From positions 1 to 45,636 of IMG/VR virus record IMGVR_UViG_3300022745_000053: a stretch of DNA of 45,636 nt, one strand, 5' to 3'. This stretch comes from a virus. Below, in pieces: positions 1-45,636 of this stretch; the stretch's first letter is position 1, and each line of letters starts with the position of its first letter. Position numbers and translations under genes: made by a program. A model generated the notes under the pieces. The model was not told the DNA's origin. It was given only the letters and a program-made list of their open reading frames with translations, and ran no database searches.

Positions 1-133
1 GCGATCTGGGCACTCAGATATTCAAGAACGGTGTCGCGCTGACTGCACCGACTCTGGATGTATCGAATGGGGTGTACAACTTCACCCCGACGCTCGGAAC
101 ACCTCAGTACCTGTTCTTCCACAACGGGGTCAA
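1..133. repeat. terminal direct repeat, left copy
   Basis: Bases 8-133 are identical to 45511-45636. The seven bases before them also match once a one-base difference is allowed: TGGGC here against TGGGGC at 45509-45514. The contig therefore closes into a circle of about 45.5 kb. This is what an assembled circularly permuted or circular phage genome looks like; a true 126-bp terminal repeat is possible but cannot be told apart here. Confidence 0.95.
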
Positions 134-1196
134 GGCGTACTACTACTCGGGCACGGGTAGCGTCACGCAAGTGACGGATGTGAACTTCCCGACTTCGCTG
201 TCCAAGGGTGCTGCGTATCTGGACGGCACCATTTACGTCATGGACCCGACCGGGCAGATCCGGGGATCGAACTTCAACGATCCTTCGACCTGGGGGGTGC
301 TGAACTCGATCAACGCTCAGATCGAGCCTGACAATGGCGTGTTCCTCGCCAAGCAACTTGTCTACATCATCGCGTTCCAAGAGTGGAGCACTGAGGTCTT
401 CTACGACGCTGGCAATGCGACGGGAAGTCCTTTGTCGCCCGTGCAGGGTGCCAAGGTCAACGTGGGTTGCCGACACGCCGGGACCGTTCAGGACATGGAC
501 GGTACGTTGATTTGGGTGTCCAGGGCGCGGTCTGGGGGCTTGTCTGTCCACATGATGGAGGGGTTGAAGGCACAGCCGATCTCGACCCCCTCAATCGAGC
601 GCATCCTGGGATCGTCCAACTACACCACAGTCTTGTCCTGGAACGGCAAGATCGGTGGTCATCGGTTCTATTGCCTGACGCTTACCGACATCAACACCAC
701 CCTGGTCTATGACCTGACGACACAGTTGTGGAGCCAGTGGCAAGACAACACCGGGTACAACTTACTGATCTCATCGTCAACCTATAGCAGCTCTGACAAG
801 GTTGTCATGCAGGGGTACAACGACAACAACCTGTACAGTTGGGATATCTCGTCCTACAAGGACTCGACCTACAGCAACGCGGGTGTGTTGTCGTACAAGT
901 CGATCCCGGTTGACCTGTACACCCCGGACTGGGATGCGGGCACCAAGAAGCGCAAGGTGGCGAATTGTCTGTACATCGCTGCGGACCAGCAGGCTGGGAG
1001 CTGGATCACGATCCGCACCTCGGACGACGATTACCAGGGTTGGACTACACCGCGCCGGGTCGATTTGGACAAAAGACTGCCCATGCTTGATAAAATGGGC
1101 ACTTTCCGCAGGCGTTCCCATCATATCCATCATGAGTGTGACACTCCGTTGAGGCTCCGATACCTTGAGATGCAACTCGAGGTTGGGGTACTCTGA
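3..1196 (+). CDS. P22 gp10-like packaged-DNA stabilization protein, 3' part
   Basis: This is the downstream part of a gene that starts at 45290 and crosses the contig junction. Joining the two ends with the four-G version of the overlap gives an uninterrupted 469-residue protein, close to the 472 residues of P22 gp10. The three-G version in this copy breaks the frame upstream of base 10, so the GTG at 72 is only an apparent start. The P22 protein is a tail hub component that plugs the portal channel after packaging. The family call rests on length, the position after a gp4-like gene and before ejection genes, and the N-terminal residues encoded at 45290. It ends in a TGATG overlap with the next gene. 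Confidence 0.8.
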   Translation, partial: DLGTQIFKNGVALTAPTLDVSNGVYNFTPTLGTPQYLFFHNGVKAYYYSGTGSVTQVTDVNFPTSLSKGAAYLDGTIYVMDPTGQIRGSNFNDPSTWGVLNSINAQIEPDNGVFLAKQLVYIIAFQEWSTEVFYDAGNATGSPLSPVQGAKVNVGCRHAGTVQDMDGTLIWVSRARSGGLSVHMMEGLKAQPISTPSIERILGSSNYTTVLSWNGKIGGHRFYCLTLTDINTTLVYDLTTQLWSQWQDNTGYNLLISSSTYSSSDKVVMQGYNDNNLYSWDISSYKDSTYSNAGVLSYKSIPVDLYTPDWDAGTKKRKVANCLYIAADQQAGSWITIRTSDDDYQGWTTPRRVDLDKRLPMLDKMGTFRRRSHHIHHECDTPLRLRYLEMQLEVGVL

Positions 1197-1564
1197 TGGC
1201 TCAGTTCAGCCCGCCACCGACCTACGCTGATCCTGTCATCAACAACGAGAAAACCGGAAAGGGTCAATTCAACCCGATCTGGTTGAAGTGGTTTCTGGAC
1301 ATCACCCAGTTCGTCAATGCTTCAGGTGGTTCCACGGGTGGCGGGATTCCGCACAACAATCTAACGGGTATTCAGGGGGGTGGTTCTCTAGAGCGTTACC
1401 ACCTCACTGCGGCGCAGTACAACCAACTGACGACCCTTGTAACGACACCCCCTGCCACTTCAGCGTCGGCGGGAACCGCAGGACAGTACGCTTACGATTC
1501 AAGCTACTTTTACATCTGCGTGGCAACGAACACATGGCGCAGGGTCGCCATTGCGACATTCTAG
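1196..1564 (+). CDS. small tail or neck structural protein
   Basis: A 122-residue protein starting at an ATG that overlaps the gp10-like stop (TGATG). It has a Pro/Asn-rich start (SPPPTYADPV), an aromatic stretch (WLKWFLDITQF, about residues 29-39), then HNNLTGIQGG and ERYHLTAAQY, motifs I associate with the attachment ends of phage fibre proteins. It lies where P22 has gp26, but it is half that length and shows no long coiled coil, so it is not an obvious tail needle. Probably a virion component; the exact role is unknown. Confidence 0.6.
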   Translation: MAQFSPPPTYADPVINNEKTGKGQFNPIWLKWFLDITQFVNASGGSTGGGIPHNNLTGIQGGGSLERYHLTAAQYNQLTTLVTTPPATSASAGTAGQYAYDSSYFYICVATNTWRRVAIATF

Positions 1565-1573
1565 GAGTTTGCG

Positions 1574-2449
1574 ATGAGTTTCTGGACCTCCCTGCGAGAT
1601 ACCGTTGAGTCGGCTGGATCACTGGCTGGTAACTATCTGCTGCCTGGGTCGGGGATGGTCACCAGCCACCTGACTTCCAAAGGATCTCAGGAACAACTCA
1701 ACTCCCCGCTCGGTCGGATCGCAATGCTTGGCACCGGACTCACGGGTGCCGGGGTTGGGTCTGACACCACCGGTATCCCGTCCGCGTCCAGCATGGGGTA
1801 CGGCTGGGGCAACGCACTGGGGTCGCTCGGTAACGCGATGAATCTCGGCTCTGACATGGGTCAGTCCTGGATGCCGGCGTTTGGTTCTCAAGGTGCAACG
1901 GGTGCAAGCCTGGGGACTGGCATGGAAGGGCAAGGAATGCTGACTTCCATGGAGAACCAGGGCAACTGGTGGGACAAGTTCATGAGCAGCATGGGGGGCA
2001 GTTCAAACACCAGCGGTATGGGCGGTTCTGGTGGCGGTGGAATGTCGTCCCCGATGAACATGATGCGCCTGCTGGCCGGCGGTCTGGGGATCGGGCAATC
2101 GCTTCAGATGGGTAATATGGCGAAGCAGATGGACGGGATGGCACCGTACCGGGCGCAGTACGCATCCCAGTTGAGTGGTCTGATGAACGACCCATCCAAG
2201 ATCACTTCGATGCCGGGTTACGCTGCGGGTATGGAAGCGGTGCAGCGCGGCATGGCGTCACAGGGCATGATGGGGTCGGGCAACATGGCAACCGCGTTGC
2301 AGAAGTACGGTGGTGACTTCTTCAACAACCAAGTGAACCAGTTACAAGGTCTGGCAAGCGGAAACCCGCAAGCTCAGATGATGGCAAGCATGGCGTCCAT
2401 GACCGGGTTGCAGTCTTCGCTGGGCCTGCTGGCGGGAGGTAAATTCTAA
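1574..2449 (+). CDS. ejection protein candidate (P22 gp7 position)
   Basis: A 291-residue protein very rich in Met, Gly, Ser and Gln, with a good Shine-Dalgarno (AGGAG) upstream. The N-terminal third has Gly/Ala-rich stretches that could insert in membranes, and the middle has Gly runs. It is the first of three consecutive genes in the position of P22 genes 7, 20 and 16, whose products leave the virion and help move DNA across the envelope. The assignment is from position and composition; no conserved domain is recognised. Its stop overlaps the next ATG by one base (TAATG). Confidence 0.6.
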   Translation: MSFWTSLRDTVESAGSLAGNYLLPGSGMVTSHLTSKGSQEQLNSPLGRIAMLGTGLTGAGVGSDTTGIPSASSMGYGWGNALGSLGNAMNLGSDMGQSWMPAFGSQGATGASLGTGMEGQGMLTSMENQGNWWDKFMSSMGGSSNTSGMGGSGGGGMSSPMNMMRLLAGGLGIGQSLQMGNMAKQMDGMAPYRAQYASQLSGLMNDPSKITSMPGYAAGMEAVQRGMASQGMMGSGNMATALQKYGGDFFNNQVNQLQGLASGNPQAQMMASMASMTGLQSSLGLLAGGKF

Positions 2450-4056
2450 TGGACCTCGGCGGATCGTTCCTCGGCCCTATTCAGACCATGCAGCAACTCG
2501 CTGCGGGTGATGTGAATATGGGCTACACCCGCGCCCTGACGCAGGACGCGATGCAACGGGTTGCGACAAGCAAACTGGGTGAAGAAAAGAACCGGTTTGA
2601 ACTTGATGTGATGAAGCGTCAGCAAGCGATGGAGATGCAAGTCCAGGAGCAGATGCGTCAGCGTGCTTTGAACCAGGGTGGGTTCCGTCAACCCGGTATG
2701 GCACCCCCGACAGGGATGCCAAGGCAAGGCGGGATGCCCGGACAAGGTGGAGCGCAGCAACAGCCGCAGATGAGTCCTGTCGATGCCTTGAGCAGTTCGT
2801 TCCAGGGGCACTTCGACGATCAACTCGCGTTCGCTCAGGCGTTCGCTGGACGGGGAATGCTGGGTCGCGCCAACGACATCATGTCGGCCTTGGTGAAGGA
2901 CTACAACCAGTACACCGGGGCACTGAAGCACGTTTCCGATATGGGCAAGGATCGGACTGAGCAAGCCCGCAAAGGATCCGAGTACATCAACAACGTCGTG
3001 GGTGGAATCAAGAACCAGAGTGACCTGGACTCTGCGCGCACGTTGTTCCAGCAGCAGAACCCTGGTGTCGAGGTGCCCTACTTCCTCGACATACCCTACG
3101 CGCAATCCAAGCCTGTTCTGGATCGCCTGGCCGGTAGCAGCAAGGAGGGTGTGGCAAGGCTCGAATCTAAAGCCAAGCTGGAAGAACTGCAAGCCAAAGC
3201 TGCGGCGGAACGGGTCACGGCTCGGTTGAACACTGCTCGCGCACAACTCGAGGAGATGGAGCTCGCCGCTGCCAAAGATGCGCAGGATCGCGCTAGGAAG
3301 AACGGTGAAGCGATTCCGTCCGCAAAGCATCCCGGTAAGACCATGGATGCCACTCAAAACGCTAACAAGCCTGCTACAACCAAGGGAGCCGCTGCTGATC
3401 GAACCCGTGCTTACAACATCCATGAGGCATTCTCGCAAGCAAGCACTGACCTTCTGAACGTGACGGACGTTCCTGCTGGGACCACGCTGAATATGTTCGC
3501 GGGTTTGGCGGGTAAGACTGGGTCATCCTTGACTGAAGGGCTGACTGCGGCAGTGGCTCGCAAGTTCAGCAGTGCTGACCAGCGGCAAATGCAACAAGTG
3601 GTTGCGGGTCTTGACCAAAATATGAGTCGGGCACTTGGCGGCGGCTATGCCACCTCTGGCGCGAAACACTTGATCGAGGCGTACAAGGAGCAAGTGGCCC
3701 GATCCGGGGACAATGCTGGTCCTGCGACCGCGATGTTCCTCGCCAGGATGAAGCAGGAACTCACTGTTCTCAGCAAAGCGTTTTCCACCCATCCAGGGTC
3801 CAACCCCCAGCAAGCGGAACAGCAACAACAGTACTTGAAGGATCTGAACGATCGCATCCCGTTCGACGTTCGGGATGTACTCGCGGCAGGGCGCAGGGGT
3901 CGCAAGACCATTGGGGACGATATGCTGCAAAAGTTCGGTGTCAAGCGCGAAGACATTCAAGAAACTGTCACGGTCGGCGGCAAGACTTATTCGCGTCCCC
4001 AGGGCTTCACCGATGAGCAGTGGACCGCGTACAAGAAAGCGCAGGGTGCGGAATGA
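2449..4056 (+). CDS. ejection protein candidate (P22 gp20 position)
   Basis: A 535-residue Gln/Ala/Met-rich protein with a long helical region around residues 220-290 (ESKAKLEELQAKAAAERV) likely to form a coiled coil, and a Pro/Gly/Gln-rich linker near residues 80-105. Position second in the three-gene ejection block and length close to P22 gp20 (471) support an internal virion protein released into the host. No enzymatic motif is visible, in particular no lytic transglycosylase signature. The last four bases overlap the next start (ATGA). Confidence 0.55.
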   Translation: MDLGGSFLGPIQTMQQLAAGDVNMGYTRALTQDAMQRVATSKLGEEKNRFELDVMKRQQAMEMQVQEQMRQRALNQGGFRQPGMAPPTGMPRQGGMPGQGGAQQQPQMSPVDALSSSFQGHFDDQLAFAQAFAGRGMLGRANDIMSALVKDYNQYTGALKHVSDMGKDRTEQARKGSEYINNVVGGIKNQSDLDSARTLFQQQNPGVEVPYFLDIPYAQSKPVLDRLAGSSKEGVARLESKAKLEELQAKAAAERVTARLNTARAQLEEMELAAAKDAQDRARKNGEAIPSAKHPGKTMDATQNANKPATTKGAAADRTRAYNIHEAFSQASTDLLNVTDVPAGTTLNMFAGLAGKTGSSLTEGLTAAVARKFSSADQRQMQQVVAGLDQNMSRALGGGYATSGAKHLIEAYKEQVARSGDNAGPATAMFLARMKQELTVLSKAFSTHPGSNPQQAEQQQQYLKDLNDRIPFDVRDVLAAGRRGRKTIGDDMLQKFGVKREDIQETVTVGGKTYSRPQGFTDEQWTAYKKAQGAE

Positions 4057-6269
4057 GTCCTGAACAATGGCTGGCATCCCAAAGCAAACCGGAAGCCACC
4101 GCTTCCGGTGCTCAGTCGCCTGAAGAGTGGCTTAAAGCGAACCCCAATCCCCCGGCATTGATGGGTCCTAAAGATCGCCCGTCGGATGTGACGGGTCAGG
4201 TCGGATCGCAACTCAAAGAGACGTTCGGCTGGGATCCTCAGCGAATGCACGCCCCCGATATGAGCGGTGCAATGACCAAGGGTGGATTGCCAGGTGTCGC
4301 CATTGGCGCAGGAATTGGATCAATTGGTGGACCCGTCGGGGCGTTGACGGGCGGGCTGACCGGTGGGGTTATCGGAGCCGCTGGCGGCGGCATCGAAGAG
4401 CTACTCAGTTCTGCCGGGTTCGGCCCTGGGACTGCAATGATGGGGGGTATGCTCACACCCGGGGGAGGACTTGCTCAAAAGGGTGCGCAGAAGCTCACCA
4501 GCAAACTGCCCGATCCCACCTGGGGCGACATTGCGAGGTTCACCCCTGGTCTTGGGAAGTACCTGCGGGGCATCGATGAGCGAGCTGCGGAACGGACTGC
4601 TGAGAAGTTCGTATTGAACCGTGGAGCACCGAGTCGACAAGCCGAGTCGCAAGTCGGTGAGTCGTTGCGTCGGGGAAGCGAGTCCTCGCGTGAGCAGTTC
4701 CGCCTGGGTGCTGAAGAGCGTAAGCGTGCTATCGAGCAACGATACCAGCAGCAGTTGCAGGAACAGCAGCAGCGCGTCTCAGCACTGCGCGGGGAGATGA
4801 GTAAAGCCAAGCAGGCCCAGCTTGAAGCAACCAACGCGACCGCTGCTGAACTGTCAGGGTTGAACCCGGTGCCACCGAGTGAACTGGGTCGGGATGCCAT
4901 GGGTGTGCTGACCCAGCGTCTTGAGAATCTGCAAGGTGAGCGTTCTCGAGAGTACGAGCGTTTGTTTTCAGAGTACATCGACTTTGCTCGCACTGAGCAG
5001 GCTGCTGGTCGCCCCTGGCAATCGTCACCCACTGGCAAGAAAACCCTGGACAATATCCGGGGGCTGATGGAACCGTCGAAGGAGATGGGCAAGGTACGTC
5101 CCATGACGACGGAGGAAGAAAAAGCGGTCAAGCAAGTCCTCGATGAAATCGAAGGTGTCCGTACGGTCAAGGTGGAAGAACCTTACCCCGAGACTAGGAC
5201 TACCAAGGAACCGCTGGACATTCGAGGTATTGACAACGTAGTGCGCAAGCTTGGTGAAGCCGCCAAGGGGCAACCCCCTGAAGGCTATCAGGCAATCAAC
5301 AAGAACCTTGCACTGAAGATGAAGAAGATGCTCAGTGAAGGTCTGTACGAATGGGCACCCGCAGGCAGTGCTGCCAAGCGTTCGTACCGTGAAGGTTCTG
5401 AAAAGATGGAAGCCTTTGTCGACTCGCAAATCGACAAGGTGACTCGCACCAGCTCCGACATCCGTGGCAAGTACACCACGGACCCTCAGAGCGTGACCTC
5501 CACCTTGTTCAAGTCCCCTCAGTCGGTCAAAGACTTCAAGGAAGCACTTGGAGGTGACAGCGAAACGGTGCGCCGCCTCGCTACCCAGCACGTGAACAAC
5601 CAGTTGCACGCACTCGGTGGCAATCCTGCCAAGGTGGAGCGGTGGTTGACCGACCCCAAGAACAAAGAGTGGATGAAAGAAGCCGGCATCGAGGGTCACG
5701 GTCAATCGTTCTTGGGGAACTTGAAAGACTTGACCCGGCGTGCAGAGGGTGCAGGAAAAGGCGTTGCGGCAGGTGAGAAGAAACTCGGTCGAGACGCACT
5801 GCAAGCCCGTGACGCTGCAATCGGTGAGTCCAAGACCCGCGCCCTGGAGCAAGTGCGCAAGGAAGCGTCTGCCTATGAGCGTCGGATGAGTGACGCGATC
5901 AATGCCAGCAAGTACCCGGAAACGGCACTTGAGAACCTTCTGAACAGCGGGTCCAAGAAGTCGATCCAGACCATCGCGCAACTGCTGGACGAGGGTGGGC
6001 GCAAGGCAATGCCCGACGCTGTGCGCCAGTATATGTCTCGCGGCGGTGCTTCGTCCCTTGCAGACCGCTGGAACAAGGTGAAACCCATGCTGGAACATGG
6101 CAAACTCATGGGTGCCGACGACATTGCGAAACTTGACGCGGATGTAACCAAAGCCATCGAAGCACTGCGCAAGACCCCTGCCGGCAAAACGCGCCGCAAG
6201 GTGAATGACCTGGCGGTGCGGATCGCAAGTAAGATCGGCGGAACCTACGCTGCGAACGAGGAACTATGA
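4053..6269 (+). CDS. large ejection protein candidate (P22 gp16 position)
   Basis: A 738-residue protein; I take the ATG at 4053, which overlaps the previous stop (ATGA), over a longer in-frame reading. Residues about 75-125 form a Gly/Ala/Ile-rich stretch (GAGIGSIGGPVGALTGGLTG), a plausible membrane-inserting segment. Residues about 205-270 and the C-terminal third are strongly helical with coiled-coil character. P22 gp16, which partitions into membranes, is the functional analogue by position. No peptidase or muramidase motif is recognised. Ends in an ATGA overlap with the ATP-grasp gene, so that gene is translationally coupled to virion genes. Confidence 0.6.
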   Translation: MSPEQWLASQSKPEATASGAQSPEEWLKANPNPPALMGPKDRPSDVTGQVGSQLKETFGWDPQRMHAPDMSGAMTKGGLPGVAIGAGIGSIGGPVGALTGGLTGGVIGAAGGGIEELLSSAGFGPGTAMMGGMLTPGGGLAQKGAQKLTSKLPDPTWGDIARFTPGLGKYLRGIDERAAERTAEKFVLNRGAPSRQAESQVGESLRRGSESSREQFRLGAEERKRAIEQRYQQQLQEQQQRVSALRGEMSKAKQAQLEATNATAAELSGLNPVPPSELGRDAMGVLTQRLENLQGERSREYERLFSEYIDFARTEQAAGRPWQSSPTGKKTLDNIRGLMEPSKEMGKVRPMTTEEEKAVKQVLDEIEGVRTVKVEEPYPETRTTKEPLDIRGIDNVVRKLGEAAKGQPPEGYQAINKNLALKMKKMLSEGLYEWAPAGSAAKRSYREGSEKMEAFVDSQIDKVTRTSSDIRGKYTTDPQSVTSTLFKSPQSVKDFKEALGGDSETVRRLATQHVNNQLHALGGNPAKVERWLTDPKNKEWMKEAGIEGHGQSFLGNLKDLTRRAEGAGKGVAAGEKKLGRDALQARDAAIGESKTRALEQVRKEASAYERRMSDAINASKYPETALENLLNSGSKKSIQTIAQLLDEGGRKAMPDAVRQYMSRGGASSLADRWNKVKPMLEHGKLMGADDIAKLDADVTKAIEALRKTPAGKTRRKVNDLAVRIASKIGGTYAANEEL

Positions 6270-7573
6270 ACGTCTTGCTGCTTGACCCAGCGGGTGCCTT
6301 GACTGACTTCGGGATGCGGTGCATCTCTGAAGGTCATAGCGTCAAGATGTGGATCCGCCCGGTCCGGGGAGAGCATTCCAAGATCGCACGCGGGATCATC
6401 CCCCGAGTCCCGGACTGGGAGCCGCATATGCGCTGGGCTGACATCATCGTGCTGTCGGACAATGCGTATGAGATGCACCGGCTTGAGAAGTACCACGATC
6501 AGGACTTCCCGATCTTCGGCACCAATCTGCTGGGGTCACGCCTGGAGCTCGACCGGCAGTACGGTATGGACATCATGGAGCGGGCTGGTCTGAACGTCAT
6601 GCCGTCGCAGGAGTTCCAGACCTACAACCAAGCGATTGAGTTCGTCAAAGCCAACCCGCGCCGGTTCGTCTCCAAGCCTTCGGGTGACGCAGACAAGGCT
6701 CTGTCCTACGTATCGTCATCTGCTGCCGACATGATCTTCATGCTCGAGAAGTGGAAGAAGCAAGGCAAGAACAAGTACAACTTCATCCTTCAGGAGTTCG
6801 TCGGCGGCATCGAGGTTGCTGTGGGCGGCTGGGTTGGGCCGGCGGGGTTCTCGAAGAGCGTACTCGAGAATTGGGAACACAAGAAGTTGATGCCAAGCAA
6901 CTACGGGTGCAATACGGGCGAGCAGGGGACCGTTGTCAAGTACGTCAAAGAGTCCAAGCTTTTCGAGGACACCTTGAAGAAGTTTGAAGACTACCTGGTA
7001 TACATCGGACACCGGGGTTACGTCGACCTCGCCTTCATCATCGACAAGAAGGGACAGCCTCGCCCCTTGGAGTGGACCTGTCGGCCAGGCTGGCCACTCT
7101 TCAACATCCAGCAGAGCCTGCATAAGGGTTCGACCGTGCAGTGGATGAAGGACTTGTTGGACGGCAAGGACACGCTCAAGGTCAAAGACAAGACCGCCAC
7201 GGGTGTCGTGATCCCGATTGGCGACTACCCCAAGTCGCGCACCACGGGTCGGGACCATTCGGGCTTCCCGATCTACGGGCTTGAGGGTGACGACAACCTG
7301 CATCTGTGTGAAGTGATGCTGGGCAAAGCACCTCACATAGTCGACGGTGAGGTGAAAGAGATTGAGTGCCTGGTGACTGCCGGGGACTACGTGGCGGTTG
7401 CAGTGGGCCTCGGTTCTACGGTAGCCGACTCAGCCCATGAAGCGTACCAACTGGTCAAGACCGTGGACATTCCCGAATCGATCAACGTGCGCGATGATGT
7501 AGGTGAGCGTTGCAAGAGTCAGATCCCAGAGCTGCAAAAGTTCGGGTACATGACTGACTGGGTGTACGAGTAA
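6266..7573 (+). CDS. PurD-like ATP-grasp ligase
   Basis: A 435-residue protein with the plan of phosphoribosylamine-glycine ligase (PurD): an N-terminal Rossmann-like half (MNVLLLDPAGALTDFG), an ATP-grasp half with FVSKPSGDADKA (Lys137 as the nucleotide-binding Lys) and LQEFVGGIEVAV (residues 175-186), then GYVDLAFII and PLEWTCRPGWP (residues 251-277), matching the PurD metal-binding block that usually reads EFNCRFGDPE. The Glu is kept, but the usual Asn is Thr and the Asp-Pro-Glu is Trp-Pro-Leu, so the acceptor may not be glycine. No other purine gene is present. It is coupled by ATGA to an ejection gene and by TAATG to a zinc-motif gene, which suggests a virion- or host-modifying amide-bond ligase rather than purine supply. 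That role is inference. Confidence 0.8.
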   Translation: MNVLLLDPAGALTDFGMRCISEGHSVKMWIRPVRGEHSKIARGIIPRVPDWEPHMRWADIIVLSDNAYEMHRLEKYHDQDFPIFGTNLLGSRLELDRQYGMDIMERAGLNVMPSQEFQTYNQAIEFVKANPRRFVSKPSGDADKALSYVSSSAADMIFMLEKWKKQGKNKYNFILQEFVGGIEVAVGGWVGPAGFSKSVLENWEHKKLMPSNYGCNTGEQGTVVKYVKESKLFEDTLKKFEDYLVYIGHRGYVDLAFIIDKKGQPRPLEWTCRPGWPLFNIQQSLHKGSTVQWMKDLLDGKDTLKVKDKTATGVVIPIGDYPKSRTTGRDHSGFPIYGLEGDDNLHLCEVMLGKAPHIVDGEVKEIECLVTAGDYVAVAVGLGSTVADSAHEAYQLVKTVDIPESINVRDDVGERCKSQIPELQKFGYMTDWVYE

Positions 7574-7896
7574 TGGGTCGCGCAGACTTTTGGCAAAGTG
7601 GCGATTGGAACACCGTATGCTTTGAGTGCGGGCGTAAGCGCAAGGCATCGACTCTCAAGCGCCACTGGCAGGGATACTTCGTATGCCCGGAGCACAACGA
7701 GGCGAGACACCCCCAGGACTTCGTGCGGGGTGTGCAAGACCCCCAGACGCCACCCTGGACTCAACCCATGCCGGCGGATCAGTTTGTAGCAGTCTGTTCC
7801 CCAAACCAGCAATCTGCGTACGCTGGGTACGCTGTTCCTGGATGTGTGGTGGCTGGGTTTATCAGTCCAGCCTTTGATCCTCAAGTAGGGGTTTGA
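7573..7896 (+). CDS. zinc-motif protein, paralogue 1
   Basis: A 107-residue protein with a CxxC-X18-CxxH motif (CFEC...CPEH) in residues about 17-41, followed by HPQDFVRGVQDPQTPPW. The GDWN-x-VC-x-xCGRKRKAS-x-LK-x-HWQGY core recurs in the protein at 8923-9237, so the two are paralogues. A small treble-clef or zinc-ribbon fold is likely. I recall similar short proteins beside tail genes in many phages, without a known function. It overlaps the ATP-grasp stop and is followed two bases later by the tail fibre gene, so the context is adsorption and tail assembly. Confidence 0.7.
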   Translation: MGRADFWQSGDWNTVCFECGRKRKASTLKRHWQGYFVCPEHNEARHPQDFVRGVQDPQTPPWTQPMPADQFVAVCSPNQQSAYAGYAVPGCVVAGFISPAFDPQVGV

Positions 7897-7897
7897 T

Positions 7898-8926
7898 ATG
7901 GCAAGCACGACTTTTGTTGACGGAGTGACGAAGATCATTTCGTCCTGGCTGAACGATGTGAATGCCACGGTGTACAGCATTCTGGGCAACGGGACTGTAT
8001 CTCCCCCCGATAAAGCCACTGCGCGGACGAACCTGGGCGTGCCCGCCCTGGACGGTACTGGAGCGACAGGAACCTGGCCTGTCAACGTCACCGGTTCGGC
8101 AGGGTCTAGTGCCTCCGCAACCACGGCAGTTTCCCTTGCTGGTGGAACGACTACGACTCCCACACTTGTCGCAGGAAACGCGGCAATCCTTGATCAGCAA
8201 TACGGTAGGCTGGTGACTCTGACCTACTCCAGCGCGGGTATTTACGAACTCCAGCACAACGTCAACTACAACGGAACCACAAGCCAGTACACTTTGAAAA
8301 ATGACGGGTGGGGGGCGGCCCTGGTCCTGAAAGACGGTTCGCTTTCGTTTAAGAGTTCAAACACTACCGGCTTGCCGTCAGCGCAGGGGGCGGTTGTCCC
8401 AATGGCTACGGTGTTTACGGCAACCGCGTACTCAGGAAGTGGGGTTGCGAGTGTGTATGTGGGAAACTCCGCTGTCACCGGGATTACGCTGTATCAAGAT
8501 GGGTCGCAGACCAACTACAACTTCGGGGCCGCATCCGGGTTTAACTTCATAACCTTCGGACGATCCTTTGTCCCGGTTGGATCGATTACCCAGTCCGGGA
8601 CAACTGGGGTTGCATACAACACGACTTCAGACTATCGACTCAAGGCTACGCCGGGTGCGCTAACCGGTTCTGGTGCATTCATTGATGCACTGCGTCCGGT
8701 GACTTGGACTTGGATCCCCGACGGAACTCGAGGGGTTGGGTTTATCGCGCATGAGGTTCAGGCTGTCAGCCCTGGCTCGGTCCACGGGGAGAAGGATGCC
8801 GTGGACAGCGAAGGCAAACCGATTTACCAATCCATGGAATATGGATCGGCTGAGTTCATCGCTAACATCATTGCTGAGGTTCAAAACCTACGACGCCGTG
8901 TTGCGGCCCTTGAGGCTCGACCGTGA
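7898..8926 (+). CDS. tail fibre with C-terminal S74 chaperone domain
   Basis: A 342-residue fibre protein. The N-terminus (STTFVDGVTKIISSWLNDVN) resembles attachment ends of podovirus fibres, and ATARTNLGVPA is a common fibre repeat. The C-terminal ~100 residues match the intramolecular chaperone of endosialidase (peptidase S74): TTSDYRLK with the candidate autocleavage Ser at residue 244, ALRPVTWTW, GFIAHEVQAV, then a terminal helix (EVQNLRRRVAALEAR). In this family the domain drives trimer folding and then cuts itself off. The middle is beta-rich with no recognised enzyme. The stop overlaps the next start as GTGA. Confidence 0.85.
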   Translation: MASTTFVDGVTKIISSWLNDVNATVYSILGNGTVSPPDKATARTNLGVPALDGTGATGTWPVNVTGSAGSSASATTAVSLAGGTTTTPTLVAGNAAILDQQYGRLVTLTYSSAGIYELQHNVNYNGTTSQYTLKNDGWGAALVLKDGSLSFKSSNTTGLPSAQGAVVPMATVFTATAYSGSGVASVYVGNSAVTGITLYQDGSQTNYNFGAASGFNFITFGRSFVPVGSITQSGTTGVAYNTTSDYRLKATPGALTGSGAFIDALRPVTWTWIPDGTRGVGFIAHEVQAVSPGSVHGEKDAVDSEGKPIYQSMEYGSAEFIANIIAEVQNLRRRVAALEARP

Positions 8927-9237
8927 GGGAAGGTCCGTATACCCCCGGTGACTGGAATGCGGTGTGCTTCCGGTGTGGGAGAAAACGGAAAGCTTCAGAA
9001 CTGAAAAAACACTGGCAGGGCTACTATGTTTGCCCAATGCACTGGGAACCTCGGGAAGCCCAGGATTTTGTAAAAGCCGTTCCCGATAACCAGACACCCC
9101 CGTTTGCCCAGCCCAAACCTGTGGATTTGTTCATCGGGATCACAAATCCTCTCGAGACTGAAACAAGCGATTCGTTTTACGGCAACTTCGACTACATTTT
9201 GACTGAAGGTGGGGAAACCATCTTCACGGAGAACTGA
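8923..9237 (+). CDS. zinc-motif protein, paralogue 2
   Basis: A 104-residue paralogue of the protein at 7573-7896, starting at a GTG that overlaps the fibre stop. It keeps GDWNAVCFRCGRKRKAS, KKHWQGYYVCPMHW and QDFVKAVPDNQTPPF, so the CxxC-X18-CxxH zinc site is intact. The C-termini of the two copies differ (acidic and aromatic here). The arrangement zinc protein, fibre, zinc protein, spike suggests a zinc protein/fibre module was duplicated. Function unknown. Confidence 0.7.
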   Translation: MREGPYTPGDWNAVCFRCGRKRKASELKKHWQGYYVCPMHWEPREAQDFVKAVPDNQTPPFAQPKPVDLFIGITNPLETETSDSFYGNFDYILTEGGETIFTEN

Positions 9238-11832
9238 ATGAAGATTTCCCAGCTTCCTGTCGCAGGCACCCTGACCGGTACGGAGCTTGTTCCTGTCGTA
9301 CAAGGTAGCAATACGGTTCAGACCACAGCGAGTCAGGTGGGGGCTTTATCGCCTTACGGGAATGACAAGATTCTGAATCTTCCCACAGGCACCCAGCCGA
9401 CCGGAGCGGAGTACCTTCCGGCCAGCCAAAGCGGCAACCCGGTGCGCCTGAGCATCAACCAGATGCTCTCCGGGGTCGCGACGTTCAACACCAAGATCAA
9501 CGTCTCCAAGGCGTTCGGTCTGAACCCCAACCCGACGACGGACCAGACCGCAGCGATTGTTGCGGCGATTGCGGCTGTCACGGCTCTTGGCACGGGCTAT
9601 GAGGCATTCTTCCCCGGCGGGGTCTACTGCTACACGGGACCCCTCCTTTTTACCTGTGGCATCTCGGGCGAGGGGGTTGCGTCGGAGCTTCGTTGCATCT
9701 CTGCGGACGGGTCGAATTCGCTGATCCACTTTGCGTCGGTGAGCAACTTCCGTATTGCGGATTTGAAGTTCAACGCGATCAACTGCACCGGGTTCCTGCC
9801 GACGGAAGATGACGGACTGGTCAAGCTGACCTCCTGCGACAACTACGAAGTGACGCGGTGCTACTTCACGAACGCAGGCTCGGGGGCGCTCCTCCAACGC
9901 TCCTGCACGAACGGGCGGGTAACGTGGAACACTCTGGTGAACATCTACCACGACGGGATTCACCACACCAAAGCCTGCGCCAACATCCTCACTTCGCAAA
10001 ACCAGATCATCAACGGCGGCGACGATGCTATTGCAATCGTCGGCTACAAAGGCGACCGGGCTTATCCCCAGCAGATCATCGTCACGCAGAACCGTATCTA
10101 CGGAACGAAATACGCGAGGGGAATTGCCGTTGTTGGTGCTTCTTCCATCATCATTTCGGACAACTACATCCAGAAAACGTATGGTGCGGGGGTCATCGTT
10201 ACCAGCGAGCACATCACTAACCCGATTACCGGCGCGCTGATTTACGAGAACTACGGCTCAAGTAATATCGATGTGCATGACAACATCATCGACGGCTGTG
10301 GTAACACCCTCCGCCCCGGTCTGCACAATGTCGTAGGTGCCTACGGGGCTGTTCACGTTGTCGGTGCTTCGGGCGGTTTCAACAACATCAAGATTCACCA
10401 CAACACGATCCTGAACAGTGCCGCGAGCGCGTTCTATGTCGGCGGCGCGGGCTACGCGCTTATCAACTCTGAGTTCTGCGACAACACGGTCAACGACACG
10501 ACGGACCTGTATAACAAGAACGGGGTCACGCTGACGACGAGCGCCACCGCAGCTTCGGGGACTACCCTGACGTTCGCCTCGACCTATTGGATCGGGATCG
10601 GCATGACGGTGAGCGCGACGAATGTGCCCGCCGGAACTACGGTTGTTGCCGTGAACATGACGACCGTCACGCTGTCGAACGCGATCACTGGCAGCATTGC
10701 CTCGGGCAGTTCGATCATCTTCTACGACAGTGGTTGGGCACCGCAGGAGCTTTACACTTCTGCCGCCACGGCGACCGGGGCGGTGCTGACGTTCCCCAGT
10801 ACGGCGGGTCTGACGATTGGCATGGGGGCAAACGGCTCAGGTCTTCCGGCCGCATCGCTCCCTTCGACGGCGACCTGCTTTGTTGTGGGCCTGACGCTCA
10901 CCACCGTCACCCTGTCCTTCCCTGTGTCGAGCGCAGTCGCCTCGGGTACGCTGATCACATTCACCCCGCCCGGAACCCAAAGCTGGGCTATGACGATCAA
11001 CGCCCCATCTGCGCTGGGGACCAACGTCCTGTACGTTGCGGACACGACGAACGTCTTCATTGGAATGCGGATGTTCCACGGCTTCCTGTTTGAAGGCGCG
11101 ACGGTAACGGCTACGACTCCCACCTCGATCACGGTAGCGGGTTCTCTGGCGAATAACCTGACGGCAGGCGCGGCGGTGTACGCCAACGGAGTGCCTTACG
11201 CTTACTACCCCGGCATTCAGGTCTATCAGGCGAACACGCTCAGGGTGAGTCGGAACACCGTGATCAATGCTGGTGACGACGGCATCTACATCACAAACTC
11301 TGTTTCTGGCAACGTCGAATGCTGCGACAATATCGGAGTGAACATCAATCAGGCGTGCCGCCCTGCGCGTTCGTTCATCGAGGTGCAGTCAGGCCTTGCG
11401 ACGGGTGTGCGCCTTGTGCTGGACAACAACTACATGCGGCTTCCCGACAAATACCCACAGCCGATTGGTAATCTGATTCTCAATCCGAATTGGGGTTCTA
11501 CGTCTTGGGGTACGCGCAATCGCTGTCAGAACGATGTGGTGGGTATCTCTGGTGGGATTGTCTCAGCCACGATCACCCCGACAGGTTCTCCGTTCATCAT
11601 CGCGCACACGGGGCCGACCTTCACCCCTTCCGTGCTCGCTTCTGCGTTCAGCGGGGCAGACTACAGCATCACGGGCGGAACGGTGTCGGATATCAGTATC
11701 AGCCACGACGGCGTGAATTACTATTCCACAAGGGTTACTTCTGGACTGTTCCACCTGTCCTTCCCTGATTTCATGCGAATCACCTACACGGTCGCACCGA
11801 CCATCGTCAAAGTCCCGCGACTTTCCCAATAA
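9238..11832 (+). CDS. beta-helix tailspike, depolymerase candidate
   Basis: An 864-residue receptor-binding protein. Residues 1-60 (ISQLPVAGTLTGTELVPV) are a typical attachment domain. From about residue 95 there is a pectate-lyase-like right-handed beta-helix, with repeated Asn/Ile/Gly rungs such as NQIINGGDDAIAIVG and NRIYGTKYARGIAVVGASS. It is interrupted at about residues 429-650 by three beta-rich repeats of about 65-70 residues (shared pattern IGM...TVTLS...ASG..I.F), then resumes (NTVINAGDDGIYITN). The C-terminal ~140 residues look like a separate beta domain. Such spikes often degrade capsule or LPS, but catalytic residues cannot be fixed by eye. Confidence 0.85.
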   Translation: MKISQLPVAGTLTGTELVPVVQGSNTVQTTASQVGALSPYGNDKILNLPTGTQPTGAEYLPASQSGNPVRLSINQMLSGVATFNTKINVSKAFGLNPNPTTDQTAAIVAAIAAVTALGTGYEAFFPGGVYCYTGPLLFTCGISGEGVASELRCISADGSNSLIHFASVSNFRIADLKFNAINCTGFLPTEDDGLVKLTSCDNYEVTRCYFTNAGSGALLQRSCTNGRVTWNTLVNIYHDGIHHTKACANILTSQNQIINGGDDAIAIVGYKGDRAYPQQIIVTQNRIYGTKYARGIAVVGASSIIISDNYIQKTYGAGVIVTSEHITNPITGALIYENYGSSNIDVHDNIIDGCGNTLRPGLHNVVGAYGAVHVVGASGGFNNIKIHHNTILNSAASAFYVGGAGYALINSEFCDNTVNDTTDLYNKNGVTLTTSATAASGTTLTFASTYWIGIGMTVSATNVPAGTTVVAVNMTTVTLSNAITGSIASGSSIIFYDSGWAPQELYTSAATATGAVLTFPSTAGLTIGMGANGSGLPAASLPSTATCFVVGLTLTTVTLSFPVSSAVASGTLITFTPPGTQSWAMTINAPSALGTNVLYVADTTNVFIGMRMFHGFLFEGATVTATTPTSITVAGSLANNLTAGAAVYANGVPYAYYPGIQVYQANTLRVSRNTVINAGDDGIYITNSVSGNVECCDNIGVNINQACRPARSFIEVQSGLATGVRLVLDNNYMRLPDKYPQPIGNLILNPNWGSTSWGTRNRCQNDVVGISGGIVSATITPTGSPFIIAHTGPTFTPSVLASAFSGADYSITGGTVSDISISHDGVNYYSTRVTSGLFHLSFPDFMRITYTVAPTIVKVPRLSQ

Positions 11833-11848
11833 CCAGGTCTTGAGTTTT

Positions 11849-11867
11849 AGGGATACTCTAAATCCCT
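11849..11867 (+). other. small hairpin between tailspike and lysis genes
   Basis: AGGGAT, a seven-base loop, then ATCCCT, followed by TTTCAT, lies 16 bases after the spike stop. The six-base stem and poor U-tract make it at most a weak terminator or an RNA-processing site. Confidence 0.3.
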
Positions 11868-11883
11868 TTCATAGGAGAACATC

Positions 11884-12198
11884 ATGTCTATCTGGTGGAT
11901 CGAGTTCTTTGCTGGGATTTGTGCGGTAGTGGTCATGGGGTTGCTTTCAAGCCCTAAGACCTGGATGAGGAAAGTAGTGATCGCACTGGATGTGTTCTTT
12001 GCAGCGATTTTGCTGAACAAAGAAAAGATCACTATCTCCAGTTGGGCAGGGATTGAAGCCCCCAAAGGAAACCGGGTTGCGCGGGTATTGGTAAAGTTCT
12101 TGGAATGGGTCGATCCGGGGCACTGTCAGCGCGCCGTCGCCTTCGACATTCAGAGGGCGCAACTGGTCATCCTGTATCTTTCGGAAGGTGTGAAGTAA
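11884..12198 (+). CDS. small membrane protein at the head of the lysis region
   Basis: A 104-residue protein behind a strong Shine-Dalgarno (TAGGAGAACATC-ATG), nearly the same leader as the capsid gene. One clear membrane segment (about residues 6-23, EFFAGICAVVVMGLLSS) and a second hydrophobic stretch (VVIALDVFFAAILL, about 31-45) are followed by a basic cytoplasmic-type tail. Its position before the lysis genes would fit a holin or antiholin, but the long C-terminal domain is atypical. Family not recognised. Confidence 0.6.
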   Translation: MSIWWIEFFAGICAVVVMGLLSSPKTWMRKVVIALDVFFAAILLNKEKITISSWAGIEAPKGNRVARVLVKFLEWVDPGHCQRAVAFDIQRAQLVILYLSEGVK

Positions 12199-12234
12199 CT
12201 TCCGCCTTCAAACAACTAACTTGGTCCACCTGAT

Positions 12235-12654
12235 ATGTACACACTCACGCGAAACAAGTTCACAGCGGATGGCATCTTTGGGGAGCTCGAAGAGGATGGG
12301 GAACTTGTGGCCTACACCCTCGAGCACGCCTTCGAAGACGGCACCACCTGGAACCCGATCCTGCCGGCGGGCAAGTACACGCTTCAGTACGGTCCCCACC
12401 AACTCGAGCACGGTCCCCCGTTTATGACCTACGAGTTCCCGAAAGTGACCTCCTGGGACGGCAACAAGCACACCCAGATCCTGTTCCACGCCGGCAACTT
12501 CAACTCTGACTCCAAGGGGTGTGTACTTCTTGGCACCCAAATCGGTACACTTTACGGGCGTCCCGCACTCATCAGCAGCACCGTAGCGTTTGAGAAGTTC
12601 ATCACCCGCTGCGCCCACGCAACGACCATTGAAGTGGAAGTGGTGAACCCATGA
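12235..12654 (+). CDS. DUF5675-like protein, endolysin candidate
   Basis: A 139-residue protein of the DUF5675 type: N-terminal strands (MYTLTRNKFTADGIFGEL), PAGKYTL, then ILFHAGNFNSDSKGCVLLG with His85 and Cys96. That H-x(n)-S-x-G-C layout resembles the active site of L,D-transpeptidase (YkuD-like) folds, which act on peptidoglycan peptides. No lysozyme, amidase or peptidase endolysin is seen elsewhere, and this gene lies directly before a holin-like gene and the spanins. I therefore infer a cell-wall role, though catalysis is unproven. No clear Shine-Dalgarno precedes the ATG. The stop overlaps the next start (ATGA). Confidence 0.7.
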   Translation: MYTLTRNKFTADGIFGELEEDGELVAYTLEHAFEDGTTWNPILPAGKYTLQYGPHQLEHGPPFMTYEFPKVTSWDGNKHTQILFHAGNFNSDSKGCVLLGTQIGTLYGRPALISSTVAFEKFITRCAHATTIEVEVVNP

Positions 12655-12845
12655 ACCAGCAAGCCCGCAACGCACTCAAGTACCTGCGCGAACGCGCCAA
12701 GGAAGTGTCGACCTGGCAGGGGATCGTGATGATCGTGTCTGCTGCCGGCTGGCACCTCGCCCCGGACTATCGCGAACTGGTGCTCATGATTGGCCCAGGG
12801 GTCGCCGGGTTCCTGTCCGTCATCATGCCGGAAGGTGACAAGTGA
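12651..12845 (+). CDS. holin candidate
   Basis: A 64-residue protein with a basic N-terminus (NALKYLRERAKEVSTW), a hydrophobic segment (GIVMIVSAAGWHLA, about 24-37) and a second one (LVLMIGPGVAGFLSVIM, about 43-60). Size, two membrane segments and position between the cell-wall enzyme candidate and the spanins fit a class II holin. The 104-residue protein at 11884 is the alternative. Overlaps both neighbours (ATGA, GTGA). Confidence 0.65.
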   Translation: MNQQARNALKYLRERAKEVSTWQGIVMIVSAAGWHLAPDYRELVLMIGPGVAGFLSVIMPEGDK

Positions 12846-13339
12846 TCACTCCGTACCTTTACGCAGGGCTTGCAGCTCTGTGGATCGCCAGTATCGTTGC
12901 CACCGGGTTCTGGCAGCGTCACGATGGCGCGGCGTCGTGTGAATCCAAGTGGCAGGAAGTCCAAGCCAAAGAAGCAACTGAAGCCGCTACCAGGATCCAG
13001 CAACTTGAAGAAGCCAACAGGACGAAAGAAAATGATCATCGAACCGAACTCAGCCGAATCGTGGAAGATTATGAAAAGCGACTTGGTCGTGCTCATCGTG
13101 CTCCCGTTCCTGACATTCGCAGCGGGATTGAGCGGGTGTGCGACCAATCCAGTGCCGTGTCGACCGGTAGTGGTGGAACCGGTCAAACTTCCACCCCCGC
13201 CCCAGGAAGTGATGCAACCCCGCAGTCCGACGTTCTCGGAAAGGTTGCTGAAGATCTTTCCGCCCTCGCACTAGAAGCGGACCAGGTTGTGCTTCAGTTG
13301 CAAGCGTGCCAGGCCATCGTGCTTCAGGATCGCAAGTGA
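12842..13339 (+). CDS. Rz: i-spanin (Rz-like inner-membrane subunit)
   Basis: A 165-residue protein starting at a GTG that overlaps the previous stop. An N-terminal membrane segment (YLYAGLAALWIASIVATGFW) is followed by a periplasmic coiled coil rich in Glu/Gln/Lys (residues about 35-85) and a low-complexity C-terminus. This is the standard i-spanin plan. With the o-spanin nested inside it, it would fuse the inner and outer membranes in the last step of lysis. The nested gene makes the assignment firm. Confidence 0.85.
   Translation: MITPYLYAGLAALWIASIVATGFWQRHDGAASCESKWQEVQAKEATEAATRIQQLEEANRTKENDHRTELSRIVEDYEKRLGRAHRAPVPDIRSGIERVCDQSSAVSTGSGGTGQTSTPAPGSDATPQSDVLGKVAEDLSALALEADQVVLQLQACQAIVLQDRK
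13071..13274 (+). CDS. Rz1: o-spanin (Rz1-like lipoprotein), nested out of frame in Rz
   Basis: A 67-residue lipoprotein read in another frame entirely inside the i-spanin gene. The ATG at 13071 has a Shine-Dalgarno (GGAAG) a few bases upstream. The signal peptide is MKSDLVVLIVLPFLTFAAG with lipobox LSGC (lipidated Cys23), followed by a Pro-rich mature part (VEPVKLPPPPQ). Position 2 of the mature protein is Ala, fitting outer-membrane sorting. Fully nested Rz1 genes are known, as in lambda. Confidence 0.9.
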   Translation: MKSDLVVLIVLPFLTFAAGLSGCATNPVPCRPVVVEPVKLPPPPQEVMQPRSPTFSERLLKIFPPSH

Positions 13340-13656
13340 CCCAGGATCACACTGAACTCGGCAAAGTCTTGTGGAACCTGATCATGCACACGGTCTTGCA
13401 GGCCGAAAAGCATGGGGTCAAGGCACTTGTGAACGACATGAGTGCCATCCGCCAGATCATTGCCGAGATCTGCGAACCCCCTGACAGTTGGGTGCTGGCC
13501 CCGGCTGAACCCTCGGCATCGATGATCCTCGAGTTCAACCGTATCGTGGGACCAAGTGAGTGGCTTGCCGAGAAGGTGTGGATCGGGATGGTCAACAAGC
13601 GTCCTGAGTACGTGCCGGTGGGGTTGTATTCTGGACGCGAACGTCGTCGTATTTGA
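13336..13656 (+). CDS. hypothetical protein, last late gene
   Basis: A 106-residue protein from a GTG that overlaps the i-spanin stop (GTGA). It is mostly helical (TELGKVLWNLIMHTVLQAEK and DMSAIRQIIAEI) with no signal or membrane segment. It is the last gene of the late transcript, and its final 65 bases overlap the convergent minus-strand gene at 13592-13774. Function unknown. Confidence 0.6.
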   Translation: MTQDHTELGKVLWNLIMHTVLQAEKHGVKALVNDMSAIRQIIAEICEPPDSWVLAPAEPSASMILEFNRIVGPSEWLAEKVWIGMVNKRPEYVPVGLYSGRERRRI

Positions 13657-13774
13657 ACCCGTTGGCGATGCAGTAACACTCGATGTAGGACTGGGTGACG
13701 CTGATGCCCAGCTCCTGCGCACGCTTGGTGACGATCTCCAGGTTGGGGAAGACCCGCTTGTTCTTTCGGTACAT
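13592..13774 (-). CDS. small basic hypothetical protein, end of the early operon
   Basis: A 60-residue protein with a GAGG Shine-Dalgarno before the ATG. It starts MYRKNKRVFPNLEIVTKRAQ and continues with a helical segment (ELGISVTQSYIECYCIANGF) that could be a small helix-turn-helix. It closes the replication operon. The coding sense of its last 65 bases is uncertain because they are also the end of the plus-strand late gene. Confidence 0.55.
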   Translation of the reverse strand: MYRKNKRVFPNLEIVTKRAQELGISVTQSYIECYCIANGFKYDDVRVQNTTPPARTQDAC

Positions 13775-13782
13775 GATGATCC

Positions 13783-14139
13783 TCAGGTAAGTATGTCCCA
13801 GGGTGAGCTCTCCTTGCCGCGTCGATTCCTGGATCGACGCTTGGCAAGTGCCTGAATCTTGACGTAGTAGTTCCTGCTGCGCTGCTTCATCGTCAAAGGT
13901 CTGGGTCGAATTGCATTGATGCCAGGTGTTGCAGTGTAGAGTGGCGTGAGATCCCCAGAGTCGTACAGGTTCCTCTTCCAGGCACCAATCCTCACGTACT
14001 TAGTGTCCCGTAGACGCCGCAGCGCCGTGTGGACCGCAGCGCGACCGTAGCCGGTGATCTCGCGCAACTCCAAGGCACCTAAAGGCACCTCGGAGTCATT
14101 GAGGGCTTGCAATACTGCTTTCTGACTCGGACTCATCAT
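13783..14139 (-). CDS. winged-helix DNA-binding protein
   Basis: A 118-residue protein whose first ~65 residues look like a winged helix: SPSQKAVLQALNDSEV, LGALELREITGYGRAAVHTA as the HTH, then a wing (TKYVRIGAWKRNLYDSG). The C-terminus is strongly basic (KQRSRNYYVKIQALAKRRSR). A transcription regulator of phage or host genes is the likely role. The start may be 14139 or the adjacent ATG at 14136; both overlap the upstream stop. Confidence 0.7.
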   Translation of the reverse strand: MMSPSQKAVLQALNDSEVPLGALELREITGYGRAAVHTALRRLRDTKYVRIGAWKRNLYDSGDLTPLYTATPGINAIRPRPLTMKQRSRNYYVKIQALAKRRSRNRRGKESSPWDILT

Positions 14140-14285
14140 TCCTCTTGGATATCGTCTTGGGGAACTTCAATGGTGAACCAGCGGAAGAGGCAAGACAGGC
14201 ACTCACGCCGCCTGCGGATCCACCCATTCTTGACCGTTCGCGTCTCGATGGTTTTGGACCCGAACCCACAACTCAGGCATTTCAT
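14136..14285 (-). CDS. NrdR-like mini zinc-ribbon protein
   Basis: A 49-residue protein coupled to both neighbours by overlaps. Two CxxC pairs (CLSC at residues 3-6 and CLSC at 29-32) flank ETRTVKNGWIRRRR, very like the N-terminal zinc ribbon of the ribonucleotide-reductase repressor NrdR (CxxC...ETR...IRRRR.C..C..RF.T.E). The nucleotide-sensing ATP-cone of NrdR is absent, so this is a stand-alone ribbon, probably nucleic-acid binding. Confidence 0.7.
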   Translation of the reverse strand: MKCLSCGFGSKTIETRTVKNGWIRRRRECLSCLFRWFTIEVPQDDIQEE

Positions 14286-14479
14286 TTCTCACCCCTCGCC
14301 CGGATCGCATCCGCCACCCGCGTTCCGTAGATGCGCAGGCCCGTCGGGATGTGCGTGTCGCAGATGGTTTGCTCGGCCAACTTCGCGCACGCCTCGCGCT
14401 CGCGTGCGATGTGCGCCTCGAGCTGCTCGCGGGTGAGGGTCCAGACCTGCCGCATGGTGTCCCAGGTGCCATAGGTCAT
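14282..14479 (-). CDS. small helical protein
   Basis: A 65-residue protein (TREQLEAHIAREREACAKLA, then an RGEK end) of a type common in phage early operons. The EREACAKLAE pattern recurs, degenerate, in the next gene upstream (ERERMVAEG, EEREACVNII). Start and stop overlap both neighbours by ATGA. Function unknown. Confidence 0.6.
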   Translation of the reverse strand: MTYGTWDTMRQVWTLTREQLEAHIAREREACAKLAEQTICDTHIPTGLRIYGTRVADAIRARGEK

Positions 14480-14844
14480 TCGTCACCTCGTTCCACAATG
14501 GATTTCCGAATAGCTTGCAGCGCGTCCCAGGTCATTTGAGCCGCAAGCTCCAGCTTTTTGCTGGTCGGCTTGACCGGGAAACAGTAGGCGTCGATGATGT
14601 TGACGCACGCCTCGCGCTCCTCTTTTGCGCCAAGTGAGCGACCAAAGTTGATGGTCTCCTTGTGCGCGGCAAGATGCGCACTCTGACGCCAACCCTCCGC
14701 GACCATGCGCTCGCGCTCTGCTGCTGCGACGAACTCCGCAAACCGGATCAAACCCGCAGTGTCGAAAGCAAAATGGTCTCTACCGCTACCGCGCCGATTG
14801 CACCCAGCATCCATCGCCATTGAGATGATGTCGTCGCGGGTCAT
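14476..14844 (-). CDS. hypothetical phage early protein
   Basis: A 122-residue protein starting MTRDDIISMAMDAG, a motif frequent in small phage proteins, with FAEFVAAAERERMVAEG and a second helical part (GAKEEREACVNIIDAY). Mostly helical and probably soluble. Coupled to both neighbours by ATGA overlaps. Function unknown. Confidence 0.65.
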   Translation of the reverse strand: MTRDDIISMAMDAGCNRRGSGRDHFAFDTAGLIRFAEFVAAAERERMVAEGWRQSAHLAAHKETINFGRSLGAKEEREACVNIIDAYCFPVKPTSKKLELAAQMTWDALQAIRKSIVERGDE

Positions 14845-15101
14845 TTCTCACCTCTCGGATCGATGCGCGGAACCCGCGCGCCTTCGGGCCAGTAGTCGGT
14901 CCAACGCATCCTGTGCCTATATTCGTCGGGCAGGGGCCGCAGAGCGCGCTTATTGACGGCTTCGGCTGAATTAAAGTCGCATACGCATAGCGACCAACGC
15001 TCTCCGTCCCACCAGGACCACAAAACAGGGTCCAAGACCATCGACGCATTCCACCACCCCACGTGCGGCGGAGGTCCCGAGTGCCAGATGCGATCACTCA
15101 T
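14841..15101 (-). CDS. Trp-rich hypothetical protein
   Basis: An 86-residue protein; I choose the ATG at 15101, which overlaps the upstream stop by eight bases, over an upstream extension. Trp-rich segments (GPPPHVGWWNAS, WSWWDGERW) are followed by a basic end (YRHRMRWTDYWPEGARVP). It resembles small unnamed early proteins of phages. Function unknown. Confidence 0.6.
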   Translation of the reverse strand: MSDRIWHSGPPPHVGWWNASMVLDPVLWSWWDGERWSLCVCDFNSAEAVNKRALRPLPDEYRHRMRWTDYWPEGARVPRIDPRGEK

Positions 15102-15486
15102 CGCGCACCTCCGTAAACGACAAAAGCGCCTTCCGATGAATCTCGGCGGCTTCGTGTGTCGCGTGGACAAGCCCGGAACTCAGCCTTCGTTGATCGTGGT
15201 GGCAACCGTTCCATACCGACCAAAAGCTACCCTCGGTGCTGGTCACATAATAGGCATCCCCAACCGGCGGCGCGACCCGCAGCGGCTCGGGCACCTCGTG
15301 CCCGTTGATGTTGATGGTCTTGGCCTTGCGGCGATATCGCGTTTCAGGCATCCACAACAACGGGCCTATGCAGGCAGTCCACACAAGGCAACCTCCGTCG
15401 CACTCCCACCGTTCCCAAGGTTTGTCCGTCTCAGCAGCATCCTGCGCGTACTGCGCCATCAGCGCGGCATGTTCGTGTCCGGTCAT
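15094..15486 (-). CDS. hypothetical early protein with PLLWMPETRYRRK motif
   Basis: A 130-residue protein; the ATG at 15486 overlaps the upstream stop. Residues include KPWERWE, PLLWMPETRYRRKAK and ININGHEVPEPLR, a combination I recognise from a widespread family of small phage proteins without assigned function. Probably a small soluble beta-rich protein. Confidence 0.65.
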   Translation of the reverse strand: MTGHEHAALMAQYAQDAAETDKPWERWECDGGCLVWTACIGPLLWMPETRYRRKAKTININGHEVPEPLRVAPPVGDAYYVTSTEGSFWSVWNGCHHDQRRLSSGLVHATHEAAEIHRKALLSFTEVRDE

Positions 15487-15650
15487 TTCTCTCCCCTTCC
15501 GCAAGAACAATTGCGACCTTCGTTGCAGTTGTGGTCGCAGTCCCCGCGCATCCCGAACTCGATGCAGCGACCGATCATCAAAGCCAGTGCCACGCAGGCA
15601 AACAGAAGCAGCAGTCCCAGGATGCCGCCAGTCATTGCATCACTCATCAT
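15483..15650 (-). CDS. small Cys-rich membrane protein
   Basis: A 55-residue protein from the ATG at 15650 (15647 also possible). A single membrane helix (GGILGLLLLFACVALALMIG, about residues 8-27) is followed by a tail with four Cys and two His (CDHNC, CSC), able to bind metal or form disulfides. Coupled to both neighbours by overlaps. Function unknown. Confidence 0.6.
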   Translation of the reverse strand: MMSDAMTGGILGLLLLFACVALALMIGRCIEFGMRGDCDHNCNEGRNCSCGRGEK

Positions 15651-15912
15651 CGTCTCCCAGAATCTCATCGGTGAGCTCTTGGATCACCTCGTCCTTGAGC
15701 AGGTCGATGATGTCCATGCCGTCCAGCAGCACATGGTGGATCGTCACCTGGGCCGGGATGCCGGGTTCGTCCCAGGTTTGCGCAACCTCGGGGTCGTACT
15801 CGAACAGCACATCCAACCCCTTGTTCAACCAGCCGTTTGGAAACACCAGCAGCTCGATGCTGCTGAAGTGCCGGCGCAAATTGTGATGGATGCAGTACTC
15901 ACTGATGCTCAC
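15640..15912 (-). CDS. acidic hypothetical protein
   Basis: A 90-residue protein with a strongly acidic end (DEVIQELTDEILGDDDE). The central region (QVTIHHVLLDGMDIIDLLKD) is predicted alpha/beta. The acidity would fit a DNA-mimic or protein inhibitor, but nothing specific supports that. Overlaps both neighbours. Confidence 0.6.
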   Translation of the reverse strand: MSISEYCIHHNLRRHFSSIELLVFPNGWLNKGLDVLFEYDPEVAQTWDEPGIPAQVTIHHVLLDGMDIIDLLKDEVIQELTDEILGDDDE

Positions 15913-16121
15913 AGCAAACCCCCCTGAATCACGTAGTTACGTTCCCGCTCATCGCGCAGCGTCACGTACCGCTGGTGCAAGCGGACTTGCATTGACTTAC
16001 GGGCCTTGGTCATCGTCTCAAAGTTGAGCAGCGAAGTGACCGTCGGCTCATCGAGTTGCCCAATCACCTGGTTCAATGTCTTCCAGTTCTTGAGCACCGC
16101 CATCATCTCATCCGTCGACAT
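15909..16121 (-). CDS. small helical protein, first gene after an internal promoter
   Basis: A 70-residue protein. The ATG at 16121 is chosen because GGGAG lies five bases upstream. Helical throughout (MMAVLKNWKTLNQVIGQL, then NFETMTKARKSMQV). It is the first gene behind the promoter at 16153-16180, so the small-protein block can be expressed separately from the replication genes. Function unknown. Confidence 0.65.
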   Translation of the reverse strand: MSTDEMMAVLKNWKTLNQVIGQLDEPTVTSLLNFETMTKARKSMQVRLHQRYVTLRDERERNYVIQGGLL

Positions 16122-16152
16122 TATGTCTCCCATTTGTTTAACAACAAAGTCA

Positions 16153-16180
16153 ATCCTACCCGACCCACAATCTTTGTCAA
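16153..16180 (-). promoter_or_regulatory. early promoter (internal), TTGACA-N16-TAGGAT
   Basis: On the minus strand TTGACA (16180-16175) is followed after 16 bases by TAGGAT (16158-16153). A start about seven bases on would give a leader of about 25 nt containing GGGAG and the ATG at 16121. The -10 box equals those at 23320 and 28175. The -35 box overlaps the 3' end of the helicase gene. Confidence 0.7.
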
Positions 16181-17583
16181 GCTCCCCGTGATGCCCGATA
16201 CTCTTTGATGGCATTTCGCAACGCCGCCTGCGTTTGAGCCTTCGAGTCGAGCGCCAATGCTTGTGCCTGGTCCAGGGTGTTGGCGCACAGGATGCGGTGA
16301 CAGATCACCGGCACCCCTTGCCCCTGGCGGCGAATCCGCGCATTGAACTGGTCATGCAGGTCCAGGCTCCAGGTCAGACCGTACCAGACCAACGTGTGCC
16401 CCTTGGATTGCAACCCGTCAACCCCATGGCCCATCGAGGCCGGATGACCGATCATCAACGGACAGTCTCCCGACTTCCATCGTGCCATGGCATCGTTGAG
16501 TGCCTTTTCGCTTTTGCACTCGGTCAGGTTGATGGGGCGCAGTGCAGCGAACTTCTGCATGATGCGCTCGGCATCGGACCGATAGGCGTAGCTCAACAGG
16601 ATCGGTTGACCCTGGCACTCTTCAATGATGTCCTCAAGAGCCTCAAGCTTGAGATCGTGGATCGCCTCCCACAAGGGCATCCCTGCAACGGGATACATGG
16701 CACCGTTGCTGAACTGGAGAAGCTTGTTCGTCAACGCGGCTTGATTGAACACCTCAATGTCGGTACCGGTGTCCAAGCGTAAGAAAAACTCCCGCTCCAT
16801 CGTGTCGTACATGGACCGCAGGTTGTCGGTCAACTCGCACTCGACATTGTTGATGATCATGTCGGGAAGCTTGTTGTAGTCCTCCGCGCTCATCTCGAGC
16901 GTCATGTCCCCGATCAACCCCTTGATGATGGATTCGGTGTCGTCGTACGCCACCTCGCGGTACGGACCGGCCTTCTTGTAGAACCGGGTCTTGAACGCGG
17001 TCTTGCTGGTGCCCAGACGCTTGCCTTCATCCAGGACAAGGAATTGCCCGTGAAGGTCCTGGTAGCCGTTTGATGCCGGCGTGCCAGTCAGCCCGGTGCG
17101 CCAGATGAAGTGGGGCAGGATCTTCTTGACCGACTTCACCCGCTCAGTGGCTGAGTTTTTCATCTTGGAGAGCTCATCCCAGACCAACCCGTTTGCTGGC
17201 AACGGTAGCGACTTGCTGATCCAATAAGTGTGCAGGCTCTCGGCAAGCCAGCCCAATACATCGTAGTTGACCAGATACACATCGGCAGGTCGCAGCAACG
17301 CTCGAGCACGCTGGTCCTTGGTACCGGTCACCAGGCTGAACCGCAGATGCTTGGTGTGCTCCCACTTCAAAGCCTCTTGCCGCCAGACCAGCCTGCACAC
17401 GCGGATCGGTGCCACGATGATCACCGCGCTTAGATGACCACAGCCGATCAGGTACGCGATGCTGGTCAACGTCACCACCGTCTTGCCCAGACCCATGTCC
17501 AGCCAGAGGGCCGAGTGGGGGTGTGTACATTGGAACTCGACCGCGCGCTGCTGGTAATCGTGCAGATCAGTCGCGGTTCTCAT
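16177..17583 (-). CDS. SNF2-like DEAD/DEAH-box helicase
   Basis: A 468-residue superfamily 2 ATPase: Walker [10 protein letters not shown] (residues 29-37), motif Ia IIVAPIRV, Walker B variant [10 protein letters not shown] (around 134-143, DE followed by LS instead of AH), motif [12 protein letters not shown], and motif [11 protein letters not shown] near residue 414. Phage homologues sit in replication operons and are thought to remodel DNA or help recombination and replication restart. It overlaps the methyltransferase stop by one base (TGATG). Confidence 0.88.
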
Positions 17584-18377
17584 CAGATGTTGTCCCAGGC
17601 TTCGATGAACGCTTGCGCGACTTGCGGGACAATCGCGTTTCCGTAGGCGCGCAGGCGTCCCACGCGGGCGGGAGTCCCATGAGCCAACGGGAATGTGCCG
17701 GGTTCAACCGGCCTCCAGAATCCATCCCGGCAGTGGAGCCAGTCAGCAGCTCGCCAGTGGCCGTTAGTCGGGTTTGGCCGACCAGATTCGCCTGCCTCGG
17801 CAGTTGATCCAGGCGACTTCTTCCATCCGGGCGTTCCGTTGCCATCCCCGGAGTGTCCTTCCAATCTCTTGTCGATGGTGTGACCCACCCAGTAAAGTCG
17901 CTGTCGGATGTGTGGCGCACCGACGCCCGCAGCGCAAAGATCAGCCGCCCCGACGGTGTAGCCCGATGCTTCCAGGTCAGCTCGTACAAGGTCGATCCAC
18001 GCAAGGCCAAATTTGCTCGCAACTTGTTCTCCAAAGACGACTGGAGGCTGGCACTGCTCGATAAGCCAGTGGAACGCGGGCCACAGGTGCCGCTCGTCAG
18101 TAAACCCAGCACCTTTGCCTGCCGCGCTGAAAGGCTGGCATGGGTAGGAACCTGTCCATACCGGACGATCATCGGGCCATCCTGCGAGGCGCAGGGCGTA
18201 GCTCCATACTCCGACGCCGGCAAAGAAGTGGCATTGGGTGTAACCAGCCAACTCGGAAGGTCTGATATCTTCAATGGATCGTTCATCGACTACCCCTGGT
18301 GCAATGTGACCCGCCGCAATCAGGTTGCGCAGCGTCTGCGCAGCGAACGGGTCAATCTCGTTGTAATAAGCGGTCAT
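17583..18377 (-). CDS. C5-cytosine DNA methyltransferase
   Basis: A 264-residue enzyme that would methylate cytosine in double-stranded DNA using SAM. Motifs: FFAGVGVWS (SAM-binding motif I, residue 51 on), SYPCQPFS (motif IV, catalytic Cys80), GEQV (motif VI position, 116-119), [13 protein letters not shown] (motif VIII) and YGNAIVP (motif X, 245-251). [11 protein letters not shown], the usual motif II, lies before motif I, at residues 6-16. Motif VI lacks the usual Asn of ENV. No restriction enzyme is adjacent, so it most likely protects phage DNA from host restriction. Coupled to VRR-NUC by an ATGA overlap. Confidence 0.88.
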
Positions 18378-18661
18378 TGTTGCTCCCCGGCATACCGGTC
18401 AACAACCTCATAACCGTCCAGCACGTTGTCCACCACATGGACCTCACAGCCGTGTGCAATCAATCGGGTGTGCTCGCGCTCCTGTGCCGGCGTGACTCGA
18501 CCACCCTCGCGTTTGAACTCGATGAAGAACACCCGACCCAGTGGTGCGACGAACATCCGATCAGGCACACCCATCCTCGCAGGACTGGTGAACTTGTACG
18601 CCAGGATATTCTTGGACCGTGCGTACTGACACACCTTGTCTTCGATCTGCTTCTCAAGCAT
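18374..18661 (-). CDS. VRR-NUC domain nuclease
   Basis: A 95-residue stand-alone VRR-NUC protein of the PD-(D/E)xK superfamily. GVPDRMFV (Asp34) and FFIEFKREGG (Glu48, Lys50) form the active site, followed by RVTPAQEREH. Stand-alone phage members are reported as nucleases acting on branched DNA, so Holliday-junction or fork resolution during replication or packaging is a reasonable inference. The start overlaps the preceding gene by eight bases. Confidence 0.88.
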   Translation of the reverse strand: MLEKQIEDKVCQYARSKNILAYKFTSPARMGVPDRMFVAPLGRVFFIEFKREGGRVTPAQEREHTRLIAHGCEVHVVDNVLDGYEVVDRYAGEQQ

Positions 18662-18848
18662 GGCGCTTCACCACCAACTCGCGCCACTGACGCAGAAGTG
18701 CAATGCGATCCTCTTCGACCATCGTGCAGTGCTCCCGCAGATCCCCGAGTTCGCGTTCCAATTGCGCCATGCGTTTGCTCGCCTCGATGGCAAACTTCAC
18801 CAGGCTATCGCGCTCCCACGTATCGAACGTCACATGAGACTCAGACAT
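18654..18848 (-). CDS. small coiled-coil protein
   Basis: A 64-residue, almost wholly helical protein with heptad-like spacing (ASKRMAQLERELGDLREHC). Its start overlaps the polymerase 3' end by 19 bases and its stop overlaps the nuclease start. It could be a dimerising accessory factor for replication; no family recognised. Confidence 0.6.
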   Translation of the reverse strand: MSESHVTFDTWERDSLVKFAIEASKRMAQLERELGDLREHCTMVEEDRIALLRQWRELVVKRHA

Positions 18849-20656
18849 AGTTTCTCCACTTCCTTGATGTAGTACTCATAGTCAATCGGCAGAGCTGCAT
18901 CGCGGATGTCGTTGCAGCAGCAGACCGTCCAGCCACTCTCCACCCCAACCCTGCGCACCTTCGTCGGGGTCTTTGCCAGGGGTGGCATCACCTTAACCAA
19001 CTGCACACCCCCCTTGCTCACGTAGTACCGCTGAGTGTTTTCGAGCGTATGGTCCTGCCCGTCGACCACGCCGACCAAACGGTGACCCCGAGTCACCTTC
19101 ACGCGGCCCATGAAGTCCATGCGATCCGGCCAATTCATAATCGTGTCGCGGATCGGCAGACCTTGAACGATGACCTTCTCAGCGACCTTGGGGACCACCA
19201 GTGCCGAATGGTTCTGGTTCCAATCAAGATCGTACTCATACGCTCCGATGCGTTTGACCTTGCCATCAATGTCGACTGCCAAGTAACTGTTCACATCGCG
19301 GATCGCCATCTTCTGGTACATGACCCGCTCAAGGTGCAGACGGGTCAGTGCTTCCCACTCGGTCAGCACCGGATCAATGTCCAGATGAGCGCGTTTCCAG
19401 ATCGACACACCGTCGGTGTTGCACTGAATGATCTGGACCCCGTCAATCGAAGCCAGGCGCTCCACCAGCATCGCGATCATCATCTGCCCACCAATGGTGA
19501 TCTTCATGGTGAACAGAGGATCGTAGAAGATGCTGAACTGGTCACCCGATGCCCCGTAGACACCGTTGAGTGCAAGCTTCAGCATCGCGTTCTGCGCGGT
19601 GCCCTTCTTGTACGACACACGCTGCTCACGCAGACGCCGGTACACATGAACGAACGTCGGACCCAAGTGCTCGGGGTAGTAGCCCTGCTCGATGGCAATC
19701 GACGGGTACAGGGATGTGACATCAATGTCGACGATGTGGTGCTGATCGTCGGACTCGAAATAGCGGTTCTCGACCGATGCGTGGATGCCCCCGGTGCCGA
19801 ACACAAAATGAAGCCCGCCAACGGTGGCAGTCAGATCGTTGAACACACCCTTCGTCTCACTGATGACCTGGGTCGACAACCAGTCGCGCACCCGACGGAA
19901 CTCGGGATGTTGGAACTCAACGAACGAAGGGATACAGTCGGCCAGGCGGATCGCCTGACGCCGGGTCTGGCGCGGCCTGCGACCCTCGCGACTGTACTCA
20001 TAGCACTGCACGCCGGCACGCTCGAGCTCCTGCTGGAAGATGTCCTTACCGATCTTCACATCGCTCGCGTTCATGAAGTCCCGGTCATGCTCACGGGTCA
20101 ACTGCTCGCGGAACGCGATCTTCTCGAGGCTTTTGACATAGAACGCTTGAGTGGCAAGCACATCGTGTGCGTTGTACTCCTTGAGCACTCGCATCTGGTC
20201 CTGGGTCAATACCGTGCCGGGTGGAAACGGCAAGTCGGACACGTTGTCCAAGCGCATATTGAACTCAAGCACCTTGAGTCCGGTGGCACGCGCCTTGTTG
20301 TCGAAATGGTGGATCTTGTACAGATCGATCTGCTCGACGTAGCGGTCGGACGGGTAGACCAGATGACCGAACCGCGTCTCGTCCTGGAAGATCGCCTGCG
20401 CCTTGTCATAGCACTCTTTGGCTGTGACCTTGGCGCGCTGGGTGAACAGGTGCAGGATCGGGTAGTCGAACCCCAGGTTATTAAACCCAACCATGCGGCA
20501 CTGGCTTTCCTTCATCCACATCAGCCAGTTGCGGATCTCCTCGCAATCATCGCGCCAGTCGCTGACTTCGAACGCCCAGGTGATGGGCGCGTCTGCGACA
20601 CACGCAGAGATGATGAAGACGTTGGGATACGTCTCCAAGTCATAGATGATATCCAC
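18830..20656 (-). CDS. family B DNA polymerase
   Basis: A 608-residue polymerase, starting at a GTG behind AGGGG. The exonuclease domain has YDLET (Exo I, Asp6/Glu8), GFNNLGFDYP (Exo II, Asp64) and YNAHD (Exo III, Asp165). The polymerase domain has motif A DVTSLYPSI (312-320), motif B KLALNGVYG (360-368) and motif C CNTDGVS with Asp415; the usual DTD is NTD, keeping the second, catalytic Asp. The length resembles short phage PolB enzymes, but no terminal protein is recognised. Proofreading appears intact. Confidence 0.92.
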   Translation of the reverse strand: MDIIYDLETYPNVFIISACVADAPITWAFEVSDWRDDCEEIRNWLMWMKESQCRMVGFNNLGFDYPILHLFTQRAKVTAKECYDKAQAIFQDETRFGHLVYPSDRYVEQIDLYKIHHFDNKARATGLKVLEFNMRLDNVSDLPFPPGTVLTQDQMRVLKEYNAHDVLATQAFYVKSLEKIAFREQLTREHDRDFMNASDVKIGKDIFQQELERAGVQCYEYSREGRRPRQTRRQAIRLADCIPSFVEFQHPEFRRVRDWLSTQVISETKGVFNDLTATVGGLHFVFGTGGIHASVENRYFESDDQHHIVDIDVTSLYPSIAIEQGYYPEHLGPTFVHVYRRLREQRVSYKKGTAQNAMLKLALNGVYGASGDQFSIFYDPLFTMKITIGGQMMIAMLVERLASIDGVQIIQCNTDGVSIWKRAHLDIDPVLTEWEALTRLHLERVMYQKMAIRDVNSYLAVDIDGKVKRIGAYEYDLDWNQNHSALVVPKVAEKVIVQGLPIRDTIMNWPDRMDFMGRVKVTRGHRLVGVVDGQDHTLENTQRYYVSKGGVQLVKVMPPLAKTPTKVRRVGVESGWTVCCCNDIRDAALPIDYEYYIKEVEKLCLSLM

Positions 20657-20752
20657 GCTTTCCCCTGAGAAAAAAGGCTGGGGCGTCCGTATGTGGATCG
20701 ATTAAGTCCGTGCCACCCGCAACGGACCCCCATGAACGTGCTACAGGGGAGA

Positions 20753-21406
20753 CTACTGGTTCGCGCCGAAAAAGCTCGGCAGGCCGGGGATGCCGGGAGC
20801 CTGCGGAGTATGGGTGGCCGGTCCTTGGACAGCACCGAACATCCCCGACGCATCCGGGACCGACTCACCGAACGGCTCATCGTCACCGGCAAACTGGACC
20901 GCGATCAGCTCGCACCGGATGGCGCGACCATGCGTGTTGTCCTGCGCCCAAGGCTGTACCGCAGCGTTGACGCGACAACCCCCGTAGAGACGGCGCGCAG
21001 CGGCTTGCACGGCCATCGAATTGGCGGGATCAATCACTTTCCCATCGGCACCAATGATCTGGGGCATCCGGGTGGAGATCGCAGTGATGTACATATGACC
21101 ATTGTAGCCCGCATAGGGTTGGAAAGTCTTCTTGTCGACCTTCTCGTTGCCGCTACCAAAGCAGCGGTTCTTGCGGTCACCCTGGACCATCTGGAGCACC
21201 GCGTTGGCGTGCTCTTTCCACTTGTCGGTGGCGACCTTCTGCACGGCCAGCATGAACTGCTGGAGCGACTGGTGGTCGGGAGGAACGATGAGGTCGGCAC
21301 TCCAGGTGACGCGCTTGTCACCCTTCGCATTGATCTGCGTCTGCGGCTCGATCAGGTGGGGGAACGAGAGACGGGCGTTCGAGATGTAGAGAATTTCAGC
21401 AGCCAT
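20753..21406 (-). CDS. single-stranded DNA-binding protein (gp2.5/DUF2815-like)
   Basis: A 217-residue protein. The ATG at 21406 follows a strong AAGGAG. ISNARLSFPHLIEPQ, an OB-like beta core and GYNGHMYITAISTRMPQI are typical of the DUF2815/T7 gp2.5 SSB family, as is the acidic middle (FAGDDEPFGES) followed by a Pro/Gly-rich end closing on FFGANQ. It would coat single-stranded DNA and interact with PolB and helicase. Its position between the DUF2800 nuclease and PolB supports this. Confidence 0.85.
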   Translation of the reverse strand: MAAEILYISNARLSFPHLIEPQTQINAKGDKRVTWSADLIVPPDHQSLQQFMLAVQKVATDKWKEHANAVLQMVQGDRKNRCFGSGNEKVDKKTFQPYAGYNGHMYITAISTRMPQIIGADGKVIDPANSMAVQAAARRLYGGCRVNAAVQPWAQDNTHGRAIRCELIAVQFAGDDEPFGESVPDASGMFGAVQGPATHTPQAPGIPGLPSFFGANQ

Positions 21407-21417
21407 TTCAAAACTCC

Positions 21418-22692
21418 TTATTGCAACCAAGAGGGAACATCAGAGGGGACATCAACAGGGGTGTCGACCGGTGCGAACATCGGAGACACATTGAATACTA
21501 CAGGCTCGCGCGGGTCCGAGGCAGGGGCGACTGTGAGTTTTCCGTCACTCTTGGCAACGTACTCACCTTGCAGGGTTTTGAGTTGACGCTCGGACAACCG
21601 ACGCGCCTCCTCGACACCACCGACCTTCTTCGTCCAGGTGACCTTCTCAGCCTTCGCGGGACTGATCAATTTGGTTTCCCAGATGGCGCTCTTGGGCAAG
21701 CCCATGTGTTGAAGCTTGATCGCCATCTGATCCTCGGGCAGCGCCCAGGACCGCGATCCGCGCCCGCGCACGACCTTCAGTCCTTCGATGGTCTTGCCGT
21801 CCTTCATGCGGCGCAGTGCTTCCTGTTCGACCGCCTCGAGCATCGAGCGCAGCAGTGGTGCCGACTCGACGATCTCACGGATCTTGTCGTCGGAGAGCTC
21901 GGTCGGTTCCGTGTTCGCGGCCTGCTTGGCGACTTGCAGGTCATCGAACGCGATACCTGCACGCTCGAGTTGATCGTTCGCCAGAGCTGCGCAGGCACCC
22001 TTGTGCTTGCAGTACTTGCACTGGAGCTCACCCGGGATGAGCGGGGCGTTGGGATCGTCGGTCGCAGATGCCTCTTTGCGAAGCTTCGCACCCAGGCGCA
22101 CTACGTCCATCAGCGGCATGGTCCAGGTGGTGATCGGGTTGCCACCGAACATCGCAAGCTTGGGTTGGATGATGGTCATGCGGACCTCATCGCGACCCCC
22201 ATAACTGCCACCCAGGCTCGACAGAACGCCAAGCGCGTACTGCTCAAGCTGCTCGCGCCCGGAGTCCGTCACCGGGGCGATGCCGTCCTTGTAGTCGATG
22301 ATCTCGATGTACGTCTTCGCCCAGATCGTAACGTCCGCAGTCCCACGCATGTCGGCACGGCCCACCAGGTACTGGGGGTCCACCCGCGTCTCCGCCAACA
22401 CGGCATCGCCGGGATTGGCAGTGATGTAGTCGAGCGCCACCTGGACCCGCTTGGCACGCTCGGCGTCGACCACGAACGTGCCTTCGCGGTCCTCGAGCGT
22501 TTGACCCACGTACTCACCGGCCATCTTCAGGTCGGTGATGCAGTGCTCCAACAGCGTGTGGCTGTGGGTGCCGTCGATGGCAGCGGGACTGGTGCTGGCG
22601 TCCGACGGGTAGCGCGCCTCCTCGCGCACCGACCCCGGACACCGGGACCAGCGGTGCCGCGCCGACGGCGACAGGCTGGAGTGGGTGCTCAT
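21418..22692 (-). CDS. DUF2800-type RecB/Cas4-like nuclease
   Basis: A 424-residue protein with SPSARHRWSRCPGS at the start, GTADVTIW (Asp120) and EIIDYKDG (Asp133, Lys135) forming a PD-(D/E)xK site, and CKYCKHKGAC. Cys18 plus Cys225, Cys228 and Cys234 reproduce the four-Cys iron-sulfur arrangement of Cas4/AddB-type nucleases. The C-terminal ~180 residues are helical with a Pro/Val-rich tail. An exonuclease role in recombination or end processing is likely. ATGA overlap with the upstream gene; SSB starts 11 bases downstream. Confidence 0.85.
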   Translation of the reverse strand: MSTHSSLSPSARHRWSRCPGSVREEARYPSDASTSPAAIDGTHSHTLLEHCITDLKMAGEYVGQTLEDREGTFVVDAERAKRVQVALDYITANPGDAVLAETRVDPQYLVGRADMRGTADVTIWAKTYIEIIDYKDGIAPVTDSGREQLEQYALGVLSSLGGSYGGRDEVRMTIIQPKLAMFGGNPITTWTMPLMDVVRLGAKLRKEASATDDPNAPLIPGELQCKYCKHKGACAALANDQLERAGIAFDDLQVAKQAANTEPTELSDDKIREIVESAPLLRSMLEAVEQEALRRMKDGKTIEGLKVVRGRGSRSWALPEDQMAIKLQHMGLPKSAIWETKLISPAKAEKVTWTKKVGGVEEARRLSERQLKTLQGEYVAKSDGKLTVAPASDPREPVVFNVSPMFAPVDTPVDVPSDVPSWLQ

Positions 22693-23138
22693 TTCAGAGC
22701 CTCCACACCCTTGTGCAGTGCGGCGTAGTGCTCCGGGCGCACATCGTTGATGTTCTGGTAGCCCAGCGAGGCCAGCACACCCTGAATCTGCGCACCCTTG
22801 ATCGGCCCCATGGCTTTGTAGGACTCCATGACGTACGATAGCAACCCCTTGCCGTCGCTGAAGGGGGCAGACTCAGAAGGGGATGCCGCAGCACTCGAGA
22901 CAGCCGCAGGCGGGGTAACCGGGGCAGCAGGGACGGGGGCAGGGGCAACGGGGCTGGGCGCAACGAAAGGGGCGGGGGCCGGCACCACCGGGGTGGCAAG
23001 AACCGGGGCGGCAACGGGGACAGCAACGGGAGCGGCAACGGGTGCCGGTGCGGGGTTGTACTGCGGTGCTTTGGCGATCTGGGCTACAAGGGCTTCGAGG
23101 GCGTCGGCAATTCGGGAAAACTCATGTTCCATGCTCAT
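22689..23138 (-). CDS. protein with Pro/Ala linker and small C-terminal domain
   Basis: A 149-residue protein in three parts: a short helix (RIADALEALVAQIAKA), a ~70-residue low-complexity Pro/Ala/Val linker, and a conserved-looking C-terminal domain (YVMESYKAMGPIKGAQIQGV, then GYQNINDVRPEHY). This layout suggests a tether between two partners in the replication complex. No family name can be given. An AAGGAG lies upstream; starts at 23138 or 23132 are both possible. Confidence 0.65.
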   Translation of the reverse strand: MSMEHEFSRIADALEALVAQIAKAPQYNPAPAPVAAPVAVPVAAPVLATPVVPAPAPFVAPSPVAPAPVPAAPVTPPAAVSSAAASPSESAPFSDGKGLLSYVMESYKAMGPIKGAQIQGVLASLGYQNINDVRPEHYAALHKGVEALK

Positions 23139-23296
23139 TTCTGACTACTCCTTGCGTTGGATTTTAGGAAAGACTCCACCAATGAACGCAGGACATCGGA
23201 GGGTCGGCCAAACCGCTGTGCCACCTGGACGAACTTCTTGTGGGTGTCCGGGTGAACACGGGTGGAAAGGTGCTTCGTGAGGTTGTGGTCTTTCAT
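23135..23296 (-). CDS. ribbon-helix-helix DNA-binding protein
   Basis: A 53-residue protein, first gene of the leftward replication operon. LSTRVHPDTHKKFVQVAQ and RPSDVLRSLVESFLK fit the ribbon-helix-helix fold: one strand then two helices, as in Arc/CopG/ParD-type regulators that bind DNA as dimers. It starts 17 bases from the predicted transcription start of the divergent promoter at 23313-23348, a typical place for an autoregulator. The stop overlaps the next ATG (ATGA). Confidence 0.75.
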   Translation of the reverse strand: MKDHNLTKHLSTRVHPDTHKKFVQVAQRFGRPSDVLRSLVESFLKSNARSSQK

Positions 23297-23312
23297 CGTG
23301 TGTTCCAAATGT

Positions 23313-23342
23313 TTGACAAATCCTAGTCGCGCTTTGTAGACT
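23313..23342 (+). promoter_or_regulatory. rightward early promoter, TTGACA-N18-TAGACT
   Basis: TTGACA (23313-23318), 18 bases, TAGACT (23337-23342). A start about seven bases further falls at or next to the ATG at 23350, and there is no Shine-Dalgarno, so the primase mRNA may be leaderless. It overlaps the leftward promoter on the opposite strand. Confidence 0.55.
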
Positions 23343-23348
23343 TGTCAA
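23320..23348 (-). promoter_or_regulatory. leftward early promoter, TTGACA-N17-TAGGAT
   Basis: On the minus strand TTGACA (23348-23343), 17 bases, TAGGAT (23325-23320). The predicted start lies about 17 bases before the RHH gene. It has the same boxes as the promoter at 16153-16180. Confidence 0.75.
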
Positions 23349-23349
23349 C

Positions 23350-25872
23350 ATGAATATCACACCTCTGAACGCATCCTATGATGCGTATATCCGACAGGGC
23401 TGGTCCCTGGTCCCGATCCCCCCCGGCACCAAGGGGCCGCGTCACACCGGCTGGCAGCACAAGGGTGCCATGCTGAAGTCGGGCGCAGACCTGCCGGATG
23501 GCTATGGTGTGGGCCTGGCGCACGCTTACTCGGGCACGATGGCGCTCGACATCGACAACTGGGACATCGCGACCCAGATGCTGGCCGAGGTGGGGGTGGA
23601 TCTTGCAGCGTTGTATCAGGCCCACGATGCAGTGACCATCGAGTCGGGTCGCGCGGGACGCGGCAAGCTGCTGTACGCCATGCCGTTTGGCATGGTGCTG
23701 CCCACGCGTAAGGTCAGTAAGACCGTCGACAATCAGGTCTATCTCGCCTATGAGATGCGCTGCGGGACCAAGGCGAACACCACTGCCCAGGATGTGATCC
23801 CCCCGACGATCCACCCGCTGACGGGTCAGCCGTACCGGTGGGGTGGGCGTGGGGACTGGTCGCGCCTGCCGACGATCCCCATCGAGCTGCTGGACCACTG
23901 GCACGAGTTCGTCAAAGCCGACTCGCGCAAGCTGATCAAGTCGGCCACTAATCAGTGGGTGTCCTGGGACGATATCCGCGAGGCGCTGCACCACATCGAT
24001 CCGGGGTGCGACCGCGACACCTGGGTGTCGGTCGGTATGGCGCTGCACTCGGTCTACGTGCCCGTCGCAGGCGATCACCCGGGCTTGATCCTGTGGGATG
24101 AGTGGAGCCAGGGATCGGTGCTCAAGTACAAGGGGCTTGCCGACCTTGAGGCGTGCTGGAGATCGTTCAAGCCTGACAGTGGCATCACCATCGGGACGCT
24201 GTTCCATCACGCCAAGCAGGCCGGCTGGAGCCGCGCGGTTGCCAGTGCAGAGCACCTGTTCGCGCACGTTGAGCCAACGTCGCCCAAACTGACGGGCGCG
24301 TACATGGAGCCTCCCGCACCTGACGTACCCATGGACATTTTCCCACCATCTCTGGTGGATCGCGCCATGGAGATCAGCGAGACGCGCGGGTGCGACCCTT
24401 TGGTGCCGATCATCGCCGGCCTGGCGGCGGTCTGCGGCGCAGTTGACGCGCGTACTCGACTCGAGCTCATGCCGGAGTTCGAAGTGCCGCCGATTCTGTG
24501 GCTGATGACCATTGGCGACCCTGCGGATAAGAAGACCCCAGGCTCCGCACCCATGTTCGACCCGATCCATGCCATCGAGCAGGCCGATGTGAAGCGGTAC
24601 AAGTCCGAGATGCTGGTGTGGGAGGGCATGGAGGCGAGATACGCATCCGCGAAGAAGGAATTCCTCACCCAGTCTGCGAACCCGCTCGAGGCGCTGCCCA
24701 ATGCCACGATGCCCACCGTGCCGGAGCTCCCACCGCAACCCGTGCCACTGCGCATCATCGTGTCCGACATTACGTCCCAAAAGCTTGTGCGCCAGGCAGC
24801 GGATCGGCCTGCGGGCCTGCTGTGCTACCTGGATGAGATGGCAGGCTGGGTCGCGAAGGTGTGCGATGTACGCTCGGGAGATGATCGTAGCGCGTGGGTC
24901 CAAGGATATGAAGGCAAGCCGTACCGGATGGACCGTGTGACTGCGGGGCAGATCGACTGTGAGCATTTTGCCGTGTCGATCTATGGGAACATCCAGCCGC
25001 GCGTGTTCCGTGAGAATTTGCCCGCACTCTCGCGAGACGGACTGGTGCAGCGGTTCATCCCGGTGGTGCTGCGGGCCGAGTACACCCGACGCAATGAGCC
25101 GCGCGAGGGGTGGCTCTCGGGTAAGCCGCAATGGGAGTCGGTCATCCGTGCGATCCACGCACTGCCACAGCGCACCTATACGCTCGAGCCTGGCGCGTAC
25201 GCCATGTATCGCGAGTTCCAGACCTGGTACGAAGAGCTCCGCCAGGACGAACGTACGATCCAGGGGTCGGACACGTATCTGACAGCTCTGGGTAAACTCG
25301 AGGGATTGACAGGTCGCCTCGCACTGGTGTTCCACATCCTCACCGACCCACACGCTCCGCGCGTGAGCGAGGCGACCATGCGCTGTGCGATCCGTGCCGC
25401 GCGTGAGTGGGTCATTCCCACCTACCGCTACGTCTACAATCTGCTGACGCTGGGGCATACCGTCGACCGGTGGATCATGGAGTACGTGGTGCAGCACTCG
25501 GGTGAAGTCGATACGCTCACCCTGGCGCAGATACGTGCCAGCGGTCGGCGTGTCTTCGATGGTAAGAGCCTGCCCCAGGTTGAAATGGAGATACGCACGG
25601 CCATGGATTGGCTAGCCTCGCAGAACTGGGTCACACTGGTCGAAGACAGTCGCAAGTCGACTGTGTGGGCGATCAACCCCAGGCTGGGGGATAGCTTCGC
25701 GGACTACCGGCGCTCGGTCATCAAGGCGCGCCAGCGTATCCGCGATGCGATCATTGATCGGCATCCCCAAACGCAAGCCACCCGCAGCGTGAAATTCAAC
25801 GATCCCCGATGGTGGGATGTCGACTTCACTGGTGCGGGTGGCGAGCCGGCTAGCAAGCCAGGGCAGTCTTAG
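23350..25872 (+). CDS. prim-pol primase fused to DUF3987 helicase-like domain
   Basis: An 840-residue replication initiator/primase-helicase. The N-terminal prim-pol domain has GWSLVPIPPGTKGP, catalytic ALDIDNWD (Asp67/Asp69), TIESGRAGRGKLLYA and QDVIPPTIHPLTGQPYRW. A PriCT-2-like segment follows (EALHHIDPGCDRDTWVSVG, then ITIGTLFHHAKQAGW). The DUF3987 part has IGDPADKKTPGS (about 388-399) where a Walker A is expected and LLCYLDEMAGW (about 490-500) as Walker B. The P-loop keeps Lys-Thr but has Lys for the last Gly. The only early gene on the plus strand; it ends tail-to-tail with the minus gene at 25869. Confidence 0.88.
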   Translation: MNITPLNASYDAYIRQGWSLVPIPPGTKGPRHTGWQHKGAMLKSGADLPDGYGVGLAHAYSGTMALDIDNWDIATQMLAEVGVDLAALYQAHDAVTIESGRAGRGKLLYAMPFGMVLPTRKVSKTVDNQVYLAYEMRCGTKANTTAQDVIPPTIHPLTGQPYRWGGRGDWSRLPTIPIELLDHWHEFVKADSRKLIKSATNQWVSWDDIREALHHIDPGCDRDTWVSVGMALHSVYVPVAGDHPGLILWDEWSQGSVLKYKGLADLEACWRSFKPDSGITIGTLFHHAKQAGWSRAVASAEHLFAHVEPTSPKLTGAYMEPPAPDVPMDIFPPSLVDRAMEISETRGCDPLVPIIAGLAAVCGAVDARTRLELMPEFEVPPILWLMTIGDPADKKTPGSAPMFDPIHAIEQADVKRYKSEMLVWEGMEARYASAKKEFLTQSANPLEALPNATMPTVPELPPQPVPLRIIVSDITSQKLVRQAADRPAGLLCYLDEMAGWVAKVCDVRSGDDRSAWVQGYEGKPYRMDRVTAGQIDCEHFAVSIYGNIQPRVFRENLPALSRDGLVQRFIPVVLRAEYTRRNEPREGWLSGKPQWESVIRAIHALPQRTYTLEPGAYAMYREFQTWYEELRQDERTIQGSDTYLTALGKLEGLTGRLALVFHILTDPHAPRVSEATMRCAIRAAREWVIPTYRYVYNLLTLGHTVDRWIMEYVVQHSGEVDTLTLAQIRASGRRVFDGKSLPQVEMEIRTAMDWLASQNWVTLVEDSRKSTVWAINPRLGDSFADYRRSVIKARQRIRDAIIDRHPQTQATRSVKFNDPRWWDVDFTGAGGEPASKPGQS

Positions 25873-26174
25873 GCGCGCAGTCCGATGTTCACGAGCTCGC
25901 GCGTGTCACCGATGCCATCATCGCGCATCGCACTGTGGATCGTATAGTAAGCGCGGTCCGAGTATCGATCCATCAGGGTCAGGGCGATGTTGGCCTTCCA
26001 CCGGGCCGCGAGGCGGATGGCACCCCGATAACTGGTGGCGGTCCTCTGGGTGTAGGGTCCGTAGGGATGATCGTAGCGATACGGACCAACGATCAGCCAG
26101 TCCGTGCCGCGTCCGTGGATGCTGACGCGCGTGGACGCGAGTTTGAGGGCAGCGGTTTTGCTCATCGGTTTCAT
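25869..26174 (-). CDS. hypothetical protein, tandem paralogue A
   Basis: A 101-residue protein behind GAGG, last gene of the second early operon. It shares with the next gene upstream the order ALK.A...V.I, W.(I/V)GP..Y..P.GP, a helix (AIRLAARWKANIALTLMDR) and a final V.(L/I)..(L/I).A, so the two arose by duplication. Small alpha/beta protein of unknown function. Confidence 0.65.
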   Translation of the reverse strand: MKPMSKTAALKLASTRVSIHGRGTDWLIVGPYRYDHPYGPYTQRTATSYRGAIRLAARWKANIALTLMDRYSDRAYYTIHSAMRDDGIGDTRELVNIGLRA

Positions 26175-26176
26175 GA

Positions 26177-26494
26177 TTAATCCTCTTCATTCATCGGCGC
26201 GTTGATCGCGAGCGTTACCAGGGTGCGAGCGTTACTGACGTTGTCGACCCACCAGCACGCATCGGACATGATGTCCAGCGCCCTGTTGGTGAGCCGGTCC
26301 ATCAGCGCCAAGGCGACACTGGCACGCCAGAGTGCAGCGACCTTGACCGCCTGGTGATAGTGCTGCACCACGTGCTCGCCCGATGGTCCGTGGGGCTTGG
26401 CGTAATCGTGCGGGCCGATGACGCACCACCTGTCACCCATGCGAACGATGTTCACATGGGACGTCGCCTGCTTGAGTGCCAGACTGCGGTTCAT
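26177..26494 (-). CDS. hypothetical protein, tandem paralogue B
   Basis: A 105-residue paralogue of the downstream gene: RWCVIGPHDYAKPHGPSGEH and AVKVAALWRASVALALMDRL align with the equivalent parts of paralogue A. The ATG at 26494 is preferred since AAGGGGG precedes it and it overlaps the upstream stop (ATGA). Function unknown. Confidence 0.65.
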   Translation of the reverse strand: MNRSLALKQATSHVNIVRMGDRWCVIGPHDYAKPHGPSGEHVVQHYHQAVKVAALWRASVALALMDRLTNRALDIMSDACWWVDNVSNARTLVTLAINAPMNEED

Positions 26495-26679
26495 CGCATC
26501 ACCCCCTTCCATCCCTGAAAGGGGGTGATGTCGGCGCGGGCTTCGCGCTCGACGCTACGCACCCAGCGGCGCAGGGCTTTGAGGGTCATGCGACCCTCCC
26601 GCACCTTCCAGGCATTCGACTGGCGCACCAGGCGCCCCGCACGGTGCGCCATCGCGGCGCAAGAGTTACCTTTTTGCAT
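26491..26679 (-). CDS. small basic protein
   Basis: A 62-residue, strongly basic protein (HRAGRLVRQSNAWKVREG, LKALRRWVRSVEREARAD). The ATG at 26679 has GGAG seven bases upstream; an ATG two codons earlier overlaps the upstream stop. Could bind nucleic acid. Function unknown. Confidence 0.55.
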   Translation of the reverse strand: MQKGNSCAAMAHRAGRLVRQSNAWKVREGRMTLKALRRWVRSVEREARADITPFQGWKGVMR

Positions 26680-26681
26680 GG

Positions 26682-27311
26682 TCATTCTCCGATCACAAAC
26701 GCAGGGGCCGACGGCAGATCGGCAATGTCACCACGCAGACCCATGATCCAGGCGCAGCACAGTCCGTCATTGTCGAGCTGCGCGAACCCGCATCCCGTTT
26801 TGCCACCGGGGCGGATCAACGTCATCGCCTTGGACCCCTTGATGATCGCGCCGGCCTTCTGGACGCGAGTCACCAGGGCAGGGTCATACATGGCATGACT
26901 GGTGAGATAGGCATCGCCCGCGTGCTTGGCGACTTTACGCCAGGACGGATAGATGCCGTCAATCTCGGACACCTGCAAACTGGTCTGGGTTTTGCCGTAC
27001 GTGCGGACCGTAACCGTGCGGCGCTCGCCACCCTGATAGTCGCCCACGATGCCCGTCATGTCGATGTCAATCATCGTGGGACGCATTTTGGCGATCATGT
27101 CGCACGCCGACGCGTCCAGGATGAAACGCGCGACGGGCAGGGCATCGCCACTGACAAGCGCGACAGCCAGCGAAGCACCATGGCATCCCACGATGAAGGC
27201 ACCATGCGGGCCGGTGTCGATGCACACACCTTTGAGATAGAACCACACATCTTTGGTCGCGACAAACTGATGCACGGCAGTGAAGTAATCACCATTGATG
27301 GTCAACATCAT
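26682..27311 (-). CDS. DNA sliding-clamp-like protein
   Basis: A 209-residue protein; the ATG at 27311 follows AAGGGGA. The start TAVHQFVATKDVWFYLKGV, followed by IDTGPHGAFIVGCHGASLAV, matches the first-domain pattern of bacterial/phage beta clamps (KKDVRYYLNGV...ATDGHRLA). A later segment (SLQVSEIDGIYPSWRKV) fits the clamp pattern IDG.YP.(W/Y)..V. It is about half the size of DnaN, so a ring would need more subunits or the protein is a divergent clamp. It likely holds the PolB polymerase on DNA; no clamp loader is seen. Confidence 0.7.
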   Translation of the reverse strand: MMLTINGDYFTAVHQFVATKDVWFYLKGVCIDTGPHGAFIVGCHGASLAVALVSGDALPVARFILDASACDMIAKMRPTMIDIDMTGIVGDYQGGERRTVTVRTYGKTQTSLQVSEIDGIYPSWRKVAKHAGDAYLTSHAMYDPALVTRVQKAGAIIKGSKAMTLIRPGGKTGCGFAQLDNDGLCCAWIMGLRGDIADLPSAPAFVIGE

Positions 27312-27336
27312 GTCAATCCCCTTAATGTTATGGGTC

Positions 27337-27380
27337 GATGCGAAAACCGCATCCCACAGGCCCACATCGCGCGGGCCTGT
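27337..27380 (-). other. two hairpins in the leader of the clamp gene
   Basis: On the minus strand ACAGGCCC, nine bases, GGGCCTGT (27380-27356) is followed by GATGCG-GTTTT-CGCATC (27353-27337), between the microprotein stop and the clamp Shine-Dalgarno. There is no U-tract, so this is a processing or translation-control structure rather than a terminator. Confidence 0.5.
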
Positions 27381-27391
27381 AGGCTGGATTC

Positions 27392-27481
27392 TCAGAACAG
27401 CGGCATCCCGGGCCACCCGGTCAACATCAAACCGAAGAGCATCCCGAAGCCAATGGCGATGATCCAATCCCATGCATTCAT
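27392..27481 (-). CDS. 29-residue membrane microprotein
   Basis: A tiny gene whose ATG overlaps the upstream stop (ATGA). The product is a single hydrophobic helix (WDWIIAIGFGMLFGLMLTGW) with a short polar start and a PGMPLF end. Coupling and the clear helix argue that it is translated. It could be a small inhibitor or membrane anchor; function unknown. Confidence 0.5.
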   Translation of the reverse strand: MNAWDWIIAIGFGMLFGLMLTGWPGMPLF

Positions 27482-27630
27482 TGCCACTCTCCGTCAATCT
27501 TGACAATTAAGGTCTTGAGCTCGCCAGCATCGATGCCGGCATTCTCGAGGATGCGCGCTTGCGCGATCAGCGCGAGTACAACCTGTGCGCGCTCCAGGTC
27601 TGTCAGAAACACTGCGGTTTCGATGGTCAT
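27478..27630 (-). CDS. small helical protein
   Basis: A 50-residue protein, ATG at 27630 overlapping the upstream stop, with GGAAG upstream. Two helices (LTDLERAQVVLALIAQARI and AGELKTLIVKI). Acidic; function unknown. Confidence 0.6.
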   Translation of the reverse strand: MTIETAVFLTDLERAQVVLALIAQARILENAGIDAGELKTLIVKIDGEWQ

Positions 27631-27908
27631 TTGACTTCCCATCCGTGGAATTGTTTGCCCGTCACGCGAGCGATAGCGTTTACCAATTCGCCCAGGCTTG
27701 AGGATTGGAACACGATGCCACCCCCATACGCTTTGTTGTGGTATTTGCGCCCACCGATGCTGTTTGCGAGTTTGCACGCGATGGCATACCGCTCGGACAA
27801 TCCGATATTGGATTGCCATCCGTGCACGTCCAGGGTGAGAAAATGGACTACGTATCGGCTATTGCCGTTTACGTCATTCCTCACCTTTGTAAATTCAATC
27901 TTTTCCAT
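27627..27908 (-). CDS. small early hypothetical protein
   Basis: A 93-residue protein; the ATG at 27908 has AGGGG upstream. An N-terminal beta-hairpin-like part (YVVHFLTLDVHGWQSN) is followed by a helix (ERYAIACKLANSIGG), a basic patch (RKYHNKAYGGGIVF) and a second helix. Alpha/beta protein without recognised family. Confidence 0.6.
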   Translation of the reverse strand: MEKIEFTKVRNDVNGNSRYVVHFLTLDVHGWQSNIGLSERYAIACKLANSIGGRKYHNKAYGGGIVFQSSSLGELVNAIARVTGKQFHGWEVK

Positions 27909-27951
27909 ATTGCACCCCTGTTTGATTGATCGGTCGGGCAATCTAGCCCCC

Positions 27952-27973
27952 ATTGCGCCCCATGGGACGCAAT
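27952..27973. promoter_or_regulatory. 22-bp near-perfect palindrome, operator candidate
   Basis: ATTGCG-CCCCATGGGA-CGCAAT is symmetric except for one pair. It lies between two early genes, upstream of the 93-residue gene, and could be a protein site or RNA hairpin. Confidence 0.45.
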
Positions 27974-27976
27974 AGG

Positions 27977-27989
27977 TGACAGACTGTCA
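27977..27989. promoter_or_regulatory. 13-bp perfect palindrome
   Basis: TGACAG-A-CTGTCA overlaps the stop codon of the 49-residue gene, three bases from the larger palindrome. Confidence 0.4.
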
Positions 27990-28136
27990 GATGCTGAATC
28001 CGTTGGCTTTCAGGAAAGCCAATTCTTCCGGGGTGGCCATGCAAATCGCCATCATGTGTTTATCCAAGTACTTTTGCAGCTTGGTGCGGTTGGCATCAGT
28101 CGGTGCTGCACGGTAGGTATTGATAAGCTTTTCCAT
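27987..28136 (-). CDS. 49-residue first gene of the second early operon
   Basis: A small protein (MEKLINTYRAAPTDANRTKL, then TPEELAFLKANGFSI) with two helices. AAGGGA lies six bases before the chosen ATG; an ATG two codons upstream is possible. The promoter at 28175-28204 would give it a leader of about 30 nt. The type resembles unnamed small early proteins of other phages. Confidence 0.65.
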   Translation of the reverse strand: MEKLINTYRAAPTDANRTKLQKYLDKHMMAICMATPEELAFLKANGFSI

Positions 28137-28174
28137 GGTCATTCCCTTTCGGGGTTGTTGCTGCAAGAGTCTCT

Positions 28175-28204
28175 ATCCTACACCTATCAAACAACCCTTG
28201 TCTA
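28175..28204 (-). promoter_or_regulatory. early promoter of the second operon, TAGACA-N18-TAGGAT
   Basis: On the minus strand TAGACA (28204-28199), 18 bases, TAGGAT (28180-28175). The predicted start at about 28168 gives a leader with AAGGGA before the ATG at 28136. The -10 box is the same as in the other two early promoters. Confidence 0.6.
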
Positions 28205-28493
28205 CCGTTCGTCGGCCAGAATCGACCGTCCGTCGGTCATTGGTCATAGATTTATGCCAGCATAGATCGGATTGATCGGATTAGCATGGGGTCATAGGGT
28301 GTGCTGTCAATCTACGTGTGGTGTCAAAGAATAAATGATCGTATTACGTGACAAAATACGGGATTTTGGGGGGGTACGATTTTTGAAATTTTGCGTAATT
28401 TTGAAAAAGTGACTTCCCCCGGGCCTCGACAGACACTTCTGTCATGGTATCGAACCACAGCAAAATTGAACATGGTGATTAAACCGATCTTGC

Positions 28494-28537
28494 CAATGAT
28501 CCTTGTGCGCCCTGGACACACTGCACAAGGATCATTG
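28494..28537. repeat. perfect 15-bp inverted repeat, 14-base spacer
   Basis: CAATGATCCTTGTGC (28494-28508) is the exact reverse complement of 28523-28537. No U-tract follows on either strand, which argues against a terminator and for a protein-binding or cruciform site. Confidence 0.8.
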
Positions 28538-28545
28538 TCGACCTG

Positions 28546-28578
28546 GGCACAACGACAATGGGTCATTGTCGTTGTGCC
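28546..28578. repeat. perfect 14-bp inverted repeat, 5-base spacer
   Basis: GGCACAACGACAAT (28546-28559) is the exact reverse complement of 28565-28578, with loop GGGTC. TCATTGTCG occurs in this repeat and again at the right arm of the neighbouring repeat, so the two palindromes share a sequence word. Confidence 0.8.
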
Positions 28579-28708
28579 TAGCATCTGTCGGGCAGGCGCT
28601 CCACGGACCCCGCAGATGACCCCGTGGTGCATCGAGTCGATGGCAGACTGGCGCTGCGATCCGACCGACCACGCTGCGCCCCTGTGTGCCGTCGGCAGGC
28701 TCAGCGAT

Positions 28709-28771
28709 GCGCGGGGGTGGCGATTCGACGGGGCGCGGGGGTGGCGAGCCGCGATCCGGGGGTGCGGGGGG
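28709..28771 (+). repeat. G-rich direct repeats
   Basis: GCGCGGGGGTGGCGA occurs at 28709-28723 and 28733-28747, followed by a third G-rich stretch at 28757-28771. Several runs of five or six G within 60 bases could form a G-quadruplex on the plus strand. Confidence 0.6.
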
Positions 28772-28827
28772 CAAAATCGAGAGGCGAAGTGAATGTGTGA
28801 AGACACCCTCACATTTCGCGACCCATT

Positions 28828-28942
28828 TTCAAAAGGGTATCAAGGAAAATTTTATCCGCCGACAAACTTTGAAAAAGGCATCAAGGAAAATTTTATCCGC
28901 CACCCACCTCTGAAAAAGGAAACAAAGAAACTTTAATGCGAT
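28828..28942 (+). repeat. 41-bp tandem iteron-like repeats
   Basis: About 2.8 units with a 41-base period. ATCAAGGAAAATTTTATCCG is identical in units 1 and 2 (from 28839 and 28880) and degenerate in unit 3 (from 28921). The core AAAATTTT is a palindrome. Spacing near four helical turns suggests cooperative protein binding. Confidence 0.75.
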
Positions 28943-28977
28943 GACATGACAAAACCCGAACCAACCGGCTCGGTCGT

Positions 28978-29000
28978 ATCCAACTCCGACATCCAACTCC
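28978..29000 (+). repeat. 13-bp tandem repeat upstream of the late promoter
   Basis: ATCCAACTCC occurs at 28978-28987 and 28991-29000, 16 bases upstream of the late -35 box, where an activator could bind. Confidence 0.45.
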
Positions 29001-29015
29001 CGACCCCCGACCCTG

Positions 29016-29042
29016 TTGACAATCTCCTCAACTGGATATAAT
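29016..29042 (+). promoter_or_regulatory. late promoter candidate, TTGACA-N15-TATAAT
   Basis: Consensus -35 TTGACA (29016-29021) and -10 TATAAT (29037-29042), but with only 15 bases between them, two short of optimum. Transcription would start within a few bases of the ATG at 29051. The short spacer would fit a promoter that needs an activator. Confidence 0.6.
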
Positions 29043-29050
29043 CACGCATC

Positions 29051-29596
29051 ATGGAAGACACCCCGGAAATTGGCGCAATCAGTGAGGTTCCTGATTGGAT
29101 GCTCCAGGACAACAAGACCTCGAGTGCAGTCGCGCTGCGTGAACTCACGCACACGATGTACGAGGCTTCGTTCGAAGGCTTTCTGGAAAAGATCGCCAAT
29201 GGAATGATCCTCAAAGATGTATTGATCGAGGACAACCGCAAGTTCCCGGAAGCCCGCTATCGCACCTGGATCATGAAAGACCCGGACCGCAAGCGGCGCT
29301 ACTACGAAGCGCGGGCCATTGGGGCGGGGATCGTTGAAGATGAGATGCTGCGAATTGCCGACGCGGTGGAAAACCCCCTGGAAGATGTCCAGCGCAGCGC
29401 GCTTCGCATAAAAACGCGACAGTGGCTATTGCAAGTGTGGGACCGGGAGAGGTATGGTGAGAAGCGTCAGGTGGAAGTGACCAAAGGACCGGCCATGGAT
29501 GAGAACCACCTGACACAACTTGCGCAGCGTCTGATCAAGCTGCAACGCAACCCAAACGGGGGGTATGATGCCCCCGACGTTATTGATGTGGAGTAG
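29051..29596 (+). CDS. terS: terminase small subunit
   Basis: A 181-residue protein upstream of TerL. A helical N-terminal part (MLQDNKTSSAVALRELTHTM) is followed by an HTH-like region (MILKDVLIEDNRKFPEARY, WIMKDPDRKRRYYEARA), a helical middle and a C-terminal tail (LAQRLIKLQRNP). TerS recognises phage DNA for packaging and regulates TerL. No Shine-Dalgarno precedes 29051; an ATG at 29099 with GAGG upstream is an alternative start. Confidence 0.75.
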   Translation: MEDTPEIGAISEVPDWMLQDNKTSSAVALRELTHTMYEASFEGFLEKIANGMILKDVLIEDNRKFPEARYRTWIMKDPDRKRRYYEARAIGAGIVEDEMLRIADAVENPLEDVQRSALRIKTRQWLLQVWDRERYGEKRQVEVTKGPAMDENHLTQLAQRLIKLQRNPNGGYDAPDVIDVE

Positions 29597-29598
29597 TT

Positions 29599-29757
29599 AT
29601 GTCCCGCACCCAGCGCAGCAAACCGTCGTTCAAGCCCAAGAAGCAGACCAAGTCGCCGCAGAAGCGCGACCTGATGGGAGTGAACCCGTTCAACCAGCAG
29701 TTTGAACCGACCACGGACCGACCGATCCGGCAACGCGCCAAGATGGCGGGTGCCTGA
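29599..29757 (+). CDS. 52-residue basic protein
   Basis: A small Lys/Arg/Gln/Pro-rich protein (SFKPKKQTKSPQKRDLMG) with GGAG six bases before the ATG and a stop that overlaps the next ATG (ATGA). Probably disordered and nucleic-acid or capsid binding. Position between the terminase subunits suggests a packaging or virion role. Family not recognised. Confidence 0.6.
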   Translation: MSRTQRSKPSFKPKKQTKSPQKRDLMGVNPFNQQFEPTTDRPIRQRAKMAGA

Positions 29758-30062
29758 TGACGCAGACCGTCATGGCCGTTAAGGCGGCGGGTGAGACGAA
29801 GACCTATACGTTTGACTTCGTCTCACTCCTTGGCATCGGTGAGACGCTGTCATCGGGTAGCCCGCCGGTCCAGGCGGTCTGGCTTGGGGTGGGACCGGTG
29901 CTGAGTGCCGGCAGTCCCATCATCAACGGCACCAAGTACCAGGTCAACCTTTCGGGTGGCACGCAGGGGGACATGATCCAGGTCACAGCCACCGTTGTAA
30001 CGTCAACTGGTCAGACGCTGAAGATGACCGGGATCGTAGCCATCGTGAACAACCCCATATGA
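29757..30062 (+). CDS. small beta-rich virion protein candidate
   Basis: A 101-residue protein with alternating strands (MAVKAAGETKTYTFDF, NGTKYQVNLSGGTQGDMIQV, VTSTGQTLKMTGIVAIV), likely an Ig-like beta sandwich. I recall proteins of this pattern near packaging genes in many phages, usually called structural. Coupled on both sides by ATGA overlaps. Confidence 0.55.
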   Translation: MTQTVMAVKAAGETKTYTFDFVSLLGIGETLSSGSPPVQAVWLGVGPVLSAGSPIINGTKYQVNLSGGTQGDMIQVTATVVTSTGQTLKMTGIVAIVNNPI

Positions 30063-30259
30063 TCTTCGTAGAGAAGTCCGTGGAGCTCATCAACGACGAG
30101 ATCTCCAGACTCGAGACGGCGGACGGGCCGAACTCGGAGTTGTATGCCAGGGGCGCTCTGGACGCGCTCTACTGGGTACTGTGCGGCACAACCGCCCCAT
30201 CGTTTGGGGGTGAGAAGCACTTCCCCGTGGTCTTGCAGGCCGACGGTCGCGTGCAGTAA
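30059..30259 (+). CDS. small hypothetical protein before TerL
   Basis: A 66-residue, mainly helical protein (VELINDEISRLETADGP, LYARGALDALYWVLCG). Overlaps the previous stop and the TerL start (TAATG). Similar small proteins precede TerL in other phages; role unknown. Confidence 0.55.
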   Translation: MIFVEKSVELINDEISRLETADGPNSELYARGALDALYWVLCGTTAPSFGGEKHFPVVLQADGRVQ

Positions 30260-31719
30260 TGGAGCGCGTACAGGTCACGGCTGAGTTGATCGAGGCGTTT
30301 GCGGGGATGTTTCTGTCCCCCATGTACGACAACCCGCGACCCATGCCCGAGTTCCACCGGACCTGCTGGGAGATGTACTGTAGCGATGCGGCCCGGTGTG
30401 CCATCGCAGCACCCCGTGGTCATGCCAAGAGTACCGCGCTTACCCACAGCTACGCCCTGGCCTGCGCGCTCTTTCGCAGTCAGGACTACATCATGATCGT
30501 CAGTAACACCGAGGAGCTCGCCAAGGGGCACCTGGGTGACATCTCGCGTGTGCTGCGTGAGTACGACGAGGTGCGTACCACGTTTGGCATCAAGGAGATC
30601 GAGACGGACAACAAGGCTGACATCGTGGTGCTGTTCCAGGACGGGCACCGCTGTCGTTTCGTTGCCAAGGGTAGCGGGCAGAAGATGCGCGGCACCAAGT
30701 GGGACGGCAAGCGCCCTGGCCTGATCGTATGTGACGACCTTGAGGACGACGACCAGACGGGGAACCGGGACAGGCGGGTGGCGTTCCGATCCTGGTTCAA
30801 CCGGGAGTTGATCCCCACGCTGCGCCGGGGCGGGATCATACGGATGCACGGCACCATCCTGCACGAAGACGCCCTGCTGATGCGCCTGATGAAGAACGCA
30901 TCGTGGAGGACCATGCTCTTCAAGGCCCACGCCGGGTTCGATGACTTTATGAACATCCTCTGGCCTGAGCAGTTCGACGAGAAGTCGCTGCGTGAGATCC
31001 GACAGGCGTTCATCGACGACGGGGACGCGGCGGGCTACGCCCAGGAGTACCTCAACGACCCCATCGACAACAGCGAGGCGTACCTGCTAAAGGACGACTT
31101 CCTGGAGATGAGCGAGGAGGACTACCAGACACCCAAGCAGATGGCCGTCGGTTGCGACTTCGCCGTGTCCAAGGCCGACCGGGCGAACCGGACATCGTTC
31201 ACCGTGGGCGGTCGATGCGTGAAGAACCTCACCCACATCGTCGATCAGTTCACCGGGCGCTGGGACACCCTGGAGTGGATCGAGGTGCTCTTTGAGATCC
31301 AGAACGAGTACAACCCGGAGGTGTTCTTTGTCGAGGACGGGGTGATCTGGAAATCAATCGCACCAACCCTCTACAAAGAGATGCAGATCCGCAACCGCTG
31401 GTTGAACTGCCAGCCGATCAACCCGACCCGCGATAAGGCTGCACGCGGTCGACCTTTGCAGAAGCGGATGCGTGCGCGTAACCTGCGCTTCGATAAGCGC
31501 GCCTCATGGTATCCGGGGTACGAGAACGAGCTGCTGAAGTTCACAGGGTTCTCCGATGCAGTGCTCGATGACCAGTTCGACTCGACCGCACTGCTGGTCA
31601 AAGGGTTCGATATGCTGGCTGAGATGGAGGTCGATGACTTCATGGACGACGAAGAAGTTGACATGAGGGCCAACGATCCGCGTAAACTCCTTGGTCGCTC
31701 CAAGGTAACGGGCTATTGA
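30259..31719 (+). CDS. terL: terminase large subunit
   Basis: A 486-residue packaging motor. The ATPase domain has the Walker A-type loop APRGHAKST (51-59), an adenine-binding segment, Walker B LIVCDDLEDD (155-164) and a coupling region (HGTILHEDAL). The C-terminal RNase H-like nuclease has VGCDFAVSKAD (Asp300) and VFFVEDGVIWKS (around 355-366). Together these translocate DNA into the prohead and cut the concatemer. Length and motif order are normal. The portal gene follows after one base. Confidence 0.92.
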   Translation: MERVQVTAELIEAFAGMFLSPMYDNPRPMPEFHRTCWEMYCSDAARCAIAAPRGHAKSTALTHSYALACALFRSQDYIMIVSNTEELAKGHLGDISRVLREYDEVRTTFGIKEIETDNKADIVVLFQDGHRCRFVAKGSGQKMRGTKWDGKRPGLIVCDDLEDDDQTGNRDRRVAFRSWFNRELIPTLRRGGIIRMHGTILHEDALLMRLMKNASWRTMLFKAHAGFDDFMNILWPEQFDEKSLREIRQAFIDDGDAAGYAQEYLNDPIDNSEAYLLKDDFLEMSEEDYQTPKQMAVGCDFAVSKADRANRTSFTVGGRCVKNLTHIVDQFTGRWDTLEWIEVLFEIQNEYNPEVFFVEDGVIWKSIAPTLYKEMQIRNRWLNCQPINPTRDKAARGRPLQKRMRARNLRFDKRASWYPGYENELLKFTGFSDAVLDDQFDSTALLVKGFDMLAEMEVDDFMDDEEVDMRANDPRKLLGRSKVTGY

Positions 31720-31720
31720 G

Positions 31721-33754
31721 ATGCTCAAACTCAGCAAAAAGATTGTCCTTGATCGCAACACGATCATGGCACCCAACCTGACAGATCGGTTCTCTGACGA
31801 GGACTTGCAGAAGATCGGTCAGCACGTTTGGGAGGGCTATGACCGCGACGAGCAGTCCCGCACCAAGTGGCGGATGCGCACCCAGGCCGCGATGGACCTC
31901 GCCATGCAGGTCACCAAGGAGAAGAACTTCCCTTGGGCGGGGTGCTCCAACGTCACGTTCCCGCTGGTGACCATCGCGACGTTGCAGTTCCACTCCCGCG
32001 CGTACCCTGCGATCATCAACACCCCCGACATCGTCAAGTACAAGGTGATCGGGGACGACCCTACGGGTGAGTTGAAGGCGCGCGCGGACCGTGTGAGCCG
32101 GCACATGAGCTTCCAGTGTCTGGAAGAGGACACCGCGTGGGAAGAGCAGCACGACCGACTGCTGATCAACCTGCCCATCGTGGGCTGTGCGTTCAAGAAG
32201 ACGTACTACGACGGCACCCTGGGGCACAACGTGTCTGAACTGGTGCTGGCCCAGGACTTGGTGCTGGACTACTACGCCAAGTCGACTGAGACTGCGCCAC
32301 GCAAGACCCACATCATCCCCATGTTCCGCAACGATGTGTATGAGCGTGTCGCCGTTGGCACGTACCGGGACATCCTTGAGGAGCCGTGGTACACCACCTA
32401 TGCGCGCCCGCTCGAGAACGTCACCACGGCTCGCACGGACCAGCGTCACGGTCAGACCCCTCCGGTGGGCGACGAGGACACCCCGTTCACGTTCCTTGAG
32501 CAGTGTCTGTACATGGACTTGGACGGCGACGGCTACCGCGAGCCGTACATTGCCACCATCGAGTACAGTTCGCGCTGCCTGGTGCGCCTGGCGTGCGGTA
32601 TCGACTCGGTCGACCAGATCAAGCGCACCACCTCGGGCCGGATCCAGCGCATCGAGCCGACTCAGTACTACACCAAGTACACCTTCATCCCCAGCCCCGA
32701 CAACGGCATCTATGACGTTGGCTTCGGGATGCTGCTGGGGTCGCTGAACGAGTCGGTCAATAGCCTGCTGAACCAGTTGATCGACGCGGGCACCATGTCC
32801 AACTCGGCAGGGGGCTTCCTGGGGCGCGGTGCGAAGATTCGCGGGGGTGCGTACACGTTTGCACCCCTGGAGTGGAAGCGCGTGGACTCCACGGGCGACG
32901 ACCTCAAGAAGTCGATCTTCCCGCTGCCGGTGCGCGAGCCGTCGAACGTACTGTTCCAGTTGCTGGGCCTGCTGATCGACTACACCAACCGCATTTCGGG
33001 TGCCACCGAGACGCTGGCCGGCGAGAACCCGGGTCAGAACACCCCCGCAGAGACGACCCAGACCATGGTCGAGCAGGGTATGAAGATCTACGCTGCGATC
33101 TTCAAGCGTGTCTGGCGCTCGATGAAGGAAGAGTTCAAGAAGCAGTACATCGTCAACCGACTCTTCATCCCCGATGTCAAAGCGTTTGGTCCCAACGCCG
33201 AGAAGGTGCTGCGCGATGACTACATGGGTGACGAGAACCGCATCGTCCCCAGTGCCGACCCCAACGTGGTGTCGGAGAAGCAGAAGCTGTCTCAGGCGAC
33301 CATGATCAAGCAGGTTGCCGCTACCACCCCGGGCTACAACCTGCCGGAGGTGGAGCGTCAGTTCCTGCGAGCACTGCGCGTGGACAACATCGAACAGATT
33401 TACCCTGGTCCCGACAAGGTTCCGCCGCTGCCCAACCCCAAAGTCATGGTTGAGCAACTCAAAGTGCAGGCGAAGAACTACGCTGTCGATGCCCAGATGA
33501 AAAAGTTTGCGCTGGAACTGATGGAACAGCACGAACTGAATGCCGCCAAAATCCTGCAACTTGAGGCGCAAGCCGCCAAATTGCTGGAAGAGGCGGGAGG
33601 CGTGAGTACTGCCAACGAGATTGCATCCTTCAAGACTGCAATCGACGCCATGCGGACTCACAATGATGCAGTGAACAAGCAAATCGAACTGATGATGAAG
33701 TCAAAGGAGTTGGCAAATGAGTCACAGGGCAACAACGGACCAGGAGTTCAGTGA
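31721..33754 (+). CDS. portal protein (P22-like)
   Basis: A 677-residue protein, close to P22 gp1 in length, directly after TerL. Segments MRTQAAMDLAMQVTKEKNFP, SNVTFPLVTIATLQFHSRAYP and YVDLDGDG-like YMDLDGDGYREP are typical of podovirus portals. SLNESVNSLLNQLIDAG and ISGATETLAGENPGQNTPAE lie in the crown/stem helices, and the C-terminus is a long helical barrel-like segment. It forms the dodecameric DNA channel at the capsid vertex. Confidence 0.88.
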   Translation: MLKLSKKIVLDRNTIMAPNLTDRFSDEDLQKIGQHVWEGYDRDEQSRTKWRMRTQAAMDLAMQVTKEKNFPWAGCSNVTFPLVTIATLQFHSRAYPAIINTPDIVKYKVIGDDPTGELKARADRVSRHMSFQCLEEDTAWEEQHDRLLINLPIVGCAFKKTYYDGTLGHNVSELVLAQDLVLDYYAKSTETAPRKTHIIPMFRNDVYERVAVGTYRDILEEPWYTTYARPLENVTTARTDQRHGQTPPVGDEDTPFTFLEQCLYMDLDGDGYREPYIATIEYSSRCLVRLACGIDSVDQIKRTTSGRIQRIEPTQYYTKYTFIPSPDNGIYDVGFGMLLGSLNESVNSLLNQLIDAGTMSNSAGGFLGRGAKIRGGAYTFAPLEWKRVDSTGDDLKKSIFPLPVREPSNVLFQLLGLLIDYTNRISGATETLAGENPGQNTPAETTQTMVEQGMKIYAAIFKRVWRSMKEEFKKQYIVNRLFIPDVKAFGPNAEKVLRDDYMGDENRIVPSADPNVVSEKQKLSQATMIKQVAATTPGYNLPEVERQFLRALRVDNIEQIYPGPDKVPPLPNPKVMVEQLKVQAKNYAVDAQMKKFALELMEQHELNAAKILQLEAQAAKLLEEAGGVSTANEIASFKTAIDAMRTHNDAVNKQIELMMKSKELANESQGNNGPGVQ

Positions 33755-33962
33755 ATGGCTTGACCACCCGGTCACTAAAGCCTATCGGTCCATGTTGAAG
33801 AAGTGGAAGGAAGAGTTGAAAGAGGAATGGGCGTCGGGTTCGTTTACCGATATGTCCCAGTTTGGAACGGCGATCCTCAACGCCAAAGCCATCGGACAGT
33901 GTGAGCTGCTGGATCGCTTGCACGACACGGAAGTCAATGACATCAACGGAGAAGCCAAATGA
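33717..33962 (+). CDS. small helical protein between portal and GroES-like gene
   Basis: An 81-residue charged, helical protein (YRSMLKKWKEELKEEWAS) with AAGGAG seven bases upstream. Its start lies inside the portal 3' end (38-base overlap) and its stop overlaps the GroES-like start. Possibly an assembly factor; family not recognised. Confidence 0.6.
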   Translation: MSHRATTDQEFSEWLDHPVTKAYRSMLKKWKEELKEEWASGSFTDMSQFGTAILNAKAIGQCELLDRLHDTEVNDINGEAK

Positions 33963-34285
33963 ACGTAGTCAATGAAAGCGGTCTTGCGCCGCTGGGTCGC
34001 GCGGTGCTGATCGAGCACTACGAGCCTGAGAAGAAAACGTCCCTGATCGAGATCCCTGACATCGTCAAGGACCGCACCCTGATGGTGGAACAGCGTGCCA
34101 TCGTGATCGAAGTCGGACCCGCTTGCTGGCCGGATGAGCCTGCACGCGCCAAACCCGGCGACAAGGTGCTGATCTCCAAGATGGCTGGCTATATGGCCCT
34201 CGGCCCTGCCGACGGCAAACGCTATCGCATCGTCAATGACCGCGACATCTTTGCCGCGATCACGAAGGAGTCGAGTCATGAGTGA
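33959..34285 (+). CDS. GroES-like co-chaperonin
   Basis: A 108-residue protein of the chaperonin-10 type: LAPLGRAVLIEHYEPEKKTS, a mobile-loop region with the hydrophobic tripeptide IEI, QRAIVIEVGPACW, KPGDKVLISKMAGYM and a typical end (YRIVNDRDIFAAI). GGAG lies upstream. Phage co-chaperonins such as T4 gp31 replace host GroES so that GroEL can fold the capsid protein. Location between portal and capsid genes fits that role. The loop lacks the usual Gly-Gly before the tripeptide. Confidence 0.85.
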   Translation: MNVVNESGLAPLGRAVLIEHYEPEKKTSLIEIPDIVKDRTLMVEQRAIVIEVGPACWPDEPARAKPGDKVLISKMAGYMALGPADGKRYRIVNDRDIFAAITKESSHE

Positions 34286-35126
34286 AGACATGGACCCGGT
34301 TGTTGAAGCTCGCACCATGGGATGGGTTCCCAAGGAAGAGTTTCGCGGTGACCCGTCCAGGTGGGTCGAAGCTGATGTTTTTCTTGAGCGTGGACGTACC
34401 GTCATGCCGATTCTCAAGAAAAACAACGAACACCTTGAGAAGCTGGTCAAGCAGCAACGCGAAGAGATGGACAAACTCCGTTCCATGTTTTCCGCGTCCC
34501 AAGAGTCAATTCAGGAGCTCCAGAAGGTCCACGTTGATGCGACCAAGGCGGCAGTCGCCAAGGCCCGACGCGACCTGATGAACGAACTGAAAGAAGCCAA
34601 GCAGACGGGTGATGTGGATCGGGAGATCGAGATCACTGAAGAACTTGACGAACTCCGCACGCGAGCCAAGGAGTTTGAAAAGGAACCCGTCAAACCGGAA
34701 CCCGTCAAACCGGAACCCGCCAAGGCCAAAGAGGATGACGGTGTGCATCCCGACTTTGCCGCCTGGCAAGCCGAAAACAAATGGTTTGGCACGGATGAGC
34801 GTCGAACCATGCGAGCCGTGGGAATTGCGCAGGAGTTGCGTTCTGACCCGGCTTATGACAATGTTCAGGGAATGGCGTTCTTCACTAAGGTTGTTGAAGT
34901 CATGGAAGAACGCGCTGGTGGTTCGACAGGTACTGGGAAGGTGAGTTCAGGACGCCCCACTTCAGGTACGGGCACTTCGACAATCAAAGGCTATGCCGAT
35001 CTTCCCGCAGAAGCCAAAGCCGTTTGTGATCGTCAAGCAACCCGACTTGTCGGGGAAGGCAGAGCATTCAAGACGCAAGACGAATGGCGCAAATACTACG
35101 TGAACCTTTACCAGCAGGGAGAGTGA
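34278..35126 (+). CDS. scaffolding protein candidate
   Basis: A 282-residue, highly charged helical protein; the ATG at 34278 has AAGGAG upstream and overlaps the previous stop. Coiled-coil segments (NNEHLEKLVKQQREEMDKL and residues 95-135), a Pro/Lys/Glu repeat (EPVKPEPVKPEPAK) and a Gly/Ser/Thr linker precede a basic C-terminal helix (AEAKAVCDRQATRL). Position just before the capsid genes and composition match scaffolds, which direct procapsid assembly through a C-terminal helix. Confidence 0.7.
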   Translation: MSEDMDPVVEARTMGWVPKEEFRGDPSRWVEADVFLERGRTVMPILKKNNEHLEKLVKQQREEMDKLRSMFSASQESIQELQKVHVDATKAAVAKARRDLMNELKEAKQTGDVDREIEITEELDELRTRAKEFEKEPVKPEPVKPEPAKAKEDDGVHPDFAAWQAENKWFGTDERRTMRAVGIAQELRSDPAYDNVQGMAFFTKVVEVMEERAGGSTGTGKVSSGRPTSGTGTSTIKGYADLPAEAKAVCDRQATRLVGEGRAFKTQDEWRKYYVNLYQQGE

Positions 35127-35129
35127 TCA

Positions 35130-35645
35130 ATGAAACCCCAAGTCAACCCTTCGACCACTCCCCGCGAAGAGAAGAAGGAAGAGCGCACCCGCATCCCAAT
35201 GTCGGTGCCGCAGCAGAAGCTTTCGGTGCCTGACATCCCCGGATACCATCTCCATTGGATGAACGGCAACCCGTCCCGAATCAGCCAGGCTCTCAAAGCC
35301 GGCTATGAGTTCGTGGACCCTGAGGAAGTGGATGTAGTCAACAGTGGTCTTGCCGACAGTGCGTCTGCCCACGGCAGCACGGACCTCGGCTCTCGAGTCA
35401 GTCTGTCGGCGGGGTCATCCCTGGACGACAACGGTGGCGAGCAGCGTCTGTATCTGATGAAGATCCGCCAGGAGTGGTGGAACGACGATCAGCGCAAGCT
35501 TGAAGACCGGAATGAGGAAATTGCAGCTTCGTTGCGCGGTGGTGCCATCAACAACTCTGCCGACGGTGCTGAACAACGCTACATCCCCGACGCCCACCGT
35601 AAAGGCGTTGCGGAAATCTTTCAACGGAAAACTAGGAGAACCTAA
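35130..35645 (+). CDS. virion-associated hypothetical protein
   Basis: A 171-residue protein with a charged start (PREEKKEERTRIPMSVPQ), VPDIPGYHLHWMNGNPSRI, FVDPEEVDVV and LYLMKIRQEWWNDDQRKL. This combination recurs in phage capsid modules next to the coat gene, without known function. It may be a capsid completion or internal protein. TAATG overlap with the next gene. Confidence 0.55.
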   Translation: MKPQVNPSTTPREEKKEERTRIPMSVPQQKLSVPDIPGYHLHWMNGNPSRISQALKAGYEFVDPEEVDVVNSGLADSASAHGSTDLGSRVSLSAGSSLDDNGGEQRLYLMKIRQEWWNDDQRKLEDRNEEIAASLRGGAINNSADGAEQRYIPDAHRKGVAEIFQRKTRRT

Positions 35646-36235
35646 TGGCTAATCCCAACAAGCCGATGGGTTTGGTGCCGGTTCAGTACATGGACGGAAG
35701 CCCTTGGAACGGCGGCACGCGAACCTACTTCATCCCTTCGACGGACACGAATGCCTATGCGATTGGCGATCCCGTGGTGTCGAACGGTTCTGGCGATGCG
35801 AATGGCGTGCCTGGTGTCATTCTCGCAACTGCGGGCTTCGGCAACTCGGTGCGGGGCGTGATTGTGGGCTTTGGTACTCGGGAAGGTCTGATGGCTGACC
35901 CCGCGAACCTGGACTCCATGATCATCCCGGCGACCAAGACCAAGAACTACTACGTCATGGTTGCGGACGACCCCAACATCCTGTTCGAGATCCAGGAGAG
36001 CGCGGGCACTCTGCTGACCACCGATATCGGGTCAAACGCTGACCTGCTGGCCGGTACCAACAGCGGCTATGCCTCGGGTTGGACGCTGAACAGTGCGTCG
36101 GCTAACGTCGGCGCGACTCGTCAGCTCAAACTGGTCGGACTCGCTCGCAAAGCGGACAATACTTTTGGCCTTTACGCCAAGTGGCTCGTTCGTATCAACA
36201 ACCACGAACTGTCTGGCGGCACGACGGGCGTCTAA
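35645..36235 (+). CDS. head structural or decoration protein
   Basis: A 196-residue protein starting MANPNKPMGLVPVQYMDG behind TAGGAGAACC, a leader nearly equal to the capsid gene's. Further segments: YAIGDPVVSNGSGDANGVP, KNYYVMVADDPNILFEIQE and FGLYAKWLVRINNHEL. Proteins of this pattern lie beside the coat gene in many phages and are taken to be head decoration or minor capsid proteins. The strong ribosome site suggests high copy number. Confidence 0.65.
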   Translation: MANPNKPMGLVPVQYMDGSPWNGGTRTYFIPSTDTNAYAIGDPVVSNGSGDANGVPGVILATAGFGNSVRGVIVGFGTREGLMADPANLDSMIIPATKTKNYYVMVADDPNILFEIQESAGTLLTTDIGSNADLLAGTNSGYASGWTLNSASANVGATRQLKLVGLARKADNTFGLYAKWLVRINNHELSGGTTGV

Positions 36236-36247
36236 TAGGAGAACAGC

Positions 36248-37165
36248 ATGGCTGGCGTTATCAATACCTCGAACCATCCCAAGCTGTTGTGGCCTGGTGT
36301 CCACGCGACTTGGGGTCAGGTTTACAACGAGCACCCGGTCGAATACGGCGACCTCTACACCCAACTCGACTCCGACAAGGCGTACGAGCAGGATGTGCAG
36401 ATCACCGGCTTCGGTCTGGCCCCGATCAAATCGCAGGGCGCTCCGGTGTCTTACGATTCGGAGCAGCAGGGCGTCATCACGACCTACACCCACATCGCGT
36501 ACGCGCTGGGTTACATCGTGACGTACGAAGAGTTGCGCGACAACCTCTATGAGGAAGTCTCGATGCGTCGGGCGAAGGCGAACGCTTTCTCCATGACGCA
36601 GACCATCGAGAACGTCGCGGCGTTCCTGTACAACAACGCATTCACTTCGTCTTACTTCACCACTGGTGACGGTCAGGCGCTGGTGTCGACTACGCACGTT
36701 AACGCGACTGGCGGCACGTATTCCAACGCGCTGTCGCCTGCGGCTGACCTGTCGGAAGCTTCGCTGGAAGACCTGACGATCCAGATCATGGGCACTCAGA
36801 ACGACCGTGGTCTGCTCATCAACATCATGCCGACTTCGCTGCATATCCCTCGCCAAGAGTGGTACAACGCGAATCGGATTCTGAAGTCGGTGCTCCAGTC
36901 GAACACGGGCAACAACAACATCAACGTGCTGAAAGCGACGAACGCCTTCCCGGGCGGTATCAAGCTGAATCACTACTTCACGGCACCCCATGCCTGGTTC
37001 GTTCGCACGAACTGCCCGAATGGGATGCAGATGTTCTGGCGTGACCGTCCCATGTTCGACCAGGACAACGACTTCGACACGAAGAACGCGAAGGCTGCAA
37101 CCTATATGCGTTTCTCGGTCGGCTGTACCGATCCGCGCGGAATCTTCGCGTCGAACGGACCGTAA
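36248..37165 (+). CDS. major capsid protein
   Basis: A 305-residue protein behind a strong TAGGAGAACAGC leader, followed directly by a strong terminator. TYTHIAYALGYIVTYEELRD, MRRAKANAFSMTQTIENVAAF, LLINIMPTSLHIPRQEWYNA and TCPNGM-like NCPNGMQMFWRD are typical of HK97-fold coat proteins of the Mu gpT-like group. In P22 order it follows portal and scaffold. It should form the icosahedral shell. Confidence 0.82.
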   Translation: MAGVINTSNHPKLLWPGVHATWGQVYNEHPVEYGDLYTQLDSDKAYEQDVQITGFGLAPIKSQGAPVSYDSEQQGVITTYTHIAYALGYIVTYEELRDNLYEEVSMRRAKANAFSMTQTIENVAAFLYNNAFTSSYFTTGDGQALVSTTHVNATGGTYSNALSPAADLSEASLEDLTIQIMGTQNDRGLLINIMPTSLHIPRQEWYNANRILKSVLQSNTGNNNINVLKATNAFPGGIKLNHYFTAPHAWFVRTNCPNGMQMFWRDRPMFDQDNDFDTKNAKAATYMRFSVGCTDPRGIFASNGP

Positions 37166-37187
37166 TCCCACAAGGATTGATGGTCGG

Positions 37188-37211
37188 ACCCCCGCTTCGG
37201 CGGGGGTTTTT
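37188..37211 (+). terminator. Rho-independent terminator after the capsid gene
   Basis: ACCCCCGC-TTCG-GCGGGGGT is a perfect 8-bp stem with a stable TTCG loop, followed by TTTTGTTT. It would separate packaging/capsid transcription from the decoration, tail and lysis genes. Confidence 0.92.
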
Positions 37212-37219
37212 GTTTGTGC

Positions 37220-37247
37220 TTGCAGTCTGAGCGTTAGCCGCTATACT
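37220..37247 (+). promoter_or_regulatory. promoter after the capsid terminator, TTGCAG-N16-TATACT
   Basis: TTGCAG (37220-37225), 16 bases, TATACT (37242-37247). Transcription from about 37254 would carry a leader of about 62 nt with nested hairpins and re-start late transcription. Confidence 0.65.
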
Positions 37248-37261
37248 GTCTTAGCCCCTCA

Positions 37262-37307
37262 AAGGGTAGCCCTTAACGCCGCAAGGCGTGTACCCATCAC
37301 GTTAAGG
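37262..37307 (+). promoter_or_regulatory. folded 5' leader with competing stems over the ribosome site
   Basis: Four perfect stems overlap in 46 bases: AAGGG-TAG-CCCTT (37262-37274), ACGCC-GCAA-GGCGT (37276-37289), GGGTA pairing TACCC (37264-37268 with 37291-37295), and CCTTAACG pairing CGTTAAGG (37271-37278 with 37300-37307). The last covers AAGG of the AAGGAG ribosome site. Several of these exclude each other, so the leader can alternate between an open and a closed ribosome site. Confidence 0.6.
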
Positions 37308-37315
37308 AGTCTTTC

Positions 37316-38035
37316 ATGGGTTCCCCCATCCGTTACACCTACGGTGTTGCCACCGTGCCTGTCCAGCAACCGCTGGGCAACTTCCCCCTCCCTGATCCGT
37401 TCCACACCTCGTCGATTGACGGTCTGGACGTTACCTCGTATTCCAACGACTTCTTCGGTATCGGGTCGACGACCCTGGACTGGACCATCGTCGGAGCCTC
37501 GTCGACCTTCACCGCGATTGACGGTGTCGGTGGCCTGGCTCGAGTGACCCCCGGCGCTGCCACGACCGCCACGACCGTTTACAAAACCGGTTCTTCGTTC
37601 CAGTTTGTTGCAGGGCAGCAGATGTGGTTCTTGTCGCGGTTCAAAGCCTCGGCGGTTGCGGGTACTGTGTCGTTCTATGTCGGTCTGCAAAAAGGTGCAG
37701 CGGTCACGGATGGCATTTGGTTCACTAAACCGGCTTCCAGCACTTCGCTGAACCTTGTGAGCGTGGTCAATAGTGTCTCGACCACCCTGGTCACAGGCAT
37801 CACGACTGCGGCTGCTGCGACGTTCATCGACGTTGCGTTCCAACTCAACACCTCGGGCGATTTGATCGTTTGGAACAACGATGCGGTGGTTGCGCGCGTG
37901 AGCGGTGCGACCATCGGTGCGTCGGGTACGACCCTGACCAACGCGCTGCTGACCCCGGTGTTCCAGATCACCCCGACGGCGACCGACACCCTGGACATTG
38001 ACTACGTCCTGACGGCTGGCGAAGTCATCCGCTAA
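37316..38035 (+). CDS. beta-rich virion protein, first gene after the folded leader
   Basis: A 239-residue protein with a short N-terminal arm and a lectin-like (jelly-roll) pattern of alternating strands (QQMWFLSRFKASAVAGTVSF, IDVAFQLNTSGDLIVW, DTLDIDYVLTAGEVIR). No enzyme motif. Probably a decoration or fibre protein made in high amount. Translation may be modulated by the leader described at 37262-37307. Confidence 0.6.
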   Translation: MGSPIRYTYGVATVPVQQPLGNFPLPDPFHTSSIDGLDVTSYSNDFFGIGSTTLDWTIVGASSTFTAIDGVGGLARVTPGAATTATTVYKTGSSFQFVAGQQMWFLSRFKASAVAGTVSFYVGLQKGAAVTDGIWFTKPASSTSLNLVSVVNSVSTTLVTGITTAAAATFIDVAFQLNTSGDLIVWNNDAVVARVSGATIGASGTTLTNALLTPVFQITPTATDTLDIDYVLTAGEVIR

Positions 38036-38045
38036 GGAGTGAGTC

Positions 38046-38444
38046 ATGGCTAATGCCTTCACGACTCAGATCATTCAGGAAGGTCCGCGCAACGCGATTG
38101 TCAAACTGACGGGAATCTTGGATACGTCCAACCTGGCATCGACAACCGCGATTGCGATGTCGAGTCTGACCCAGGTTGGCACGTTCCCAGCCCCGGCGCA
38201 GGTTCGCATCGACCACCTGGACTACTCGATCAGTGACCAGTTGGAAGTGCAGTTGGCATGGGATGCAACCACCCCGGTTGTTATCATGCCGATTGCCGGT
38301 CGAGGTCGAATGTCGTTTCGGGACTTTGGCGGCTTGCAGAACAACGCAACTGCAGGTAAGACCGGCAACATCTTGATCCAAACAACCGGTTGGGCTTCGG
38401 GTATCCAGGTCTTCTCGGTCATTCTGGAACTCGTCAAGCAGTGA
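38046..38444 (+). CDS. small beta-rich virion protein
   Basis: A 132-residue protein behind AAGGAG, with strands and short loops (AIVKLTGILDTSNLASTTAI, QLEVQLAWDATTPVVIMPIA, FSVILELVKQ). I recall proteins of this type in phage structural clusters as virion proteins. The stop overlaps the next start as GTGA. Confidence 0.6.
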   Translation: MANAFTTQIIQEGPRNAIVKLTGILDTSNLASTTAIAMSSLTQVGTFPAPAQVRIDHLDYSISDQLEVQLAWDATTPVVIMPIAGRGRMSFRDFGGLQNNATAGKTGNILIQTTGWASGIQVFSVILELVKQ

Positions 38445-38674
38445 GTTACCCTCACTACTTCGTTGATGCAACACCTTATGCGGTACAAGTGGACTCGTCC
38501 GCCGCCCCGCTGGTGTACGTTGGGGAAGCTCTTCCGGGCACCCTCACTTCTGACGCGAAGTGGCGCATTCAGTTGATCACCCCCGGCGCAAGTGGTGTAG
38601 CAATCACTTGGGCCGGCGGGTCCAACACCTTCGTCAATGTCTGGGATAGCCGGGCATCACTGGTGTATAGCTGA
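38441..38674 (+). CDS. small virion-associated protein
   Basis: A 77-residue protein starting at GTG 38441, which overlaps the previous stop; longer readings run into the previous gene. Beta-rich (YAVQVDSSAAPLVYVGEALP, WRIQLITPGASGVAITWAGG). Likely a structural partner of its neighbours; function unknown. Confidence 0.6.
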   Translation: MSYPHYFVDATPYAVQVDSSAAPLVYVGEALPGTLTSDAKWRIQLITPGASGVAITWAGGSNTFVNVWDSRASLVYS

Positions 38675-38676
38675 CC

Positions 38677-41514
38677 ATGTCGTTTGAGATCGTCTCACTG
38701 CTGAACCCCCCGTCAAGTCAGATTGCAATTCTGACTGCCGGTCCCGCCATCTCTGCTGGGACTTCTTCGCAGAACACGGGAACCGTTGCCTTTGGGAACT
38801 CTAACGGGGTTTCCTTTGGCATGAGTAACGGGGTCATTACTGCCACTATTGCGGGTGGGGGTGGAGGTGGCAACTATGTTTCGGCAGGCACACAGACTGC
38901 GGGTGCCGGGGCTGTTGTTCAGTTTGCCAACGGCAACGGGGTGACCTTCGGAATGAGCGGATCGTCGCAGATCACTGCGTCGGTCAATACGAATTTTGTC
39001 CCTCTGGGGAACTCGAGCCTCTTTCAGCAGACCTCCGCGACTTCCGCTATCACCTCGGCGGCGTTTGCGGCGTCTAACAGTACGGTGTTCGCTGGCACTG
39101 GGACCACCTATAACGGCACCAACGTGTCGGCTACGGTGGGTCTGAACTCGGCAGGTTTGAATCTTTCCCTGGCGGCACCGACCCCTACTCCAGCCCAGAC
39201 GACCCAGACCCAGCCTGCTGGGAACATTGCGGGCGCGGGGTTCACCTCAGTTAGCACTGTGGGGGTAGTGCCGACTGCAACCCTGAACAGTAACGGCTTG
39301 TCGCTCGCCGTTCCCAACTGGATCACCACCTATGTTGCGCAGACGACCCAGACGCAAGCTACTGGCGGAATCGCGGGTTCCGGGTTTACTTCGACGACAA
39401 CGGCAGGTTCGGTTCCGACCGCAACCCTCAACAGCAACGGGCTTAGTTTTGCAGCTCCGGCGTGGATCACGACCTACGCCGCCCAAACGACTCAGACCCA
39501 AGCTGCTGGCAATATCGCGGGTGTAGGCACAACCTTCGCCGGCACCAACGTCAGCGGGTCCGTCACGCTCAACAGTAATGGTCTGAACTTGGCGTTGAGC
39601 GCACCCACCCCTGGTGGCGGTGGTGCAATCAACGTGTCAGCCGGGACGACTTCGAACAACCTTCAGTCGATTGTTTTCGCCAATTCGAACGGGGTGTCGT
39701 TTGGCTTGAACGGGTCTACTCTCACAGGTAGTGTGGTTGCCGGTGCAGCGCAGACGGTTCAAACCCAGCCCGCGGGTAACATCGCAGGAGCTGGGTTCAC
39801 TTCGACTACGACTGCGGGTGTCGTGCCTACGGGCACGCTGAACAGCAACGGGTTGAACCTGGCCGTCCCGAATTGGATCACGACCTACGTTGCTCAGACT
39901 ACGCAGACGCAACCCGCAGGCAACATCGCAGGCGTCGGCACGACGTTCGCAGGGACCAACATCTCTGCCTCCGCGACGTTCAACAGCAACGGTCTGAACC
40001 TCGCCCTGTCGGGTCAGAATACCGTCGCGCAGACTGTCCAGACGCAGGCAGCGGGCAATATCGCAGGCACCGGCTTTGCCTCCACCACGGTCGCGGGAAG
40101 TGTCGTCGCAGGCACGCACAACACGGCAGGACTCACGCTGGCGGTCCCCGCCTTCATCACGACCTATGTAGCCCAGACCACGCAGACGCAACCGGCGGGG
40201 AACATTGCCGGGGTGGGGACGACCTTTGCCGGGACGAACATCAGCGGGTCGATCACCAACAACAGCGTGGGGTTGAACCTTGCCCTGAGTGTCAACCCTG
40301 CCGGGGCCACTACGGGCGCGATCTACAACACCGGGAACACCACCGGGCAATCGAGCAGCAGTACCTACGCGATCAGCAGTCTTCCGATCAGCGGTGCCGG
40401 GATTGCCTCAGTGGGCTGGTCTGGTGGACAGATTATCGTCTCGGTTCCGGCGGGCGGGGGTGGCGGCGACGGCTACAACATCGTATCGATCAGTGGCAAT
40501 ACCACCGGTACTGCAAATACCTATCTGTCAGCAACTGTCGCATTGGCGGGTGGTCAAAACGTCACCCTCAGTCAATCCAGCAACAGTATTTCAATCAACG
40601 CCCCGGCTTCTTCATCCTTGGTCGGCTCCAACGGGTTGTCGATCAGCACTGCGGGCAGCACGATCAGCTTGATCGGAGCTTACAACTCAGCCCAGTTCAC
40701 CAATTCCACTGCAAACACAACGCAACCTCTTGTGTGGGCAGGTAACTCGGGTGGTAGTGGGAACATCACGATTGGCCTGACCGGCTCGACTGTGACCATG
40801 AGCGCGCCGTCGGGTGGTGGGGGTGGCGGGTATACCCTTTCCGATTGGCTGGTCTACCCGATGGCCGCGTCGAGTAACACTTCGTTCGGTCAGAACAGTC
40901 TTTCGTTCGCTCAAATCCTTCCGCAGAACGCAGTCTCGATGACCGTCATCGAGATGCTCTGGTCACTTTCTCACAGCAGTACTTCTAGTCCTGCATGGTC
41001 GCATGGACGCACGCTGTCGTACGGGTTGTACCAGGAGACTAACGGCACGCAGATGAGCCTGCTGGGGTCATCCTCGTTTGCCGTAAGCATGAGTGGATCA
41101 TCCAACTTGTCGTACGGTCTGACCCTTTCGCAAGGGGCTGTGAGTACGACCTTGACCACGGCATCAAGCGGCTTGACCGCGTTCAACCAAGCAGCTTGGA
41201 AGATCGTCAGTCTGCCGTTCTCGAGCTCCATTTCCCCGGCGGGCGCTCCGTACTATTTCGGGTACGTGATGAGTACGAACACCAGTGGTGCAAACGTCGC
41301 TCAGACCCTTTCGTACATGATGAATAACGAGGCGAGCAACGCAAGCATGGGTGCTCTTGCGCCGAATGGTTTGACTGCGTCAAATGCGTCAGTCATTCAA
41401 GAACCTTACGGGTTCATCTATTCCGCATCCTCAGCCAACCTGCCAGCAACCTTGGGATACAGTCAGATGAGCATTCAGTCCAATACGCAACCCTACTTGT
41501 ACCTGGAGGCGTGA
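38677..41514 (+). CDS. large repeat-rich virion fibre protein
   Basis: A 945-residue Gly/Ser/Asn/Thr-rich protein. N-terminal SFEIVSLLNPPSSQ is followed by NSNGVSFGMSNG-type repeats, then seven units beginning TTQTQPAGNIAGAGF or similar (residues 175-540). The C-terminal ~220 residues form a different, Ser-rich globular domain (LSDWLVYPMAASSNTSFGQN). The plan (anchor, extended beta-repeat stalk, head) suggests a fibre on the capsid or tail. No depolymerase motif is seen. Confidence 0.7.
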   Translation: MSFEIVSLLNPPSSQIAILTAGPAISAGTSSQNTGTVAFGNSNGVSFGMSNGVITATIAGGGGGGNYVSAGTQTAGAGAVVQFANGNGVTFGMSGSSQITASVNTNFVPLGNSSLFQQTSATSAITSAAFAASNSTVFAGTGTTYNGTNVSATVGLNSAGLNLSLAAPTPTPAQTTQTQPAGNIAGAGFTSVSTVGVVPTATLNSNGLSLAVPNWITTYVAQTTQTQATGGIAGSGFTSTTTAGSVPTATLNSNGLSFAAPAWITTYAAQTTQTQAAGNIAGVGTTFAGTNVSGSVTLNSNGLNLALSAPTPGGGGAINVSAGTTSNNLQSIVFANSNGVSFGLNGSTLTGSVVAGAAQTVQTQPAGNIAGAGFTSTTTAGVVPTGTLNSNGLNLAVPNWITTYVAQTTQTQPAGNIAGVGTTFAGTNISASATFNSNGLNLALSGQNTVAQTVQTQAAGNIAGTGFASTTVAGSVVAGTHNTAGLTLAVPAFITTYVAQTTQTQPAGNIAGVGTTFAGTNISGSITNNSVGLNLALSVNPAGATTGAIYNTGNTTGQSSSSTYAISSLPISGAGIASVGWSGGQIIVSVPAGGGGGDGYNIVSISGNTTGTANTYLSATVALAGGQNVTLSQSSNSISINAPASSSLVGSNGLSISTAGSTISLIGAYNSAQFTNSTANTTQPLVWAGNSGGSGNITIGLTGSTVTMSAPSGGGGGGYTLSDWLVYPMAASSNTSFGQNSLSFAQILPQNAVSMTVIEMLWSLSHSSTSSPAWSHGRTLSYGLYQETNGTQMSLLGSSSFAVSMSGSSNLSYGLTLSQGAVSTTLTTASSGLTAFNQAAWKIVSLPFSSSISPAGAPYYFGYVMSTNTSGANVAQTLSYMMNNEASNASMGALAPNGLTASNASVIQEPYGFIYSASSANLPATLGYSQMSIQSNTQPYLYLEA
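39199..40297 (+). repeat. seven coding tandem repeats (about 46 codons each)
   Basis: Units begin at residues about 175, 223, 271, 360, 408, 453 and 501, sharing T(T/V)QTQxAGNIAG and LNSNGLxLA. The third-to-fourth gap holds an extra NSNGVSFGLNGS-type unit. The codons of the copies differ, so this is an old expansion kept by selection on the protein. Confidence 0.75.
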
Positions 41515-41831
41515 TGCCTGAGTATCGTCAAACCGCTGTTTCGGGAACCATGCGGCGCAGGTCCAACGTGGTCCAGATCAGCAACGAACTGGGTGCAACC
41601 CCCAGCATTCGTTTTGTCGAAGAGGATGTGGTCGATCTCAACGGGGTCACGGTCAAGACCCCCGTGGGTGGTGTGGTAGAGACATTCACCAACCCGACTG
41701 AAACCTTCCCACTCGTCAACCCTGTGGACAATACCCTTCTTGGCTCTACGGTTGCTTATCAGGACGCCTATGTCCTGATGTATTCCTTGTACCTGTACGT
41801 TGCGGGTAAACGGGACGCCGGAACGCTGTAA
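41514..41831 (+). CDS. hypothetical virion-cluster protein
   Basis: A 105-residue protein starting at 41514 in a TGATG overlap with the fibre stop. RRRSNVVQISNELGATPSIR and AYQDAYVLMYSLYLYVAGKR are predicted strands and a helix. Probably structural or a fibre chaperone by position. The stop overlaps the next ATG (TAATG). Confidence 0.5.
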   Translation: MPEYRQTAVSGTMRRRSNVVQISNELGATPSIRFVEEDVVDLNGVTVKTPVGGVVETFTNPTETFPLVNPVDNTLLGSTVAYQDAYVLMYSLYLYVAGKRDAGTL

Positions 41832-42523
41832 TGGCAGCACCTACAATCGTTCAGACTGTTGCGCCAACCAATCCCGTAACTCACGCAACAACCCTCGCAG
41901 TCTCAATCACGGGTGTCACTGCGGGAAACACTTTATTGGTAGTCGCAGTCCATAATAATTCTTCCGGTGTAGTTGGCGGAATCCTCAACAGCGTCACCGA
42001 TAGTAACGGGACAGGTTGGACCGTCTACAACGATGCTGAAACCAACAACCCGCCAGTCGGCGTTTCAATGGCAACCTTGGTCAATGTTGCCGCAGGTACA
42101 CACAATTTGACGCTCAATCTGAGTGTTGACGCTTATTGCAATGCGAAGATTTACGAACTCACCCCCTGCACCGTCGACTCGTCTTCTGTGGTTGCAGTAG
42201 GTGCGACTCCAACTGCCACCAGTGTTTCGATTACAACGGTTGCGGCTCAGACCTTGGTGTTTGCTTTTCTAGGTGTTCTTCTTTCAGGTAGCAACACCAA
42301 TTTGGGAATCACTGATCCCCCCACCGGGTGGACAAGTGATGCAGTGGCACAAAATACGACTTTGATGTATCCCGAATTTGAGTATGCCCGTCGAACCACG
42401 ACGACTGCGGGAACTTACTCGGCGTCGTGGACTTGGACTGCTGGCAATATGTCAAACTCTGTTGCTGCAATTGCATTTGCAGGAACTGCAACCGGTACTT
42501 CTGTGATGTACTTACGCGCATGA
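41831..42523 (+). CDS. beta-sandwich virion protein
   Basis: A 230-residue protein of alternating strands with many Thr, Val and Asn (NTLLVVAVHNNSSGVVGGIL, TLNLSVDAYCNAKIYELTP, SVSITTVAAQTLVFAFLG). The pattern resembles jelly-roll or Ig-like phage structural proteins. Base composition is slightly more AT-rich than its neighbours, which may mark a later arrival. The stop overlaps the glycosyltransferase start (ATGA). Confidence 0.55.
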   Translation: MAAPTIVQTVAPTNPVTHATTLAVSITGVTAGNTLLVVAVHNNSSGVVGGILNSVTDSNGTGWTVYNDAETNNPPVGVSMATLVNVAAGTHNLTLNLSVDAYCNAKIYELTPCTVDSSSVVAVGATPTATSVSITTVAAQTLVFAFLGVLLSGSNTNLGITDPPTGWTSDAVAQNTTLMYPEFEYARRTTTTAGTYSASWTWTAGNMSNSVAAIAFAGTATGTSVMYLRA

Positions 42524-43254
42524 CCCCTCAGATCATCGCCCCCGACTACGGACGCCACAACCAGCAGATGGACGAGGCGATCCGACGCCTTGACACCATG
42601 GGTGCCTACAAGGATCTTTCCACGATCATCCTGGTGCCGGCGTTCGGTAGTGTACCGACCAAGTGTGTCGCGTCGTGGTGGAACCTGTTTACAGCTCCGA
42701 ATGGCAAGTTGTACCGGATGTGGGCGCTCGGGATGGAAGTTGGCGAGGCGTTTAGCCAGTCCATCGCAAACATCCTGGCCCACCCGGACCTGTCGAAGTT
42801 CAAGTACCTGCTGACCCTCGAGCACGACAACGTACCCCCTCCCGACGGGCTTGTGAAGCTTTTGTCCCGGATGGAAGCGCACCCCGAGTACGCCTGCATC
42901 GGCGGCTTGTATTGGACCAAGGGTGATGGTGGGGTGCCTCAAATCTGGGGCGACCCAAAAGACCCGGTCATCAACTTCCGCCCACAGCGTCCGGTGCCGG
43001 GTCAACTGGTCGAGTGCGTCGGAACGGGTATGGGGTTCAACCTCTGGCGGCTCGAGATGTTCAAAGACACCCGACTGCGTCAACCGTGGTTCAAGACCCT
43101 CAACGGTGCTGAAGGTCAAGGTGTCGGGACGCAGGATCTATACTTCTGGGGTGATGCTCGGAAGTACGGCTATCGATGTGCCATCGACTGTGATGTGCTG
43201 GTCGGGCACTACGACTTGGAAGGCAAGTTCGGACCCCCGGACACAACTTGGTGA
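42520..43254 (+). CDS. GT-A family glycosyltransferase
   Basis: A 244-residue enzyme candidate; the ATG at 42520 overlaps the previous stop. STIILVPAFGSV opens the nucleotide-sugar domain, FKYLLTLEHDNVPP holds the DxD-equivalent (EHD, 101-103), then CIGGLYWTKGDGGVPQIW, VGTGMGFNLWRLEMF and GTQDLYFWGDARKYG with a final GHYD. This is the layout of a family-2-like glycosyltransferase. Inside the virion cluster it may glycosylate a capsid or fibre protein or a host surface sugar; the acceptor is unknown. Confidence 0.75.
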   Translation: MTPQIIAPDYGRHNQQMDEAIRRLDTMGAYKDLSTIILVPAFGSVPTKCVASWWNLFTAPNGKLYRMWALGMEVGEAFSQSIANILAHPDLSKFKYLLTLEHDNVPPPDGLVKLLSRMEAHPEYACIGGLYWTKGDGGVPQIWGDPKDPVINFRPQRPVPGQLVECVGTGMGFNLWRLEMFKDTRLRQPWFKTLNGAEGQGVGTQDLYFWGDARKYGYRCAIDCDVLVGHYDLEGKFGPPDTTW

Positions 43255-43258
43255 AAAT

Positions 43259-43849
43259 GTGGAAAATCAAGATTCATCTGCTGGCAATGCTGTCGTACCG
43301 GTCGCAGCAACTGAGCCTGTGGGCAGCGCGCCGATCAAGCTCGATCTGGGATGCGGAAAAAATAAGGCGGCAGGCTTCACTGGAGTCGATGCGCTCGCCT
43401 TCGAAGGTGTCGACCAAGTCTTCGACCTCCGACAGACTCCGTGGCCTTGGGCTGACAACTCGGTTGATGAGGTCCATTCTTCCCACTTCGTCGAGCACCT
43501 CACCGGGGCGGAACGTATCCCGTTCTTCAACGAACTCCATCGAGTCTTGAAACCGGGGGCGCAGGCTCGTATCATCACACCCCATTGGTCCCATGAGCGT
43601 GCCTATGGCGACCCTACGCACCAATGGCCCCCGGTCTGCGCCTGGACGTACTTCTACCTTGGCAAAGCCTGGCGCGATGTGAACGCCCCACACGCAGGGT
43701 ATACCTGCGATTTCGATTATGTCCTGGTCGGTACCCACGACCCCAACGACACGCACGTTGCGTTCAGGACGCAGGAAGTCAAGCAAGTCATGATGAGTCG
43801 CAACGTCAATACCGTGACGGACCTCATCGCAACCCTGACCAAGAAATAG
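43259..43849 (+). CDS. SAM-dependent methyltransferase (type 11)
   Basis: A 196-residue class I methyltransferase starting at GTG 43259 behind GGTGA, four bases after the glycosyltransferase stop. KLDLGCGKNKAAGFTGVD is motif I plus the acidic ribose-binding residue, DNSVDEVHSSHFVEHL is motif II/III, and FNELHRVLKPGAQARI is the typical type-11 helix-strand. Pairing with a glycosyltransferase suggests methylation of the transferred sugar or of the same protein. Confidence 0.82.
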   Translation: MENQDSSAGNAVVPVAATEPVGSAPIKLDLGCGKNKAAGFTGVDALAFEGVDQVFDLRQTPWPWADNSVDEVHSSHFVEHLTGAERIPFFNELHRVLKPGAQARIITPHWSHERAYGDPTHQWPPVCAWTYFYLGKAWRDVNAPHAGYTCDFDYVLVGTHDPNDTHVAFRTQEVKQVMMSRNVNTVTDLIATLTKK

Positions 43850-43859
43850 GAGTTCCGTC

Positions 43860-44366
43860 ATGCCTCTTACCCCCAATGACCTGCACGAAATTCGCAAAAT
43901 CATTGTTGCTGCGAAGATCGTGGACAGTGGCGCGTTTAGCGAAGAGCTGAACAAACTCGATGCCGCTGCGGCGCAAGCCGCCGAGTCGCGCAAAGCCGAC
44001 ATCGAAGCTGCCGCATACGCTGCTGAATCTCGCATCACTGCGGCTCAACAAAAGCACGACGAAACGCTTGCCAAGATTCAGCAGGAGCGGCAATCTGTGG
44101 AGGCCGCATACGCGAAACATGAGGCGTTGCAGCAGTCTTCCCAGGAGGCTGAAAAACGTGCCGATGAAACTCTTCGCAAACTTCAAGAGCACAATGCCGC
44201 TTTTGAAGAGTCGACCCGCAAGGTCAACGACGAACTCAACGCTCGGACTGCCGAGTTGGATCAGCGAGCCGCTGAATTGCAGGCGCAACAGGCAACGCTG
44301 GAAGAAGATCGTCGCCGCCTGGATGAAAAGCTTGCCGCCATCAAGGCTCTGAGCGGAGCGCAGTAA
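43860..44366 (+). CDS. coiled-coil protein
   Basis: A 168-residue protein behind AGGAG with about 130 residues of continuous Ala/Glu/Gln/Arg helix (QKHDETLAKIQQERQSVEAA and TAELDQRAAELQAQQATLEE). No membrane segment. It could be a needle-like or internal virion protein, or an assembly factor, next to the gp4-like gene. Family not recognised. Confidence 0.6.
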   Translation: MPLTPNDLHEIRKIIVAAKIVDSGAFSEELNKLDAAAAQAAESRKADIEAAAYAAESRITAAQQKHDETLAKIQQERQSVEAAYAKHEALQQSSQEAEKRADETLRKLQEHNAAFEESTRKVNDELNARTAELDQRAAELQAQQATLEEDRRRLDEKLAAIKALSGAQ

Positions 44367-44367
44367 C

Positions 44368-45084
44368 ATGGCAACCCCTCTGACCTTCCTCACTTCCCAG
44401 CGGATCATCCGTATGGCGTATGAGGAGGCGGGGCTTGTGCCATCCGGGCAAGACCTGACCAGTGACCAGTACGCCAACGGACTGCTTCGGCTGAACGACA
44501 TGGCGTACCTCTGGCAGACCCAGGGGTTGAAGCTTTGGACCGTGACGGAGTTGCCGATAACTCTGGTAAGTGGTCGCAGGTTGTACCAGATGGGTCCAGG
44601 CTATACGGTTGACATGACCAAACCCTTGAGGGTCTTGCAAGCGGTCTATGTTGACTCGTCTAATATCCGTCGACCGCTGGTCGTCATGTCGAAGGAAGAA
44701 TACACCCGTTTGTCGCAGCAGACCCAGCAGGGGGCTGTGAACTCGTACTATGTAGACAAGCAGCAGTACACGCTTGATCTCTATCTCTGGCCGGTTCCTG
44801 ATACTTCGGCTGTAACGGGTACGGTACGGATCATTCTGCAACAACAAGTGGTAACCCCGGCAAGTCTGACCGCAGACACGGGGTTCCCTCCTGAGTGGGC
44901 AATTGCGCTGCGTTGGGGGCTTGCAGATGAACTGGCGACGGGACAACCTCAGTCGATCATGGACAGGTGTGAGAAAAGGGCTAAGGCGTACCGTGAAGCC
45001 CTTGAGGACTGGGATGTCGAAGATGCTGCGACGTATTTCACCCCGGACCAACGCTCTGTCTATTACTCGACCTCATTCCGATAG
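44368..45084 (+). CDS. P22 gp4-like tail accessory factor
   Basis: A 238-residue protein: LTSQRIIRMAYEEAGLVPSG, DQYANGLLRLNDMAYLWQTQ, VTELPITLVSGRRLYQMG and WAIALRWGLADELATGQPQS are characteristic of head-completion proteins of the gp4 group. It is longer than P22 gp4 (166). In P22 this protein binds the portal and starts tail assembly before gp10, and here the gp10-like gene follows after one small gene. Confidence 0.8.
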   Translation: MATPLTFLTSQRIIRMAYEEAGLVPSGQDLTSDQYANGLLRLNDMAYLWQTQGLKLWTVTELPITLVSGRRLYQMGPGYTVDMTKPLRVLQAVYVDSSNIRRPLVVMSKEEYTRLSQQTQQGAVNSYYVDKQQYTLDLYLWPVPDTSAVTGTVRIILQQQVVTPASLTADTGFPPEWAIALRWGLADELATGQPQSIMDRCEKRAKAYREALEDWDVEDAATYFTPDQRSVYYSTSFR

Positions 45085-45092
45085 GAGTCGTT

Positions 45093-45290
45093 GTGGAGCG
45101 TCAGGGAGAGCAGAACCGTTTCGAGGACTTGACCAGCGATGAAGTCGTCCATCTTAAAGAGCAACTCCTTCAGTCCATCTACGCAGACATCGGTAGATCG
45201 GTCATTAAACGGATTTTATGGGTGGGTGGGTCGATCCTTGTTGCCATTCTTATTGGGATCAAGACCGGTCACAGCCCGTGGGGTGAGTAA
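45093..45290 (+). CDS. small membrane protein between gp4- and gp10-like genes
   Basis: A 65-residue protein from a GTG with AGGAG upstream. A charged helix (FEDLTSDEVVHLKEQLLQS) is followed by one membrane segment (ILWVGGSILVAILIGI, about 42-57). The stop overlaps the gp10-like start (TAATG). Possibly a holin-like or anchor protein; unusual inside a tail cluster. Confidence 0.6.
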   Translation: MERQGEQNRFEDLTSDEVVHLKEQLLQSIYADIGRSVIKRILWVGGSILVAILIGIKTGHSPWGE

Positions 45291-45636
45291 TGAATCAAGA
45301 CCGCCCTCGCATCCCGCTTTTCGCGGTGCCACAAAATCGGGGCGAAACCACTGACCGCGACTCCAAGCTGATCAACGGCTACGTTGAGATCGTCAGCAAG
45401 GAAGAGATTTGGTTGTACAAGCGACCCGCGTTCAAGGCAATCTCCAACAGTGGGATCGGGTCCAGTGGCCTTGGTGTGTACAACTGGAAGGGTGACACTT
45501 ACGCGATCTGGGGCACTCAGATATTCAAGAACGGTGTCGCGCTGACTGCACCGACTCTGGATGTATCGAATGGGGTGTACAACTTCACCCCGACGCTCGG
45601 AACACCTCAGTACCTGTTCTTCCACAACGGGGTCAA
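45290..45636 (+). CDS. P22 gp10-like packaged-DNA stabilization protein, 5' part
   Basis: The true start of the gene that continues at base 3. The ATG overlaps the previous stop. MNQDRPRIPLFAVPQNRGET, DSKLINGYVEIV and IWLYKRPAFKAI are typical of the N-terminus of gp10-family proteins. The four-G run at 45510-45513 keeps the frame into the overlap. See the entry for 3-1196 for the whole protein. Confidence 0.85.
   Translation, partial: MNQDRPRIPLFAVPQNRGETTDRDSKLINGYVEIVSKEEIWLYKRPAFKAISNSGIGSSGLGVYNWKGDTYAIWGTQIFKNGVALTAPTLDVSNGVYNFTPTLGTPQYLFFHNGV
45503..45636. repeat. terminal direct repeat, right copy
   Basis: The last 134 bases repeat the first 133 with one extra G at 45510-45513; 126 bases are identical. 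The version here preserves the reading frame. Confidence 0.95.

Follow-up and report, generated by a model that had tools for sequence, protein, structure and literature searches.

In modelling of the PurD of Aquifex (PDB entry 2YW2), ATP is bound by Lys103, Lys143, Glu185, Glu192, and Lys214, and glycine is held by Asp212, Arg287, and Glu292 (PMC8880213). Two "extra" PurD-like proteins of haloarchaea, rrnAC0307 of Haloarcula and Hlac_1553 of Halorubrum, were judged by Brown et al. in 2011 not to be GAR synthetases; they are without GARS_N and without the Asp of R[LF]GDPE, and their N-terminal loop is divergent (PMC3261824). Surveys have placed phage purD and GART among the auxiliary genes of purine metabolism (PMC11097641, PMC11360552). 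Other phage ATP-grasp proteins are the amidoligase/ATP-grasp set encoded by early genes of LUZ24-like phages (PMC3890496) and the R2K family, predicted to modify proteins (PMC4431377, PMC7824862). Trp332 plays a key part in the substrate pocket of the L-amino-acid ligase BacD (PMC6920838).

Results

The window, as we call the whole stretch of viral DNA that was analyzed (45,636 nucleotides), carries a PurD-like ORF of 435 uninterrupted codons (Table 1). This gene is under purifying selection, with a dN of 0.14 and a dS of 1.31 against an 80%-identical relative. A first-pass annotation, made from the sequence alone, had proposed that it is translationally coupled to an ejection gene and to a zinc-motif gene, and overlaps are present on both sides. 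As read from the sequence, the overlap with the upstream ORF likely couples translation of the ligase gene to it.

Table 1 Features of the ligase gene and its neighbors in the window
Feature	Position	Strand	Basis
Large ejection-like (internal virion protein-like) ORF, 749 aa	4020..6269	+	No Pfam match; role inferred from position
PurD-like ATP-grasp ligase gene (P0001)	6266..7573	+	ORF, 435 aa; Pfam, NCBIfam, and PDB matches; AlphaFold2; Foldseek
ATGA overlap, upstream ORF/ligase gene	6266..6269	+	Read from sequence
N-terminal loop region, residues 1-27: D7, R18, and H24 replacing the PurD GGREH loop	6266..6346	+	Conservation
E94 to R97, corresponding to Glu100 and Lys103 of PurD (Lys to Arg) in the ATP/Mg site	6545..6556	+	49/49 phage, 64/64 cellular
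K137, equivalent of the PurD ATP-binding Lys143	6674..6676	+	49/49 phage, 64/64 cellular
E204-H205-K206: PurD Asp212 (glycine contact) to Glu, Lys214 (ATP) kept	6875..6883	+	E and K 49/49 phage, 64/64 cellular
TGEQG: PurD loop NTGGMG to [NA]TGE[QM]GT	6914..6928	+	E219 49/49 phage, 64/64 cellular, Gly in PurD; TGE[QM]GT is itself part of the search patterns, and its counts carry that bias
EWTCRPGWPL, altered metal/glycine block (E269, T271, R273, G275, W276, P277, L278)	7070..7099	+	Codons read; conservation
R409-D-D411-V-G413, PurD C-terminal RxDIG motif, kept	7490..7504	+	R and D 49/49 phage, 64/64 cellular, 8/8 PurD
TAATG overlap, ligase gene/downstream ORF	7571..7575	+	Read from sequence
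Small Cys/His (zinc-motif) protein, 107 aa	7573..7896	+	Cluster d40, 7 members
Tail fiber with S74 chaperone domain	7898..8926	+	Pfam PF13884, 6.7e-8; PHROG tail fiber

The protein matched the Pfam domains GARS_A (1.9e-7) and GARS_C (2.4e-5, under the cut-off of that model), the PurD 2yw2 in a sequence search of the PDB (3.5e-13), and the NCBIfam purD model (7.4e-18) with 64.6 bits, a score that does not reach the curated cut-off of 288. A PHROGs search returned no family. The AlphaFold2 model, computed from an input of 67 window/locus sequences, had a pLDDT of 95 and a pTM of 0.92. When this predicted structure was compared with the PDB using Foldseek, ranks 1-15 were all PurD, followed by the L-amino-acid ligase BacD/YwfE, PurK, biotin carboxylase, and PurT; with E-values of about 1e-15 to 1e-30, an ATP-grasp fold is supported. 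The best entry, 2yw2 (19% identity), superposed end to end with a TM-score of 0.76. The claim that the protein follows PurD over its whole length thus stands for the predicted fold and fails for the sequence: the PurD match spans only residues ~74-417, the Pfam scan gave no GARS_N match to the N-terminal ~75 residues, and the GGREH loop is missing. No close model was found in the BFVD collection of viral structures (best query TM-score of 0.46).

We aligned 49 phage representatives (<70% identity) with 8 PurD controls, several of which are matches in GenBank "phage" records that resemble bacterial PurDs; 64 cellular sequences were compared likewise. Reading the codons confirmed the altered block of the window, with Asn changed to Thr, Asp to Trp, and Glu to Leu. 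The first-pass annotation had taken this block for the acceptor site, which does not seem to be the case: the modelling of the Aquifex enzyme places the metal and the glycine (donor) there (PMC8880213), so the change is one of the donor site. In the phage family, the E, T, R, G, and P of the block are each found in 49/49 representatives, as is a W or Y at the second Asp of PurD. The resulting signature ExTxRxG[WY]P is present in all 49, and the block ExNxRxGDPE in 8/8 PurD controls. Since the Thr and the aromatic residue at the Asp position recur in all the phage representatives, whose loci were selected by TGE[QM]GT and without use of the altered block, the alteration is not due to chance.

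The mapping of the remaining PurD residues onto the phage family is nearly without exception: Glu192, Lys214, Glu283 (of the ExN motif), and Arg287 are kept, while Glu185 becomes Gln, Asp212 Glu, Asn285 Thr, and Asp290 Trp or Tyr. The equivalent of Glu292 is lost, being replaced by Ala, Leu, Ile, or Thr. The ATP/Mg residues (Glu100, Lys143, Glu192, Lys214, and Glu283 in Aquifex numbering) are therefore present, with Lys103 to Arg and Glu185 to Gln as conservative changes, and their retention indicates that the ATP chemistry is preserved. The contacts to glycine show a fixed replacement at every position except Arg287.

At the N-terminus, GGREH was found in 7/7 full-length PurD controls versus 0/49 members of the phage family, which have conserved residues of their own (D7 in 48/49, R18 and H24 each in 49/49, and also N66). 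Judging from this alignment, it may be at the lost loop that the acceptor side of the ligase has changed. The loss of GGREH is a further change that was not part of the first-pass annotation.

A first search yielded 8 relatives, and a profile built from these was run against viral contigs. Relatives were found on at least 559 contigs with this first profile and at least 579 with a second one, many of these contigs being short. Among GenBank phages, there was one true relative, on the uncultured phage MW202796; the other matches (about 20-28% identity) were set aside, as they come from unverified "phage" records and resemble ordinary PurDs of bacteria.

The virion genes of the window are podovirus-like and include a head-closure/stabilization protein, ejection-like ORFs, the S74 fiber, and a beta-helix spike; the window also carries a set of PolB-exonuclease, primase, SNF2, and terminase genes. 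The reported absence of other purine genes held when 30 further ORFs of the 45.6-kb window were compared with Pfam and a purM search was run: no second purine gene was found. Genes in the 90 closest viral loci usually follow the order stabilization protein, small tail or acetyltransferase-like gene, two ORFs, large ejection-like ORF (450-1693 aa), ligase, and tail fiber gene. The large ORF lies upstream of the ligase in most loci, its start/stop overlap with the ligase recurs, and the surroundings differ in a few phages (L003 and L008). The small Cys/His protein downstream of the ligase, of which the window has a second copy at 8923-9237, occurs at this place in the clade of the window and a few others. 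Relatives thus keep the altered block throughout (49/49) and their neighbors mostly, these being as a rule ejection-like and tail fiber genes of podovirus-like phages, and no purine gene is among them.

Likely prophage copies (36-45% identity) were detected in Paraburkholderia, Glaciimonas, and others, and capsid, fiber, and endolysin genes surround the ligase copy at locus L176. A cellular set with 30-34% identity includes archaea (Micrarchaeota, Diapherotrites, Woesearchaeota, Altiarchaeales, and a haloarchaeon) and bacteria (Patescibacteria, Parvularculaceae, and Woeseiaceae), as well as further taxa. The haloarchaeal member, L251, is 31% identical to the window ligase over query residues 9-415. 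The protein is not confined to phages, as this sister family shows, and two of its probable haloarchaeal members were already set apart from PurD in 2011 (PMC3261824). The cellular family was thus known in part; as far as our tools show, its extent, the phage branch, and the fixed signature are new.

Phage and cellular families share E204, R97, Q176, E219, T271, and an aromatic residue at 276. The patterns by which the cellular loci were chosen contained either the altered block or TGE[QM]GT, and with it part of the signature. We therefore drew a sample of Micrarchaeota by profile instead, so that the selection is no longer biased toward the block: the protein was found in 29 of 146 genomes, and ExTxRxG[YV]P in 25/25 of those read. 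In a maximum-likelihood tree, which in its final form omits the controls L257 (wrong ORF) and L258 (partial), the whole clade is split from PurD with a UFBoot of 100, as is the cellular set (UFBoot 100). Support near the root within the clade, where one would read whether transfer ran from phages to cells or the reverse, is 47.

Canonical PurD was found above the cut-off alongside the sister protein in 5/8 cell genomes, with a sixth at 258.7 bits, and in 3/4 lysogen genomes; none was found in two tiny genomes, G007 and G012, both of which encode the sister protein. Since canonical PurD coexists with it in those 5 of 8 genomes, we rejected the idea that the sister protein replaces PurD in organisms lacking it. 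No constant neighbor of the cellular genes was found among the loci examined. Scattered metabolic neighbors are an NMN adenylyltransferase-like gene (L190) and other ATP-grasp ligases (L195 and L245), and N-acetyltransferase-like and methyltransferase-like genes also occur.

In one further phage clade, a protein of 121-130 aa with an HExxE motif and a later conserved His directly adjoins the ligase. This protein was also found beside or near the ligase in a Patescibacterium (L239), in Micrarchaeota (L189 and L208), and in prophages. In a reverse search, the HExxE protein alone served as query and gave 80 viral loci; its gene was called in 65 of these, with a PurD-like ATP-grasp immediately next to it in 33 and at most 3 genes away in 40; the ATP-grasps paired in this manner belong mostly to more divergent subfamilies. 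The model of the HExxE protein (pLDDT of 94) matched SprT, MATCAP, and other zinc metallopeptidases weakly, none significantly (best E of 0.1). An obligate partnership is ruled out, as the gene is absent from the window and rare in Micrarchaeota (1 of the 146 genomes, versus 29 for the ligase).

Discussion

We consider it probable, at about 0.6, that the window encodes an active, PurD-descended ATP-grasp ligase of the carboxylate-amine type, which is not a GAR synthetase and acts late on a peptide, a protein, or the host surface. Judging from residue conservation, ATP and Mg would be bound as in PurD. Following general ATP-grasp chemistry, a carboxylate held by the retained R273 would be phosphorylated to an acyl phosphate, and attack by an amine would then give an amide. 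The alignment suggests that the acid and the amine joined are very probably both other than those of PurD. Since the amino-acid pocket is rebuilt (Asp212, Asn285, Asp290, and Glu292 replaced), an acid other than free glycine is probable, and the amine is probably not phosphoribosylamine, since the PurD N-terminal loop is gone; a phosphoribosyl-like substrate could still bind, given that RxDIG and part of NTGGMG are retained. Translation of the gene together with virion (ejection/tail fiber) genes would probably place the product late. In the least secure step of this scheme, the target would most likely be either a particle component (a peptide or protein) or a molecule of the host surface. 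The pairing of the ligase with a peptidase-like protein, itself a weak fold match, favors an amide or peptide substrate. As to the target, it should be kept in mind that neighbors tell when and where a ligase gene is expressed and not what is modified.

The alternative that survives best, which we regard as rather unlikely, is that the ligase makes a small metabolite, e.g., an amino-acylated sugar, nucleotide, or cofactor, and that its virion location only times its expression. The cellular sister family, free-standing and patchy with occasional metabolic neighbors, would fit with this, as would the small substrates of PurD itself and the kept RxDIG motif. However, there is no conserved biosynthetic partner in the phages, the gene holds a constant place between ejection-like and fiber genes, and the HExxE partner resembles a peptidase more than a metabolic enzyme.

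A more specific proposal, to which we give little credence, is that a widespread phage system, made up of the ligase and, in many phages, the HExxE protein, builds and trims a Pup-like amide modification on the C-terminal Gln/Glu of the upstream ejection protein. Gln or Glu is the last residue of the upstream protein in 73/138 loci versus about 10-18% of other ORFs, counts in which kinship is ignored, and constraints from the ribosome site and the overlap may explain part of this excess. The upstream protein of the window itself ends in NEEL.

It is very improbable that the protein is a genuine GAR synthetase acting as an auxiliary gene that boosts purine synthesis. PurD is its best match in both sequence and structure, and phage purD and GART are annotated as purine genes in surveys (PMC11097641, PMC11360552). 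Against this, the score of 64.6 bits is far under the 288 required, the Asn, Asp, and Glu of ExNxRxGDPE are lost in all members along with GGREH, purine neighbors are absent, and most hosts and cells already have a canonical PurD; a PurD-related ligase other than GAR synthetase, as the first-pass annotation had it, agrees better with these observations.

Equally improbable is a dead ATP-grasp that serves the virion in a structural or binding role. The position within the virion cluster and the loss of Asn, the second metal ligand, might suggest this, but neither the Lys and Glu of the ATP site nor the metal Glu varies among phages and archaea. PurK and PurT are also without Asn at that place, yet active. 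Loss of Asn was thus rejected as a sign of inactivity, the other catalytic residues being invariant.

The gene of the phage ligase should therefore be kept out of lists of purine genes. The purD/GART calls of the surveys need to be rechecked; if they belong to this PurD-like family, the metabolic conclusion drawn from them is wrong. With at least 559 viral contigs, the family is common, but it is missing from PHROGs, BFVD, and nearly all GenBank phages, and for this reason it has gone unstudied. An active-site rewiring that is fixed and common to phages, DPANN archaea, and Patescibacteria offers an entry to new ligase chemistry, and culturable lysogens exist in Glaciimonas immobilis and Paraburkholderia species.

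Comparison with known systems

The ligase shares with PurD (TIGR00877, GARS_A/GARS_C) the fold from end to end, the domain order, the ATP/Mg residues, Arg287, the C-terminal RxDIG, and a partial NTGGMG loop. It differs in its score against the purD model, the lack of GGREH, the rebuilt glycine site, and the virion-gene neighbors. The "extra" haloarchaeal PurD-like proteins, compared here by their published description, have the same replaced Asp, missing GARS_N, and divergent N-terminal loop, but are chromosomal and not encoded by phages. The L-amino-acid ligases BacD/YwfE, BL00235, and RizA are the next best solved folds and also form amides; with a TM-score of 0.58 and 11% identity, however, the BacD type ranks below all PurD entries and is not closer than other ATP-grasps. 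Finally, the LUZ24-like set and R2K are phage-encoded ATP-grasps, like the window ligase, but represent different ATP-grasp families.

Gene neighbourhoods of the ligases

PurD-like ATP-grasp genes repeatedly adjoin genes of a small protein family (~125 aa), whose aligned members share an invariant HExxE and a later invariant His. No Pfam family matched these HExxE proteins above the cut-off; a weak fold likeness to zinc metallopeptidases was found. Viral contigs also contain a second ATP-grasp-like family, with the motifs ExKD and IDPTCRxGSPPSE, encoded just after a large ejection-like gene and an HExxE gene. It has no Pfam match above the cut-off and scores about 30-60 bits against the profile of the PurD-like ligase family.

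Among 138 proteins whose genes immediately precede that of the ligase, 41 have Gln and 32 have Glu as the last residue, and Gly is enriched at -2/-3; these figures carry no correction for relatedness. This C-terminal Gln/Glu excess holds with and without the ATGA overlap, and part of it may reflect ribosome-site constraints.

Coordinates of features (in the window unless a locus is named)
Feature	Position	Remark
Upstream ORF in the Gln/Glu comparison	4020-6269	
Paralogous small Cys/His proteins	7573-7896; 8923-9237	pair
Overlapping ORFs	17567-18286; 17583-18377	minus strand; overlap almost complete
Glycosyltransferase-2-like ORF	42427-43254	weak match
SAM-methyltransferase ORF	42923-43849	PF08241, 8.3e-7
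HExxE family	L098:1540-1905; L239 (Patescibacterium):11273-11674; L189:3245-3685 and L208:11955-12356 (Micrarchaeota)	also ~60 viral loci within L285-L364
Second ATP-grasp-like family	L285:4291-5667; L287:4384-5676	also L291, L292, L298, L329, L355, L361
L255, closest to PurD in Altiarchaeales genome G006	C1:960441-961775	258.7 bits

Other genes in the window

The S74 tail-fibre gene lies between the genes of two small Cys/His proteins that are paralogues of each other, and each of these two genes overlaps the one upstream of it. The glycosyltransferase-2-like and SAM-methyltransferase ORFs are putative additional modification enzymes within the virion cluster; head-tail genes surround them. 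One of the two minus-strand ORFs partially matches C5-cytosine methylase (PF00145), and the two together may represent one methylase gene that is split or carries a frameshift.

Relation to annotated purD genes

The archaeal PurD-like protein L255 also lacks the N-terminal GGREH loop and reads YGSRGVS; its gene and that of the phage ligase's sister protein are about 4 kb apart. Published virus surveys count purD/GART among purine auxiliary genes (PMC11097641, PMC11360552); these genes may be members of the non-GAR PurD-like ligase family.
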